Below are positions 1-64,000 of a DNA stretch of 64,000 nt, in pieces (position 1 is the first letter of the stretch; every line of letters starts with the position of its first letter). The DNA comes from Actinomarinicola tropica. GTDB taxonomy: Bacteria; Actinomycetota; Acidimicrobiia; Acidimicrobiales; SKKL01. The position numbers and the translations under genes are program-made. The notes under the pieces were generated by a model. The model was not told the origin of the DNA and made no database searches. It worked only from the letters and a program-made list of their open reading frames with translations. The DNA is taken from assembly GCF_009650215.1 (NCBI RefSeq), contig NZ_CP045851.1, positions 248,001-312,000 on the forward strand, given 5' to 3'.

Positions 1-243
1 GACCTGGTGCACCACCGCCGCATCCTCCGCGCCATGCGCGCCATGCGCACCGAGGTGCTCGAGCCGTCGCCGGGGCTCCTCCCCGAAGTCCTCGCGCTGA
101 TCGAGCACGCCGGGGAGCGCCAGGCGATCCGCGTGCTGCTCTCCGGGCGCCGGGTGGCCTACATCGGCGGGCTCGCCGCTGCGGCGACCGCGGCCGGGGC
201 CGGTGCGCTCGTCCTCGCCTCCCGGCACCGCCGCGCCTCCTGA
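1..243 (+). CDS. C-terminal part of an unidentified membrane-anchored protein (5' truncated)
   Basis: The frame is open from the left edge and ends at TGA 241-243, so only the last 80 codons are seen and the true start lies outside the window. The visible part is an Arg-rich helix-like segment (HRRILRAMRAMR), a neutral stretch, and one probable membrane segment near the end (about YIGGLAAAATAAGAGALVL) followed by a basic tail, as in proteins with a C-terminal anchor. I do not recognise the family; a short regulator anchored by one helix, such as an anti-sigma-like protein, is only a guess. A small hairpin (271-276 with 280-285) lies 28 bases after the stop and could end this transcript before the tRNA gene. 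Confidence 0.55.
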   Translation, partial: DLVHHRRILRAMRAMRTEVLEPSPGLLPEVLALIEHAGERQAIRVLLSGRRVAYIGGLAAAATAAGAGALVLASRHRRAS

Positions 244-290
244 CCCATCGCGACCCCGACCCGGCTGGATGGCTCCGGGGGAGCCGGTGC

Positions 291-296
291 TAGCCT
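291..296 (+). promoter_or_regulatory. Possible -10 element for tRNA-Trp
   Basis: TAGCCT fits the actinobacterial TAnnnT -10 pattern and lies 16 bases before the mature tRNA 5' end. No convincing -35 is seen at the right spacing. Confidence 0.35.
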
Positions 297-312
297 GTCC
301 GGGTTCAGCCCT

Positions 313-385
313 AGGGCAGTAGCTCAACTGGTAGAGCACCGGTCTCCAAAACCGGCGGTTGGGGGTTCGAGTCCCTCCTGCCCTG
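313..385 (+). tRNA. trnW: tRNA-Trp (anticodon CCA)
   Basis: A full cloverleaf can be drawn. The 7-bp acceptor stem pairs 313-319 with 378-384. The D arm starts at 322. The anticodon stem pairs 339-343 with 351-355 around the loop CTCCAAA, with anticodon CCA at 346-348. The T arm pairs 361-365 with 373-377 around TTCGAGT. The discriminator base is G385 and CCA is not encoded. The anticodon reads UGG, so this is tRNA-Trp. Its position just before secE-nusG is a common bacterial arrangement. Confidence 0.97.
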
Positions 386-455
386 CTTCGCAGCGTGCGC
401 GTCGACGCCCCGGCGGCGACGTGGTGCGCCCCCCGTCACGCAAAGGTTGCCCTCG

Positions 456-764
456 ATGGCGATGAACCGAGAACAGAAGCGCATGATGCAGCGCCAGGGC
501 CAGGTGGACGCCGAGGGCGCACCCGTCGCCCAGCGTCGCCAGCCGCAGCGGCCGCCGCAGAAGCAGCAGAAGGAGGAGCGCACCAAGCCGGCGCAGTTCC
601 TCCGCGAGGTGCGCGCCGAGCTCCGCAAGGTCGCCTGGCCGACCCGCTCCGAGGTCATCAACTACTCGATCATCACCCTCGTGGCGATCGTCGTGATGAC
701 CGCCTTCGTCGCCCTGCTCGACTGGGGCTTCGGCGAAGGCATCCTCTGGATCATCGACCGATGA
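456..764 (+). CDS. secE: Preprotein translocase subunit SecE
   Basis: SecE is the small clamp subunit of the SecYEG channel in the cytoplasmic membrane. The 102-residue product has a hydrophilic, Gln/Arg-rich N-terminal half, then the signature [16 protein letters not shown], then a single membrane helix (about [19 protein letters not shown]). I chose ATG 456 because AAAGG at 442-446 sits about 9 bases upstream; an in-frame TTG at 447 directly abuts that site and ATG 462 is also possible. The stop TGA overlaps the nusG start (ATGA), which suggests coupled translation. The order secE-nusG-rplK-rplA is the classical one. Confidence 0.95.
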
Positions 765-1567
765 GCCACCCCGACACGAACGACACCATGAGCGAGATCG
801 AGAACACCACCGCCGTCGGCGACACCACCGAGACCCTCGACGCCGAGGTCGAGCCCGAGGTCGCCGAGGGCGCCGCCCCCGCCGAGGGCACCGACGTCAC
901 CGAGCCGGAGGACGCCGCGGCCGAGGCCGACGCCGTCGACACCGCGTCCGACGAGGACGCGGAGGCCACCGACGCCGACGAGCTGCTCGAGGAGGCCGCC
1001 CCGCGGCCCCAGAGCCCCTTCGACCGGCCCGGCCGCTGGTACGTCGTCCACACGCAGTCGGGCTACGAGAAGAAGGTCAAGCAGAACCTCGAGGCCCGCA
1101 CCACCTCCATGAACATGGAGGACCGCATCCACGAGGTCGTCATCCCGATGGAGGACGTCGTCGAGGTCAAGGCGGGCAAGAAGGTCGTCAGCCAGAAGAA
1201 GATGTTCCCCGGCTACCTGCTCGTGCGCTGCGAGCTGGACGACGACTCGTGGTACGTCATCCGCAACACGCCGGGCGTCACCGGGTTCGTCGGCCAGGGC
1301 GCGAAGCCCTCGCCCCTGCCCCGCCGCGACGTCGAGAACTTCCTCCAGGTGAAGGTCGAGGGCGAGGAGGTCCCGGCGAAGCGGGGCAAGCCGCGCCTCG
1401 AGTACGAGCTCGGCGAGACCGTCCGGGTCAAGGAGGGTCCGTTCGCCGACTTCTCCGGCGAGGTGGTCGAGCTCAACGAGGACCAGCTGAAGGTCAAGGT
1501 CCTCGTCAACATCTTCGGCCGCGAGACGCCGGTCGAGCTGGAGTTCTCCCAGATCGCCAAGCTCTAG
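761..1567 (+). CDS. nusG: Transcription elongation/antitermination factor NusG with acidic N-terminal extension
   Basis: NusG binds RNA polymerase and links it to Rho or to the ribosome. The 268-residue product carries an extra acidic, Ala/Glu/Asp-rich region of about 85 residues before the NGN domain, which begins near W93 ([15 protein letters not shown]) and includes [11 protein letters not shown]. The C-terminal KOW domain contains [15 protein letters not shown]. Such N-terminal extensions are known in actinobacterial NusG. ATG 761 overlaps the secE stop; ATG 788 is an alternative start. The next gene, rplK, follows after 128 bases with no clear promoter. Confidence 0.96.
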
Positions 1568-1695
1568 CGGTCGGGCGCGCTGCGGCGAGTTGGCAGCGCC
1601 CCACCTGCTACGGCAGACTTGTCCGTCGCCCCGAGCCCGGGGCCCGTTGTCGTGCCGCGCCGCCCGCGGCTCTCCGAGGTAGAGGAACACCCCCC

Positions 1696-2124
1696 ATGGC
1701 CAAGAAGAAGGTCCTCGCGGTCGTCAAGATCCAGATCCCGGCCGGCAGCGCCACCCCGGCGCCGCCCGTCGGTACCGCACTGGGCCCGCACGGCGTGGCG
1801 ATCATGGACTTCTGCAAGGAGTACAACGCCCGCACCGAGGCGCAGCGGGGCACGATCATCCCGGTCGAGATCACGGTGTTCGAGGACCGCTCGTTCACCT
1901 TCATCACCAAGACGCCCCCGACGCCGGTGCTCATCCGTGAGGCCGCCGGCATCGACAAGGGGTCCCAGACCCCCGGCAAGGACGGCGCCGGCTCGATCTC
2001 CCAGGCCCAGCTCACCGAGATCGCCCAGACCAAGATGCCGGACCTGAACGCCAACGACCTCGAGGCCGCCAAGCTCCAGGTCGCCGGCACCGCCCGCTCG
2101 ATGGGCATCACCGTCGAGGGCTGA
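1696..2124 (+). CDS. rplK: 50S ribosomal protein L11
   Basis: L11 binds 23S rRNA in the GTPase-associated centre, next to the L10-L7/L12 stalk. The 142-residue product has the normal family length. The start [17 protein letters not shown] and the proline-rich hinge ([16 protein letters not shown]) are typical of the N-terminal domain, and the C-terminal RNA-binding domain runs from about KTPPTPVLI to the end. An AGAGGA-like ribosome-binding site (around 1680-1686) precedes ATG 1696. rplA follows 88 bases later, the usual L11-L1 pair. Confidence 0.97.
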
Positions 2125-2212
2125 TCCACCCTCCGGGCCTGCCCGGAGCTCCGAGACCACCACGCACCGGGACGACCTCGCCCGGGCGTCGAGACCACAC
2201 GAGGGAGCCAGA

Positions 2213-2923
2213 ATGGCGAAGGGCAAGAAGTACTCCGACGCGGCCAAGAAGTACGACCGCGACCACCTCCACAGCGCCGCCGAGGCGCTCGACCTCGTCC
2301 GGCAGCTGGCCACGGCCGGCTTCGACGAGACCGTCGAGCTCGCGGTGCGCCTCGGGGTCGATCCCCGCAAGGCCGACCAGATGGTGCGCGGCACCGTCGC
2401 GCTGCCGTCGGGCACCGGCAAGGACGTCCGCATCGCGGTGTTCGCCCAGGGCGATGCCGCCGCGGCGGCCCGTGAGGCCGGTGCCGACCACGTCGGCGCC
2501 GACGACCTCGCCGCCGAGGTCGAGGGCGGCATGCTCGACTTCGACGTGGCGATCGCCACCCCCGACCAGATGCCGAACGTGGGCAAGCTCGGCCGGGTGC
2601 TCGGTCCCCGCGGCCTCATGCCGAACCCGAAGACCGGCACCGTCACCACCGACGTCGCGAAGGCCGTCGCCGACTTCAAGGGCGGCAAGGTCGAGTACCG
2701 CACCGACCGCTACGGCAACGTGCACGTGCCGCTCGGCAAGGTCTCGTTCACCTCCGACGCCCTCGGCGACAACCTCGGCGCGGTCATGGAGGAGCTCCAG
2801 CGGGCGAAGCCCGCGTCGGCCAAGGGCCGCTACGTCCGCCGCATCACCGTGAGCTCGACGATGGGCCCCGGCATCAAGGTCGATCCCAACCGGATCCGAC
2901 CCGATGAGGCCGCCACCGCCTGA
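2213..2923 (+). CDS. rplA: 50S ribosomal protein L1
   Basis: L1 forms the mobile L1 stalk at the E site; in other bacteria it also represses the L11-L1 mRNA. The 236-residue product matches the usual length and shows the conserved block [28 protein letters not shown] ribosome-binding site lies just upstream of ATG 2213. It is cotranscribed by position with rplK; a 272-base leader separates it from rplJ. Confidence 0.97.
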
Positions 2924-3195
2924 CCCGGGTACACTCGCCCGCTGCTGAACGTCCGGCGCCACCCCCTCCCGGGGCCGGCGACGGGCCACAACCGATCTGC
3001 TCGCCGTAGACATCCGGTGCACCGCCCCTGCGGGTGGTGCCGAAGAGGCCCCAGGCCTGCCCGACGAGGCGGACTCTCCTTCCACGGGGCGCCCGCGCAC
3101 GTCTGTTGCGAGCGCCCCGTCGTGCTCTCCGGGGCACGACCCCACCGGCTCCGCCGCCCGGCGACGGAGCCCCGAGCAACTGGAAGGAGGTGCTG
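2924..3195 (+). promoter_or_regulatory. rplJ leader, candidate L10-binding autoregulatory region
   Basis: This 272-base gap before rplJ holds a possible -10 (TACACT, 2930-2935) and two strong hairpins. The first pairs 3084-3092 with 3112-3120 (9 bp). The second pairs 3119-3125 with 3134-3140 (7 bp). They share bases 3119-3120, so they either stack or compete. In many bacteria the rplJ leader binds the L10-L7/L12 complex to control translation. Position and folding fit that role, but I cannot confirm the conserved L10-leader core by eye. Confidence 0.45.
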
Positions 3196-3966
3196 ATGGA
3201 GAACCCGAGATCCGAGAAGGTCGCGGTCGTCGAGGAGGTGAAGGCCCGCTTCGCCGAGTCCGACGCCGTGCTGCTGACCGAGTACCGGGGCCTCGACGTG
3301 AAGGCCATCTCCGAGCTGCGGCGTGCCCTCAGCGCGGCGGGCGGCGACTACAAGGTCTACAAGAACACGCTCGTCGGCTTCGCGACCCGTGAGCTGGGGC
3401 TCGAGCTCGACGAGATGCTCACCGGCCCCACCGCGATCGCCTTCATCGCCACCCAGCCCGACGGCACCCCGGGCGACCCGGTCAACGTGGCCAAGGCGCT
3501 GCGTGACTTCGCCCGTGCCAACCCGAACCTGGTGGTGAAGGGCGGCGTGCTCGGCGAGAACCTGCTGTCGGCCGACGAGGCCAAGGCGCTCGCCGACGTC
3601 GCACCTCGCGAGGAGCTGCTGGCCCGGCTGGCCGGCGGTCTCGCCGCCCCGCTGCAGCAGTTCGCCGGCCTCTTGCAGGCGCTGCCCCGCAACTTCGCCT
3701 ACGGCCTGTCGGCGCTCATCGAGCAGGGCGGTGCGCCGGGTGCACCGGCCGCCCCCGCCGAGGACGCCGCTCCCGCCGCGGACGACACCAGCGACACCAC
3801 CGCCGAGGCCGCTCCGGCCGAGGACGAGACCACCCCCGAGGCCACCGAGGCCTCCGAGGGCACCACCGAGGCCGCCGAGGCCGACGACACCGAGACCGCG
3901 GTCGCCGAGGGCGACAGCGGCGAGACCCCCGTCGCCGAGGGCGACGGCGACGAGAAGGAGGCCTGA
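3196..3966 (+). CDS. rplJ: 50S ribosomal protein L10 with long acidic C-terminal tail
   Basis: L10 anchors the L7/L12 dimers of the ribosomal stalk and is usually the autoregulator of its operon. The core ([19 protein letters not shown] through ALIEQGG, about residues 1-178) is a normal L10. About 78 further residues of almost only Ala, Glu, Asp, Thr and Pro follow, giving 256 residues against the usual 165-180. AAGGAGG at 3184-3190 directs ATG 3196; an in-frame GTG at 3190 overlaps that site and is unlikely. rplL begins 2 bases after the stop. Confidence 0.96.
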
Positions 3967-3968
3967 CC

Positions 3969-4355
3969 ATGGCGACCAAGGACGAGATCCTCGACGCGAT
4001 CTCCAACATGACCGTCCTCGAGCTGAGCGAGCTGCTCAAGGAGTTCGAGGAGCGCTTCGGCGTCACCGCGGCGGCCCCGGTGGCCGTGGCCGCGGCGGGC
4101 GCCCCGGCGGCGGGCGGCGGCGACGCCGGTGCCGCCGAGGAGCAGGACGAGTTCGACGTCGTCCTCACGGGCGCCGGCGACAAGAAGATCCAGGTCATCA
4201 AGGAGGTGCGCGGGCTCACCAACCTCGGTCTCAAGGAGGCCAAGGACCTGGTGGACAACGCGCCCAAGCCCGTGCTCGAGAAGGTGTCCAAGGAGGACGC
4301 CGAGAAGGCCAAGGAGGCCCTCGAGGGCGCCGGCGCCACCGTCGAGCTCAAGTAG
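3969..4355 (+). CDS. rplL: 50S ribosomal protein L7/L12
   Basis: L7/L12 is the multicopy stalk protein that recruits and stimulates translational GTPases. The 128-residue product has the N-terminal dimerisation helix region ([21 protein letters not shown]), an Ala/Gly-rich hinge, and the conserved C-terminal domain ([21 protein letters not shown], ending TVELK). It starts 2 bases after the rplJ stop, so the pair is probably coupled. A perfect GC-rich hairpin lies 37 bases downstream. Confidence 0.97.
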
Positions 4356-4392
4356 CAGCGTCCGCGGCGCACGCCGCCGCCGACCGTCGTCG

Positions 4393-4419
4393 CCGCCCGG
4401 CCCTCCGTGGGCCGGGCGG
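4393..4419 (+). terminator. Hairpin after rplL (terminator or attenuator)
   Basis: An 11-bp perfect stem pairs 4393-4403 with 4409-4419 around a 5-base loop. No T-run follows, so it may reduce rather than stop transcription between rplL and rpoB. It lies in the 355-base gap 4356-4710, which also holds two promoter-like sites and no gene. Confidence 0.5.
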
Positions 4420-4470
4420 TGGCGCGCCCGGGGCGCGGTGGTCGACACGGGATCGCAACCGCCGAGAACC

Positions 4471-4499
4471 TTGACCGCCGGGCGCGGCCGTCATACCCT
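4471..4499 (+). promoter_or_regulatory. Candidate upstream promoter P1 of rpoBC
   Basis: A -35 TTGACC (4471-4476) and a -10 TACCCT (4494-4499) are separated by 17 bases, which fits an SigA-type actinobacterial promoter. It lies after the rplL hairpin and about 210 bases before rpoB. Confidence 0.5.
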
Positions 4500-4572
4500 C
4501 CTCCGAAATCGAGTGCGGCCCCTGGTTCTGCGGGGGCTGCGGGCCACGGGTCGACCCGGCGGAACACGCGGG

Positions 4573-4600
4573 TTGACCTTTGGCGTGTGCCGTCGATAAC
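4573..4600 (+). promoter_or_regulatory. Candidate proximal promoter P2 of rpoBC
   Basis: A -35 TTGACC (4573-4578) and a -10 GATAAC (4595-4600) are separated by 16 bases. The -35 is identical to that of P1, 102 bases upstream. The predicted leader to rpoB would be about 100 bases long. Confidence 0.55.
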
Positions 4601-4710
4601 CTCGTACGTTGCCGTGCACGCCCGCCCGCCTCGCCGTCCCGCCCCGGTGATCGCCGCGCGCCTCCGCTCGGCGATCCTGCCCGCGCCTCTCCACGTCTGA
4701 GGAGTCGTCC

Positions 4711-8313
<3,603 letters not shown>

Positions 8314-8323
8314 GAGGACACAC

Positions 8324-12259
<3,936 letters not shown>

Positions 12260-12271
12260 CACACCAGGCGG

Positions 12272-12303
12272 CCCCTCCCGCGGATCCTCGCGGGAGGGGT
12301 TTG
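12272..12303 (+). terminator. Rho-independent-type terminator after rpoC
   Basis: An 11-bp perfect GC-rich stem (12272-12282 with 12289-12299) with loop GATCCT is followed by TTTG, and it lies 12 bases after the rpoC stop. The T-run is short, as is common in high-GC Actinobacteria. Confidence 0.75.
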
Positions 12304-12330
12304 CCGGATCCCGTCCCACCCCCGTAGGAT
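12301..12330 (+). promoter_or_regulatory. Candidate promoter of the str operon (rpsL)
   Basis: TTGCCG (12301-12306) and TAGGAT (12325-12330) are spaced by 18 bases. The site directly abuts the rpoC terminator and would give a leader of about 60 bases before rpsL. Confidence 0.5.
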
Positions 12331-12396
12331 GTCCGACCGGCCCTGTGCGCCGTCGCGCACGGCCGTCCCCACACCGAACCGCCTGAGAGGTCGTCA

Positions 12397-12768
12397 GTGC
12401 CCACCATCCAGCAGCTGGTCCGCAAGGGCCGCAAGTCCAAGCCCGTCAAGGGCAAGACTCCTGCCCTGAAGGGCGCGCCCCAGCGGCGTGGTGTGTGCAC
12501 GCGCGTCTACACCAACACCCCGAAGAAGCCGAACTCGGCGCTCCGCAAGGTGGCCCGTGTCCGCCTCTCGAGCGGCATCGAGGTCACGGCCTACATCCCG
12601 GGTGAGGGCCACAACCTCCAGGAGCACTCGATCGTGCTCGTCCGCGGCGGTCGTGTGAAGGACCTCCCGGGCGTCCGCTACAAGATCATCCGCGGCACCC
12701 TCGACACGTCGGGCGTCCGCGACCGCAAGCAGGCCCGTAGCCGCTACGGCGCCAAGAAGGAAGGCTGA
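12397..12768 (+). CDS. rpsL: 30S ribosomal protein S12
   Basis: S12 sits at the decoding site and controls accuracy; it is the target of streptomycin-resistance mutations. The 123-residue product has the expected length and the conserved block [17 protein letters not shown], with the wild-type Lys of the streptomycin region, and a second conserved region around [15 protein letters not shown]. The start is GTG 12397, preceded by GAGAGG (12385-12390), and the family N-terminus MPTIQQLVR matches exactly. It leads the str operon and rpsG begins 2 bases after its stop. Confidence 0.97.
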
Positions 12769-12770
12769 TC

Positions 12771-13241
12771 ATGCCGCGCAAGGGTCCCGCGCCGCGCCGC
12801 GAGCTGATGCCGGATCCGGTCTACCGATCGGTCCTCGTCACCCAGATCGTCAACAAGATCCTCCAGCGTGGCAAGCGCTCGCTCGCCGAGAAGATCGTCT
12901 ACGACGCGCTCGCCATCGTCGAGCAGAAGACCGGCTCCGAGCCGATCGGCGCCCTGAAGCGCGCCATCGACAACGTGAAGCCGCAGCTCGAGGTCAAGAG
13001 CCGCCGCGTCGGTGGCGCCACCTACCAGGTGCCGGTCGAGGTGCGGCCCCGCCGGGCCAACACCCTCGCCATCCGCTGGGTGGTCGGCTACTCCCGCCAG
13101 CGCCGTGAGCGCACGATGGCCGAGCGCCTCGCCAACGAGATCCTGGACGCCAGCAACGGCATCGGGGCCTCGGTGAAGCGCCGCGAGGACATGCACAAGA
13201 TGGCCGAGTCCAACAAGGCGTTCGCCCACTACCGCTGGTAG
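12771..13241 (+). CDS. rpsG: 30S ribosomal protein S7
   Basis: S7 nucleates assembly of the 30S head and lies near the E site; in E. coli it is the str-operon repressor. The 156-residue product matches the family throughout ([20 protein letters not shown], ending FAHYRW). AAGGAAGG overlaps the end of rpsL and serves ATG 12771. A 135-base gap follows before fusA; it holds a hairpin (13273-13279 with 13297-13303, then 3 more pairs) and no gene. Confidence 0.97.
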
Positions 13242-13376
13242 CCGTCGCCGCTCGCTCTCGTCACGTCGGCGTCGCCGTGTCCCGCTCACCCGAGGGCACG
13301 GCGTCGCTGCGTTCCGAGGCCTCTTCTCCACCCCGCCCCCTCCGCCCCACGAACGACGCGAAGCAGAGAGTCGAAG

Positions 13377-15461
<2,085 letters not shown>

Positions 15462-15517
15462 CCACCACCCGCACTCGTCCCCCTCAGGAACGTCCAGAAA
15501 GGTACCCAGGGACAGCC

Positions 15518-16708
15518 ATGTCGAAGGAAAAGTTCGAGCGTACGAAGCCGCATGTGAACATCGGGACCATGGGTCACATCGACCATGGGAAGACGACGTT
15601 GACGGCGGCGATCACGAAGGTGTTGGCGGAGGATGATCCGTCGCACAACTCGTTCACGGAGTTCGCGAACATCGACAAGGCTCCTGAGGAGCGTGAGCGT
15701 GGGATCACGATCAACATCTCCCATGTGGAGTACATGACCGAGAACCGGCACTACGCGCACGTGGACATGCCGGGCCACGCGGATTACATCAAGAACATGA
15801 TCACCGGTGCGGCGCAGGTCGATGGTGCGATTCTGGTGGTGTCGGCGGCGGATGGTCCGATGCCCCAGACTCGTGAGCACGTGTTGTTGGCTCGTCAGGT
15901 GGGTGTGCCGGCGATCGTGGTGGCGCTCAACAAGGTCGACATGGTCGATGACGAGGAGCTGTTGGATCTGGTGGAGCTGGAGGTGCGTGAGCTCCTCTCC
16001 GAGTACGAGTTCCCTGGTGATGACATCCCGGTGGTGAAGGTGTCGGCGCTGAAGGCCCTGGAGGGTGATGAGGCGGCGAAGGGTCAGATCCATGAGTTGA
16101 TGTCGGCGGTGGATGAGTACGTGCCGGAGCCGGATCGGGCGACCGACAAGCCGTTCTTGATGCCGATCGAGGATGTGTTCACGATCACGGGTCGTGGGAC
16201 GGTGGTGACGGGTCGTGTCGAGGCGGGTGTGATCAACACCGGCGACGAGATCGAGATCGTCGGGATCAAGCCGACGCAGAAGACGACGTGCACGGGCGTG
16301 GAGATGTTCCGCAAGATCCTCGATGAGGGTCGTGCGGGGGACAACATCGGTGCCCTGTTGCGGGGCACGAAGCGTGAGGAGGTGGAGCGTGGTCAGGTGC
16401 TGGCGGCGCCGGGCAGCATCACGCCGCACACCGATTTCGAGGCGCAGGTGTATGTGTTGACCAAGGAGGAGGGTGGCCGTCACAAGCCGTTCTTCTCGAA
16501 CTACCGGCCGCAGTTCTACTTCCGGACCACCGATGTGACCGGTCACATCGAGCTGCCGGAGGGGACCGAGATGTGCATGCCGGGTGACAACGCGACGATG
16601 AAGGTGGAGCTGATCCACCCGATCGCGATGGACGAGGGTCTGCGCTTCGCGATCCGCGAGGGTGGCCGCACCGTCGGTGCCGGCCGCGTCACCAAGATCC
16701 TCAAGTAA
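15518..16708 (+). CDS. tuf: Elongation factor Tu, with codon use unlike its neighbours
   Basis: EF-Tu delivers aminoacyl-tRNA to the ribosome. The 396-residue product shows G1 GHIDHGKTT (K25), G3 DMPGHADY and G4 NKVDM, and the normal three-domain length. AGGGA (15508-15512) precedes ATG 15518. The gene uses many TTG Leu, CGT Arg and GGT/GGG Gly codons, whereas fusA and rpsJ on either side use CTC/CTG, CGC and GGC. The last 60-80 bases return to the neighbour pattern. This may reflect replacement by or conversion with another tuf copy, or separate codon selection. Confidence 0.97.
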
Positions 16709-16715
16709 GGCAGAC

Positions 16716-17036
16716 ATGGCGAACGATCAGAAGATCCGCATCCGACTGAAGGCGTACGACCACGAGGTCATCGACCAGTCGACCCGCAAGATCGTCGAGA
16801 CGGTCCTGCGCACCCAGGCCACGATCCGTGGCCCCATCCCGCTTCCGACCGAGAAGCACCGGTACACGGTCATCCGTTCGCCGCACAAGGACAAGGACTC
16901 GCGCGAGCACTTCGAGATGCGCATCCACAAGCGCCTCCTCGACATCATCGAGCCGAGCCCGAAGACGGTCGACTCCCTCCAGCGCCTCGAGCTGCCGGCG
17001 GGTGTCGACATCGAGATCAAGATCCAGCAGGCCTAG
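16716..17036 (+). CDS. rpsJ: 30S ribosomal protein S10
   Basis: S10 is a 30S head protein that also binds NusB in antitermination. The 106-residue product begins [20 protein letters not shown] and is collinear with the family. TAAGG, overlapping the tuf stop, lies 5 bases before ATG 16716, so it belongs to the str operon. It is followed by a long perfect hairpin and then by unrelated genes; the usual partner rplC lies 10.7 kb away. Confidence 0.97.
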
Positions 17037-17059
17037 AGCCGCCCGGATCCGTTCTGCGC

Positions 17060-17091
17060 ACGAGGCCCCCGGGGTTCCCCGGGGGCCTCGT
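17060..17091 (+). terminator. Terminator after rpsJ, end of str operon
   Basis: A perfect 15-bp inverted repeat (17060-17074 with 17077-17091) is separated by only TT and lies 23 bases after the rpsJ stop. It has no T-run but is one of the strongest hairpins in the window. Confidence 0.7.
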
Positions 17092-17133
17092 CGCGTCCCG
17101 GCGCGAGAGGCGGCGACGCGCGAGGCTGGCCAG

Positions 17134-17559
17134 GTGGCCCGACCCCGCATGCGGCTCTCGGCGGCGACGCTCTCCTCGCCGGACGTGCCTCGGCTCGCGG
17201 CGTTCTACGAGGCCCTGCTCGGCTGGGACCGCGCCGACGACGAGCCGGGATGGGTGCGGCTACGGCCTCCTGCCGGTGGACCCGGGCTGTCGTTCCACGA
17301 CGACGGTTCGTTCCGTCCGCCCGTGTGGCCGTCGCAGGATGGAGAGCAGCGGATGACCGCGCACCTCGACATCGCGACGGATGACCTCGGCGCCGCCGTC
17401 GACCGGGCCGTGGAGCTCGGCGCATCGATCCACGAGCACCAACCGCAGGCCCACGTCCGTGTGATGGTCGACCCGGACGGGCATCCCTTCTGCCTGTTCC
17501 AGGGTCCCGCCCGTGGCGAGCACGACGGGGCCGACTGGAACGGCGTGGTCAGATCGTGA
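17134..17559 (+). CDS. VOC/glyoxalase-family protein
   Basis: The 141-residue product looks like a vicinal-oxygen-chelate protein. It has LSSPDVPRLAAFYEALLGW near the start, AHLDIATDDLGAAVDRAVELGA in the middle, and VRVMVDPDGHPFCLFQ near the end, which is the usual paired beta-alpha-beta-beta-beta layout. The substrate is unknown; many small actinobacterial members are annotated only as glyoxalase/bleomycin-resistance-like. GTG 17134 is preferred because GAGG (17122-17125) lies 8 bases upstream; ATG 17149 is the alternative. The stop overlaps the next start (GTGA), and this is the first gene of the accessory block. Confidence 0.8.
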   Translation: MARPRMRLSAATLSSPDVPRLAAFYEALLGWDRADDEPGWVRLRPPAGGPGLSFHDDGSFRPPVWPSQDGEQRMTAHLDIATDDLGAAVDRAVELGASIHEHQPQAHVRVMVDPDGHPFCLFQGPARGEHDGADWNGVVRS

Positions 17560-17921
17560 GCGGCGTGCCGTCCGCAGGGGGCGAGGTCGTGAGCGAGACC
17601 CTGCCGTTCGACGGGGGACGGCGGGTCACCGCTCACCTCCCGGTCGCGGCGCCCGAGGTGATCGTCTTCGCGGGCGACGGGCAGCTCGTCGCGCCCTGGG
17701 GCGCGGGGTTCCGGCCGTCCGGGCCGTTGCCCGACGTGCTGCCGCGCGCCTACCTGGTGGCGGGAACGGAGGAGCCGTTCTTCCGTGACAACGCGGGTCG
17801 GTGGGCGGAGGCGTTCGCGGCGGCGGGCGCCGATGTCGTGATGATCGAGCGACCGGGCGGCCACGGCGCCGCGTCCTGGCGCGACGAGCTGCCGGCGGTG
17901 ATCTCCTGGCTCGTCGGGTGA
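17556..17921 (+). pseudogene. Esterase-like alpha/beta hydrolase with internal deletion (no nucleophile motif)
   Basis: The 121-residue product joins an N-terminal part (EVIVFAGDGQLVAPWG) to a C-terminal part (PRAYLVAGTEEPFFRDNAGRW ... GGHGAASWRDELP). Both parts resemble enterochelin-esterase-type hydrolases, with the His of GGHG as the likely catalytic His. The middle of the fold, including the GxSxG nucleophile elbow, is missing, so the protein is less than half normal size. The join falls near residue 48 (WG/AGFRP) and the frame is kept, which suggests an in-frame deletion. It is probably inactive as a hydrolase. GTG 17556 overlaps the previous stop; GTG 17589 is also possible. Confidence 0.6.
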
Positions 17922-17952
17922 ACGGCCGGTGCCCGTGGGGAAGGGTCGTGAG

Positions 17953-18681
17953 GTGACGGCGCAGTCGTTCGAGTCGGTCTCGACGTGGCGGCAGGGTGCG
18001 CCGCCTCCGGCGTCGGAGGCCCGCTCGGCCCTCATCGACCGCCTGGCCTCCCGGCTGGTCGCCATCCGGCCCGGCCGGGTCCGTGCCGTCGTCGACGGTC
18101 GCACCGCCAGCGGCAAGACGACGCTGGCCGACGAGCTCGCGGTCGCCGTCCGTGCCCTCGGTCGGCCGACCCTGCGTGCCACCTTCGACGACTTCAAGAA
18201 GCCGTGGCGCGACGCGCGCGAGAAGGGGTACGACCGCACATCGGGCGAGGGGTACTACCGCAACGCGCCCGACATCGAGAGCGCGCGTCGGCTCCTCCTC
18301 GAGCCCGCCGGCCCGCATGGGTCGGGGATCGTCGCCCTCTGCGGTCACGACCCGCTGACGGGCGAGGACCACCGGACGACGACCATCGACGCGCCCCTCG
18401 ATGCCGTGCTGATCGTCGACTCGGTCTTCGGCATGCGCCCCGAGTACGACGAGCTCTGGGACCTCCGCGTCTGGGTCGACGTGCCGGTCGAGGTCGCGCT
18501 GGCGCGTGGCGTGGCGCGCGACGCCGACATGGAGGGTGGTGCCGACGCGGCGGAGCGGCTGCACCTCGACCGCTACCACGCGTCCGAGGAGATCTACGTC
18601 GCCGAGGTCGATCCCGTCCAGCGTGCCGACGTCGTGATCGACAACACCGACGTCGGCGCGCCTGACATCGTCCGTTGGTGA
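17953..18681 (+). CDS. Uridine-kinase-like P-loop ATPase, copy 1
   Basis: The 242-residue product has a Walker A motif GRTASGKTT (K55), a DDF motif after the second strand, a conserved GYYRNAPD segment and a Walker-B-like AVLIVDSVFGMRPE. This is the layout of nucleoside/uridine-kinase-like ATPases, but the substrate cannot be read from the sequence. GTG 17953 is chosen because GGGGAAGG lies about 8 bases upstream; GTG 17929 and 17935 are alternatives. It is a diverged paralogue of the gene at 19754, sharing the C-terminal pattern VVIDNTDVGAPDIVR. Confidence 0.7.
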   Translation: MTAQSFESVSTWRQGAPPPASEARSALIDRLASRLVAIRPGRVRAVVDGRTASGKTTLADELAVAVRALGRPTLRATFDDFKKPWRDAREKGYDRTSGEGYYRNAPDIESARRLLLEPAGPHGSGIVALCGHDPLTGEDHRTTTIDAPLDAVLIVDSVFGMRPEYDELWDLRVWVDVPVEVALARGVARDADMEGGADAAERLHLDRYHASEEIYVAEVDPVQRADVVIDNTDVGAPDIVRW

Positions 18682-18724
18682 GGGCGGTCACGCGAAACAG
18701 GTCGTGCACGTCACCCGGCGGTCG

Positions 18725-18730
18725 TAGCGT
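18725..18730 (+). promoter_or_regulatory. -10-like element for a possibly leaderless GNAT mRNA
   Basis: TAGCGT is followed by 8 bases and then GTG 18739, so transcription would begin at or next to the start codon. No Shine-Dalgarno sequence is seen. Confidence 0.4.
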
Positions 18731-18738
18731 GCCGCGCC

Positions 18739-19704
18739 GTGACGATCGAGATGCGGCCCCTGTCCCGAGATGACGCGACCACGATCCACCGCATCGTGCG
18801 GGCGGCGGAGGTGGCCGAGGGGTGGACGTTCCAGACCCCTCTCGCCGAGCTGGAGGAGGTGCTCGACGCGCCGCACGTCGACCCGTGCGCCGACGGTCGG
18901 CTCGCCCTCCTCGACGGTGAACCCGTCGGCTACGCGCTGGTCGACCACACACCGGCGGGGGAGCGGCTCGAGCGCGCATTCCTCCAAGGGTCCGTGCGCC
19001 CCGACCGACGTCGGCGCGGCGTCGGGACGGCACTGTTCTCGTGGCAGTTGGACCGGGCGCGTCAGGTGCTGGCCGCCTACACCCACGACGCGCCTCGCTA
19101 CGCGCGCACGCAGGCGCGGGACGTGCAGTCCGACGCCCTCGCCCTCTACGAGCGTCACGGCCTGCGTGCGGTCCGGTACACCGACGAGCTGATCCGACCG
19201 CTCGGCGCGCCGCTCGAGGTGCCGGAGGTCGAGGGCGTGGAGGTCGTGCCGTGGGATCCGGCGCGCAGCGAGGAGGTGCGTGCGGTGCGCAACGCGGCGT
19301 TCGCCGACCACTGGGGCACGACGGTCATGGGAGAGGTGCCCTGGCGCCACTGGCTCGCCGAGTCGTCGAAGCGCCTCGACCTGTCGTGGATCGCCGTCGT
19401 CGACGGAGCGGTGGTCGGCTACACCCTGAACGACCACTTCGAGGGCGACGAGGCCGTGTCGGGACGGCGTGACGGGTGGCTCTCCCACATCGGTGTGCTG
19501 CGCGAGGTGCGCGGTCGGGGCGTGGCGTCAACGCTGATCGCCGCATCGATCGCCTCGTTCCGGGACGCGGGCTTCACCCACGCCATGCTGGGTGTCGACA
19601 CCGAGAACCCGTCGGGGGCCTACGGGCTCTACCGACGGCTGGGCTTCGAGCCCTACGAGCGGTGGGTCACCCACGAGATCGAGGTCCAGCCCTCCACCGG
19701 GTGA
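18739..19704 (+). CDS. Tandem GNAT-family N-acetyltransferase
   Basis: The 321-residue product holds two GNAT domains. The first has the acetyl-CoA-binding motif VRPDRRRRGVGTALF near residue 90, and the second has GVLREVRGRGVASTLIAASI near residue 255 followed by GVDTENPSGAYGLYRRLGF. Two-domain GNATs of this length include mycothiol synthase (MshD), but I see nothing that assigns that role here. GTG 18739 is taken as start because a TAnnnT element lies just upstream. It sits between two paralogous kinase-like genes, which may point to a shared small-molecule modification function. Confidence 0.75.
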   Translation: MTIEMRPLSRDDATTIHRIVRAAEVAEGWTFQTPLAELEEVLDAPHVDPCADGRLALLDGEPVGYALVDHTPAGERLERAFLQGSVRPDRRRRGVGTALFSWQLDRARQVLAAYTHDAPRYARTQARDVQSDALALYERHGLRAVRYTDELIRPLGAPLEVPEVEGVEVVPWDPARSEEVRAVRNAAFADHWGTTVMGEVPWRHWLAESSKRLDLSWIAVVDGAVVGYTLNDHFEGDEAVSGRRDGWLSHIGVLREVRGRGVASTLIAASIASFRDAGFTHAMLGVDTENPSGAYGLYRRLGFEPYERWVTHEIEVQPSTG

Positions 19705-19753
19705 CGCCGAGCGGGTGCTCGACCCGCGGCCTCGACGCGGGGAGACTCGCGTC

Positions 19754-20479
19754 GTGCCAGCGGGTCTCGACGGATACCCCGATCCGATCGTCACCCCCGA
19801 GAGGGAGGTGGTGTTGGCGCACGTCGTCGGCCGCATCGAGGAGTGCGCCGCGGCGCGGGTCGTGGTCGGCATCGACGGAGCATCGGGCGCAGGGAAGTCC
19901 ACGTTCGCCGACGAGGTCGCGGCGCGCCTCCGCCAGCGCGGGCACGTCGTGGTCCGATCGACGACCGACTCGTTCCACCGCCCGCGCGTCGAGCGGATGC
20001 GCCGAGGACCGACCTCGCCCGTCGGCTACTACCTGGACTCCCACGACCTGGGTGCCATCCAGGAGGAGCTGCTCACACCGTTCGCCACGGGGCGCACCTC
20101 GGTCCGCATCGCCGCGTTCGACGAGCCGAGCGATGCCCCCGTCGAGGTGACGGTCGACGACGTCGCGGAGCGGGCCGTCCTCGTGTTCGACGGGCTGTTC
20201 CTCCTGCGGCCCGAGCTCGCGTCCCGGTGGCGCCTCGTCGTCCACCTCACGGCCGATCGACGGCGCGCCGCGGCCTGGGACGCCTACCTCCACGACGGTC
20301 TGCCGGCCGATCAGACGGCCCGGGAGCACGAGCGTGCCCAGCGGCTGGAGCGGGCGCGCTGGCCCCGCTACCAGGACGGCTGGCGGCTCTACGTCGACGA
20401 GGCGTCACCGCTCGAGCGAGCCGAGATCGTGGTCGACAACGACGACCTCGCCGCACCGCGCGTCGTGCGGAGCGCCTGA
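19754..20479 (+). CDS. Uridine-kinase-like P-loop ATPase, copy 2
   Basis: The 241-residue product has Walker A GIDGASGAGKST (K48), a TTDSFHRPR segment, GYYLDSHD and a Walker-B-like RAVLVFDGLFLLRPE. It is closer to classical uridine kinase than copy 1 at 17953 and shares its overall layout and the ending AEIVVDNDDLAAPRVVR. The substrate is unknown. GTG 19754 has GGGGAG about 9 bases upstream; GTG 19811 is an alternative. A composite palindromic repeat follows 24 bases after the stop. Confidence 0.7.
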   Translation: MPAGLDGYPDPIVTPEREVVLAHVVGRIEECAAARVVVGIDGASGAGKSTFADEVAARLRQRGHVVVRSTTDSFHRPRVERMRRGPTSPVGYYLDSHDLGAIQEELLTPFATGRTSVRIAAFDEPSDAPVEVTVDDVAERAVLVFDGLFLLRPELASRWRLVVHLTADRRRAAAWDAYLHDGLPADQTAREHERAQRLERARWPRYQDGWRLYVDEASPLERAEIVVDNDDLAAPRVVRSA

Positions 20480-20503
20480 CCCGACGCGTTCACCCCCGGA
20501 CGG

Positions 20504-20600
20504 CCATGGGGAGTCGGGCCACGCCGTCGGGTGGTGCACCTCCCCAACGGGCATGCACGGGGAGGCAGGCCACGCCGTCGGGTGGTGCACCTCCCCATGG
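20504..20600. repeat. Composite palindromic intergenic repeat, copy 1
   Basis: The outer arms CCATGGGGAG (20504-20513) and CTCCCCATGG (20591-20600) are perfectly complementary. Inside, a 30-bp unit is repeated exactly at 20517-20546 and 20568-20597. The first 19 bases are identical to a copy at 57854, 37 kb away. It lies between the kinase-like gene and the MOSC gene and encodes nothing evident. Confidence 0.75.
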
Positions 20601-20646
20601 GAGGCACGGGGCCGAGGTGTGAGCCGGGATCGGCGGAGGTGAGGGC

Positions 20647-21213
20647 CTAGGGGCGGGTGACGACCACGGCGTCGCCGGGTCGGACGACGCCCGGCACGAC
20701 GACCCGGGTGCAGACGCCGCGGAGCCGCAGCGCGCGGCCCTCGGGGGAGGCGACGAACCGCATGGCGTCGCGCCCGAAGCGGTCGGCGAACTTGGCGCAC
20801 CCCTTGTGCGGTGCGGGGGTCACCTCCACCACGGCATCGCCGATCGCGAGGCGGGAGCCCACCGGCAGGTTCGCGACGGACAGGTCGAGGTCGACGTGGA
20901 GCTGGTCGCCGACGAGGGTCCGCCGCTCCAGCTGGTCGCCGGCCACCAGCCGGGCGAAGCGGGCGTTGATCAGGTTCACCTGCTTGTCGGGGTCCGCGGA
21001 GCCGTCGGAGGTGCGGGTGCTGCCCCGCCCCAGCCAGTCGTCGCCGACGAGGCCCACGGCCAGATCGAGCCGTCCCTCCTCGAGGACCGACCGGCCGCCG
21101 GCGACGGGTCGGGCGACGACCAGGTCGAGCGTGCCCACGTCGGTGGGGGAGGAGCGGACGTGATCGAGTCCGTCGGCGAGGAGGTCTGCTGCGAGGTGGG
21201 CCACGGACGGCAT
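20647..21213 (-). CDS. MOSC-domain protein
   Basis: MOSC domains occur in molybdenum-cofactor sulfurases and related sulfur carriers. The 188-residue product shows the conserved cysteine in PAPHKGCAKFADRFG and the beta-rich GVCTRVVVPGVVRPGD near its end. Similar stand-alone MOSC proteins are common and mostly uncharacterised. I use ATG at 21211-21213 (MPSVAHLAADLL). A longer reading from 21270 would make its start codon overlap the divergent pentapeptide gene's ATG and leave no room for promoters. Confidence 0.75.
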   Translation of the reverse strand: MPSVAHLAADLLADGLDHVRSSPTDVGTLDLVVARPVAGGRSVLEEGRLDLAVGLVGDDWLGRGSTRTSDGSADPDKQVNLINARFARLVAGDQLERRTLVGDQLHVDLDLSVANLPVGSRLAIGDAVVEVTPAPHKGCAKFADRFGRDAMRFVASPEGRALRLRGVCTRVVVPGVVRPGDAVVVTRP

Positions 21214-21256
21214 CCTCGCCGGTGGGGGCGACACCGGGGTAGCGAGTTCCCGTCCG

Positions 21257-21262
21257 TACGAT
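21257..21262 (+). promoter_or_regulatory. -10 element for a probably leaderless pentapeptide-repeat mRNA
   Basis: TACGAT is followed by 6 bases and ATG 21269, so transcription should begin at the start codon. No ribosome-binding site is seen upstream of the ATG. Confidence 0.5.
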
Positions 21263-21268
21263 GTCGCC

Positions 21269-21868
21269 ATGACGACGTGGGTCGAGCACACGCTCTACGA
21301 CGGGATCATCGTCGAGCCCGAGAGCCTCCACTGGGTCGACTGCGTCTTCGAGCGCTGCCGGTTCGTCCACGCCGAGCTGAAGGGTCTGATCACCTCGGGC
21401 TGCCAGTTCATCGAGTGCGACCTGTCGGGCGCGGACATGTCGGAGTCCCGCCACGAGGGCACGGCGTTCGTCGGCTGCTCGATGCGGGCGACCGACCTGC
21501 TCGGCACCCGGTTCACCGGCTGCCGCCTCACCGGCACCGACTTCGCCGGCGCATCGCTGCGCGGCCTGCGCGTGGAGGGCGGCGACTGGTCGTGGGTCAA
21601 CCTCCCGGCGGCCCGTCTCCGGCGGGTCGACCTCCGTGGGGTGCGGCTGGAGGGTGCCTACCTGGCGAACGCCGACCTGCGAGAGTCCGACCTCCGCGAC
21701 GCCGACCTCACCGGCGCGACGCTCACCCGGAGCCGCATCGACGGGTCCGACCTCCGTGGCGCGGCGCTCGAGGGCAGCGACGTGCACACGCTCGACCTCC
21801 GCGGGGTCCGCCTCGACACCGGTCAGGCCCTCGGGATCGTGGCCGCCCTCGGCGCGACGATCGACTGA
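21269..21868 (+). CDS. Pentapeptide-repeat protein
   Basis: The 199-residue product is built mostly of A(D/N)LxX-type repeats (CDLSGADMSES, ADLRESDLRDADLTGATL), which fold as a right-handed quadrilateral beta helix. Some members protect DNA gyrase by mimicking DNA and others have unknown roles; no partner can be inferred here. It has no signal peptide or membrane segment. It is transcribed away from the MOSC gene and appears leaderless. Confidence 0.8.
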   Translation: MTTWVEHTLYDGIIVEPESLHWVDCVFERCRFVHAELKGLITSGCQFIECDLSGADMSESRHEGTAFVGCSMRATDLLGTRFTGCRLTGTDFAGASLRGLRVEGGDWSWVNLPAARLRRVDLRGVRLEGAYLANADLRESDLRDADLTGATLTRSRIDGSDLRGAALEGSDVHTLDLRGVRLDTGQALGIVAALGATID

Positions 21869-21881
21869 GCGTCCGGCGCGC

Positions 21882-23285
21882 TCATCGGGCGACGAGGCCC
21901 ACGAGCTCGCCGGCGTCCGCCAGATCGTCGAGGGATCGCACGGCATCGATGACGGCGCGGGACCGCTCGGTCCCGAGGTGCGGGCCCATCAGCTCCAGGG
22001 CCTTCTCCTCGACCTCGGCGCGGTCCATCGGGTGGGACGGGAACCCGCGGACGTGCGGCACGTGGACCTCGAGTCGGTCGGCCGAAGCGAGTGTCACGGT
22101 GACGGTGGCCGATTCGGTGCGCTCCTCGCCGGGGCCCGACTCCTGGTCCGGCGCGTGCACGACCTCGACCCGCCGAGCGACGCCGGCGACCGCCGCGTCG
22201 CCGTGCATTCGCTCGAGCGACTGGGCGGCGACGAAGTCGAGCCGGCCGTCGAGGAGGATGATCGCGGTGAGGTAGGGGAGGTTGAGCGCCGGCATCTCCG
22301 CGTCGCGGAAGGCCTCCCACCGGCCGGGCATGGCGATCTGCACGGCCTGCACGGCATCGACGCCCCCGGCCGCTGCGATCTCCGGTAGCAGCCGGAGGAT
22401 CCCCTCGACCGCCGGCTGCGTCGGCCCCCCGACCGGGTACCGCTTGTACGCGGTGAGCGGCAGCTCCCAGCGCTCGCCGAGTCCGTCGACCAGGCGCCCG
22501 AGGTCGCCGTCGCCCCTCGGGTGGGTGAAGAGCGGGGACGAGAACCATGCAGCGGGGTGGTCCACGACGCCGCGCACGCCGCGGAAGCCGACGTCGACCA
22601 TCAGCGCCGCCTGGAGCCCGTTGCGGGCACCCATCCCGGCGAAGACCCACGACTTCTCGATGTGCTCGACGTCGAGCATCCACTGCCACGAGCCGGACGC
22701 CTGCTGCGCGCAGTAGGTGAGGAGGTGCCCGACCTGCTCGGTGGAGAGGCCGATGAGCGATGCGGCCGTCGCCCCGGCGCCGAACACCGGCCCGACGCCG
22801 TGGTTGGCGATGCCCGCACGCCGGAGGTTCCCGACGCCGAGGGCCTTCGGGATCCGCCCGGCGAGCTCGTACCCGACGGCGACGGCTCGCAGGACGGCGT
22901 CGCCCGACAGCCCACGCGCCTCGGCCAGCGCCAGCGCGACGCTCACCACCGACGGGCCGGGCTGCACGAACGCGGACGGGATGAAGTCGTTGATCTCCGC
23001 ACCGTGGGCGGTCATGGCCGAGGCCACGACGGCGTCCACCGGAGCGGCCCTCTCGCTCGTCCCGAGGATCGTCGCACCTCCCGTGCCCACCGAGCCGCTC
23101 TGGGTCACGGCGTAGCGCCGGGCGAGGACCGCGGGCTCGAGGTCGCGACAGGCCACGACGGAGGCGAGGGTGTCGAGGACGTGGCGGCGCGCCAGCTCTC
23201 GGACCTCGTCGTCGAGGTGCATCGCGGGCGATGTCGCGATCCACGCGCTGAGGCGCGATGTCAGGTCCCCATCGCCGTCTCCCAT
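21882..23285 (-). CDS. MmgE/PrpD family protein (2-methylcitrate dehydratase-like)
   Basis: The 467-residue product matches the MmgE/PrpD fold in length and in motifs such as ELARRHVLDTLASVVAC, AHGAEINDFIPSAF and YCAQQASGSWQWMLD. Family members dehydrate 2-methylcitrate or isomerise cis-aconitate/itaconate-type acids. No prp or mmg gene is next to it, so the substrate is open. The start is the ATG at 23283-23285, with GAGGGGGAG just upstream on the minus strand. It converges with the pentapeptide gene, 13 bases away. Confidence 0.8.
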   Translation of the reverse strand: MGDGDGDLTSRLSAWIATSPAMHLDDEVRELARRHVLDTLASVVACRDLEPAVLARRYAVTQSGSVGTGGATILGTSERAAPVDAVVASAMTAHGAEINDFIPSAFVQPGPSVVSVALALAEARGLSGDAVLRAVAVGYELAGRIPKALGVGNLRRAGIANHGVGPVFGAGATAASLIGLSTEQVGHLLTYCAQQASGSWQWMLDVEHIEKSWVFAGMGARNGLQAALMVDVGFRGVRGVVDHPAAWFSSPLFTHPRGDGDLGRLVDGLGERWELPLTAYKRYPVGGPTQPAVEGILRLLPEIAAAGGVDAVQAVQIAMPGRWEAFRDAEMPALNLPYLTAIILLDGRLDFVAAQSLERMHGDAAVAGVARRVEVVHAPDQESGPGEERTESATVTVTLASADRLEVHVPHVRGFPSHPMDRAEVEEKALELMGPHLGTERSRAVIDAVRSLDDLADAGELVGLVAR

Positions 23286-23346
23286 CGCTCCCCCTCGGTC
23301 CGCTGTCCGGTGCGATGGTGGCACACGTGCGGACCCGGTCGAGCGG

Positions 23347-24591
23347 TCAGCACCCGATGCCGGCGGCGTCGCAGACGAACCGGTCCCCGCCGGCCCGCTT
23401 CGAGCGGTACATCGCCTGGTCGGCCCGACGGATCACGTCGTCGACCGCCTCGTCGACGCCCCGTTCGGCCACACCCACGCTGACGGTGACGCCGACCGCA
23501 CCGTGGTCCTCGGTGGCCCACAGGCTGTCGGCGACGTTGGCGCGGATGCGCTCGGCGACGATGCGCGCCTCGGCCAGTCCGGCCCCCGGCAGGTAGACGG
23601 CGAACTCCTCGCCGCCGAGCCGGGCCACCAGGTCGCCGTCGCGCACCGCGGCGGTGAGGGTCGTCGCCAGGCCGCGCAGCACCTGGTCGCCGACGTCGTG
23701 GCCGTGGTGGTCGTTGATCGACTTGAAGCGGTCGGCATCGACGAGGATCGCGGCGCCCGCCGCGCGGCGCAGGCCTTCGCGGTCCACCGCATCGCCGACG
23801 GCGGCGAAGAACGCCCGCCGGTTGAGCAACCCCGTCAGCTCGTCCTCGGACGCGAGGCGTGTGAGCGCCCGTTGCACCGAGACGTGGTGGGTCACCTCGG
23901 CCGACAGGTCGCCGTTGCGGCGCTGCAGCTGGTGGAGCAGCAGGAAGGAGCGCCGGGCGCTGCGCTCAAGGTGGGCACCGCACGCCACCGCGCCGACTGC
24001 GGCGACGGCCAGGTTCGCAGCGAGCCGCGCCGGCGCGACCTCGGGGTCCCCGAGGGCGGTCAGCGCCCAGAAGCCGGTGTAGAAGGCGGCGACGATGCCG
24101 GCTCGCCGGGCGAGCGGGATGGGCACGAAGAGGACGACGGCGGTGCCGAAGAGGGCGGCCGACACGTCGAGGTGGCGGGGATCGGCGTCGCGGACCGCGA
24201 CGACGACGAGGAACGACACGACGATCGCCCAGGTGGCGCCGGTGAGGAGCCGGCGGCCCCGTCGCTCGGCCAGCCACCCGGCCCGGGCCCAGAGCGCCGC
24301 CGCGGCTCCGGCGAGGAGCCCGGTGGCGAGGAACCGGCTGGTCGCGGCGACGAGCGAGGTCGCGAGGCTGCCGCCGCTCCAGTCCGAGGGGGCGAGCAGC
24401 AGCCACGCCGCTGCGGACACGCTCGCCGCGACCGCGAGCGTCCGGCCGGAGTGCGCGACGCGGTGGCGGAGGAAGGCCTGCTCGAGCGCGGGGTCGGCGA
24501 AGGAGCTGCCGAGGGGCCGCATCACGTCGTCGAGCGGGTCAGCCTCCTCGGGCCGCGTGGTCGCCACGTGCAGGAGGTCGGCCGGAACCAC
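23347..24591 (-). CDS. Membrane-bound diguanylate cyclase (GGDEF)
   Basis: The product of about 414 residues has five or six hydrophobic segments in its first 230 residues, then a GGDEF domain that makes cyclic-di-GMP. The signature is GGEEF at residues 326-330. An inhibitory I-site RxxD (R317) lies five residues before it, so product inhibition is likely. Conserved DELTGLLNRRAF and DADRFKSINDHHGHDVGD are also present. The N-terminal membrane part has no recognised sensor domain. The start is uncertain: GTG 24591 has no clear ribosome-binding site, and ATG 24522 is possible. Confidence 0.85.
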   Translation of the reverse strand: MVPADLLHVATTRPEEADPLDDVMRPLGSSFADPALEQAFLRHRVAHSGRTLAVAASVSAAAWLLLAPSDWSGGSLATSLVAATSRFLATGLLAGAAAALWARAGWLAERRGRRLLTGATWAIVVSFLVVVAVRDADPRHLDVSAALFGTAVVLFVPIPLARRAGIVAAFYTGFWALTALGDPEVAPARLAANLAVAAVGAVACGAHLERSARRSFLLLHQLQRRNGDLSAEVTHHVSVQRALTRLASEDELTGLLNRRAFFAAVGDAVDREGLRRAAGAAILVDADRFKSINDHHGHDVGDQVLRGLATTLTAAVRDGDLVARLGGEEFAVYLPGAGLAEARIVAERIRANVADSLWATEDHGAVGVTVSVGVAERGVDEAVDDVIRRADQAMYRSKRAGGDRFVCDAAGIGC

Positions 24592-24619
24592 CCGGAGCTG
24601 AGGTTCCGGTGCGGGGTGG

Positions 24620-24976
24620 TCAGTCCGCGGCCAGCGGGACGACGTAGGACTCGACGCGACCGATGAGGTCGCCGGAGAACGTGAAGACGTCGCAGAAGGC
24701 GAAGCGGTGCTCGTCGCCCGAGCGCTGGCGGCTCCGTCCGCGTCCGATGGCGACCACCACGTCGCCGTCCTCGACCACCCGGTCGACGTCGAGGTCCGGC
24801 GGGCCCTCGAACGCCGGGTTCTCGATCTCGCCGTCGAAGGCGTCCTTGCCCACCAGGTGCTTGAAGCCCGGGAGCTCCCAGACGACGTCGTCGGTGAGGA
24901 GGGAGAGGACGCCGGGGTGGTCGCTGGCGCGGAACCCGTCGAAGTACCGCTCCACCGTGCGTCGGTGCTCTGTCAC
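24620..24976 (-). CDS. SnoaL-like / NTF2-fold protein
   Basis: The 118-residue product begins VTEHRRTVERYFDGFRASDHPGV and continues LLTDDVVWELPGFKHLVGKDAF, the usual pattern of SnoaL-like polyketide-cyclase or ketosteroid-isomerase-fold proteins. No catalytic role can be assigned. GTG 24976 is well supported by AGGAG 6 bases upstream on the minus strand. It is divergent from cydA, with 99 bases between the two starts. Confidence 0.75.
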   Translation of the reverse strand: MTEHRRTVERYFDGFRASDHPGVLSLLTDDVVWELPGFKHLVGKDAFDGEIENPAFEGPPDLDVDRVVEDGDVVVAIGRGRSRQRSGDEHRFAFCDVFTFSGDLIGRVESYVVPLAAD

Positions 24977-25037
24977 GTGGATCTCCTGAGGTCGGGGTCC
25001 CTCCCACCCTCCCATGACGCCGCGACGTCGCCGGCGG

Positions 25038-25043
25038 TAGCGT
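25038..25043 (+). promoter_or_regulatory. -10-like element upstream of cydAB
   Basis: TAGCGT lies 32 bases before the cydA ATG in the divergent gap with the SnoaL-like gene. No clear -35 or repressor site is seen. Confidence 0.3.
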
Positions 25044-25075
25044 CCGTTCGTGGCCGCCGACGCGCTCCCGGCTCG

Positions 25076-26456
25076 ATGATCCTTGCCGCGCTCGAGGCCG
25101 TCGCGACAGCCGAGCCGCCCGGTCTGCTCCCGGCCCGGATGCAGATGGCGTTCTCGCTCGGGTGGCACATCATCCTCGCCTGCTTCGGCGTGGCGTTCCC
25201 GGCGATGATCTGGGTCGTCCACCGCCGAGGGGTGCGCCAGGGCGACGAGGTCGCCCTGGGGCTGGCGAAGAGGTGGTCCAAGGTCGCGGCCGTGCTCTTC
25301 GCCATCGGGGCGGTGTCGGGGACGATCCTCTCGTTCGAGATGGGCATGCTGTGGCCCGGGTTGATGGGGCCCTACGGCGACGTCATCGGCCTCCCGTTCG
25401 CGCTGGAGGGCATCGCCTTCTTCATGGAGGCGATCTTCGTCGGCATCTACCTGTACGGGTGGGGGCGTCTGCCCGGGGTCGTCCACTACCGCCTGCTCGT
25501 GCCGATCGCGGTCGCCGGACTCGTCGGCACGTTCTGCATCCTCGCCGTGAACGCCTGGATGAACGACCCGGCGGGCTTCCGCCTGGAGGGCGGCGAGGTG
25601 GTGGACGTGGACCCCTGGCGGGCGATGTTCAACGACGCCGTCCTCGGCCAGTTCGCCCACATGTGGGTGGCGACGTTCATGGTCGTCGGCTTCTCCGTCG
25701 CCGGGGTGTACGCCGCCGGCATGCTGCGGGGTCGCCGCGACGAGCACCACCGGCTCGGGTTCATCGTCCCGTTCGCGTTCGCCAGCGTCGCGGCCCTCGT
25801 CCAGCCGCTCATCGGCCACGTGCTCGGCCAGCAGGTCGCCGGCCGCCAACCGGGCGAAGCTGGCGGCCTTCGAGCTGGCGACCGAGACCGAGGAGCGGGC
25901 GCCGCTGCGTCTCGGAGGCCTGCTGATCGACGGTGAGGCCCGCTATGCGATCGAGATCCCGCTCCTGGGCTCGATCCTCGCGACCAACTCCCTCGACGGG
26001 GAGGTGCCGGGCTTGGACGTCGTACCGGAGGAGGACCGCCCGCCGGTGAACGTCACCCACTGGGCGTTCCAGCTGATGGTGGCCATCGGCACGGCGCTGG
26101 CGGCCTTCGTCCTCGTGCACTGGCTCGGTCGACGGCGCGGGCGCGACTGGTCGCGGTCGCGCTGGTTCCTGCGCGCCGCGGTGGCCGCCGGGCCGCTCGC
26201 CGCGCTGGCCGTCGAGGCGGGATGGGTGGCCACCGAGGTCGGCCGCCAGCCGTGGGTGGTGCACGAGGTCCTGCGCACCGCCGACGCCGCGAGCACGAGC
26301 CACGGGCTGTGGGTCACCCTCGTCGCGATCGTCGTCGTGTACATCGGACTGACGGTCGCCGCGGTCCTCGTGCTGCGGTCGATGGCCCGGCGGTGGAGGG
26401 ACGGCGAGGCGCTCGACCTGCCCACCCCCTACGGCCCCCAGGCGGTGCGGACGTGA
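25076..26456 (+). pseudogene. cydA: Cytochrome bd ubiquinol oxidase subunit I, interrupted by a +1 frameshift
   Basis: CydA binds quinol and the haems of the cytochrome bd terminal oxidase. The first frame (25076 to about 25855) gives the normal start MQMAFSLGWHIILACFG, GTILSFEMGMLWPGLMGPYGDV and NAWMNDPAGFR. The protein then continues in the next frame from about 25856 to 26456 (AKLAAFELATETEER, YAIEIPLLGSILATNS, VGRQPWVVHEVLRT). One extra G in the GGG at 25852-25854 explains the break; removing it restores one reading frame of 459 residues. Without correction the first frame stops at 25936. This may be a sequencing error or a true mutation; intact cydB follows by GTGA overlap. Confidence 0.85.
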
Positions 26457-27475
26457 CGCTCGAGGCGGCGGTGGCCGCCGTCCTGTTCCTCGGCGTGGTG
26501 CTGTACGCGGTGCTCGGCGGCGCGGACTTCGGCTCGGGCTTCTGGGACCTCACCGCCGGCGACGCCAGCCGCGGGGCGAGGATCCGCACGCTGGTCGATC
26601 ACAGCATCGGGCCGGTGTGGGAGGCGAACCACGTCTGGCTCATCTACGTCCTGGTCTTCCTCTGGACGGGCTTCCCGGGTCCGTTCGCCGCCATCATGAC
26701 GACGCTGTTCGTGCCGCTCGCCGTCGCCGCCCTCGGCATCGTGCTACGGGGATCGGGCTTCGCGTTCAGGAAGTTCGCGGCCACCCTCGACGAGGCGCGC
26801 CTCTACGGGGTGCTGTTCGCCACGTCGTCGGTGATCACGCCGTTCTTCCTCGGCGCCGTCGCCGGCGCGGTGGCGTCCGGGCGGGTGCCGGTCGAGGGCT
26901 ACGGGGATGCCTGGCGGTCCTGGACCGGGCCGACGTCGATCGTCGGTGGCGTGCTGGCGGTGCTCAGCTGCGCGTTCCTCGCCGGCAGCTTCCTCACCGC
27001 CGAGGCGGAGCGCGGGGGAGACCTCGAGCTCGCCGAACGCCTGCGGTCCCGGACGCTCGTGGCCGGGTTCGTCACCGGGGCCGTGGCCCTGGCGGCGGTG
27101 GTCGTGCTGCGCGCCGACGCCGAGACCCTGGCCGAGGGTCTCCAGGGTCGCGGGGCCGCCTTCGTCGCCGGGTCGGCCGTCGCGGGGATCACGGCCCTGT
27201 GGCTCCTGTGGATCCGTCGGTTCGGGTGGGCCCGGGCGGCCGCCGTGGTGGCGGTCGCCGCGATCGTCGTCGGCTGGGGCGTCGGCCAGTATCCTTGGAT
27301 CCTGGTCGAGGAGGTCGAGATCGCCGAGGGGGCCGGGGCGCGAGCCACGCTCCAGGCGCTGCTCTGGGTCTTCGGCGCCGCCGCACTCACCGTCGTCCCG
27401 GCGCTCGGGTACATGTTCTGGTTGACCCAGCAGGAGGAGTGGGCCGCCGAACCGGGACCTGTCCGCACTCGCTGA
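26453..27475 (+). CDS. cydB: Cytochrome bd ubiquinol oxidase subunit II
   Basis: CydB is the second membrane subunit of the high-affinity terminal oxidase. The 340-residue product has the family opening VLYAVLGGADFGSGFWDL, then DHSIGPVWEANHVWLIYVLVFLWTGFP, and about eight membrane segments. GTG 26453 overlaps the cydA stop (GTGA), so the two are translationally coupled and the cydA end is in its proper frame. No cydC/cydD or cydX is adjacent. Confidence 0.93.
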   Translation: MTLEAAVAAVLFLGVVLYAVLGGADFGSGFWDLTAGDASRGARIRTLVDHSIGPVWEANHVWLIYVLVFLWTGFPGPFAAIMTTLFVPLAVAALGIVLRGSGFAFRKFAATLDEARLYGVLFATSSVITPFFLGAVAGAVASGRVPVEGYGDAWRSWTGPTSIVGGVLAVLSCAFLAGSFLTAEAERGGDLELAERLRSRTLVAGFVTGAVALAAVVVLRADAETLAEGLQGRGAAFVAGSAVAGITALWLLWIRRFGWARAAAVVAVAAIVVGWGVGQYPWILVEEVEIAEGAGARATLQALLWVFGAAALTVVPALGYMFWLTQQEEWAAEPGPVRTR

Positions 27476-27484
27476 ACGTCCGCA

Positions 27485-27514
27485 TTGGAAAGCGTGCGGA
27501 GGGGTGGCTATCAT
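27485..27514 (+). promoter_or_regulatory. Candidate promoter of the S10 ribosomal operon (rplC)
   Basis: TTGGAA (27485-27490) and TATCAT (27509-27514) are 18 bases apart, close to consensus. It begins right after cydB and would give a leader of about 265 bases before rplC. Confidence 0.6.
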
Positions 27515-27522
27515 CTCCTCTT

Positions 27523-27664
27523 CGTGTCCCCAGGGGCCCACGCCCCGGACACGCTCAGTTCGCTCTTCGCACCACCCAACGTCAACTGACGTCCGTGCAG
27601 GCCTTCGGGAACCGCACGGCACAACCGAAACGGCGCTCCGCCGGGAACATCCCGGGCGGAGCGC
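27523..27664 (+). promoter_or_regulatory. Structured leader of the S10 operon
   Basis: The 309-base gap 27476-27784 contains no gene but two strong hairpins. One pairs 27523-27529 with 27547-27553 and 27533-27537 with 27542-27546, and begins at the predicted transcript start. The other pairs 27633-27642 with 27655-27664, with an inner GGGA/TCCC stem. In E. coli the S10 leader is the site of L4 feedback; a similar role here is only inferred. Confidence 0.4.
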
Positions 27665-27784
27665 TCGCGTGAACGGACGACGGCGCTGCCCTCCGCCCTC
27701 GGGCACGGGGCCATCCGTCGGACGACGACCGTCTCACGCACCCAACCGAACACGCACGTTCGAACGAACAAGGACACAGCCGCA

Positions 27785-28426
27785 ATGGCGAACAAGGCAA
27801 TCGTCGGCGAGAAGGTCGGCATGACCCAGGTCTGGGACGACGACAACCGCGTCGTGCCCGTCACCGTGGTCAAGGTCGCGCCGTGCCGCGTCGTGCAGGT
27901 CAAGCGACCGGAGACCGACGGCTACAGCGCCCTCCAGGTCACCTTCGGCCAGCGCAACTCCCGCAAGGTCAACAAGCCCCTCACGGGCCACTACGACAAG
28001 GCCGGCGTCGACCCCGGCGCCAAGCTGGTCGAGCTGCGCCTCGACGACGTCTCGGAGTACGAGATCGGCCAGGAGCTCACCGTCGACGTCCTCGCCCAGG
28101 GCGAGCTGGTCGACGTGACCGCCGTCAGCAAGGGCAAGGGCTTCGCCGGCGTCATGAAGCGCCACAACTTCGCCGGCCAGAAGGCCAGCCACGGCGCCCA
28201 CCGCATCCACCGTGCCCCCGGTGCCATCGGCGCCTGCGCCACGCCGGCCCGGGTGTTCAAGGGCACCCGCATGGCGGGCCGCATGGGCAACGAGAAGGTC
28301 ACGACCCTGAACCTCACCGTCGTGCAGGCCGACGCCGAGCGGAACCTCCTGCTCGTCAAGGGGTCGGTGCCCGGTCCCAAGGGCGGCCTGGTCCTCATCC
28401 GCGACGCCGTGAAGGGTGGCAACTGA
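27785..28426 (+). CDS. rplC: 50S ribosomal protein L3
   Basis: L3 is an early-assembly 23S rRNA-binding protein with a finger that reaches the peptidyl-transferase centre. The 213-residue product has family length, with [19 protein letters not shown] at the start and the finger region around [19 protein letters not shown]. It leads the S10 operon; rpsJ, the usual first gene, is 10.7 kb upstream. The stop overlaps the rplD start (TGATG). Confidence 0.97.
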
Positions 28427-29073
28427 TGGCAACCGTCACCGTGAAGAACCCGGGCGGCAAGGACGGCGGCACCGTCGAGCTCGCCGACGAGATCTTCGGC
28501 ATCGAGCCGAACGTCCCGGTCATGCACCAGGTCGTCACCGCCCAGCTCGCCGCCCGGCGCGCCGGCACCCAGAGCACCAAGACCCGCGCCGAGGTGCGCG
28601 GCGGCGGCGCCAAGCCCTGGAAGCAGAAGGGCACCGGCCGGGCCCGCCAGGGCTCGATCCGGGCTCCGCAGTGGCGAGGCGGCGGCGTGGCCCTCGGGCC
28701 GAAGCCCCGCAGCTACGCGCAGCGGACCCCGAAGAAGATGATCAAGCTCGCCCTCCGCTCCGCTCTGTCGGACCGTGCCGCCGAGGACCGCGTCGTCGTC
28801 GTCGACGACTGGGGCTTCGACATGGACACGCCGAGCACGAAGGCCGCCGTGTCGGCGCTCGCCGGCCTCGGCATCGAGGGCAAGGCGCTCGTCGTCCTCT
28901 CCGACGCCGACGAGGTCGCCTGGAAGAGCTTCCGCAACCTGCCCCAGGTCCAGCTCATCGACGTCGCCGAGCTCAACGCCTACGACGTCCTCTGCAACGA
29001 CTGGGTCGTCTTCACCTCGGCGACGCTGCCCGGCGCCGAGTCCACCGAGGACGCCGAAGGAGCCGAGAAGTGA
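28426..29073 (+). CDS. rplD: 50S ribosomal protein L4
   Basis: L4 lines the peptide exit tunnel and in E. coli represses the S10 operon. The 215-residue product contains the tunnel-loop block [19 protein letters not shown] and [18 protein letters not shown] 28426 shares its A with the rplC stop. The short tail ends in acidic residues. Confidence 0.97.
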
Positions 29074-29360
29074 AGGACCCCCGCGACGTCATCATCGAGC
29101 CGATCGTCAGCGAGAAGTCGTACGCGCTGCTCGACCAGAACGTCTACACGTTCAAGGTCGCGCCGTCGGCCTCCAAGCCCGAGATCCGCGATGCCGTGCA
29201 GTCGATCTTCGGCGTGCGCGTCACCAACGTGAACACCCTGAACCGCAAGGGCAAGCGCCGCCGCAACCGGCGCAACGGCACCTTCGGTTCCCGCCCCGAC
29301 GCCAAGCGGGCGATCGTCACCCTCGCCGAGGGCGACTCGATCGACCTGTTCGAAGCCTAG
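29070..29360 (+). CDS. rplW: 50S ribosomal protein L23
   Basis: L23 lies at the tunnel exit and docks trigger factor and SRP. The 96-residue product starts [18 protein letters not shown] and contains the basic loop [16 protein letters not shown], as in the family. GTG 29070 overlaps the rplD stop (GTGA), which supports this start over any later one. Confidence 0.96.
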
Positions 29361-29371
29361 GAACGACTGCC

Positions 29372-30208
<837 letters not shown>

Positions 30209-30213
30209 TCGGC

Positions 30214-30488
<275 letters not shown>

Positions 30489-30492
<4 letters not shown>

Positions 30493-31229
30493 CCGGCCTG
30501 AAGACCAACGAGCGCCCCGGCACCCGGGCCCAGCACCGCTACGCGCGGGTCTCGGCCTACAAGGCCCGCGTCGTGCTCGACCTCATCCGGGGGAAGACCA
30601 TCGGAGAGGCCGACGAGATCCTGGCCTTCTCCGAGCGCGACGTCGCCGACACCATCCGCAAGGTGCTCGACTCGGCCATCGCCAACGCCGAGCACAACGA
30701 CGACATCCCGTCCGACGAGCTGTTCGTCTCCGCCTGCTACGCCGACGAGGGCCCGACGCTCAAGCGCTGGCGCCCCCGGGCCCGTGGTCGGGCGACCCGC
30801 ATCCGCAAGCGCACCTGCCACATCACGGTGATCGTCAGCCGGCTCCCCGCCGACGAGCTCGCTCGTCGCCGGGCCGCCGAGGACGCCGCCCGCGAGGCTC
30901 GCTCCGGCCAGGGCGCCGCCCGGGCCAAGGGTGCCGCCACCGACGCCGCCGACGCCCGTGCCCGCCGGGTGGCCAAGAGCCGCCAGGACAAGGCCGAGCG
31001 TGCCGAGGCGGCCGCCGCCGCCGAGGCGGAGGCCGAGGCCGAGGAGCTCGACGCCACCGAGGCGGCGCTCGAGGCCGACGCGCCGGTGCCTGCGGCCGGT
31101 GAGGCCGACGTCGAGGCCGCCGAGGTCGCGGCCGACGAGGAGGCCACCGCAGCGGCGGCCGACGAGGACGCCACCGACACCGACACCGACGCCGCCGATG
31201 CCGCCGACACCGACGAGAAGGATCAGTAA
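30489..31229 (+). CDS. rplV: 50S ribosomal protein L22 with long acidic C-terminal extension
   Basis: L22 lines the exit tunnel near the macrolide site. Residues 1 to about 120 form a normal L22 core ([41 protein letters not shown]). About 125 further residues follow: first Arg/Ala-rich, then a run dominated by Ala, Glu, Asp and Thr, giving 246 residues against the usual 110-150. ATG 30489 overlaps the rpsS stop and the TAATG end overlaps rpsC. The tail is likely disordered and solvent-exposed, with unknown function. Confidence 0.96.
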
Positions 31230-32143
31230 TGGGTCAGAAGGTCAACCCCTACGGCTTCCGCCTGGGTGTCACCACGGACTGGAAGTCGCGCTGGTTCGCC
31301 GGCCGCGACGACTACGCCGACTTCGTCATCGAGGACTGGAAGATCCGCGACTACCTGATGAACGAGCTGCCGCACGCCGCGATCAGCCGCATCGAGGTGG
31401 AGCGGACCCGCGACCGCCTGCGCGTCGACGTCCACACCGCCCGGCCGGGCATCGTCATCGGCCGCCGCGGCTCGGAGGCCGACCGCCTGCGGGCCGGGCT
31501 CACCAAGATCACCGGCAACAACAAGGTCCAGCTGAACATCCAGGAGATCAAGCAGCCGGAGCTCGACGCCGCGCTGATCGCCCAGGGCGTCGCCGACCAG
31601 CTCGCCGGCCGCGTCGCCTTCCGCCGAGCCATGAAGCGCGCCGTCCAGAACGCCCAGAAGGCCGGTGCCCTCGGCATCCGCGTGCAGTGCTCGGGCCGCC
31701 TCGGCGGCTCGGAGATGGCCCGCACCGAGTGGTACCACGAGGGTCGCGTGCCCCTGCACACCCTGCGGGCCGACATCGACTACGGCTTCCGCGAGGCCAA
31801 GACCACCTACGGCCGCATCGGCGTCAAGGTCTGGATCTACAAGGGCGACATCCTGCCGTACAAGACCACGGCTGAGGACAAGATCAGCAAGGAAGCGGCC
31901 ATGGCCGTCGGCGACACCGCCGGCGAGGGTCGCCCCCGCAAGGTCGTGTCGTCCGCCGCCGCTCGCCGCCGTCCGGAGGAGACCCCGGCTCCGGCCCCCG
32001 AGGCCGAGGCCGAGGAGCCGGCGCCGCTCGTCAAGGAGGCCGATCCCGACTTCGAGCGCCTCCTCGCCGAGGAGGAGGAGATCGAGCGCTCGGTGCGCGA
32101 GCACCACGAGACCCCCCACTTCCGCCCCGGGGACGGTGACTGA
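31229..32143 (+). CDS. rpsC: 30S ribosomal protein S3 with C-terminal extension
   Basis: S3 forms part of the mRNA entry helicase. The 304-residue product has the KH domain ([18 protein letters not shown]) and C-terminal ribosomal domain ([32 protein letters not shown]), followed by about 80 extra residues that are Pro/Ala/Glu-rich and end in an acidic helix-like segment ([19 protein letters not shown]). The usual length is 210-275. ATG 31229 shares its A with the rplV stop. Confidence 0.96.
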
Positions 32144-32145
32144 AC

Positions 32146-32562
32146 ATGTTGATGCCGAAGAAGGTCAAGCACCGCAAGCACCACCGCGGCCGCATGACGG
32201 GATCCGCCAAGGGGGCCACGACGGTCACCTTCGGTGACTACGGGATCCAGGCCCTCGAGCCCGGGTGGATCACCGCCCGCCAGATCGAGGCCGCCCGTAT
32301 CGCCATGACCCGCCACATCAAGCGTGGCGGCAAGGTCTGGATCAACGTCTTCCCCGACAAGCCCGTCACCGAGAAGCCGGCCGAGACCCGCATGGGGTCG
32401 GGCAAGGGCAACCCGGAGCGCTGGGTCGCCGTCGTGAAGCCGGGCCGGATCATGTTCGAGCTCTCGTACCACGACCCGGCGATCGCCCGTGCCGCGATCG
32501 AGCGCGCCATCCAGAAGCTGCCCATCAAGGCCCGCTTCGTCGAGCGCCAGGAGGGCTTCTAG
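32146..32562 (+). CDS. rplP: 50S ribosomal protein L16
   Basis: L16 helps organise the A-site region of the 50S subunit. The 138-residue product has the family start [17 protein letters not shown] and the motif [19 protein letters not shown]. It begins 2 bases after rpsC. Within the S10 operon it is followed by rpmC after 2 bases. Confidence 0.97.
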
Positions 32563-32564
32563 CC

Positions 32565-32792
32565 ATGGCGAAGTCGTCGTCGCTCCGCGACCTCTCCGAC
32601 ACCGAGCTCGCCGAGCGCCTGTCGGAGACCAAGCAGGAGCTGTTCAACCTGCGGTTCCAGCACGTCACCGGGCAGCTCGAGAGCTACGCCCGCCTGCGCC
32701 AGGTGCGCCGGGACGTCGCCCGGGTCAACACCGAGCTGAGGGCCCGAGAGATCGCCGCCGCCGAGGCGCTCGCCCAGGAGGAGAAGGCCTGA
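32565..32792 (+). CDS. rpmC: 50S ribosomal protein L29
   Basis: L29 lies near the tunnel exit next to L23. The 75-residue, mostly helical product contains [26 protein letters not shown] and [19 protein letters not shown], typical for the family. It starts at ATG 32565 and its stop overlaps the rpsQ start (TGATG). Confidence 0.96.
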
Positions 32793-33076
32793 TGGCCGAG
32801 AACACCGCCACCGAGGCCACCACCCGAGCCAACCCGCGCAAGGTGCGCGAGGGCCTGGTGACCTCCACCGCCATGGACAAGACCGCCGTCGTGTCCGTCA
32901 CCGAGCGCACGCGCCACCCGCGCTACGCGAAGACGGTGCAGCGGACGTCGAAGCTGTACGTCCACGACGAGACCAACGACCTCAACGTCGGCGACCGGGT
33001 CCGGATCCAGGAGACCCGCCCGTTGTCGAAGCTGAAGCGCTGGCGCGTCGTCGAGGTCCTGGAGCGTGCCCGATGA
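32792..33076 (+). CDS. rpsQ: 30S ribosomal protein S17
   Basis: S17 is a primary 16S rRNA-binding protein. The 94-residue product has a short extra N-terminus of about 16 residues and then the OB-fold core ([43 protein letters not shown]). ATG 32792 overlaps the rpmC stop, and the stop overlaps rplN (ATGA). Confidence 0.96.
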
Positions 33077-33441
33077 TCCAGCAGGAGTCCCGCCTCCGCG
33101 TCGCCGACAACAGCGGCGCCAAGGAGGTGCTGTGCATCAAGGTGCTCGGCGGCTCGCGCCGCCGCTACGCCGGCATCGGCGACGTCTTCATCGCGACGGT
33201 GAAGGACGCCCTGCCGGGTGCCGCCGTCAAGAAGGGCGACGTCGTGAAGTGCGTCGTCGTGCGGACGAAGAAGGAGCGGCGTCGCCCCGACGGCTCCTAC
33301 ATCCGCTTCGACGAGAACGCCGCCGTCCTCATCAACGACGCCATGCAGCCGCGTGGCACCCGCATCTTCGGCCCGGTCGGTCGCGAGCTGCGGGACAAGA
33401 AGTTCATGCGCATCGTCTCGCTCGCCCCGGAGGTGCTCTGA
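33073..33441 (+). CDS. rplN: 50S ribosomal protein L14
   Basis: L14 lies at the subunit interface. The 122-residue product is standard: [19 protein letters not shown] at the start, [26 protein letters not shown] near the end. It marks the start of the spc-type gene set, but no promoter or gap separates it from rpsQ. Confidence 0.97.
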
Positions 33442-33442
33442 C

Positions 33443-33763
33443 ATGGGCGCCATGAAGATCAAGAAGGGTGACCGCGTCGTGGTCCTGTCCGGCAAGGACA
33501 AGGGCCGCGAGGGCGTGGTCTCCCGGGCCCTGCCCGCCGAGGGCAAGGTCATCGTCGACGGCATCAACGTCGCGAAGAAGCACCAGAAGCCGACCCGGGC
33601 CACCATGCAGGGCGGCATCATCGACAAGGACATGCCGATCGACGCCTCGAACGTCGCGGTGATCTCGCCGAAGGACGGCAAGGCCACCCGCGTCGGCTAC
33701 AAGGTCGACGACGCCGGCAACAAGGTCCGCATCTGCAAGCGCACGGGGGTGGAGCTGTCGTGA
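33443..33763 (+). CDS. rplX: 50S ribosomal protein L24
   Basis: L24 is an assembly initiator with a KOW fold. The 106-residue product contains [20 protein letters not shown] and the loop [14 protein letters not shown] 33443 is 1 base after the rplN stop; ATG 33452 is a possible alternative. The stop overlaps rplE (GTGA). Confidence 0.96.
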
Positions 33764-34326
33764 GCACGACCACGATCCCGCGCTTCAAGGCGCGCTACAA
33801 CGACGAGGTCCGCGACCGGCTGAAGGACGAGCTCGGACTCGCCAACGTCATGCAGGTCCCGCGGTTCGAGAAGGTCGTCGTCAACATGGGCGTCGGCGAC
33901 GCCGTCGCCCAGGCGAAGCTGCTCGACGGCGCGGTCGAGGACCTCTCGATCATCACGGGCCAGAAGCCGGTGGTCACCCGGGCCAAGAAGTCGATCGCCG
34001 GGTTCAAGCTGCGCGAGGGCAACGCCATCGGCGCCAAGGTCACCCTGCGCGGCGACCGCATGTGGGAGTTCCTCGACCGGCTCATCAGCCTGTCGATCCC
34101 CCGCATCCGCGACTTCCGCGGCCTCAACCCCAACTCGTTCGACGGTCGGGGCAACTACACCTTCGGCGTCACCGAGCAGCTCATCTTCCCCGAGATCGAC
34201 TACGACAAGGTCGAGGTCACCCGGGGCATGGACATCACCATCGTGACGACCGCCCAGTCCGACGCCGAGGGACGCGCCCTGCTCGCCGCCTTCGGCTTCC
34301 CGTTCCGACGTGAGGGGCAGCAGTAA
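33760..34326 (+). CDS. rplE: 50S ribosomal protein L5
   Basis: L5 binds 5S rRNA in the central protuberance. The 188-residue product has family features such as [40 protein letters not shown] and [22 protein letters not shown] 33760 overlaps the rplX stop, and the TAATG end overlaps rpsZ. Confidence 0.97.
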
Positions 34327-34511
34327 TGGCCAAGAAGGCGCTCATCAACAAGTCGCAGCGCACCCCCAAGTTCAAGGTGCGGGCCTACACCCGCTGCCGC
34401 CGCTGCGGCCGGCCCCACGCCGTGTTCCGCAAGTTCGGTCTCTGCCGGATCTGCCTGCGTGAGCTGGCCCACGCCGGGGAGCTCCCCGGCGTGAAGAAGG
34501 CGAGCTGGTGA
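34326..34511 (+). CDS. rpsZ: 30S ribosomal protein S14, zinc-binding (type Z)
   Basis: This 61-residue product is the short, zinc-containing S14 found in the spc cluster of Actinobacteria and Firmicutes. The ligands are two CxxC pairs, CRRC and CRIC. A zinc-free paralogue may exist elsewhere for zinc starvation, but it is not in this window. ATG 34326 shares its A with the rplE stop. Confidence 0.97.
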
Positions 34512-34524
34512 GGAGGGCTGACAG

Positions 34525-34929
34525 ATGACCATGACCGATCCCATCGCCGACATGCTGACCCGTCTGCGCAACGCCAACACGGCGATGCACGACGACGTCT
34601 CCATGCCCTCCTCCAAGGTGAAGGAGGCCCTCGCCGAGCTCCTCAAGAAGGAGGGGTACATCGAGGACTTCGAGGCCACGGACAACACCGACCGTCCGGG
34701 TCGCACCCTCACCGTCACCATGAAGTACTCGCCCGAGCGGGCACGCATCATCTCGGGCATCAAGCGGGTGTCCAAGCCCGGGCTTCGCGTCTACACGAAG
34801 TCCGACCGCATCCCGCGCGTCCTCGGCGGCCTCGGTGTCGCCGTCGTCTCGACCAGCCAGGGGCTCATGACCGACCGTGAGGCGCGCCAGCGCCACGTGG
34901 GCGGCGAGATCCTCTGCTTCGTCTGGTAG
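34525..34929 (+). CDS. rpsH: 30S ribosomal protein S8
   Basis: S8 organises the 16S central domain and is the spc-operon repressor in E. coli. The 134-residue product shows [22 protein letters not shown] and the C-terminal [29 protein letters not shown] precedes ATG 34525 across a 13-base gap. Confidence 0.97.
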
Positions 34930-34940
34930 GGGAGGCCTCC

Positions 34941-35480
34941 ATGTCCCGCATCGGTTTGTCCCCGATCCCCGTCCCGAGCGGCGTCGACGTCACGATCGAC
35001 GGTCGGCAGGTCACGGTGAAGGGCCCGAAGGGCGAGCTCCGCCACGAGCTCCCCGAAGCGATCACGATCCGCCAGGACGAGGGCACCCTCCTCGTCGAGC
35101 GCGAGGTCGACGAGCGCCGCGTGCGCTCCCTCCACGGCCTCACCCGTGCGCTCGTCGCCAACATGGTCACCGGCGTGAGCGAGGGGTTCCGCAAGAACCT
35201 CGAGATCGTCGGCGTCGGCTACCGCGCCACGGCGAAGGGCAGCAACGCCCTCGAGCTGGCCCTCGGCTTCAGCCATCCCGTCACCGTCGAGGCCCCCGAG
35301 GGCGTCACCTTCGAGGTGCCCTCGCCCACGACCATCGGCGTCATCGGCATCGACAAGCAGGCGGTCGGCCAGGTCGCCGCCAACATCCGCAAGATCCGCA
35401 AGCCCGAGCCGTACAAGGGCAAGGGCGTCCGCTACGAGGGCGAGCGGGTCCTGCGCAAGGCCGGCAAGACCGCCAAGTAA
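34941..35480 (+). CDS. rplF: 50S ribosomal protein L6
   Basis: L6 lies near the sarcin-ricin loop. The 179-residue product has two similar domains, starting [16 protein letters not shown] and ending in the conserved [27 protein letters not shown] lies just before ATG 34941. Length and motifs are normal. Confidence 0.97.
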
Positions 35481-35511
35481 CGCCAGGCTCGAAGAGACAG
35501 AGAAGACTGAC

Positions 35512-35874
35512 ATGAGCGACAGCGCCAAGCAGAAGCGAGAGGCCCGGATCCGCCGGCACCGCCGGGTCCGCAAGAAGGTCCTCGGCACCGCCGAGCGGCC
35601 GCGCCTCGCGGTGTTCCGGTCGAACCGGCACATCACCGCGCAGGTGATCGACGACCGCAGCGGTCGCACCCTCGCCGCCGCGTCCACCCACGAGGCCGAC
35701 CTCCGGTCGGGCTCGTCCAACGTCGACGCCGCCACCAAGGTCGGCACGCTCGTCGCCGAGCGGGCCAAGGCCGCCGGCGTCGACAAGGTCGTGTTCGACC
35801 GCGGCGGGTTCATCTACCACGGCCGCATCGCCGCCCTCGCCGCGGCGGCCCGCGAAGCCGGACTGGAGTTCTGA
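35512..35874 (+). CDS. rplR: 50S ribosomal protein L18
   Basis: L18 binds 5S rRNA with L5. The 120-residue product has a basic N-terminus ([20 protein letters not shown]) and the core [21 protein letters not shown], ending [26 protein letters not shown]. The stop overlaps rpsE (TGATG). Confidence 0.97.
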
Positions 35875-36449
35875 TGGCAACGAACAGGAACGCCGCGAAC
35901 GACGCGCAGCTGCGCGAGTCCCGCGTCATCGACATCAACCGTGTCGCGAAGGTCGTCAAGGGCGGTCGCCGCTTCTCGTTCACCGCGCTCGTGGTGATCG
36001 GCGACGGCGCCGGTCGGGTCGGCCTCGGCTACGGCAAGGCCAAGGAGGTGCCCCTCGCGATCCAGAAGGGCACCGAGGAGGCCCGCAAGAACCTCTTCAC
36101 CGTGCCCCTCGCCGGCGGCACGATCGTGCACCCGGTGATCGGGCGCATGGGTGCCGGTCGCGTGCTGCTGAAGCCCGCCGCCCCCGGTACCGGCGTCATC
36201 GCCGGTGGCGCCGCCCGCGCCATCCTCGAGGAGGCCGGCATCCACGACGTGCTGTGCAAGTCGCTCGGCTCGTCGAACCACATCAACGTCGCCCGGGCCA
36301 CCATCGCCGGCCTCCAGGACCTGAAGCGCCCCGACGAGATCGCCCGCCTGCGCGGCCTCGACCCCGAGGAGTTCGTCCCCGGCGGCCTGCTGCGCGCCTA
36401 CCGCGAGAGCGAGCGGGGCCCGGCGCCCGAGCCCACCGAGGTCGCGTGA
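35874..36449 (+). CDS. rpsE: 30S ribosomal protein S5
   Basis: S5 affects decoding accuracy and forms part of the mRNA entry. The 191-residue product has the N-terminal dsRBD-like block [19 protein letters not shown] and the C-terminal block [22 protein letters not shown]. The tail PAPEPTEV is short and acidic. rpmD begins 2 bases downstream. Confidence 0.97.
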
Positions 36450-36451
36450 TC

Positions 36452-36634
36452 ATGGCCGAGCTCGTCGTCACCCAGATCCGTTCGGCGATCGGCGCCAAGC
36501 CGAAGCAGCGCGGCACGCTCCGTGCGCTCGGCCTCGGCCGCATCGGCCGCACGAACACCCTGCCCGACCGTCCGGAGATCCGCGGCATGCTCGCCCGGGT
36601 CCCGCACCTCGTCACCGTGGAAGAGACGTCATGA
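36452..36634 (+). CDS. rpmD: 50S ribosomal protein L30
   Basis: L30 is a small 50S protein found in Actinobacteria but missing from some phyla. The 60-residue product contains VTQIRSAIGAKPKQRGTLRALGLGRI and RPEIRGMLARVPHLVTVEE. ATG 36452 is preferred; an in-frame GTG at 36446 overlaps the rpsE stop. The stop overlaps rplO (ATGA). Confidence 0.95.
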   Translation: MAELVVTQIRSAIGAKPKQRGTLRALGLGRIGRTNTLPDRPEIRGMLARVPHLVTVEETS

Positions 36635-37119
36635 AGATCCACGACCTGAAGCCCGCCGAGGGTGCCAACCGCCGCCGCAAGCGCGTCGGCCGGGGCATCG
36701 CCGGCAAGGGCGGCAAGACCGCCGGCCGCGGCACGAAGGGCCAGAAGGCCCGCGGCACGATCCCCGCCGGGTTCGAGGGCGGCCAGATGCCGCTGCACAT
36801 GCGGATCCCGAAGCTCAAGGGCTTCAAGAACCCGTTCCGCGTCGAGTACCAGGCCGTCAACCTCGACACGATCGAGGAGAGCGGCCTCGACGAGGTCAGC
36901 CCCGAGACCCTGCACGGCAAGGGCCTGGTCGGCAAGAAGTCGCTCGTGAAGGTCCTCGGCCGGGGCGAGATCAGCCGCGCCGTCACCGTGAAGGCCCACG
37001 CCGTCTCCAAGTCGGCCGAGGAAGCCATCACCGGTGCGGGGGGTACGGTGGAGATCCTGCCGATGCCGTTCGGCAACGGTCGGCCCCCGGCGAAGGGCAA
37101 CGCCCTCACCAACCGCTAG
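36631..37119 (+). CDS. rplO: 50S ribosomal protein L15
   Basis: L15 is a late-assembly 50S protein. The 162-residue product has the glycine-rich start MKIHDLKPAEGANRRRKRVGRGI, then GKGGKTAGRGTKGQKARG and FEGGQMPLHMRIPKLKGFKN. It ends the ribosomal run; a 78-base spacer with a hairpin precedes secY. Confidence 0.97.
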   Translation: MKIHDLKPAEGANRRRKRVGRGIAGKGGKTAGRGTKGQKARGTIPAGFEGGQMPLHMRIPKLKGFKNPFRVEYQAVNLDTIEESGLDEVSPETLHGKGLVGKKSLVKVLGRGEISRAVTVKAHAVSKSAEEAITGAGGTVEILPMPFGNGRPPAKGNALTNR

Positions 37120-37126
37120 TCCGGGT

Positions 37127-37171
37127 CTGCCGGCTTCGGTCACCGGGTCCACCACGCGCGACGGCCGGCAG
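37127..37171 (+). other. Inverted repeat between rplO and secY
   Basis: CTGCCGGC (37127-37134) pairs perfectly with GCCGGCAG (37164-37171) across a 29-base loop. It may act as an attenuator or processing site before secY. No promoter is obvious. Confidence 0.35.
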
Positions 37172-37197
37172 TCGGTCCGGAAAGGCGAGGAACGTCA

Positions 37198-38514
37198 GTG
37201 CTGTCCACCTTGAAGAACATGGTGAAGGTCAAGGACCTCCGCCAGAAGATCGGCTTCACCGTGCTGCTGCTGGCGGTGTACCGGTTCGGCGCCCACGTGC
37301 CCGTCCCCGGCATCGACCTGGACGCGCTCAGCGCCCTCCGGGACCAGGCCGACGGCGGCGGCGCGCTCGCCTTCCTGCGCCTGTTCTCCGGTGGCGCGCT
37401 CACCAACTTCTCGGTGTTCGCGCTCGGCATCATGCCGTACATCACCTCGTCGATCATCATGCAGATCCTGACGGTGGTGATCCCCCGGCTCGAGCAGTGG
37501 CAGCAGCAGGGGGCGGTCGGTCAGCGCAAGATCACCCAGTGGACGCGCTACCTCACGATCGCCATCGCCGTCCTCCAGTCCACGAGCTTCACGTTCCTCT
37601 TCGCGAACGGCGGCGGCGGCCTGGTGCAGGACCAGCCGAACTTCAACATCCTCACCGAGTTCACCGTGCCCCGCGTGCTGCTCATCGTCATCACGATGAC
37701 CGCCGGCACCGCCCTCATCATGTGGATGGGTGAGACGATCACCCAGCGGGGCATCGGCAACGGCATGTCGCTCATCATCTTCGCCTCGGTCATCTCGACC
37801 TTCCCGGGCCAGGGGGCGCAGATCCAGGCCGAGAGCGGCAACGTCGTGCTCGCCGGCGTCATCGCCATCCTCGTCGTCATCCTGGTGGCGATCGTGTTCG
37901 TCGAGCAGGGCCAGCGCCGCATCCCCGTCCAGTTCGCGAAGCGGGTGGTCGGGCGTCGGATGTACGGCGGGCAGAACACCTACATCCCGCTGAAGGTCAA
38001 CCAGTCGGGCGTCATCCCGGTGATCTTCGCCAGCTCGGTGCTCTACCTGCCGATCCTCGCCGCCCAGGTGCTGCCCACCACCGGGTGGGGCGACTCGGTC
38101 CGACGCTGGATCGACGCCAACCTGCTCGTGGCCGACAACATCTTCTACATCGTGATCTTCGGCCTGCTCATCGTCGGCTTCGCCTACTTCTACACGGCGA
38201 TCCAGTTCGACCCGGCCAAGCAGGCCGACACGCTGCGCAAGCAGGGCGGCTTCGTGCCCGGCATCCGTCCAGGGCCCCAGACCGAGAAGTACCTCGGGAA
38301 GATCCTCTCCCGCATCACCCTCCCCGGCGCGCTCTTCATCGCCGCGGTGGCGCTGGTGCCGAACATCATCCTCTCCGTCGTGGTCGGCAACGACCAGGCC
38401 AACTCGGCGTTCGGCGGCATCTCGCTGCTCATCGCCGCCGGCGTGGCCCTCGAGACGATGAAGCAGATCGACAGCCAGCTCATGATGCGCAACTACGAGG
38501 GGTTCCTGAAGTGA
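37198..38514 (+). CDS. secY: Preprotein translocase subunit SecY
   Basis: SecY forms the protein-conducting channel. The 438-residue product has about ten membrane segments. Conserved regions are RFGAHVPVPGIDL, FALGIMPYITSSIIMQILT, GNGMSLIIFA, QRRIPVQFAKR (cytoplasmic loop C5 region) and MKQIDSQLMMRNYEGFLK at the end. GTG 37198 is preceded by GGAAAGGCGAGG. Its stop overlaps adk (GTGA). Confidence 0.97.
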   Translation: MLSTLKNMVKVKDLRQKIGFTVLLLAVYRFGAHVPVPGIDLDALSALRDQADGGGALAFLRLFSGGALTNFSVFALGIMPYITSSIIMQILTVVIPRLEQWQQQGAVGQRKITQWTRYLTIAIAVLQSTSFTFLFANGGGGLVQDQPNFNILTEFTVPRVLLIVITMTAGTALIMWMGETITQRGIGNGMSLIIFASVISTFPGQGAQIQAESGNVVLAGVIAILVVILVAIVFVEQGQRRIPVQFAKRVVGRRMYGGQNTYIPLKVNQSGVIPVIFASSVLYLPILAAQVLPTTGWGDSVRRWIDANLLVADNIFYIVIFGLLIVGFAYFYTAIQFDPAKQADTLRKQGGFVPGIRPGPQTEKYLGKILSRITLPGALFIAAVALVPNIILSVVVGNDQANSAFGGISLLIAAGVALETMKQIDSQLMMRNYEGFLK

Positions 38515-39086
38515 CTGCCGTCCGTCTCGTCCTGCTCGGTCGCCAGGGTGCGGGGAAGGGCACGCAAGCCGTGCGCCTCGCCGACCACTACGGCGCCCCC
38601 CACATCTCCACCGGCGACATGTTCCGCGCCGCGGTGGCGGAGGAGACCGAGCTCGGCGTGCGGGCCAAGGAGATCATGGACCGGGGCGACCTGGTGCCCG
38701 ACGAGATCACCATCGGCATCGTGCGGGAGCGCCTGGCGAAGGACGACGCCCGCAGCAGCGGCTTCCTCCTCGACGGCTTCCCGCGCACCGTCGCCCAGGC
38801 CGAGTCGCTCGAGGACCTGGCCGCGCCGCTCGGCGGGCTGCACGCCGTCGTCAACATCGACGTGCCCCTCGACGAGGTCCGCGAGCGCATGCGCCAGCGT
38901 GGTCGGGCCGACGACACCGACGAGGCCATCGACCGCCGCCTCGAGCTCTACGAGCGCGAGACCCAGCCCCTCATCTCCTTCTACGAGGACAAGGGCCTGA
39001 TGGTCACCGTCGACGGCCTCGGCACGATGGACGAGGTGTTCGCTCGCCTCGTCGCCGCGATCGACGAGGTGAAGGGCCGATCCTGA
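38511..39086 (+). CDS. adk: Adenylate kinase
   Basis: Adk interconverts AMP+ATP and 2 ADP. The 191-residue product is the short-LID, zinc-free type common in Actinobacteria. The P-loop is GRQGAGKGT (K16), with Gln where most families have Pro. The AMP-binding part has STGDMFRAAV and GFLLDGFPRTVAQAE, and the LID region reads RMRQRGRADDTDEAIDRRLELY. GTG 38511 overlaps the secY stop. Its stop overlaps the apparent CTG start of map. Confidence 0.96.
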   Translation: MTAVRLVLLGRQGAGKGTQAVRLADHYGAPHISTGDMFRAAVAEETELGVRAKEIMDRGDLVPDEITIGIVRERLAKDDARSSGFLLDGFPRTVAQAESLEDLAAPLGGLHAVVNIDVPLDEVRERMRQRGRADDTDEAIDRRLELYERETQPLISFYEDKGLMVTVDGLGTMDEVFARLVAAIDEVKGRS

Positions 39087-39850
39087 AGCGCTCCAGCGGG
39101 CTGCCGCGCCGCTCGGCGGCGGACCTCGCCACGATGCGGCGCGCCGGTCGGGTCGTCGCCGAGATGCACGAGCGCACGCGCGCCGCGCTGCGGCCCGGCG
39201 TCACCACCGGCGAGCTCGACCGCATCGCCCGCGACGTCCTCGAGCGCCGCGGCGCCAGCTCCAACTTCCTCGGCTACGGCAACCCGCCGTTCCCGGGTGT
39301 GATCTGCGCCTCGCCCAACGACGTCATCGTGCACGGCATCCCCGGCGACCGGGTGCTCGAGGACGGCGACATCGTCTCGATCGACTGCGGCGCGATCGTC
39401 GAGGGTTGGCACGCCGACGCCGCGTACACCGCACCGGTCGGTGACGCCGACCCCGAGGCGCTGCGGCTCATCGAGGTCACCGAGGCGGCCCTCGCCGCCG
39501 GCCTCGCCCAGCTCGTCCCCGGGCGGCAGATGGGCGACCTCGGCCACGCCATCGCCTCGGTCGCCGAGTCCGCTGGGTTCAGCATCGTGCGCGACTACGT
39601 CGGGCACGGCATCGGGCGCGCCATGCACGAGCGCCCCGACGTGCCCAACTACGGCCAGCCCGGCACCGGCCTCACCTTCGCCGAGGGCAACACGTTCGCG
39701 GTGGAGCCGATGGTCAACATGGGCGGGCCCGAGGCCGATCTGCTGGACGACGACTGGACCGTGGCCACCGCCGACGGGCGCTGGTCGGCCCACGCCGAGC
39801 ACACCGTCGTGGTCACCGCCGACGGCCCCGAGATCCTCACCCGACCGTGA
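39083..39850 (+). CDS. map: Methionine aminopeptidase, type I, apparent CTG start
   Basis: MetAP removes the initiator Met. Metal ligands are visible as Asp in SIDCGA, Asp in HADAAYT, His in GHGIGRAMHE, Glu in VEPMVN and Glu in HAEHTVVV. The first ATG (39134) begins at MRRAGRVVAEMH, which would lose the 13-17 residues that normally precede this motif. The frame is open back to CTG 39083, which overlaps the adk stop as CTGA, with AAGGG 6-7 bases upstream, and restores a normal N-terminus (LKRSSGLPRRSAADLAT). I therefore prefer 39083 (255 residues). No ATG, GTG or TTG is available in between. Confidence 0.85.
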   Translation: MKRSSGLPRRSAADLATMRRAGRVVAEMHERTRAALRPGVTTGELDRIARDVLERRGASSNFLGYGNPPFPGVICASPNDVIVHGIPGDRVLEDGDIVSIDCGAIVEGWHADAAYTAPVGDADPEALRLIEVTEAALAAGLAQLVPGRQMGDLGHAIASVAESAGFSIVRDYVGHGIGRAMHERPDVPNYGQPGTGLTFAEGNTFAVEPMVNMGGPEADLLDDDWTVATADGRWSAHAEHTVVVTADGPEILTRP

Positions 39851-39918
39851 GCGCCTGCCGCCACCGCCGCGCCGAGGGCGCGCGACCGGGGAGTCTGCCA
39901 CACCGCGACGCCGCGGAG

Positions 39919-39947
39919 TTGGACTCATCGGGTGAGCGCGCTAACGT
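39919..39947 (+). promoter_or_regulatory. Candidate promoter of infA-rpmJ-rpsM operon
   Basis: TTGGAC (39919-39924) and TAACGT (39942-39947) are 17 bases apart, a strong SigA-like match. The predicted leader is about 108 bases and contains two hairpins just upstream of the infA ribosome-binding site. Confidence 0.6.
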
Positions 39948-39999
39948 ACCCCTTCGGCCCTGCGCCGGGTCGGTTCGCGCCGCCCGTCGCCCGTCCCAC

Positions 40000-40032
40000 G
40001 TGGGGCGCCGCCCCACTGGCGGCGTGGCCGCC
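40000..40032 (+). promoter_or_regulatory. Twin hairpins in infA leader
   Basis: GTGGGGC (40000-40006) pairs with GCCCCAC (40010-40016), and GGCGGC (40018-40023) pairs with GCCGCC (40027-40032). They end 18 bases before GGAGG (40051-40055) and could affect infA translation. Confidence 0.4.
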
Positions 40033-40061
40033 GTTGTACCGGTCCGAGCTGGAGGACAGTC

Positions 40062-40286
40062 ATAGCTAAGCCCAAGGAAGACGCGATCGTTCTCGAGGGA
40101 ACGGTCATCGAGCCGCTCCCGAACGCCATGTTCCGGGTCGAGCTCGAGAACGGCCACAAGGTGCTGGCCCACATCTCCGGGAAGATGCGCATGCACTACA
40201 TCCGCATCCTGCCCGGCGATCGCGTCCAGGTGGAGCTGACTCCCTACGACCTGACCCGCGGTCGGATCACCTACCGCTACAAGTGA
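40062..40286 (+). CDS. infA: Translation initiation factor IF-1, apparent ATA start codon
   Basis: IF-1 binds the 30S A site during initiation. The frame gives 74 residues that match the family end to end: [38 protein letters not shown], ending [11 protein letters not shown]. The position of the initiator Met is occupied by ATA (40062-40064). GGAGG at 40051-40055 lies 6 bases upstream, which is ideal. The frame upstream has no ATG, GTG or TTG back to the stop at 39942-39944. The first in-frame ATG (in NAMFRV) would remove a third of the OB fold. Starting at ATA is therefore the best reading, unless the base call is wrong. Confidence 0.9.
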
Positions 40287-40344
40287 CCCGTCCCGGCCCC
40301 CGGGACACACCGGCGCCCGTCGGCGCCCCAGAGAAGGACCTCAG

Positions 40345-40458
40345 ATGAAGGTACGACCGAGCGTCAAGAAGATGTGCGACAACTGCAAGGTGATCCGCCG
40401 TCACGGACGCGTCCGGGTCATCTGCACGAACCCGCGGCACAAGCAGAGGCAAGGCTGA
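40345..40458 (+). CDS. rpmJ: 50S ribosomal protein L36
   Basis: L36 is the smallest 50S protein. The 37-residue product [19 protein letters not shown]... has the zinc ligands C11, C14, C27 and H32 and ends in KQRQG. GAGAAGGA precedes ATG 40345. It sits between infA and rpsM, as in most bacteria. Confidence 0.97.
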
Positions 40459-40459
40459 C

Positions 40460-40837
40460 ATGGCACGAATCTCCGGCGTCGACATCCCCCGCGAGAAGCG
40501 GCTGGTGATCTCGCTCACCTACATCTACGGCGTGGGCCCCACCAAGGCCTCCGAGATCTGCGAGGCCACCGGGATCGACCAGAGCACCCGCGTGCGCGAC
40601 CTCACCGACGAGGAGGTGACGCGCATCCGCAACTGGATCGACGCGAACCTCAAGGTCGAGGGCGACCTGCGCCGCGAGGTGTCCCAGGACATCAAGCGCA
40701 AGATGGAGATCGGCTGCTACCAGGGCCTCCGCCACCGCAAGGGGCTCCCGGTCCGCGGCCAGCGCACCCACACCAACGCCCGCACCCGCAAGGGCCCGAA
40801 GAAGACCGTCGCGGGCAAGAAGAAGGTTCGCAAGTAG
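40460..40837 (+). CDS. rpsM: 30S ribosomal protein S13
   Basis: S13 contacts the P-site tRNA and 50S subunit. The 125-residue product shows [23 protein letters not shown] and the basic tail [26 protein letters not shown]. It starts 1 base after rpmJ. Confidence 0.97.
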
Positions 40838-40881
40838 TGAACCCGACCACCTCGATCCACACCCCCCTGGAGTACTGACCG

Positions 40882-41280
40882 ATGGCCAAGCCCAAGCCCG
40901 GGGGCCGGCGTCCCCGCAAGCGCGAGCGCAAGAACGTCACCTACGGCGTCGCGCACATCAAGAGCTCGTTCAACAACACGATCATCGCGATCTCCGACCA
41001 GGACGGGAACACGCTGTCGTGGGCCTCGGCCGGCAACGTCGGCTTCAAGGGCTCGAAGAAGTCCACCCCCTACGCCGCGCAGATGGCCGCCGAGAAGTGC
41101 GCCCGCGCCGCGATGGAGCACGGCGTCCGCAAGGTCGACGTCGTGGTGAAGGGCCCGGGCTCCGGTCGCGAGACCGCGATCCGGTCCATCCAGCAGGCGG
41201 GCATCGAGGTCACCGGGATCAAGGACGTCACGCCGGTCCCGCACAACGGTTGCCGCCCCCCGAAGCGGCGGAGGGTCTGA
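40882..41280 (+). CDS. rpsK: 30S ribosomal protein S11
   Basis: S11 lies on the 30S platform. The 132-residue product contains [34 protein letters not shown] and the C-terminal [18 protein letters not shown] 44-base spacer separates it from rpsM, and rpsD begins 1 base downstream. Confidence 0.97.
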
Positions 41281-41281
41281 C

Positions 41282-41899
41282 ATGTCGCGCTACACCGGTC
41301 CGAAGGCTCGCGTGTCCCGGCGCCTCGGCGCCAACATCTGGGGCACCCAGGGCGAGAACAAGGCGATGGAGAAGCGGCCCTACCCGCCGGGTGAGCACGG
41401 CCGCACCCGCCGCCGGGGCAACGCCTCCGAGTACCTCCTCCAGCTCCAGGAGAAGCAGAAGGCTCGCTTCTCCTACGGGCTCACCGAGCGGCAGTTCCGC
41501 AACCTCTACAAGGAGGCGAGCCGCAAGGAGGGCGTGACGGGCGAGAACATGCTGCGCTTCCTCGAGCTGCGCCTCGACAACGTCGTCTACCGCGCCGGCT
41601 GGGCCGCGACGCGTCCGCAGGCTCGGCAGTTCGTGAGCCACGGCCACGTGAAGGTGAACGGCAAGCGGGTGGACATCCCGAGCTACCGCGTCCGCAAGGG
41701 CGATGTCGTGGAGCTGAAGGACAAGTCCCGCGAGATGGTCACCGTGACCTGGAACCTCGACGTGCTCGGCCGCACCCCGCCGCCGTGGATCGAGGCAGCC
41801 GACGGCGGCTTCCAGATCACCGTGCGCGAGCTGCCGCTGCGCGAGCACATCGACGTGCCCGTCCGCGAGCAGCTCATCGTCGAGCTCTACAGCAAGTAA
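41282..41899 (+). CDS. rpsD: 30S ribosomal protein S4
   Basis: S4 nucleates 30S assembly. The 205-residue product has the S4 RNA-binding domain (LRFLELRLDNVVYRAGWAATRPQARQFVSHGH) and KRPYPPGEHGRTRR. It lacks the N-terminal zinc cysteines, so it is the C-minus type. Its position before rpoA is standard. Confidence 0.97.
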   Translation: MSRYTGPKARVSRRLGANIWGTQGENKAMEKRPYPPGEHGRTRRRGNASEYLLQLQEKQKARFSYGLTERQFRNLYKEASRKEGVTGENMLRFLELRLDNVVYRAGWAATRPQARQFVSHGHVKVNGKRVDIPSYRVRKGDVVELKDKSREMVTVTWNLDVLGRTPPPWIEAADGGFQITVRELPLREHIDVPVREQLIVELYSK

Positions 41900-41947
41900 C
41901 CGCCCGGCTCCCCGCCACCCCGTCCGTTCGCGAGAGGTTCTCCGCAC

Positions 41948-42886
41948 ATGCTCGTCATCCAGCGCCCCTCGGTCGAGGCCATCGGCGACGGCGACACGCC
42001 CCGCGCGCTGTTCGCCATCAGCCCGCTCGAGCCCGGCTTCGGCTACACCATCGGCAATTCGCTGCGCCGCACCCTGCTGTCGTCGATCCCCGGCGCCGCC
42101 GTCACCCAGGTGCGCTTCGACAGCGCCCTGCACGAGTTCGACACCATCCCCGGTGTCACCGAGGACGCCACCGACATCATCCTCAACCTGAAGGACCTCG
42201 TCCTGAAGGTCCACACCGACGAGCCCGTCACCCTGCGCCTCGACGTGGCCGGCCCCCGCACCGTCACCGCCGGCGACATCGAGCCCACCGCCGACGTCGA
42301 GGTCCTCAACCCCGAGCTCGAGATCGCGACGCTCGACGACAACGGCCGCCTGGCCCTCGACATCACCGTCGCCAAGGGCCGGGGCTACGCCACCGCGGAG
42401 AAGAACAAGACCTCCTCCACGATCGGCGTCATCCCCGTCGACTCGATCTTCTCGCCGGTCCGCCGGGTCACCTTCGACGTCGAGCCGACCCGCGTCGAGC
42501 AGTCGACCGAGTACGACCGGCTGGTGCTCGACATCGAGACCGACGGCTCGATCACGGCGCGCGAGGCCCTGGCCTCCGCCGGCGCCACGCTCCGCTCGCT
42601 CGTCCAGCTCGTCGAGGAGATGAGCGACGAGCCGCAGGGCCTCGAGCTCGGCGAGGTCGGCCCCACCGGGTCCGGCTCGCCCGACCTCGACCTCCCGATC
42701 GAGGACCTCGACCTGTCCGAGCGTCCCCGCAACTGCCTCAAGCGCGCCCAGGTCAACACCGTGGGCGAGCTCCTCCAGAAGTCCGAGGATGACCTGCTGG
42801 CCATCACGAACTTCGGCCAGAAGTCGCTCGACGAGGTCATCGTCAAGCTCGATGAGCGGGGCCTGTCGCTCCGCGGCAAGGACTGA
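41948..42886 (+). CDS. rpoA: DNA-directed RNA polymerase alpha subunit
   Basis: The alpha dimer starts assembly of RNA polymerase, and its C-terminal domain contacts UP elements and activators. The 312-residue product has the N-terminal assembly domain (PLEPGFGYTIGNSLRRTLLSSIPG) and the C-terminal domain (RPRNCLKRAQVNTVGELLQKSEDDLLAI). The two are joined by an acidic linker near residues 230-250. GAGAGG precedes ATG 41948. Confidence 0.97.
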   Translation: MLVIQRPSVEAIGDGDTPRALFAISPLEPGFGYTIGNSLRRTLLSSIPGAAVTQVRFDSALHEFDTIPGVTEDATDIILNLKDLVLKVHTDEPVTLRLDVAGPRTVTAGDIEPTADVEVLNPELEIATLDDNGRLALDITVAKGRGYATAEKNKTSSTIGVIPVDSIFSPVRRVTFDVEPTRVEQSTEYDRLVLDIETDGSITAREALASAGATLRSLVQLVEEMSDEPQGLELGEVGPTGSGSPDLDLPIEDLDLSERPRNCLKRAQVNTVGELLQKSEDDLLAITNFGQKSLDEVIVKLDERGLSLRGKD

Positions 42887-42892
42887 CCTGCC

Positions 42893-43246
42893 ATGCCTGC
42901 CACCCCGAAGAAGGGCCGCCGGTTCGGCGGCGACGCCGCTCACCAGCGGCTCATGATGGCCAACCTCGTCGCGTCGCTGATCGCGGCCGAGGGCATCGTC
43001 ACCACCGAGGCCAAGGCCAAGGCCCTGCGCCCGGTCGCCGAGAAGATGATCACCAAGGCCAAGAAGGGCGGCATCCACAACCGCCGCCAGGTCGTGGCGT
43101 TCCTCGGTGACGAAGAGGTCGCGGCCAAGCTGTTCGACGAGGTCGGCCCTCGCTACGCCGATCGTCCGGGCGGCTACACCCGCATCCTCAAGCTCGGGAC
43201 GCGCTCGGGCGACAACGCCCCGACGGCGCGCATCGAGCTGGTCTAG
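42893..43246 (+). CDS. rplQ: 50S ribosomal protein L17
   Basis: L17 lies near the tunnel exit. The 117-residue product has [22 protein letters not shown] and [26 protein letters not shown], as in the family. It lacks the long tail of some actinobacterial L17 proteins. It starts 6 bases after rpoA and is followed by truA. Confidence 0.97.
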
Positions 43247-43267
43247 GAGCCGAGCCGGGCGTCGGCC

Positions 43268-44113
43268 GTGCCGGACCCCGGCTACGAGAGCCCGACCCTG
43301 TTCGACCTCTCGACCCCCGACGAGCCGGAGACCTCCGGACCCGTCGCACGCGTCCGCATGGTCGTCGCCTACGACGGCGCCCCCTTCCACGGCTTCGCCC
43401 CCAACGCCGGGGTGCGCACCGTCGGGGGCGACCTCGCCGCCGCGCTCGGCCGCCTGCTCGGGCGCACGGTCGAGCTGACCGTCGCCGGACGCACCGACAA
43501 GGGCGTCCACGCCCACGGCAACGTGGTGAGCTTCGACGCGCCCGCCGAGGGCCTCGACCCGCAGGCCCTGCGGGACGCGCTCAACAAGATGCTCCAGCCC
43601 CACGTCGCCGTGCGCCACGCCGCGGTCGCGCCCGACGGGTTCGACGCCCGGTTCTCGGCCACGGCCCGGACGTACCGCTACACGGTGCTCAACCGCGACG
43701 TGCCCGACCCGCTGCTCGCCGACCGCTCCTGGTTCGTCGACGCCCCGCTCGACCTGGCGGCGATGCGCCTCGCCTGCGATCCGCTCATCGGCGAGCACGA
43801 CTTCACGTCGTTCTGCCGCAAGCCCAAGCGCACCGACGGCGCCGATCCCGTCATGGTGCGGCGGGTGCGGTCGGCCCGGTGGGACGACCTCGGCGATGGC
43901 CTCCTGCGGTTCGAGATCCGGGCCAACGCCTTCTGCCACCAGATGGTCCGCAGCATCGTCGGCCTGCTGGTCGAGGTCGGGCTCGGCCGCCGCCACGCGG
44001 GTGACGTGCTCGGCGTGATCCGGGCCCGGGACCGCCACGCCGCCGGGCGCCTTGCGCCGCCGCAGGGCCTCGTCCTGTGGCACGTCGAGCTCGGGGAGGG
44101 GTCGGCCGATTAG
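43268..44113 (+). CDS. truA: tRNA pseudouridine(38-40) synthase TruA
   Basis: TruA makes pseudouridine at tRNA positions 38-40. The catalytic Asp is D77 in AGRTDKGVHAHG. The other family blocks are FDARFSATARTYRYTVLN and NAFCHQMVRSIVGLLVEVG. The 281-residue product has about 35 extra N-terminal residues before the fold begins at RVRMVVAYDGAPF. GTG 43268 is 21 bases after rplQ; the later in-frame ATG (in RMVVAYDG) is less likely but possible. Confidence 0.95.
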   Translation: MPDPGYESPTLFDLSTPDEPETSGPVARVRMVVAYDGAPFHGFAPNAGVRTVGGDLAAALGRLLGRTVELTVAGRTDKGVHAHGNVVSFDAPAEGLDPQALRDALNKMLQPHVAVRHAAVAPDGFDARFSATARTYRYTVLNRDVPDPLLADRSWFVDAPLDLAAMRLACDPLIGEHDFTSFCRKPKRTDGADPVMVRRVRSARWDDLGDGLLRFEIRANAFCHQMVRSIVGLLVEVGLGRRHAGDVLGVIRARDRHAAGRLAPPQGLVLWHVELGEGSAD

Positions 44114-44152
44114 CAGGTGCGCCAGCCCGAGGGGGGATGGTTTGTCCCGCGT

Positions 44153-44182
44153 TTGCCCCTAGCCTGACCCCGGGCCTAGAGT
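44153..44182 (+). promoter_or_regulatory. Candidate promoter of rplM-rpsI
   Basis: TTGCCC (44153-44158) and TAGAGT (44177-44182) are 18 bases apart, in the 155-base gap after truA. This would separate rplM-rpsI from the alpha operon. Confidence 0.5.
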
Positions 44183-44268
44183 TTCCCGTTGCCTTGGCGC
44201 CGGCGCGCTCGTCCCCCGACGGAGACGCCCGGCCCGTCCCGATCGAACGTTCACCAGGAAGTCCACGC

Positions 44269-44718
44269 GTGCGCACCTTCACCCCTCGCCCAGCCGACAT
44301 CCAGCGCAGCTGGTACGTCGTCGACGCCGAAGACCTCGTCCTCGGTCGGGTCGCCACCGAGGTGGCTCGCGTCCTGCGGGGCAAGCACAAGCCGATCTTC
44401 GCCCCCCACGTCGACACCGGCGACCACGTCATCATCGTGAACGCCGACAAGGTCGTCCTCACCTCGAACAAGGCGGAGAGCAAGCGCGTCTACCGCCACA
44501 GCGGGTTCCCCGGCGGCATCCGCTCCCGCTCCTTCGGCGAGGAGCTCGCCCGGTCGCCCGAGGACACCGTGCGCCGCACCGTGCGGGGCATGCTCCCGAA
44601 GAACCGCCTCGGCCGCGCCCAGCTGAAGAAGCTGAAGGTCTACGCCGGCCCGACGCACCCCCACGCCGCCCAGAACCCGCAGCCGCTCGTCATCGACGGC
44701 GCCCGTCGCGCTGTCTGA
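44269..44718 (+). CDS. rplM: 50S ribosomal protein L13
   Basis: L13 is an early 50S assembly protein. The 149-residue product contains [30 protein letters not shown] and [26 protein letters not shown] 44269 ([12 protein letters not shown]) matches the usual actinobacterial start, and AGGA lies 9 bases upstream. Confidence 0.96.
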
Positions 44719-44753
44719 TCGCCCGACAGCCTGAACCAGAGGTCGCTTCCCGC

Positions 44754-45146
44754 ATGCCTTCGCCCCTCGTGCAGTCCACCGGTCGCCGCAAGGAGGCCGT
44801 CGCTCGCGTCCGCATCCGTCCCGGTTCGGGCACCATCACCGCGAACGGCCGTCCGATCGAGGAGTACTTCCCGACCGAGACGCACCGGATGATCCTCAGC
44901 GAGCCGCTGAAGATCACCGAGACCGCCGACGTGTACGACGTGGACGCCACCCTCCACGGTGGCGGCCCCACCGGCCAGGCGGGCGCGTTCCGCATGGGCA
45001 TCGCCCGGGCCCTGGTCGAGATCGACGCCGACCTCCGCCCGGTGCTCAAGCGGGCCGGCTTCCTCACTCGCGACGCCCGCGAGAAGGAGTCCAAGAAGTA
45101 CGGCCTGAAGAAGGCCCGCAAGGCGCCCCAGTACTCCAAGCGCTGA
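44754..45146 (+). CDS. rpsI: 30S ribosomal protein S9
   Basis: S9 has a C-terminal tail that reaches the P-site tRNA. The 130-residue product has [38 protein letters not shown] and the basic end [17 protein letters not shown] with the terminal Lys-Arg. It is paired with rplM as in most bacteria; glmM follows 55 bases later. Confidence 0.97.
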
Positions 45147-45201
45147 GCGCGCTGCTCGTCGGGCTACGTCGCGTGGTCCGGGCGGCGAGCAGGGAGGCCT
45201 G

Positions 45202-46572
45202 ATGACCCTTCGCTTCGGAACCGACGGTGTGCGCGGCGTGGCCAACGCCGAGCTCACGCCCGAGCTCGTGCTCGCCCTCGGGCGTGCCGCGGCGCGCGTA
45301 CTCGACGCGGCTCGGGTGGGGCGCGTCGTGACCGGCCGCGACACCCGTCGGTCGGGTCCGCTGCTCGAGTCCGCCCTCGCTGCCGGCTTCGCCGCCGAGG
45401 GCATCGACGTCGACCTCCTCGGCGTGGTGCCGACGCCCACCGTCGCGTGGGTGGCCGCCACCGACGGTCTGCCGGGCGCGGTGATCTCGGCGTCGCACAA
45501 CCCCTTCGCCGACAACGGCGTCAAGCTGTTCGGAGCCGGGGGCGCCAAGCTGTCCGACAGCGACGAGGAGCGCCTCGAGGCCGAGCTCGACCGGATCCTG
45601 AAGGGCGAGGAGCCCGAGGCTCCGGTGCCCACCGGCGCCAAGGTCGGCCAGATCCGGCCGGCGGAGGGCCTGGTCAGCCGCTGGGGCGACGCCCTCCTCG
45701 GCTCGCTGGACGGACGTCGCCTCGACGGCCTCCAGGTGGTCATCGACTGCGCCAACGGGGCGGCCTCCCGCCACGCGGCATCGCTCCTCACACGCCTCGG
45801 CGCCGACGTCGAGGTCATCCACGACCAGCCCGACGGTCGCAACATCAACGACGGCTGCGGGTCGACGCACCCCGACGACCTGCGTGCCGCCGTCGTCGCG
45901 GCGGGTGCCGACGCCGGCCTGGCCTTCGACGGCGACGCCGACCGCGTGCTCGCGGTGGACGACACCGGCACGCTGCTCGACGGCGACCAGATGATCGCCA
46001 TGCTCGCGATCGACCGCCACGAGCGGGGCGCGCTGGCCGACGACACGGTCGTCGTCACCGTGTACAGCAACATCGGGCTGCGGCTGGCCATGGCCGAGCG
46101 CGGGATCGGCGTGGTCGAGACGCAGGTCGGCGACCGCTACGTGCTCGAGGCCCTCGAGCGCGGCGGGTGGCCCCTCGGTGGCGAGCAGTCCGGCCACATC
46201 ATCTTCCGAGACCTGGCCACCACCGGCGACGGCATCCTCACCGGCATCCAGCTGCTCGACCTTCTCGTGCGGTCGGGGCGCCCGTTGAGCGAGCTGGCCG
46301 CGACCACGATGACCCGCTACCCGCAGGTGCTGCGCAACGTGCGCATCGCGGGTCGCGCCGGGGCCGTCGTGTCCGCCATCTCCGAGGAGGTCGACCGGGT
46401 CGAGCGCGAGCTGGGCGAGCGGGGCCGGGTGCTCGTCCGCGCCAGCGGCACCGAGCCCGTCGTGCGGGTGATGGTCGAGGCCGAGACATCGGCCAGCGCC
46501 GAAGCCGCCGTCGACGAGCTCGTCGCCGCCGTGGAGGCGGCCGCCAGCCGCAGCGGCACCACCGCCCCGTAG
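45202..46572 (+). CDS. glmM: Phosphoglucosamine mutase
   Basis: GlmM turns glucosamine-6-phosphate into glucosamine-1-phosphate for UDP-GlcNAc and peptidoglycan. The 456-residue product has the phosphorylated Ser (S98 in ISASHNPF), the Mg site DGDADR (D243, D245, D247), the sugar loop GGEQSGH and the phosphate loop RASGTEPVVRVM. GGGAGG precedes ATG 45202. It is directly followed by the giant glmS, which supplies its substrate. Confidence 0.97.
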   Translation: MTLRFGTDGVRGVANAELTPELVLALGRAAARVLDAARVGRVVTGRDTRRSGPLLESALAAGFAAEGIDVDLLGVVPTPTVAWVAATDGLPGAVISASHNPFADNGVKLFGAGGAKLSDSDEERLEAELDRILKGEEPEAPVPTGAKVGQIRPAEGLVSRWGDALLGSLDGRRLDGLQVVIDCANGAASRHAASLLTRLGADVEVIHDQPDGRNINDGCGSTHPDDLRAAVVAAGADAGLAFDGDADRVLAVDDTGTLLDGDQMIAMLAIDRHERGALADDTVVVTVYSNIGLRLAMAERGIGVVETQVGDRYVLEALERGGWPLGGEQSGHIIFRDLATTGDGILTGIQLLDLLVRSGRPLSELAATTMTRYPQVLRNVRIAGRAGAVVSAISEEVDRVERELGERGRVLVRASGTEPVVRVMVEAETSASAEAAVDELVAAVEAAASRSGTTAP

Positions 46573-46616
46573 ACTCGCCGCCCTACGCGGGCTGTCGACT
46601 GGGAGAGGTTCGAGGT

Positions 46617-49600
46617 ATGTGCGGGATCATCGCTGTGGTGCGACGACCGGGCGTCCGCGAGCTCCCCGACGCGTCCGAGGTGCTCGCCTCGGTGCAGGCC
46701 GCGGCCGACGCCGTGCCGGGGCTCGACGCCTCGCCCGACGTGGCCCGGCTCGAGTCCGTCGCCGACGGGTTGCAGTCCGCCGACACCGCCCTGCGCGGCG
46801 TCGCCGGCGTGACGGTCCTGCTGGCCGACCCGGCGCTGCGCCCGGCGCTGCGGGCCGCCCTCGACGTCGTCGACGCCGTGGTCGCCCGCCTGGAGGCCCG
46901 TCTCGACGCCGGCGACGTCACCCTCGACGGCGGCCTCGAGGCCCTCAACGCCACCCTCATCCGCATCAAGGACGCCTCGTGGTCGGTCCGCCACGACCGC
47001 ATCCGCACCGCCGAGGCGGTCGCCGACCTCGCCGGCGCGAACCCGGCCCCGGCGGCGCTGGCCGGCTACCTGTCCGTCCAGCAGTCGCTGTCCGCGCTCG
47101 ACCGCCTGGAGGTCCGGGGCCGCGACTCCGCCGGCATCCAGGTGCTCGTCACCGATCACGGCCTCGACCTCGACGCGCCGGCCGTTGCCGCCCTGCTCGA
47201 CGGTCGGATCGACGACCCGCTGCTCACCTCGGGGGCGGTCCGCACCCCGTCGGGTGCGCTGGCCTTCGTCTACAAGGCCGCGGCCGAGATCGGCGAGCTC
47301 GGCGACAACACCCGCGCCCTGCGCGACGCCGTGCGCGCCGACGCGCTCCTGCGGATGGCGCTCGACAACGACACCGCTCGAGCACAGGTGCTCGGCCACA
47401 CCCGCTGGGCGAGCGTGGGCATCATCTCCCAGCCGAACGCCCACCCGCTCGACTCCACCGAGCTCGGCGGCTCGGTGGGGCCCTACGTCACCGCGGTCCT
47501 GAACGGCGACGTCGACAACTTCGCCGACCTGAAGTCCTCCGAGGGCCTCCGGATCGCGGCGGAGATCACCACCGACGCCAAGGTCATCCCCACGCTCGTG
47601 TCGCGCCACCTGGCGTCGGGCACGAACCTCGCCGACGCGTTCCGCTCGACGGTCGCCGCGCTCGACGGATCGGTCGCCATCGCCGCCTCGGCGGCCAGCG
47701 ATCCGGACCGCATGTGCCTGGCGCTGCGGGGCAGCGGCCAGGCGCTCTACGTCGGCATGGCCGACGACGCCTTCATCGCCGCCAGCGAGCCCTACGGCGT
47801 GATCGAGGAGGCCACCAGCTACCTCCGCATGGACGGCGAGACGCCGGCCGACCCCGACAGCCCCGTCGCGAGCCGGGGCCAGATCGTCGTCCTCGACGCC
47901 CGCATGGCGGGCGAGGTGGCCGGCGTCGAGCGCCTCTCCTACGACGGCACGCCCCTCCCCGTCGCCGAGGACGACCTCGTCGCTCCGGCGATCACCACCC
48001 GCGACATCGACCGCGGCGACCACCCCCACTTCCTGCTGAAGGAGATCTCCGAGGCGCCTCGATCGTTCCGGTCGACCCTGCGGGGCAAGCTCCTCACCGG
48101 GCCCGACGGCCGGCTCGACGTCCGCCTGGCGCCCACCAGCTTCCCCGACGACGTCCGCGACGACCTGGCGGCGGGCCGCATCACCCGCGTCCTCGTCGTC
48201 GGGCAGGGGACGGCGGCGGTCGCCGGCCAGAGCCTGGCCACCGTCCTGGCCGACCTCGTCGCCCACACGCCCCTGCGGGTCGAGTCCGCGCTCGCCACCG
48301 AGCTGTCCGGCTTCGGGCTGCGCCACGACATGACCGACACGCTCGTCGTGGCCATCAGCCAGTCGGGCACCACCACCGACACCAACCGCACCGTCGACCT
48401 CGTCCGGGCACGGGGCGGCCGGGTGATCGCCATCGTGAACCGGCGCGCCAGCGACCTCACCGACAAGTCCGACGGCGTCCTCTACACGTCCGACGGCCGC
48501 GACGTCGAGATGAGCGTGGCGTCCACCAAGGCGTTCTACGCCCAGGTCGCCGCCGGCTTCCTCCTCGCCGTCGCCGTGGCCGAGGCGGTCGGCGTCTCGA
48601 TCGGCGACCGGCCGCACCAGGAGCTCCTCGCCGCCCTCCGCGACCTCCCCCAGGCGATGGCCGCCACGCTCGAGGCCCGCCCGGCCATCGCCCGGGCCGC
48701 CCAGGCGTTCGCCCCGAGCCGCCGCTCGTGGGCGATGGTGGGCAACGGCCGCAACCTCATCGCCGCCCGCGAGCTGCGGATCAAGCTCTCCGAGCTCTGC
48801 TACAAGTCGATCGCCTGCGACGGCACCGAGGACAAGAAGCACATCGACCTCTCGTCGGAGCCGATGATCCTCGTGTGCGCCACCGGCCTCACCGGCTCGA
48901 CGGCCGACGACGTGGCGAAGGAGGTCGCGATCTACCGGGCCCACAAGGCGGCCCCGATCGTGATCGCCGGCGAGGGCGAGTCCCGGTACGCCGCGGCCCT
49001 CGACGTCATCTCGGTCCCGTCGGTCCACCCGGACCTCGGCTTCGTGCTGTCCGCCATGGCCGGGCACCTCTTCGGCTACGAAGCGGCGCTCGCCATCGAC
49101 GCCCAGGCGCTGCCGCTGCGCGAAGCGCGCGCCGCCATCGAGGAGCTGGCGTCCACCGAGCGCGACGCCGAGGCCGTGCTCTCGGCGCTGCGCCCCCGCC
49201 TCGCCCCGCTCGCCGCGCGCTTCTTCGACGGCCTCCGCGCCGGCGACTACGACGGCCACCTCGAGTCGAGCACGGCGGTCCGCCTCTCGACGACCCTGCG
49301 CTTCGCACTGGGGTCGGCGCCGCTCGACGCCTACGAGGTCGAGGTCGGCAAGGTCGGCACGCCCGGCGTGGTCGTCGAGGACCTCACCGACGCCCTCACC
49401 CGGGGCATCGAGGAGCTCACCCGGCCGATCGACGCCATCAAGCACCAGGCCAAGACGGTCACCGTGGGCATCTCCCGCTCCGACGAGTCGATCCTCGACG
49501 TGGCGCTCGTCCGGGCGGTGCTCGACGCCGGCGCCGGCCGGGACCGGCTCAACTACGCCACGCTCAAGTCGCTCGCCGACCTCGACCCTGCCGTCGCCGA

Positions 49601-50060
49601 GGTGCGGGGCTTCACCCGCTACGCCATCGACGGCCTCGACGACGAGGGCGCCCCGGCCACGATCACGGTGATCGACAAGGGCGGCATCGCCGTCGACATC
49701 CCGTCGCGCACCGACCGCGACCCCCACCTGCGGGGCACGAAGAACCAGGTGGCCCTCGAGCGGCGGGTGTTCGTCAACGTGGGCCGCAGCGACGCCCGCA
49801 CGACGGTCCTCGTGCCCGAGGTCAAGGGGCAGCAGACCACCGGCATCACGCTGCTGCACGTGGCGCTCACCGACCACCTCCCCGCGGGTGCGGCGCGCTC
49901 GGTCCTGCAGGGGTACCGCGGCCGGTACGCCGCGCTGCGGGACGCCGTCATGGAGACCGAGCCCGCGTTCCGCGACGACCTCCTCGCCGAGGTCCCCGTC
50001 GTCGAGCTGCTCACCTCGCCGATCCAGCCGCTGGCCGACCGCTGGCGCTCCGACCGGTGA
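46617..50060 (+). CDS. glmS: Giant glucosamine-6-phosphate synthase (GlmS-like, 1147 residues)
   Basis: GlmS makes glucosamine-6-phosphate from fructose-6-phosphate and glutamine. The product starts MCGIIAVVRRPG with the class-II glutaminase Cys2. About 140 helix-like residues then intervene before the core resumes at LEVRGRDSAGIQV (D170). Another 45 or so extra residues precede GHTRWASVG (H261) and the NG of VLNGDVDN (N296). HFLLKEISEAPRSF (H469) and SIS domain 1 (SQSGTTTDT from S581; VASTKAF) follow, then SIS domain 2 (GNGRNLIAARELRIKLSEL ... GTEDKKH). About 300 more residues of unrecognised sequence end the protein. Normal GlmS has about 610 residues. GGGAGAGG lies 8 bases before ATG 46617. 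Catalytic residues look intact. Confidence 0.88.
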   Translation: MCGIIAVVRRPGVRELPDASEVLASVQAAADAVPGLDASPDVARLESVADGLQSADTALRGVAGVTVLLADPALRPALRAALDVVDAVVARLEARLDAGDVTLDGGLEALNATLIRIKDASWSVRHDRIRTAEAVADLAGANPAPAALAGYLSVQQSLSALDRLEVRGRDSAGIQVLVTDHGLDLDAPAVAALLDGRIDDPLLTSGAVRTPSGALAFVYKAAAEIGELGDNTRALRDAVRADALLRMALDNDTARAQVLGHTRWASVGIISQPNAHPLDSTELGGSVGPYVTAVLNGDVDNFADLKSSEGLRIAAEITTDAKVIPTLVSRHLASGTNLADAFRSTVAALDGSVAIAASAASDPDRMCLALRGSGQALYVGMADDAFIAASEPYGVIEEATSYLRMDGETPADPDSPVASRGQIVVLDARMAGEVAGVERLSYDGTPLPVAEDDLVAPAITTRDIDRGDHPHFLLKEISEAPRSFRSTLRGKLLTGPDGRLDVRLAPTSFPDDVRDDLAAGRITRVLVVGQGTAAVAGQSLATVLADLVAHTPLRVESALATELSGFGLRHDMTDTLVVAISQSGTTTDTNRTVDLVRARGGRVIAIVNRRASDLTDKSDGVLYTSDGRDVEMSVASTKAFYAQVAAGFLLAVAVAEAVGVSIGDRPHQELLAALRDLPQAMAATLEARPAIARAAQAFAPSRRSWAMVGNGRNLIAARELRIKLSELCYKSIACDGTEDKKHIDLSSEPMILVCATGLTGSTADDVAKEVAIYRAHKAAPIVIAGEGESRYAAALDVISVPSVHPDLGFVLSAMAGHLFGYEAALAIDAQALPLREARAAIEELASTERDAEAVLSALRPRLAPLAARFFDGLRAGDYDGHLESSTAVRLSTTLRFALGSAPLDAYEVEVGKVGTPGVVVEDLTDALTRGIEELTRPIDAIKHQAKTVTVGISRSDESILDVALVRAVLDAGAGRDRLNYATLKSLADLDPAVAEVRGFTRYAIDGLDDEGAPATITVIDKGGIAVDIPSRTDRDPHLRGTKNQVALERRVFVNVGRSDARTTVLVPEVKGQQTTGITLLHVALTDHLPAGAARSVLQGYRGRYAALRDAVMETEPAFRDDLLAEVPVVELLTSPIQPLADRWRSDR

Positions 50061-50067
50061 CGCCTAC

Positions 50068-50436
50068 GTGATCGGCATCGGCGTGGACCTCGTCGACATC
50101 GACCGCTTCCGCACCGTGCTGGCGCGCACGCCCACCATGGCCGACCGGCTCTTCACCGCCGACGAGCGGGCCTACGCGGCCCGCCAGGCCGACCCCACCC
50201 CGCGGCTGGCGGTGCGGTTCGCCGCCAAGGAGGCAGTCCTCAAGTGCCTCGGACTCGGCCTCGGCGGCATGCCGCTCGCCCAGATCGAGGTGGTCCGTGA
50301 CGACGACACCGGGCGCCCCGACCTGCGCCTGCACGGTCGTGCCGCGGCCGTGGCCGAGGAGCACGGCGTCCGCGAGTGGCGGCTGTCGCTCACCCACACC
50401 GACGCGCTGGCGCAGGCCACGGCGGTGGCGCTGTGA
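50068..50436 (+). CDS. acpS: Holo-[acyl-carrier-protein] synthase
   Basis: AcpS moves phosphopantetheine from CoA to acyl carrier protein. The 122-residue product has IGVDLVDIDRF with D7, RFAAKEAVLKCLG with E55, both Mg ligands, and WRLSLTHT near the end. GTG 50068 is 7 bases after the glmS stop, and the stop overlaps the next gene (GTGA). The acpS-nnr-alr order is typical of Actinobacteria. Confidence 0.93.
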   Translation: MIGIGVDLVDIDRFRTVLARTPTMADRLFTADERAYAARQADPTPRLAVRFAAKEAVLKCLGLGLGGMPLAQIEVVRDDDTGRPDLRLHGRAAAVAEEHGVREWRLSLTHTDALAQATAVAL

Positions 50437-50819
50437 GCGGCACGACCTGGCTCGTCGTGGCCCACGGCAGCCGCGCCCCGGGGGTCACCGCCGACCACGA
50501 CGCCGTCTGCGCCGCGCTGGGCACCCGCGCCCCGGCCGGGATCGACGTCCGTCCGGCGTACCTCGAGATCAACGAGCCGTCGATCCCCGACGCCATCGAC
50601 GCCGCCGTGGCCGACGGGGCCGAGCGCGTCGTGCTCGTGCCCTACTTCCTGCACGCCGGGAACCACACCCGCCGTGACATCCCGGCGTTCGTCGACGAGG
50701 CCACCGTCCGCCACCCCGGCGTCGCTCTCTCGATGGCGGAGCACCTCGGTCCCGACGACCGCCTCGTCGCCATCCTCGCCGACCGGGCCGCCGAGGCGGG
50801 AGGGGAGCGGGGTCGGTGA
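50433..50819 (+). CDS. CbiX/SirB-like chelatase-family protein
   Basis: The 128-residue product resembles single-domain CbiX proteins, which insert cobalt or iron into sirohydrochlorin. It has VVAHGSRAPG at the start and VPYFLHAGNHTRRDIP in the middle, giving the two metal-handling His residues of the family. No cobalamin or sirohaem gene is adjacent, so the substrate is uncertain. It overlaps acpS and nnr by GTGA on both sides. Confidence 0.75.
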   Translation: MSGTTWLVVAHGSRAPGVTADHDAVCAALGTRAPAGIDVRPAYLEINEPSIPDAIDAAVADGAERVVLVPYFLHAGNHTRRDIPAFVDEATVRHPGVALSMAEHLGPDDRLVAILADRAAEAGGERGR

Positions 50820-52168
50820 TCCCGATCGTCACACCCGCCGAGATGGGTGCGATCGATCGTGCCGCCCCCGAACCGGTCGAGGTGCTGATCGGCCGAGCCG
50901 GCGCCGCCACCGCCCGAGCGGCGCTGCGCATGCTCGGCGGTGGCTACGGCCGCCGCGTGGCGGTCCTCGCCGGCCCCGGCAACAACGGGCACGACGGCCG
51001 CGACGCCGCGCGGCGGCTGGCGCGCCGTGGCGTGCGTGTCGTCGTCCACGAGCTCGGCGACCTGCCGGCTCGGATCGACGGGGTCGACCTCGTCGTCGAC
51101 GCGGCCCTCGGCACCGGAGCCCGGCCGGGCTTCGACGCCCCACAGGTGGCGGCGGGCATCCCCGTGCTCGCCGTCGACCTGCCCTCCGGGGTCGACGGAC
51201 TGACGGGCGAGGCCGGCGACGGCGTGCTCGCCGCCGACCGCACCGTCACCTTCGCCGCCCTCAAGCCCGGCCTCCTGCTCGGGCGGGGCCGTGAGCTGGC
51301 CGGTGCCGTCGAGGTCGCCGACATCGGTCTCGACACCACGGCCGCGCGCGCCCACCTCGTCACCGACGCCGACGTGGCCCGGCTCGTGCCCTCCCGGCCG
51401 ACGGACGCCCACAAGTGGCACGCCGCGGTGTGGGTCGTGGCCGGGTCACCGGGGATGACCGGTGCCGCCCACCTCACGGCGCGCGCCGCGCAGCGTGCCG
51501 GCGCCGGGTACGTGCGCCTCTCCACGCCGGGCCTCGACGACGACCCCGGTCGGCCCACCGAGGCGGTGGGGACGCCCCTGCCGAGCGACGGGTGGGCCGA
51601 CGCCGTCCTCGCCGACGCCGAGCGGTTCCGCGCCCTTGCGCTCGGCCCCGGACTCGGTCGGGCCAGCGACACGGCGGACGAGGTGCGCCGCCTGCTCGGT
51701 GCGCTCGAGACGCCCGTCGTCGTCGACGGCGACGGTCTGCACGCCCTCGGCGACGACCCGGCGGCGGTCCTCGCCGACCGCCCCGGCCCGACGGTGCTCA
51801 CCCCCCACGACGGCGAGGCCCAGCGGCTGCTCGGCCACCCGGTCCCCGCCGACCGCCTCGACGCCGGGCGTGGGCTGGCGGCCCGGACCGGGTCCGTGGT
51901 CCTGCTGAAGGGCCCGACGACCGTCGTCGCCGGGCCCGACGGGCGGGCGCTCGTCGTCACCGCCGGGGACGCGCGGCTCGCCACCGCCGGCACCGGCGAC
52001 GTCCTCACCGGCGTGGTCGCGGCGCTGCTCGCCGTCGGCACCGATCCCCTGGGGGCGGCGGCGGCCGGGGCACACCTCCACGGGCGGGCCGGCGTCCTAG
52101 GCTTCCCCCGTGGACTGGTGGCAGGCGACCTGCCCGACCTCCTCCCGCACGCCTTCCCCCAGACCTGA
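50816..52168 (+). CDS. nnr: Bifunctional NAD(P)H-hydrate repair enzyme (epimerase + dehydratase)
   Basis: Nnr repairs damaged NADHX and NADPHX. The 450-residue product has an N-terminal YjeF_N epimerase domain (VLAGPGNNGHDGRDAARRL) and a C-terminal ADP/ATP-dependent dehydratase domain (VVAGSPGMTGAAHLTARAA; AGTGDVLTG with D395). The epimerase part is slightly short. GTG 50816 overlaps the CbiX-like gene. Confidence 0.93.
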   Translation: MIPIVTPAEMGAIDRAAPEPVEVLIGRAGAATARAALRMLGGGYGRRVAVLAGPGNNGHDGRDAARRLARRGVRVVVHELGDLPARIDGVDLVVDAALGTGARPGFDAPQVAAGIPVLAVDLPSGVDGLTGEAGDGVLAADRTVTFAALKPGLLLGRGRELAGAVEVADIGLDTTAARAHLVTDADVARLVPSRPTDAHKWHAAVWVVAGSPGMTGAAHLTARAAQRAGAGYVRLSTPGLDDDPGRPTEAVGTPLPSDGWADAVLADAERFRALALGPGLGRASDTADEVRRLLGALETPVVVDGDGLHALGDDPAAVLADRPGPTVLTPHDGEAQRLLGHPVPADRLDAGRGLAARTGSVVLLKGPTTVVAGPDGRALVVTAGDARLATAGTGDVLTGVVAALLAVGTDPLGAAAAGAHLHGRAGVLGFPRGLVAGDLPDLLPHAFPQT

Positions 52169-52176
52169 GGAGCCTC

Positions 52177-52641
52177 ATGCCCGGTAGCACCCCAGTGCGC
52201 GAGATCATGACCACCGACGTCGTGACCTTCCGCGCCGACGACGACGTCCGCTCCGCCATGGAGCAGCTCGTCGCACGGGACGTCGACGGGGCGCCGGTCG
52301 TCGACGACGCCGGCCGGGTCATCGGCGTCCTCACCACCGGGGACCTCATCGTGCGCGAGAGCCGCCTGCACTTCCCGACGGTGATCTCCGTCCTCGGCGC
52401 GTCGCTGGAGCTCAAGTCCCGCAACTTCGACGAGGACCTCGACAAGGCGCTCGGCGCCCACGTCGGCGACGTGATGTCGGAGCCAGCGATCACCTGCCCG
52501 ATCGACGCCACGATCGAGGAGGCCGCCACGACGATGCACGACCACCACGTCGCCCGCCTGCCGGTCGTCGACGGCGACGGCGCGCTCGTCGGGATCGTCT
52601 CGCGCGGGGACGTCCTCCGGGGCATGCTCCGGCGGGACTGA
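52177..52641 (+). CDS. CBS-pair domain protein
   Basis: The 154-residue product consists of two CBS motifs: VREIMTTDVVTFRADDDVRSAMEQL to VIGVLTTGDLIVRE, and VGDVMSEPAITCPIDATIEEAATTM to LVGIVSRGDVLRGML. Paired CBS domains usually bind adenosyl nucleotides as energy sensors. No effector domain is attached. GAGGAG lies just before ATG 52177, and alr begins 1 base after its stop. Confidence 0.88.
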   Translation: MPGSTPVREIMTTDVVTFRADDDVRSAMEQLVARDVDGAPVVDDAGRVIGVLTTGDLIVRESRLHFPTVISVLGASLELKSRNFDEDLDKALGAHVGDVMSEPAITCPIDATIEEAATTMHDHHVARLPVVDGDGALVGIVSRGDVLRGMLRRD

Positions 52642-52642
52642 C

Positions 52643-53791
52643 GTGCGGGCCCGCGCCGACATCGACCTCGACGCGATCGCGGCGAACGTCCGCACGCTCG
52701 GACGCCTCGTCGCGCCCGCGCGGGTCTGCGCGGTGGTCAAGGCCGGCGGCTACGGCCACGGTGCGGCACCTGTGGCCCAGGCGTCGATCGACGCCGGCGC
52801 CGCCTGCCTGGCCGTCGCCCACGTCGAGGAGGGCGAGGCGCTCCGCGCCGCCGGGGTCGACGCCGCGGTGCTCCTCCTGTCCGAGCCGGACCCCGGTGCG
52901 ATGCCCCGCCTGGTGGCCGCCCGGCTCCAGCCCACGCTCTACACCCACGCGGGGATCGAGGCGGCGAGCGCCGCGGCGGTCGCCGCAGGGGTCACCCTCG
53001 ACGCCCACCTGAAGGTCGACACCGGCATGCGGCGCGTGGGGGCCGACCCGGTCGACGCCGTCGCCCGGGCCAAGGAGATCGACGGGGCCGCCGGGCTGGC
53101 GCTCGACGGCGTGTGGACGCACCTGGCCGTCGCCGACGAGCCCGACCACGAGTTCACCGCCGAGCAGCTCCGTCGGTTCCGGGCCGTGGTCGAGGAGCTC
53201 CAGTCGGCCGGGATGCGGCCCCGCACCCTCCACACCGCGAACTCCGCCGGCGCCATCGCCCACCCCGACGCGCGGGCCGACCTCGTGCGCTGCGGCATCG
53301 CCGTCTACGGCCTGGCCCCATCGCCGCAGCTCGCGGCGAGGGTGCCGCTCGTCCCCGCCCTCACGCTGCGCTCCGAGGTCAGCTTCGTGAAGCAGGTCGG
53401 CGCGGGGGAGGGGATCTCCTACGGGCTGCGCCACCGCTTCGCCCACGACACCACCGTCGCCACCGTCACCATCGGGTACGCCGACGGCGTCCGACGCCGC
53501 CTGTCCGAGGTCGGCGGCGAGGTCCTCATCGGCGGGCGCCGTCACCCGATCGTCGGCACCATCACCATGGACCAGCTGATGGTCGACTGCGGTGACCACC
53601 CCGTGGCCCCGGGCGACGAGGTCGTGCTCATCGGCCGCCAGGGCGACGAGGAGATCACCGCCGAGGAGTGGGCCGAGCGGCTCGACACCATCCCCTACGA
53701 GGTCGTGTGCGGGATCGGGCCACGGGTGGAGCGGCGCTGGCACCGATCGGGTGGTCCGGTCGAGGGGAGTGGCACGCCGACCTCCGGGTAG
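52643..53791 (+). CDS. alr: Alanine racemase
   Basis: Alr makes D-alanine for peptidoglycan with PLP. The 382-residue product has the PLP lysine K33 in AVVKAGGYGHG, where most enzymes read KADAYGHG, and the catalytic Tyr Y260 in GISYGLRHRF. HLKVDTGMRRVG and TIGYADGVRRRL are also present. GTG 52643 follows the CBS gene by 1 base. The unusual Gly-Gly in the PLP motif is conservative in size and probably tolerated. Confidence 0.94.
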   Translation: MRARADIDLDAIAANVRTLGRLVAPARVCAVVKAGGYGHGAAPVAQASIDAGAACLAVAHVEEGEALRAAGVDAAVLLLSEPDPGAMPRLVAARLQPTLYTHAGIEAASAAAVAAGVTLDAHLKVDTGMRRVGADPVDAVARAKEIDGAAGLALDGVWTHLAVADEPDHEFTAEQLRRFRAVVEELQSAGMRPRTLHTANSAGAIAHPDARADLVRCGIAVYGLAPSPQLAARVPLVPALTLRSEVSFVKQVGAGEGISYGLRHRFAHDTTVATVTIGYADGVRRRLSEVGGEVLIGGRRHPIVGTITMDQLMVDCGDHPVAPGDEVVLIGRQGDEEITAEEWAERLDTIPYEVVCGIGPRVERRWHRSGGPVEGSGTPTSG

Positions 53792-53801
53792 GGCGCGGCC
53801 C

Positions 53802-53984
53802 ATGAGCGACATCAACGAACCGCCCCGTGACGACGAGATGACCTACGCCGAGGGACGCGAGAAGCAGGCCGAGTTCGAGGGGCTCGTCGAGGAGAAGGAC
53901 GGCGACGTCCAGGCCGCCACCGACGCCCAGCTCGCCGGCGAGGAGCCCGACGACGAGGACCGCACCAACTACAAGCTGACCTGA
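53802..53984 (+). CDS. Small acidic protein of unknown function
   Basis: The 60-residue product (MSDINEPPRDDEMTYAEGREK ... DDEDRTNYKLT) is strongly acidic, has no membrane segment and is not recognised. It begins 10 bases after alr and has the same codon character as its neighbours. No clear ribosome-binding site is visible. Confidence 0.55.
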   Translation: MSDINEPPRDDEMTYAEGREKQAEFEGLVEEKDGDVQAATDAQLAGEEPDDEDRTNYKLT

Positions 53985-54010
53985 CGGCTCGGCGCCGGCT
54001 CCGCTGGCGC

Positions 54011-54016
54011 TACGTT
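54011..54016 (+). promoter_or_regulatory. -10 element for a probably leaderless P1-peptidase mRNA
   Basis: TACGTT is followed by 6 bases and ATG 54023, so transcription should start at the initiation codon. No Shine-Dalgarno sequence is present. Confidence 0.5.
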
Positions 54017-54022
54017 CACCGC

Positions 54023-54892
54023 ATGCTCACCGAGGTGCCCGGGATCCGCGTCGGCCACTGGACCGACAGCGACGCCGTCACCGGCTGCACCGTCGTCGTG
54101 CTCCCCGAGGGGGCCGTGGCGTCCGGTGAGGTCCGGGGCGGTGCGCCGGCCACCCGGGAGTTCGCCCTGCTCGACCCGTTGCGCACGGTCGCCGCGGTGG
54201 ACGCGGTGGTCCTGAGCGGCGGCTCGGCGTTCGGACTCGCCGCCGCCGACGGCGTCGTCCGGCACCTCGAGGAGTCCGGGCGCGGGTTCCCCGTCGTCGT
54301 CGCCCGGGTTCCGATCGTGGTCGGCCTCTCGCTGTTCGACCTCGCCGTCGGCGACGCCACGGTCCGGCCCGACGCCGCCGCCGGCTACACGGCGGCCGCG
54401 GCCGCGTCCGACGACGCCGTCCCGCTCGGCCGGGTGGGCGCCGGCACCGGGGCGACGATCGGCAAGTGGCGGGGCCGTGGCGCAGCGCAGCCGGGAGGGC
54501 TCGTCGGTGCCGTCCGGCGCCACGGCGACCTGGTGGTGGCGTGCCTCGTCGCCGTCAACGCCCTCGGCGACCCGCTCGACGGGACCCGGCCGGGCGTGGA
54601 GCCCCCGGACCTGGCCGACGCCGGCTGGCTCGACGGGCCGGCCCCCGCCCCGTTCGGCAACACGACGATCGGGGTCGTCGCCACCAACGCCGCCCTGACC
54701 AAGCCCGAGTGCCACCTCGTGGCCCAGAGCGCCCACGACGGCCTGGCCCGCTCCCTCGCCCCGGTGCACACCGCGTCCGACGGCGACGCGTTCGTCGCCG
54801 CGGCCACCGGGTCGGTGGCCGCACGCGCCGACGCCGTGCGGGAGCTGGCGGCCACCGTCGTCGCCGAGGCCGTGCGCTCGCTCCGCACCTGA
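54023..54892 (+). CDS. P1-family (DmpA/S58-like) self-processing peptidase
   Basis: The 289-residue product matches P1/S58 aminopeptidases, which cut themselves into two chains and act through an N-terminal nucleophile. The cleavage motif is GNTTIGVVATNA, with the likely nucleophile T214 after N213. VVLSGGSAFGLAAADG and GRVGAGTGATIGKWRG are the other family blocks. Substrates of relatives include D-amino-acid peptides and beta-peptides; none is proven here. It appears leaderless. Confidence 0.87.
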   Translation: MLTEVPGIRVGHWTDSDAVTGCTVVVLPEGAVASGEVRGGAPATREFALLDPLRTVAAVDAVVLSGGSAFGLAAADGVVRHLEESGRGFPVVVARVPIVVGLSLFDLAVGDATVRPDAAAGYTAAAAASDDAVPLGRVGAGTGATIGKWRGRGAAQPGGLVGAVRRHGDLVVACLVAVNALGDPLDGTRPGVEPPDLADAGWLDGPAPAPFGNTTIGVVATNAALTKPECHLVAQSAHDGLARSLAPVHTASDGDAFVAAATGSVAARADAVRELAATVVAEAVRSLRT

Positions 54893-54925
54893 CCGGCGAC
54901 AGCGGGAGCCGGGCCCGTGCGCCAG

Positions 54926-54931
54926 TAGCAT
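54926..54931 (+). promoter_or_regulatory. -10 element for a leaderless leader ORF before tsaE
   Basis: TAGCAT is followed by 6 bases and GTG 54938, the start of a 15-codon ORF that overlaps tsaE. Confidence 0.45.
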
Positions 54932-54937
54932 CGGGGC

Positions 54938-54985
54938 GTGTCGGACCTCCTCTCGCCCCCTCGCCCCGGGACGACCACCACGTGA
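54938..54985 (+). CDS. Possible 15-codon leader peptide overlapping tsaE
   Basis: GTG 54938 opens a short frame (MSDLLSPPRPGTTTT) that ends at TGA 54983-54985. That stop overlaps the tsaE GTG at 54982 (GTGA). A TAnnnT element sits 6 bases upstream of GTG 54938, so the ORF would be translated from a leaderless mRNA and could pass ribosomes to tsaE, which has no ribosome-binding site of its own. Confidence 0.4.
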   Translation: MSDLLSPPRPGTTTT

Positions 54986-55497
54986 TCCAGCTCCGCACCT
55001 CGTCGGTCGACGCCACCCGTGCCCTCGCCGCTGCACTCGCCGAGCTCGTGCGCGGGGGCGACCTGCTCGTCCTCGCCGGCGACCTCGGCGCGGGCAAGAC
55101 CGCCTTCACCCAGGGGCTCGGGGCCGCGCTCGGCGTCGAGGGGCCGATCACCAGCCCGACGTTCACGCTCGCCCGGCAGTACGACGGCACCCGCCTGCGG
55201 CTGCACCACCTGGACGTGTACCGCTTCGACGCCACCGCGGAGGTCCTCGACGTGGGTCTGGCCGAGCTGCTCGACGACGACCGGGCGGTCACCGTCATCG
55301 AGTGGGGCGACGCCATCCTGCCGGCCCTGCCCCGCAACCTGCTCGAGGTCCGGTTCACCCTGGGCGAGGGCGACGACGACCGCGACATCGTCCTGCGTCC
55401 CATCGGCGACTCGTGGGCGGCTCGGCGCCGCGCGCTCGCCACGGCGCTCGACCCGTGGTCGGTCGACGGCGGCGCGATCGGGGGCGCGGGGTGCTGA
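54982..55497 (+). CDS. tsaE: tRNA t6A biosynthesis ATPase TsaE
   Basis: TsaE supports the TsaB-TsaD complex that adds threonylcarbamoyl to A37 of ANN-decoding tRNAs. The 171-residue product has Walker A GDLGAGKTAFTQG (K39), the family block GPITSPTFTLARQY and HHLDVYRF, and VIEWGDAI. GTG 54982 has no clear ribosome-binding site and overlaps a short leader ORF. tsaB overlaps its end by 7 bases. Confidence 0.94.
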   Translation: MIQLRTSSVDATRALAAALAELVRGGDLLVLAGDLGAGKTAFTQGLGAALGVEGPITSPTFTLARQYDGTRLRLHHLDVYRFDATAEVLDVGLAELLDDDRAVTVIEWGDAILPALPRNLLEVRFTLGEGDDDRDIVLRPIGDSWAARRRALATALDPWSVDGGAIGGAGC

Positions 55498-56189
55498 TCC
55501 TCGGCATCGACACCGCCACCGTCCAGGTCGGCTGCGCGATCGGAGGGCACGAGGGCGTCCTCGCCTCCGCGCACTCGTCGCGCGGCAAGCGCCACGCCGA
55601 GACGCTCACCCCGGCCATCGACTTCATCCGCCGCCAGGCACGCATCGAGCTGTCGGAGATCAGCGTCGTGGCCGTCGACCTCGGTCCGGGCCTGTTCACC
55701 GGGTTGCGGGTGGGGATCGCCTCCGCGAAGGCCATCGCCCACGGGCTGCGCATCCCGATGATCGGTGTGACGAGCCTCGACCTGGTCGCGTTCCCGGTCC
55801 GCTTCACCAGCCGGCTCGTCGTCGCCACGCTCGACGCCCGACGCGGCGAGCTGTACTACGCGTTCTACCGCCAGGTGCCGGGCGGCCTCCAGCGGGTCGC
55901 CGACCCGGAGGTCGGCTCGCCGGACGACCTGGCGTCGGAGATCATCGCCCGCAACGAGGAGTGCCTCCTCGTCGGCGACGGCGCGATCCGCTACGCCGAG
56001 CTGTTCGAGGGCCTCACCAAGGTCGAGATCGCCGACCGTGCGCTGGCCTACCCGACGGCCACCTCGCTGGTGCAGCTCGCCCACGCGCGGGCGCTCCGGG
56101 AGGAGTGGGTCAACCCGTGGGACCTCCAGCCGCTCTACCTGCGGGCGCCCGACGCCGAGATCAACTGGACGACCAGGGAGGGAGGGTGA
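55491..56189 (+). CDS. tsaB: tRNA t6A biosynthesis protein TsaB
   Basis: TsaB is the inactive ASKHA partner that dimerises with TsaD. The 232-residue product has ILGIDTATVQVGCAI, HAETLTPAIDFIRRQA and VDLGPGLFTGLRVGIASAKAIAHG. GTG 55491 lies inside the end of tsaE, so translation is coupled. The stop overlaps the rimI-like gene. Confidence 0.94.
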   Translation: MLILGIDTATVQVGCAIGGHEGVLASAHSSRGKRHAETLTPAIDFIRRQARIELSEISVVAVDLGPGLFTGLRVGIASAKAIAHGLRIPMIGVTSLDLVAFPVRFTSRLVVATLDARRGELYYAFYRQVPGGLQRVADPEVGSPDDLASEIIARNEECLLVGDGAIRYAELFEGLTKVEIADRALAYPTATSLVQLAHARALREEWVNPWDLQPLYLRAPDAEINWTTREGG

Positions 56190-56773
56190 GCGTGGCCTCC
56201 CCGACCCGCACCACCACCGTGCGGATCGCCCCGATGCGCCGCCGCCACCTGCGGGCCGTGCTGCGCACCGAGGCCCAGGTGTACCCACGTCCGTGGACGC
56301 TCGGGCTCTACCTCGGCGAGCTGGCGCTCCCGGAGGAGCAGCGGATCTACCTCGTCGCCCGCTCGGGCGGCGAGGTCGTCGGCCACGCCGGTCTGATGTT
56401 CGCCACCACCGACGGCCACGTCACCACGATCGCCGTCGACCCCAGCTGGCAGCGGCGGGGGATCGGCGCCCACCTGCTGCTCGTGCTCGCGCGCGAGGCG
56501 ATCGCCAAGGGCGCCCAGGACCTCACGCTCGAGGTGCGGGCGTCGAACCACGGCGCTCAGGCCATGTACCGGCGCTTCGGCTTCCACGACGCCGGCGTGC
56601 GGCACGGCTACTACCAGGAGGACGGCGAGGACGCCCTCATCATGTGGGCGAACGACGTGGCGCAGCCGGCGTACGCCGAGCGGCTCGCCGGGCTCGAGGC
56701 CGAGATCGCTCGGCCCGGCCTCGTCGTCGTCGACGACGTGCACGACGGCGTGCGGATCGGAGCCAGGCGATGA
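56186..56773 (+). CDS. rimI: Ribosomal-protein-S18-alanine acetyltransferase RimI-like GNAT
   Basis: The 195-residue product is a GNAT enzyme with the acetyl-CoA motif VDPSWQRRGIGAHLL and EVRASNHGAQAMYRRFGF. Its position between tsaB and tsaD is that of RimI, which acetylates S18; the target here is inferred from context. About 40 residues after the GNAT fold are unusual. GTG 56186 overlaps tsaB; GTG 56192 is an alternative. Confidence 0.88.
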   Translation: MSVASPTRTTTVRIAPMRRRHLRAVLRTEAQVYPRPWTLGLYLGELALPEEQRIYLVARSGGEVVGHAGLMFATTDGHVTTIAVDPSWQRRGIGAHLLLVLAREAIAKGAQDLTLEVRASNHGAQAMYRRFGFHDAGVRHGYYQEDGEDALIMWANDVAQPAYAERLAGLEAEIARPGLVVVDDVHDGVRIGARR

Positions 56774-57795
56774 CGACCACCGTGGACGGGCGTGACCAGC
56801 TCGTCGTCCTCGGGATCGAGACCTCGTGCGACGAGACGGCGGCCGCGGTCGTCGTCGGGGGGCGGCGGGTGCTGTCGTCGGTGGTGTCGAGCCAGGTCGA
56901 CCTCCACGCCCGCTTCGGCGGCGTCGTGCCCGAGATCGCCAGCCGGGCCCACGTCGAGCTGCTCACCCCCGTGGTGGCCGAGGCGATGCTGTCGGCCGGC
57001 GTCGAGCCGCACGACCTCGACGCCGTGGCCTGCACGGTCGGTCCGGGCCTCGTCGGTGCCCTGCTCGTCGGCGTCAGCACGGCCAAGGCCCTCTCGCTCG
57101 TGTGGGACGTGCCGTTCGTGGCCGTCAACCACCTCGAGGCGCACCTGCACGCTGCGTTCCTCGAGGAGCCCGACCTCCAGCTGCCCGCGGTGGTGCTCCT
57201 CGTCTCCGGCGGCCACACGATGCTCGTCCACTGGGAGGAGATGGGCCGCTACCGCCTGCTCGGCCAGACCGTCGACGACGCGGCGGGGGAGGCCTTCGAC
57301 AAGGTCGCCCGCTTCCTCGGCCTCGGCTACCCGGGCGGTCCGGCCATCGACGCGCTGGCCATGGACGGCGACCCCACGGCCATCGCCTTCCCGCGCCCGA
57401 TGCTCGACAACGGGTACGACTTCTCCTTCAGCGGGCTGAAGACGGCGGTCGTCAACCACGTGCGGAAGAACCCCGACGTCGCCACCGCCGACGTCGCGGC
57501 GTCGTTCCAGGAGGCCGTGGTCGACGTGCTCGTCGCCAAGGCCCGCCGTGCGGCCGCGGAGATCGGGGCCAAGGCGCTCTGCATCGGGGGAGGGGTGGCC
57601 GCCAACTCCCAGCTCCGCGAGCGCATGCTCGGCGTGTGCGTCGACGACGGGCTCCAGGCGTTCCTCCCGAGCCGGGCCATGTGCACCGACAACGCGGCGA
57701 TGGTGGCCGCCGCGGGCTGGCACCGCTTCCTCGCCGACGGGGCCTCGCCGCTCGACCTCGGGGCCGAGCCGAACCTCCGCCTCCCCGTCGTCTGA
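56770..57795 (+). CDS. tsaD: tRNA N6-adenosine threonylcarbamoyltransferase TsaD
   Basis: TsaD is the catalytic subunit that transfers threonylcarbamoyl to tRNA A37. The 341-residue product has GIETSCDETAAAVV, the metal-binding HxxxH (H121 and H125 in NHLEAHLHAAF), VSGGHTMLV, GEAFDKVARFLGLGYPGGP and D307 in CTDNAAM. ATG 56770 overlaps the rimI stop. It ends the t6A operon; a repeat-rich gap follows. Confidence 0.96.
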   Translation: MTTTVDGRDQLVVLGIETSCDETAAAVVVGGRRVLSSVVSSQVDLHARFGGVVPEIASRAHVELLTPVVAEAMLSAGVEPHDLDAVACTVGPGLVGALLVGVSTAKALSLVWDVPFVAVNHLEAHLHAAFLEEPDLQLPAVVLLVSGGHTMLVHWEEMGRYRLLGQTVDDAAGEAFDKVARFLGLGYPGGPAIDALAMDGDPTAIAFPRPMLDNGYDFSFSGLKTAVVNHVRKNPDVATADVAASFQEAVVDVLVAKARRAAAEIGAKALCIGGGVAANSQLRERMLGVCVDDGLQAFLPSRAMCTDNAAMVAAAGWHRFLADGASPLDLGAEPNLRLPVV

Positions 57796-57853
57796 CCCTC
57801 CGCCTCCCGCGCCGCCCCCCACCCACCCACGCGCCACCCCTCGACGCCCAGCC

Positions 57854-57952
57854 CCATGGGGAGTCGGGCCACCTCGGGGCGTGCTGTCGCTCCCCATGGC
57901 GGCTCCTCGGGGAGGCGGAGCACGTGAGGAGGTGCTGTGGCTCCCCAACGGG
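57854..57952. repeat. Composite palindromic intergenic repeat, copy 2
   Basis: CCATGGGGAG (57854-57863) pairs perfectly with CTCCCCATGG (57890-57899). The first 19 bases equal those of copy 1 at 20504. Further shared words are GGGGAGGC (57909-57916; 20559-20566 in copy 1) and CTCCCCAACGGG (57941-57952; 20540-20551 in copy 1). It lies in the 318-base gap 57796-58113 between tsaD and groES, which holds no gene. Confidence 0.7.
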
Positions 57953-57990
57953 TGGCGGTGGGGGTCGCATGTGTGGCGGTGGGGGTCGCA
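57952..57990 (+). repeat. Short tandem repeat before groES
   Basis: An 18-base unit, GTGGCGGTGGGGGTCGCA, occurs at 57952-57969 and 57973-57990 with a 21-base period. There are only two copies and no function is apparent. Confidence 0.6.
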
Positions 57991-58018
57991 GGTGCGGCGG
58001 ATCAGGAGGCACGCGCGA

Positions 58019-58045
58019 TTGGCACTCTCGGGTCGAGGTTGCCAA
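58019..58045. promoter_or_regulatory. CIRCE-like operator 1 upstream of groES
   Basis: TTGGCACTC-N9-GGTTGCCAA resembles the HrcA operator TTAGCACTC-N9-GAGTGCTAA: 8 of 9 bases match on the left and 6 of 9 on the right. Its right half overlaps the -35 of the groES promoter. Confidence 0.5.
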
Positions 58046-58068
58046 CGACCGGCGCGCGGGTCTACCTT
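58039..58068 (+). promoter_or_regulatory. groES-groEL promoter
   Basis: TTGCCA (58039-58044) and TACCTT (58063-58068) are 18 bases apart. Transcription would begin near 58075, inside the second CIRCE-like repeat, giving a leader of about 40 bases. Confidence 0.6.
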
Positions 58069-58094
58069 TGGCAGTCGCAAGGTGAGACTGCTAA
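58068..58094. promoter_or_regulatory. CIRCE-like operator 2 upstream of groES
   Basis: TTGGCAGTC-N9-GACTGCTAA is a nearly perfect inverted repeat with 7 of 9 and 8 of 9 matches to the CIRCE half-sites. It covers the predicted start of transcription, 20 bases before the groES ATG, as expected for HrcA repression. Confidence 0.65.
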
Positions 58095-58113
58095 GTGCCC
58101 CACGGAGGCGTGA

Positions 58114-60044
<1,931 letters not shown>

Positions 60045-60074
60045 CCACCTCCCTCCGGGAGACCCGTTCCACGA

Positions 60075-60104
60075 CCAGCGGCCGGCCTTCGGGCCGGCCG
60101 CTGG
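60075..60104 (+). terminator. Terminator after groEL
   Basis: A 13-bp perfect stem (60075-60087 with 60092-60104) is closed by a stable TTCG tetraloop, 30 bases after the groEL stop. No T-run follows. Confidence 0.7.
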
Positions 60105-60119
60105 CGCGTCCGGCGCCGG

Positions 60120-60125
60120 TAACCT
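60120..60125 (+). promoter_or_regulatory. -10 element for a probably leaderless small ORF
   Basis: TAACCT is followed by 6 bases and ATG 60132, a leaderless arrangement, just after the groEL terminator. Confidence 0.45.
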
Positions 60126-60131
60126 GCGCCC

Positions 60132-60314
60132 ATGGACCGACCGCCTGCCGACCCCGCCAAGCTCCTCGCCATCTGGATGGAGTGGGAGAAGGGCGACACG
60201 ACGCCCGGGCGCGTGATGGCCGACCTCAAGATCGCCGGCCTGCGCGAGGTGCTCGAGCACCTGGCGAACCCGGCGTCGGCCACCACGGGGACCACCCTGC
60301 CGCCGTCGACCTGA
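60132..60314 (+). CDS. Small protein of unknown function
   Basis: The 60-residue product (MDRPPADPAKLLAIWMEWEKG, then VMADLKIAGLREVLEHLA) is predicted to be mostly helical and soluble and is not recognised. A TAnnnT element 6 bases upstream and the neighbouring Nudix gene 3 bases downstream support it as a real, leaderless first gene of a two-gene unit. Confidence 0.6.
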   Translation: MDRPPADPAKLLAIWMEWEKGDTTPGRVMADLKIAGLREVLEHLANPASATTGTTLPPST

Positions 60315-60317
60315 CCC

Positions 60318-61109
60318 ATGGGGACCGAGGGGGACGGGGCCGAGGAGCCGATCGACCAGCCCGTCGCGCCGCCGGCGCAGGGCGTGCCCCTCGGGCCGCC
60401 CGACGTCGTCCGCGGCGGTCCCCAGGTCATCCCTCGGCCGAGCGACTGGCGACCGGGCGCGGTGGCGCCGTGGGCCGAGCTGGGTGCCGACGCCCGGCGT
60501 CCGGACCTCGAGCACATCCGCCGGGCGGTCGGCGTCCGTCCGTCGCGTCCGGTGCGGCTGGCGCCCGGCGAGCTCGACGGGTCGGCCCGGCGGGCGTCCG
60601 CCGTCCTCGCCGCCCTCTACGACCTGCGGGGCGAGCCGCACGTGCTCCTCACCCGGCGGTCGTGGAACCTGCGGGCGCACCGGGGCGAGGTCAGCTTCCC
60701 GGGCGGCACCGCCGAGCCCTCCGACCCGGACCTCGTCGCCACCGCCCTGCGGGAGGCGGAGGAGGAGGTCGGGCTCCCGCCGGCGGCGGTCGAGGTCGTG
60801 GGGGAGCTCGACCACCTGCAGACGGTCACGAGCGAGGCGTTCATCGTCCCCTACGTCGGCCTGCTCGCCACCCGCCCGCCGCTGCGGCCCGACCCGCGGG
60901 AGGTGGCCGAGATCCGCGACGTGCCCGTGGCCGAGCTCCTCGACGACGGCGTGTTCCGCGAGGAGATCTGGTCCCGGGACGGCGTCGACCGCGCCATCTG
61001 GTTCTTCGAGCTCGAGGGCGACACGGTGTGGGGCGCCACCGCGGCCATGCTGCGCGACCTGTTGTGCCGCATCACCGGCGTGGAGCCCGGTCCGAGCCCC
61101 GGACGCTGA
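60318..61109 (+). CDS. Nudix hydrolase, CoA-pyrophosphatase (NudL) type
   Basis: The 263-residue product has VLLTRRSWNLRAHRGEVSFPGG followed by TALREAEEEVGL, which is the extended UPF0035 plus Nudix box pattern of CoA diphosphatases that cleave CoA to phosphopantetheine and 3',5'-ADP. About 80 residues of Pro/Gly-rich sequence precede the domain. CoA specificity is inferred from the family. It follows a small ORF by 3 bases and converges with the ABC transporter genes. Confidence 0.85.
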   Translation: MGTEGDGAEEPIDQPVAPPAQGVPLGPPDVVRGGPQVIPRPSDWRPGAVAPWAELGADARRPDLEHIRRAVGVRPSRPVRLAPGELDGSARRASAVLAALYDLRGEPHVLLTRRSWNLRAHRGEVSFPGGTAEPSDPDLVATALREAEEEVGLPPAAVEVVGELDHLQTVTSEAFIVPYVGLLATRPPLRPDPREVAEIRDVPVAELLDDGVFREEIWSRDGVDRAIWFFELEGDTVWGATAAMLRDLLCRITGVEPGPSPGR

Positions 61110-61135
61110 GCCCGGCACGCTGACGCCGGACGCGC

Positions 61136-61168
61136 AGAGGGGGCGGCCCCGATGGGACCGCCCCCTCT
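61136..61168. terminator. Bidirectional hairpin between Nudix and dppC-like genes
   Basis: An 11-bp perfect stem (61136-61146 with 61158-61168) with an inner CCC/GGG pairing lies in the 89-base gap between convergent genes, so it can serve both. Confidence 0.65.
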
Positions 61169-61198
61169 ACCGTCCCCCCCACAGGGATCTCGGTGGTG

Positions 61199-62167
61199 TC
61201 AGATCTGCGCCTCGCGCACGTCGAAGCGGTTGCGGAGCGAGTCGCCCACGTAGTTCAGCGAGAACACGGTGAAGAACAGCACCAGCGCCGGCGTCACCGT
61301 GAGGTGGTAGATGCCGTTGCGGATCTCACCGCGACCCTCGTTGATCATCATGCCCCACGTCGGCGTCGGCGGCTGGACCGACAGGCCGAGGAAGGCGAGG
61401 GAGCCCTCGAGGATGATGACGGTGCCGAGGGCGATGAGGCCGAAGGCGGTGACCGGCAGCATCACGTTCGGAGCGATCTCCCGGAGGAGGATCCGCCACC
61501 GCTTGGCGCCCATCGCCTTGGCGGCGAGCACGAACTCCCGCTGCGAGACGGCGAGCGTGGTGGCCCGCGACACCCGGGTGTAGGTGGGGATCGACAGGAA
61601 CGCCACGGCGGCGGTGACAGCCGGGAGGTTCTGGCCGAGGAACGCCACCAGGGTGAGCAGGAGGATCAGGCCCGGGAAGGCCAGCAGGACGTTGACGCCG
61701 AACATGATGATCCCCTCGAACTTGCCGCGGAGGTAGCCCGCCGCGAGGCCGAGGAGGCCGCCGATGATCGTGCCGGTGAGCACCGCGGCGACGCTGATCG
61801 TCACCGACACCCGGGCGCCGTGCACGAGCCGCGAGAAGATGTCGCGGCCGAGGCTGTCGGCGCCGAGCAGCGTGCCGTTGGTGAACGGCGACGCGTGCCG
61901 GTTGACCATGTTGGTCTCGATGGGGTCCGGCAGCGGCAGCAAGCCGGCGAAGATGGCGCAGAACACCACGATCGCCAGCCACACCACCGACAGGTAGAAG
62001 AGGATGCCGAACTTCCCCTTCTGCTGGTGCTCGACGTCCTCCTCGAAGGGGTCGGCGCCGATGTCGTCGAGGACGAGCGTGCCCGTCTCGGTGGGTTGGG
62101 CTCCGAGGTGCGCCGCCTCGCTCAGGTCGGCGCCCTCGCGCCTACGCGGTTGCTCGGGACTTGCCAT
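61199..62167 (-). CDS. Peptide/nickel-type ABC transporter permease (DppC/OppC-like)
   Basis: This is the second inner-membrane permease of a peptide-type importer. The 322-residue product has a soluble N-terminus of about 60 residues, about six membrane segments, LLGADSLGRDIFSRLVHGAR, and the EAA-type loop REFVLAAKAMGAKRWRILLREIAPN that contacts the ATPase. ATG at 62165-62167 is supported by GAGG on the minus strand. It overlaps the end of the DppB-like gene by 26 bases. No ATPase gene is in the window. Confidence 0.9.
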   Translation of the reverse strand: MASPEQPRRREGADLSEAAHLGAQPTETGTLVLDDIGADPFEEDVEHQQKGKFGILFYLSVVWLAIVVFCAIFAGLLPLPDPIETNMVNRHASPFTNGTLLGADSLGRDIFSRLVHGARVSVTISVAAVLTGTIIGGLLGLAAGYLRGKFEGIIMFGVNVLLAFPGLILLLTLVAFLGQNLPAVTAAVAFLSIPTYTRVSRATTLAVSQREFVLAAKAMGAKRWRILLREIAPNVMLPVTAFGLIALGTVIILEGSLAFLGLSVQPPTPTWGMMINEGRGEIRNGIYHLTVTPALVLFFTVFSLNYVGDSLRNRFDVREAQI

Positions 62168-63107
62168 GGCGGATCCTCGGGTCAAGGAACGAGTACAGGA
62201 TGTCGATCGCGAAGTTCACGAACACGTAGACGGTGGCGAGGAACAGGACGAGGCCCTGGACCATGATGTAGTCACGGTTCGTGATCCGGTCGAGGAGCAG
62301 GCGGCCGAGCCCGGGCAGGGCGAAGATCTGCTCGATGATGACGGTGCCCGACAGCAGGGCGGCCACCTGGAGGCCGAGGACCGTCATCAGCGAGAACGAC
62401 GACGGCCGCAGGGCGTGGCGGAAGAGGATCTGGCGGGTGGGGAGGCCCTTGGCCTTCGCCATCACCACGTGGTCCTCCTGGAGCGTGGCGATCATGTCGG
62501 TCCGCAGGAGGCGGGTCAGCACGGCCACGTTGCCGATGGCGAGGCTCAGCGAGGGGAGGAAGGCGCCCCGGAGGCTGTCGGGGACGCTGTCGCTGAGCCG
62601 TGTCCAGCCGGTGGCGGGGAACCACCCCAGCTCGACGGCGAACACGATGATGAGGAAGAGGGCGAGCACGAAGTTCGGGATCGACAGGAGCCCGAAGGTG
62701 ACGGCGGTGACGCCCCGGTCGAACAGCGAGCCGGCCTTGTAGGCGACGGCGACGCCGAGGGGGATGGACACGACGACGGCCATCGACAACGACATGACCA
62801 TCAACTGCGCGGTGACGGGCAGGCGTTCGCCGATGGCGGCGGTGACGGTCTGGCGGGTCTGGAACGACGAGCCGAGGTCGCCGGTGGCGGCGTCGGAGAG
62901 CCAGTTCCAGTACCGGACCGGGAGCGAATCGTTGAGGCCGAGCTCTTCGCGGACCTGCTCGATCTGCTCCGGCGTCGGGTTGCTCATGCCGAGGATCTGC
63001 AGCGCCGGGTCACCCGGCAGCAGCGACAGCAGCATGAAGGTCAAGAAGGATGCCGCGAGCAGCACCGGTACCAGACCGATGAGCTTGCGTCCGATGAGCG
63101 TCAACAT
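62142..63107 (-). CDS. Peptide/nickel-type ABC transporter permease (DppB/OppB-like)
   Basis: This is the first permease of the importer. The 321-residue product begins MLTLIGRKLIGLVPVLLAASFLTF and has LLPGDPALQILG, about six membrane segments, and the EAA-type loop DHVVMAKAKGLPTRQILFRHALRP. I use ATG at 63105-63107; a GTG at 63143 would add 12 residues. It follows the binding-protein gene across a spacer with a large hairpin. Confidence 0.9.
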   Translation of the reverse strand: MLTLIGRKLIGLVPVLLAASFLTFMLLSLLPGDPALQILGMSNPTPEQIEQVREELGLNDSLPVRYWNWLSDAATGDLGSSFQTRQTVTAAIGERLPVTAQLMVMSLSMAVVVSIPLGVAVAYKAGSLFDRGVTAVTFGLLSIPNFVLALFLIIVFAVELGWFPATGWTRLSDSVPDSLRGAFLPSLSLAIGNVAVLTRLLRTDMIATLQEDHVVMAKAKGLPTRQILFRHALRPSSFSLMTVLGLQVAALLSGTVIIEQIFALPGLGRLLLDRITNRDYIMVQGLVLFLATVYVFVNFAIDILYSFLDPRIRHGKSRATA

Positions 63108-63183
63108 CTCGTGGTGTTCCCCCCGGGAACCGTCTGCGGGCACCCGATGGGTGCTGCCGTGGTGGTGGACCGATGACGGGTTG

Positions 63184-63227
63184 CCCCCGAGGGATGCAGT
63201 CGTGTGTCGGACGACACCCCTCGGGGG
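63184..63227 (-). other. Intercistronic hairpin between binding protein and permease genes
   Basis: CCCCCGAGGG (63184-63193) pairs perfectly with CCCTCGGGGG (63218-63227), with an inner GTGTC/GACAC stem (63204-63208, 63213-63217). Such hairpins after binding-protein genes often stabilise the upstream message or weaken downstream expression. Confidence 0.5.
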
Positions 63228-63246
63228 ACAACCTAGTGCCTCGCGG

Positions 63247-64000
63247 CTACTCCTCCAGCCAGACCTCCGACCAGTAGACGGTGGAGTTCATGACGCCGTC
63301 GCCCTGGACGTCGCCGGGGATGGTCCAACCGGCGAGGTTGCGGACGGCGTTGTCGGCGTAGAGCGCCGTCGCGGTGCCCGCGGTCCAGGTGTTCGGGATC
63401 TGCTCGGTGAACTCCATCATGATCGACTCCACGGCGGCGTACCGCTCCTCGAACTCGGTCGAGGTGGCCAGGACGTTGAGCTGCTCCTGGACGTTGTCGC
63501 TCGTGTAGTTGGTGAAGTTCGTCGGCTCCGACTCCCACGGGCCGAAGGCGGCCTCGAGGGTGATGTACGGGTCCTCGTTGGCACCCATGCGCCAGATGTT
63601 GATCATGTAGTTGCCGCTGAACGGCGGATCGGCGTCGGCGCCGATCGCGTTCTGGATGTGCTCGGCCTGCTCGACCGAGTTGAGCGTGACGTCGATGCCG
63701 ACCGCACGCCACATCGACTCGTAGCCCTGCGAGGTGAGGATCAGGGACGGGTCCGGCGGGGTGTTGAACTCGACCGAGACGGGCTCGCCCACGGCCTTGC
63801 CGTCGGAGCGGTTCGGGTCGTTGATGTACTCGTTCAGCAGCTCTTGGGCCCGCTCCGGGTCGTGCTGCGGCCAGGCGTCGGCGACCTCCTGGGAGAACCA
63901 GGGGGAGTCGGGGCTGAAGTACTGGGTCTGCGGCGGGGTGATGCCGGTGCCGCCCAGGATCTCGATGAGGTCCTCCTGGATGATGGCGTGGGCCATGGCC
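63247..64000 (-). CDS. Extracellular solute-binding protein, family 5 (C-terminal part)
   Basis: Only the last 251 codons or so are in the window; the gene continues beyond 64000. The visible part has AMAHAIIQEDLIEILGGTGI, FSQEVADAWPQHDPERAQELL and GYESMWRAVGIDVTLNSVEQ, as in the C-terminal lobe of peptide/nickel/oligosaccharide-binding proteins. It is the likely ligand-binding partner of the two permeases downstream. The signal peptide and ligand-binding N-lobe are not visible, so the ligand is unknown. Confidence 0.88.
   Translation of the reverse strand, partial: AMAHAIIQEDLIEILGGTGITPPQTQYFSPDSPWFSQEVADAWPQHDPERAQELLNEYINDPNRSDGKAVGEPVSVEFNTPPDPSLILTSQGYESMWRAVGIDVTLNSVEQAEHIQNAIGADADPPFSGNYMINIWRMGANEDPYITLEAAFGPWESEPTNFTNYTSDNVQEQLNVLATSTEFEERYAAVESIMMEFTEQIPNTWTAGTATALYADNAVRNLAGWTIPGDVQGDGVMNSTVYWSEVWLEE

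Follow-up and report, generated by a model that had tools for sequence, protein, structure and literature searches.

GlmS stands at the entry to amino-sugar and cell-wall synthesis and usually measures about 610 residues, with its catalytic tail (C-tail) at the very end. Bacterial GlmS and eukaryotic GFAT (for instance E. coli 1jxa and human GFAT-1 6r4e) share a class II glutaminase, two SIS domains and a C-tail carrying the catalytic lysine. Published work assigns isomerisation to Glu488, His504 and Lys603 (E. coli numbering), and eukaryotic GFAT is subject to feedback by UDP-GlcNAc (PMC9272926). In Bacillus subtilis, PMC7525490 describes GlmR/YvcK as a UDP-GlcNAc-binding protein with a proposed role in GlmS control, which again couples GlmS to UDP-GlcNAc but through a separate protein. 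Enlargement by sensor-like terminal domains is found in another actinobacterial enzyme of nitrogen metabolism, the large NAD-glutamate dehydrogenase mL-GDH180 (7jsr).

The window analysed here, by which we mean the whole stretch of 64,000 nucleotides, contains an open reading frame with an ATG start that encodes a GlmS-like protein of 1147 residues, compared with 609 in E. coli (Table 1). This giant GlmS is nearly twice the usual size and is found in a whole branch of actinobacteria. Homologues of about equal length are present at 80 loci in public genomes, the length is kept at about 1130-1180 residues throughout Acidimicrobiia, and dN/dS values indicate purifying selection in all regions; the reading frame is therefore neither a chance product nor a frame artefact. 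We found no description of such a GlmS in the literature. A search of window positions 42000-54000 against Rfam, including the glmS ribozyme, gave no element at the gathering threshold.

Table 1. Features of the giant glmS locus, in positions of the window
Feature	Position	Strand	Evidence
Probable ribosome-binding site GGGAGAGG	46601..46608	+	Direct sequence reading; 8 nt 5' of ATG
Giant glmS, 1147 codons + stop	46617..50060	+	ORF/translation; same-length homologues in 80 loci
glmM (phosphoglucosamine mutase family), directly 5' of giant glmS	45202..46572	+	Pfam PGM_PMM I-IV
acpS, start 8 nt past giant glmS stop codon	50068..50436	+	Pfam PF01648
Cys2 codon, equivalent to catalytic Cys1 of the glutaminase	46620..46622	+	Invariant in 77 giants
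N-terminal insert, residues 10-144	46644..47048	+	E. coli GlmS alignment; DSSP of model; dN/dS 0.24
Remaining glutaminase (class II GATase) domain, residues 145-459	47049..47993	+	Pfam PF13522; 1xff superposition
Second glutaminase insert, residues 181-214	47157..47258	+	Alignment; dN/dS 0.22
First SIS domain, residues 460-660 (GQGTA, SQSGTTTDTN, VASTKAF)	47994..48596	+	Pfam PF01380; catalytic-site mapping
Second SIS domain, residues 661-829 (E719, K723, E726, H742)	48597..49103	+	Pfam PF01380 (two stretches); site mapping
Helical insert between SIS2 and C-tail, residues 830-935	49104..49421	+	Alignment; predicted helices
Relocated canonical C-tail, residues 936-953 RPIDAIKHQAKTVTVGIS	49422..49475	+	MAFFT alignment, invariant run, superposition
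Lys946 codon, equivalent to catalytic Lys603 of E. coli GlmS	49452..49454	+	Invariant in 77 giants and 26 normal GlmS
Appended C-terminal domain, residues 954-1147	49476..50057	+	AF2 model; fold matches; dN/dS 0.091

The original prediction had listed Cys2, RGRDSAG, HTRWA, NG and both SIS domains as present, and the translation together with Pfam (GATase_6 and two SIS stretches) bears this out. Scores against the curated GlmS models stay below the cut-off (224.6 versus 418.05 bits for TIGR01135 and 246.2 versus 381 bits for NF001484), and for this reason we call the protein a divergent GlmS subfamily. Identity to normal GlmS is about 22-30%, and only about 22% to the solved structures, and the stem of the giants in the tree is very long. 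The fold matches GlmS/GFAT with Z 37-39 over about 590-605 aligned residues. What sets the giant apart are inserts of 140 and about 50 residues in the glutaminase, a C-tail that is internal, a helical insert of about 105 residues and an added domain of about 195 residues.

In the glutaminase half the motifs are RGRDSAG (167-173), HTRWA (261-265), NG (296-297) and TTDAK. Residues C2, R263, N296, G297 and D320, the counterparts of E. coli Cys1, Arg73, Asn98, Gly99 and Asp123, are invariant in 77 giants, and the E. coli glutaminase 1xff superposes on the model of this domain with Z 31.1 and an rmsd of 1.8 over 236 residues. The separation of about 140 residues after Cys2 noted at the outset is confirmed, the cysteine and the arginine of RG.DSAG being 165 residues apart where E. 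coli has 25. It is accounted for by an insert of five predicted helices between glutaminase strand beta1 and helix alpha1 (DSSP of the model), the least conserved part of the protein. Likewise, the extra residues before HTRWA, put at about 45, appear in the alignment as a DSAG-to-HTRW distance about 50 residues longer than in E. coli.

The isomerase domains superpose on solved GlmS/GFAT structures with Z 36-39. The counterparts of E. coli Glu481, Lys485, Glu488, His504 and Lys603 are invariant in the same 77 giants, with K723, E726 and H742 as the equivalents of Lys485, Glu488 and His504. Three neighbours in the active site are changed: His77, Ser303 and Glu351 of E. coli are replaced by V/I, A and T, respectively. 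The confidence of the AlphaFold model dips at the His742 loop (729-746) and again at the C-tail (949-955).

About 300 unrecognised residues had been predicted to follow the second SIS domain as a plain extension past the sugar-binding half. Residues 830-1147 indeed have no Pfam or NCBIfam match above cut-off, but the enzyme's own catalytic C-tail, with Lys946, lies in the middle of this region, which is thus not simply an extension. MAFFT places E. coli VDQPRNLAKSVTVE on giant residues 936-953 (RPIDAIKHQAKTVTVGIS), where K946 stands in IKHQAKTVTVG and the E. coli counterpart ends in PRNLAKSVTVE-COOH. The longest invariant run in giant GlmS (941-954) falls here, and dN/dS is 0.005. Model residues 464-953 superpose on 243-608 of 1moq with Z 36.4, and the C-tail of the AlphaFold model lies on those of E. 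coli (608) and human GFAT; the placements by alignment and by superposition differ by no more than about 2 residues, and support from the sequence taken by itself is modest (z 2.8). We conclude with high confidence that the catalytic C-tail of this protein is relocated: it is internal, between two added modules. In normal GlmS the alignment has the C-tail directly after SIS2, and it follows that about 105 helical residues now precede the tail as an insert and about 195 have been joined on behind it.

The appended domain, modelled on its own with AF2, has a pLDDT of 94.9 and a predicted PAS-like alpha/beta fold with C-terminal helices. The predicted order of its strands (993-1005, 1015-1023, 1052-1055, 1062-1070 and 1073-1084) fits the PAS arrangement, a five-stranded sheet with helices separating strand 2 from strand 3, with fold matches of only Z 7-9. 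These matches are mostly sensor domains of the GAF, PAS and CACHE type, together with the PAS-type domain of the mycobacterial large glutamate dehydrogenase; all are weak, none lying under E 0.001 in Foldseek and the best Z, 8.8, being near the level that the tool regards as possible chance. On this basis the domain probably adopts a PAS-like sensor fold. A Pfam PAS profile gave no match in 17 giant GlmS members. The C-terminal region matched nothing meaningful in Pfam, NCBIfam, PHROGs or PDB sequences, the sub-threshold matches being DUF7124 (E 0.01) and viral coat proteins (E 0.03-0.2). It had no homologue in plasmids, phages and IMG/VR contigs, and the domain had no match in a viral structure library.

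Among the matches listed, only the PAS-type region of mL-GDH180 spans the whole appended domain (162 residues, a weak Z of 8.0). It belongs to another enzyme and has no significant profile similarity to the appended domain: hhalign against large-GDH N-termini gave P 0.1-0.5, in a test of limited strength, with three wrong frames in the first comparison and only three PRDEL-anchored sequences in the second. The home genome has no large GDH.

The giant is the sole GlmS of a one-contig genome of 3.7 Mb that is 98.8% complete. Neither a second, normal glmS (profile search, TIGR01135 and SIS matches) nor a loss of catalytic residues, which together would have spoken for another role, was found. PurF accounts for the other class-II amidotransferase with a TIGR01135 match, and the remaining SIS gene encodes a 352-residue isomerase of the PGI/PMI type beside a phosphomannomutase-like gene. 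Among 110 genomes of the class, 60 have normal GlmS only, 45 the giant only and none both, and the two forms occupy one gene slot, rplM-rpsI-glmM-glmS-nnr-alr. The housekeeping GlmS has been rebuilt once, and in many families the rebuilt form has taken over the locus of the normal one. The proposal that this gene, adjoining glmM, supplies glucosamine-6-phosphate is upheld by its being the sole candidate, by its glmM linkage, by the catalytic residues kept and by its replacing normal glmS at the locus. Its identity as GlmS is well supported, and we predict with high confidence that it is functional as such.

The home genome also carries a gene of the glucosamine-6-phosphate deaminase type (PF01182), for which running in reverse is possible in principle; PF01182 also includes 6-phosphogluconolactonases. 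GlmR/YvcK is absent from this genome. Its loss was considered as a correlate of the giant, which it does not follow cleanly (17/45 versus 13/60), and is not used as evidence, since p is 0.08 and the losses are phylogenetically clustered.

The low similarity to normal GlmS, the very long stem and the three changed active-site neighbours would fit an amidotransferase for some other ketose phosphate that is not the cell's GlmS. We consider this very improbable given the absence of any other GlmS in the genome, the normal-glmS locus, the strict mutual exclusion and the full set of catalytic residues. Even less probable is that the added parts are neutral ballast of a fast-evolving lineage: the N-terminal insert, with its dN/dS of 0.24, could be read in that manner, but the rate of change of the appended domain is as low as that of the catalytic domains (dN/dS 0.091 versus 0.093, the value of SIS1, and 0.100), and this domain is present in 27 of 27 strong matches from a search of 296 genomes of the phylum. 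The third activity that had been suggested was given one concrete form, a GlmS-acetyltransferase fusion in which the appended domain performs the glucosamine acetyltransferase step. That step looked unassigned, because the home GlmU is short (model 2-345 of 452) and is without its acetyltransferase end. GlmU truncation, however, tracks the order and not the giant, as five order-mates with normal GlmS are also truncated and 19 giant-bearing genomes of other orders have full-length GlmU. No acetyltransferase fold occurs among the structure matches listed, and an identity of the GlmU/GNA1 type is contradicted by the GlmU survey, which makes this reading highly improbable. Foldseek/VIA lists are in themselves no proof that a fold is missing.

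The inserts and the added domain may instead be structural, giving another oligomeric state or a scaffold (a larger assembly, or docking of GlmM or cell-wall enzymes) with no ligand sensing. The N-terminal insert and residues 830-935 are helical, glmM and acpS are closely linked to the giant glmS, and in the mycobacterial large GDH subunit contacts are made by terminal extensions (PMC8175468). Yet several polar residues of the appended domain are invariant (R1031, K1042, D1059, R1061, E1068 and K1070) and its strand order is PAS-like, features that point to a pocket more than to a mere scaffold, and the domain is retained in the f50 genomes, where glmS is not linked to glmM. We regard a purely structural role as unlikely, while giving it real weight. 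Added regulation, as originally proposed, is the best remaining reading in view of the PAS-like fold.

Our overall reading, which we think probable, is a housekeeping GlmS of an Acidimicrobiia-centred lineage, remodelled around a normal core, in which a PAS-like sensor domain gates the C-tail. The glutaminase half would release ammonia from glutamine through Cys2, and in the SIS half Glu726, His742 and Lys946 would convert fructose-6-phosphate to glucosamine-6-phosphate. The helical insert 830-935 runs into the C-tail and the PAS-like domain is attached directly behind it. With the tail now fixed at each end, we propose that the PAS-like domain, sensing a metabolite or a partner, could control the closure of the C-tail (the lid and Lys946) over the active site. 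Taken separately, we infer this regulatory gating with slightly less than even confidence. That the domain on the lid gates the catalytic lysine in answer to a metabolite of the cell wall or of nitrogen metabolism, taking the place of external GlmS regulators, we put forward more tentatively still. The enzyme would then carry its own allosteric control over the entry to amino-sugar synthesis. Eukaryotic GFAT offers a parallel, being of the GlmS type and under direct control that goes beyond the core catalytic parts, but its UDP-GlcNAc site is in the isomerase domain and it has no appended PAS-like domain.

In this lineage an essential housekeeping enzyme has come to carry its catalytic tail flanked by two new modules. 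Should the tail be gated by the appended domain, allosteric control built into the lid of an active site could be put to a direct test here, and GlmS would be regulated otherwise than by the sRNA and GlmR systems known elsewhere in bacteria or through the UDP-GlcNAc site in GFAT of eukaryotes.

No second normal glmS was found in the home genome, a single 3.7 Mb contig that is 98.8% complete, when TIGR01135 matches and SIS genes were inspected as the original prediction had proposed. Besides the giant (the GlmS-like protein of the window; the term also covers its same-size homologues), TIGR01135 gave one other strong match, a 534-codon ORF that is PurF-like by sequence and was rejected as GlmS. 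The one other SIS gene encodes a protein of 352 residues and adjoins a phosphomannomutase-like gene; this product was rejected as well, being of the phosphoglucose/phosphomannose isomerase type. Pfam assigns GATase_6 and two SIS stretches to the giant, with no further match above cut-offs in the rest of the protein.

Catalytic residues were mapped to the E. coli enzyme. In the glutaminase, Cys1, Arg26, Arg73, Asn98, Gly99 and Asp123 correspond to C2, R167, R263, N296, G297 and D320, and in the synthase Thr302, Ser347, Gln348, Ser349, Thr352, Glu481, Lys485, Glu488, His504 and Lys603 correspond to T532, S581, Q582, S583, T586, E719, K723, E726, H742 and K946. Across 77 giants each of these residues is invariant and no catalytic one has been lost; neighbouring positions are altered (His77 to Val/Ile, Ser303 to Ala, Glu351 to Thr). 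Cys1 serves glutamine hydrolysis, and Glu488, His504 and Lys603 serve isomerisation (review, PMC9272926). Judged by sequence, the giant would thus be the GlmS of the home genome and, as its sole GlmS with the catalytic residues kept, the likely supplier of glucosamine-6-phosphate, as originally predicted. It scores below the curated GlmS cut-offs, so the most fitting name for it is a divergent subfamily of GlmS; the open-access papers that were searched contain no account of it.

Coordinates of the features, in the window unless indicated
Feature	Position	Strand	Remark
Giant glmS	46617-50060	+	open frame from ATG to stop, 1147 residues
GGGAGAGG	46601-46608		precedes the ATG of giant glmS
Five-helix glutaminase insert (N-terminal)	46644-47048		in all full-length members examined
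Shortened GlmU of the home genome (G000)	C1:2726515-2727570; L246, 1468-2574	-	outside the window

The predicted spacing of the glutaminase motifs was reproduced by alignment with E. coli: Cys2 to RG.DSAG is 140 residues longer, and HTRWA lies about 50 residues further off again. The N-terminal insert is the least constrained part of the giant (dN/dS 0.24).

One scan of GTDB species genomes gave at least 80 giant loci. Among the matches listed, identity is 57-70%, and of those complete at both ends 75 of 76 have 1124-1173 residues and one has 1183. Nearly all sources are Acidimicrobiia or Actinomycetota; a few MAGs are labelled Thermoanaerobacterales, Acidobacteria or Bifidobacterium breve, labels that appear wrong. 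Genome searches were made within Actinomycetota, where 27 of 296 phylum-sample genomes carry the giant C-terminal region at E < 1e-60. The giant family excludes normal GlmS in the class survey (n = 110), with 60 genomes having normal GlmS above cut-off, 45 the giant only and none both, and 5 without a match at the chosen threshold. A single surveyed genome, G042, holds normal GlmS and a giant (locus L198); it has about 5% contamination and 360 contigs, and is possibly a mixed assembly.

Normal glmS follows glmM in 12/12 normal loci examined, nearly all in the order truA-rplM-rpsI-glmM-glmS-nnr-alr, and 30 giant loci that were inspected have the giant gene in this slot. In the home genome 44 nt separate the giant gene from glmM upstream of it, and acpS starts 8 nt after its end; cbiX-like, nnr and alr genes come next. 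Some other actinobacterial families have the giant at a different site, yet as the genome's only GlmS, which suggests horizontal transfer. In one such family, f50, it lies near a recN-like gene. At loci L193, L194, L200 and L201 (genomes G103, G167, G124 and G264) it is separated from glmM and a recN-like gene is close by; these genomes gave no normal GlmS above cut-off, and transfer with displacement is likely in their family. In a tree of the SIS region the giants form one clade (support 100) with a very long stem and small spread within; the exact position of the root cannot be relied on, as the stem is saturated.

Lys603 of normal GlmS lies in the short C-tail, ...VDQPRNLAKSVTVE, with which that protein ends. 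In the giant no tail comes directly after SIS2, which finishes near residue 829, and MAFFT aligns the tail of E. coli with IDAIKHQAKTVTVG (residues 938-951), about 110 residues further on. The best tail-profile site is at this place in every giant, though with a modest z of 2.8 versus shuffles from sequence alone. The longest run of invariant residues in the giant is IKHQAKTVTVGISR (941-954), the tail has a dN/dS of 0.005, with only the eight-residue first strand lower, and the distant relatives L009 and L029 retain DAIRHQAKTVTVGISR. A full-length AlphaFold2 monomer model (77 sequences, no templates) reached pLDDT 88.1 and pTM 0.81, with low confidence at the tail (949-955) and the His742 loop (729-746). 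The corresponding His504 loop of normal GlmS reaches into the partner subunit, beyond the reach of a monomer model. In VIA-align, model residues 464-953 superpose on E. coli isomerase 243-608 (1moq, Z 36.4) and 2-953 on 1jxa 1-608 (Z 37.6), the tail superposition being not fully independent because AlphaFold2 training included GlmS structures; sequence and structure registers differ by about 2 residues. By computation, the C-tail is relocated in the giant and K946 is Lys603. The C-terminal region, originally predicted to be new throughout, is so in 830-935 and 954-1147; the tail between them is canonical GlmS.

In the model 830-935 is helical, the last helix (916-949) running into the tail, and 954-1147 forms a separate alpha/beta domain; segment 830-1147 modelled alone reached pLDDT 94.9. 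The appended domain has predicted strands 993-1005 and 1015-1023, helices, and strands 1052-1055, 1062-1070 and 1073-1084, a modelled order which is that of PAS domains. In fold searches it matched sensor domains of the GAF, PAS and CACHE types over 75-95 residues, with Z 6.5-8.8. Over 162 residues, at Z 8.0, it matched the PAS-type domain of the large glutamate dehydrogenase from M. smegmatis; Z near 8 is the level at which the fold-search tool cautions of chance. For this domain Foldseek gave no match at E < 0.001, nor did comparison of profiles reveal homology to the large glutamate dehydrogenase. The resemblance of the model to sensor domains is weak but consistent. The domain is under strong selection, with a dN/dS of 0.091 (SIS1 0.093, SIS2 0.070, glutaminase 0.100). 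R1031, K1042, D1059, R1061, E1068 and K1070 are invariant or nearly so and would fall in the pocket-forming region of PAS folds, which hints at an anionic ligand.

Home-genome GlmU (368 aa) matches its model to position 345 of 452 and is without the acetyltransferase end, which raised the idea that the extra domain supplies the step. The search gave no clear candidate for a GlcN-1-P acetyltransferase that replaces it. The idea of supply by the extra domain was tested (ALTERNATIVES) and rejected: GlmU is shortened likewise in other matched genomes of the same order and not in other orders of the class, so that shortening tracks the order, including 5 genomes with normal GlmS, and 19 giant genomes of other orders have a complete GlmU. 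One other left-handed-beta-helix match in the search resembles a UDP-sugar acetyltransferase of the surface-sugar type. GlmR/YvcK (TIGR01826) and the large NAD-glutamate dehydrogenase (PF05088) were not found in the home genome and are present in many class members. GlmR/YvcK loss would agree with built-in regulation of the giant; it does not separate giant from normal genomes (17/45 versus 13/60, p 0.08).

The computations show an intact catalytic core in a sole GlmS, with the tail relocated and the appended domain constrained. The additions may possibly be purely structural or oligomeric. The tail of normal GlmS has a free end, which shuts over the sugar once this is bound. Unlike this free end, the giant tail would be fixed at both ends, so the 954-1147 domain could move the lid: movement or ligand binding there could open or close it together with Lys946, UDP-GlcNAc being the first candidate for such a ligand. 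We infer that a fusion at the tail is most economically read as control of the lid by a sensor-like domain.
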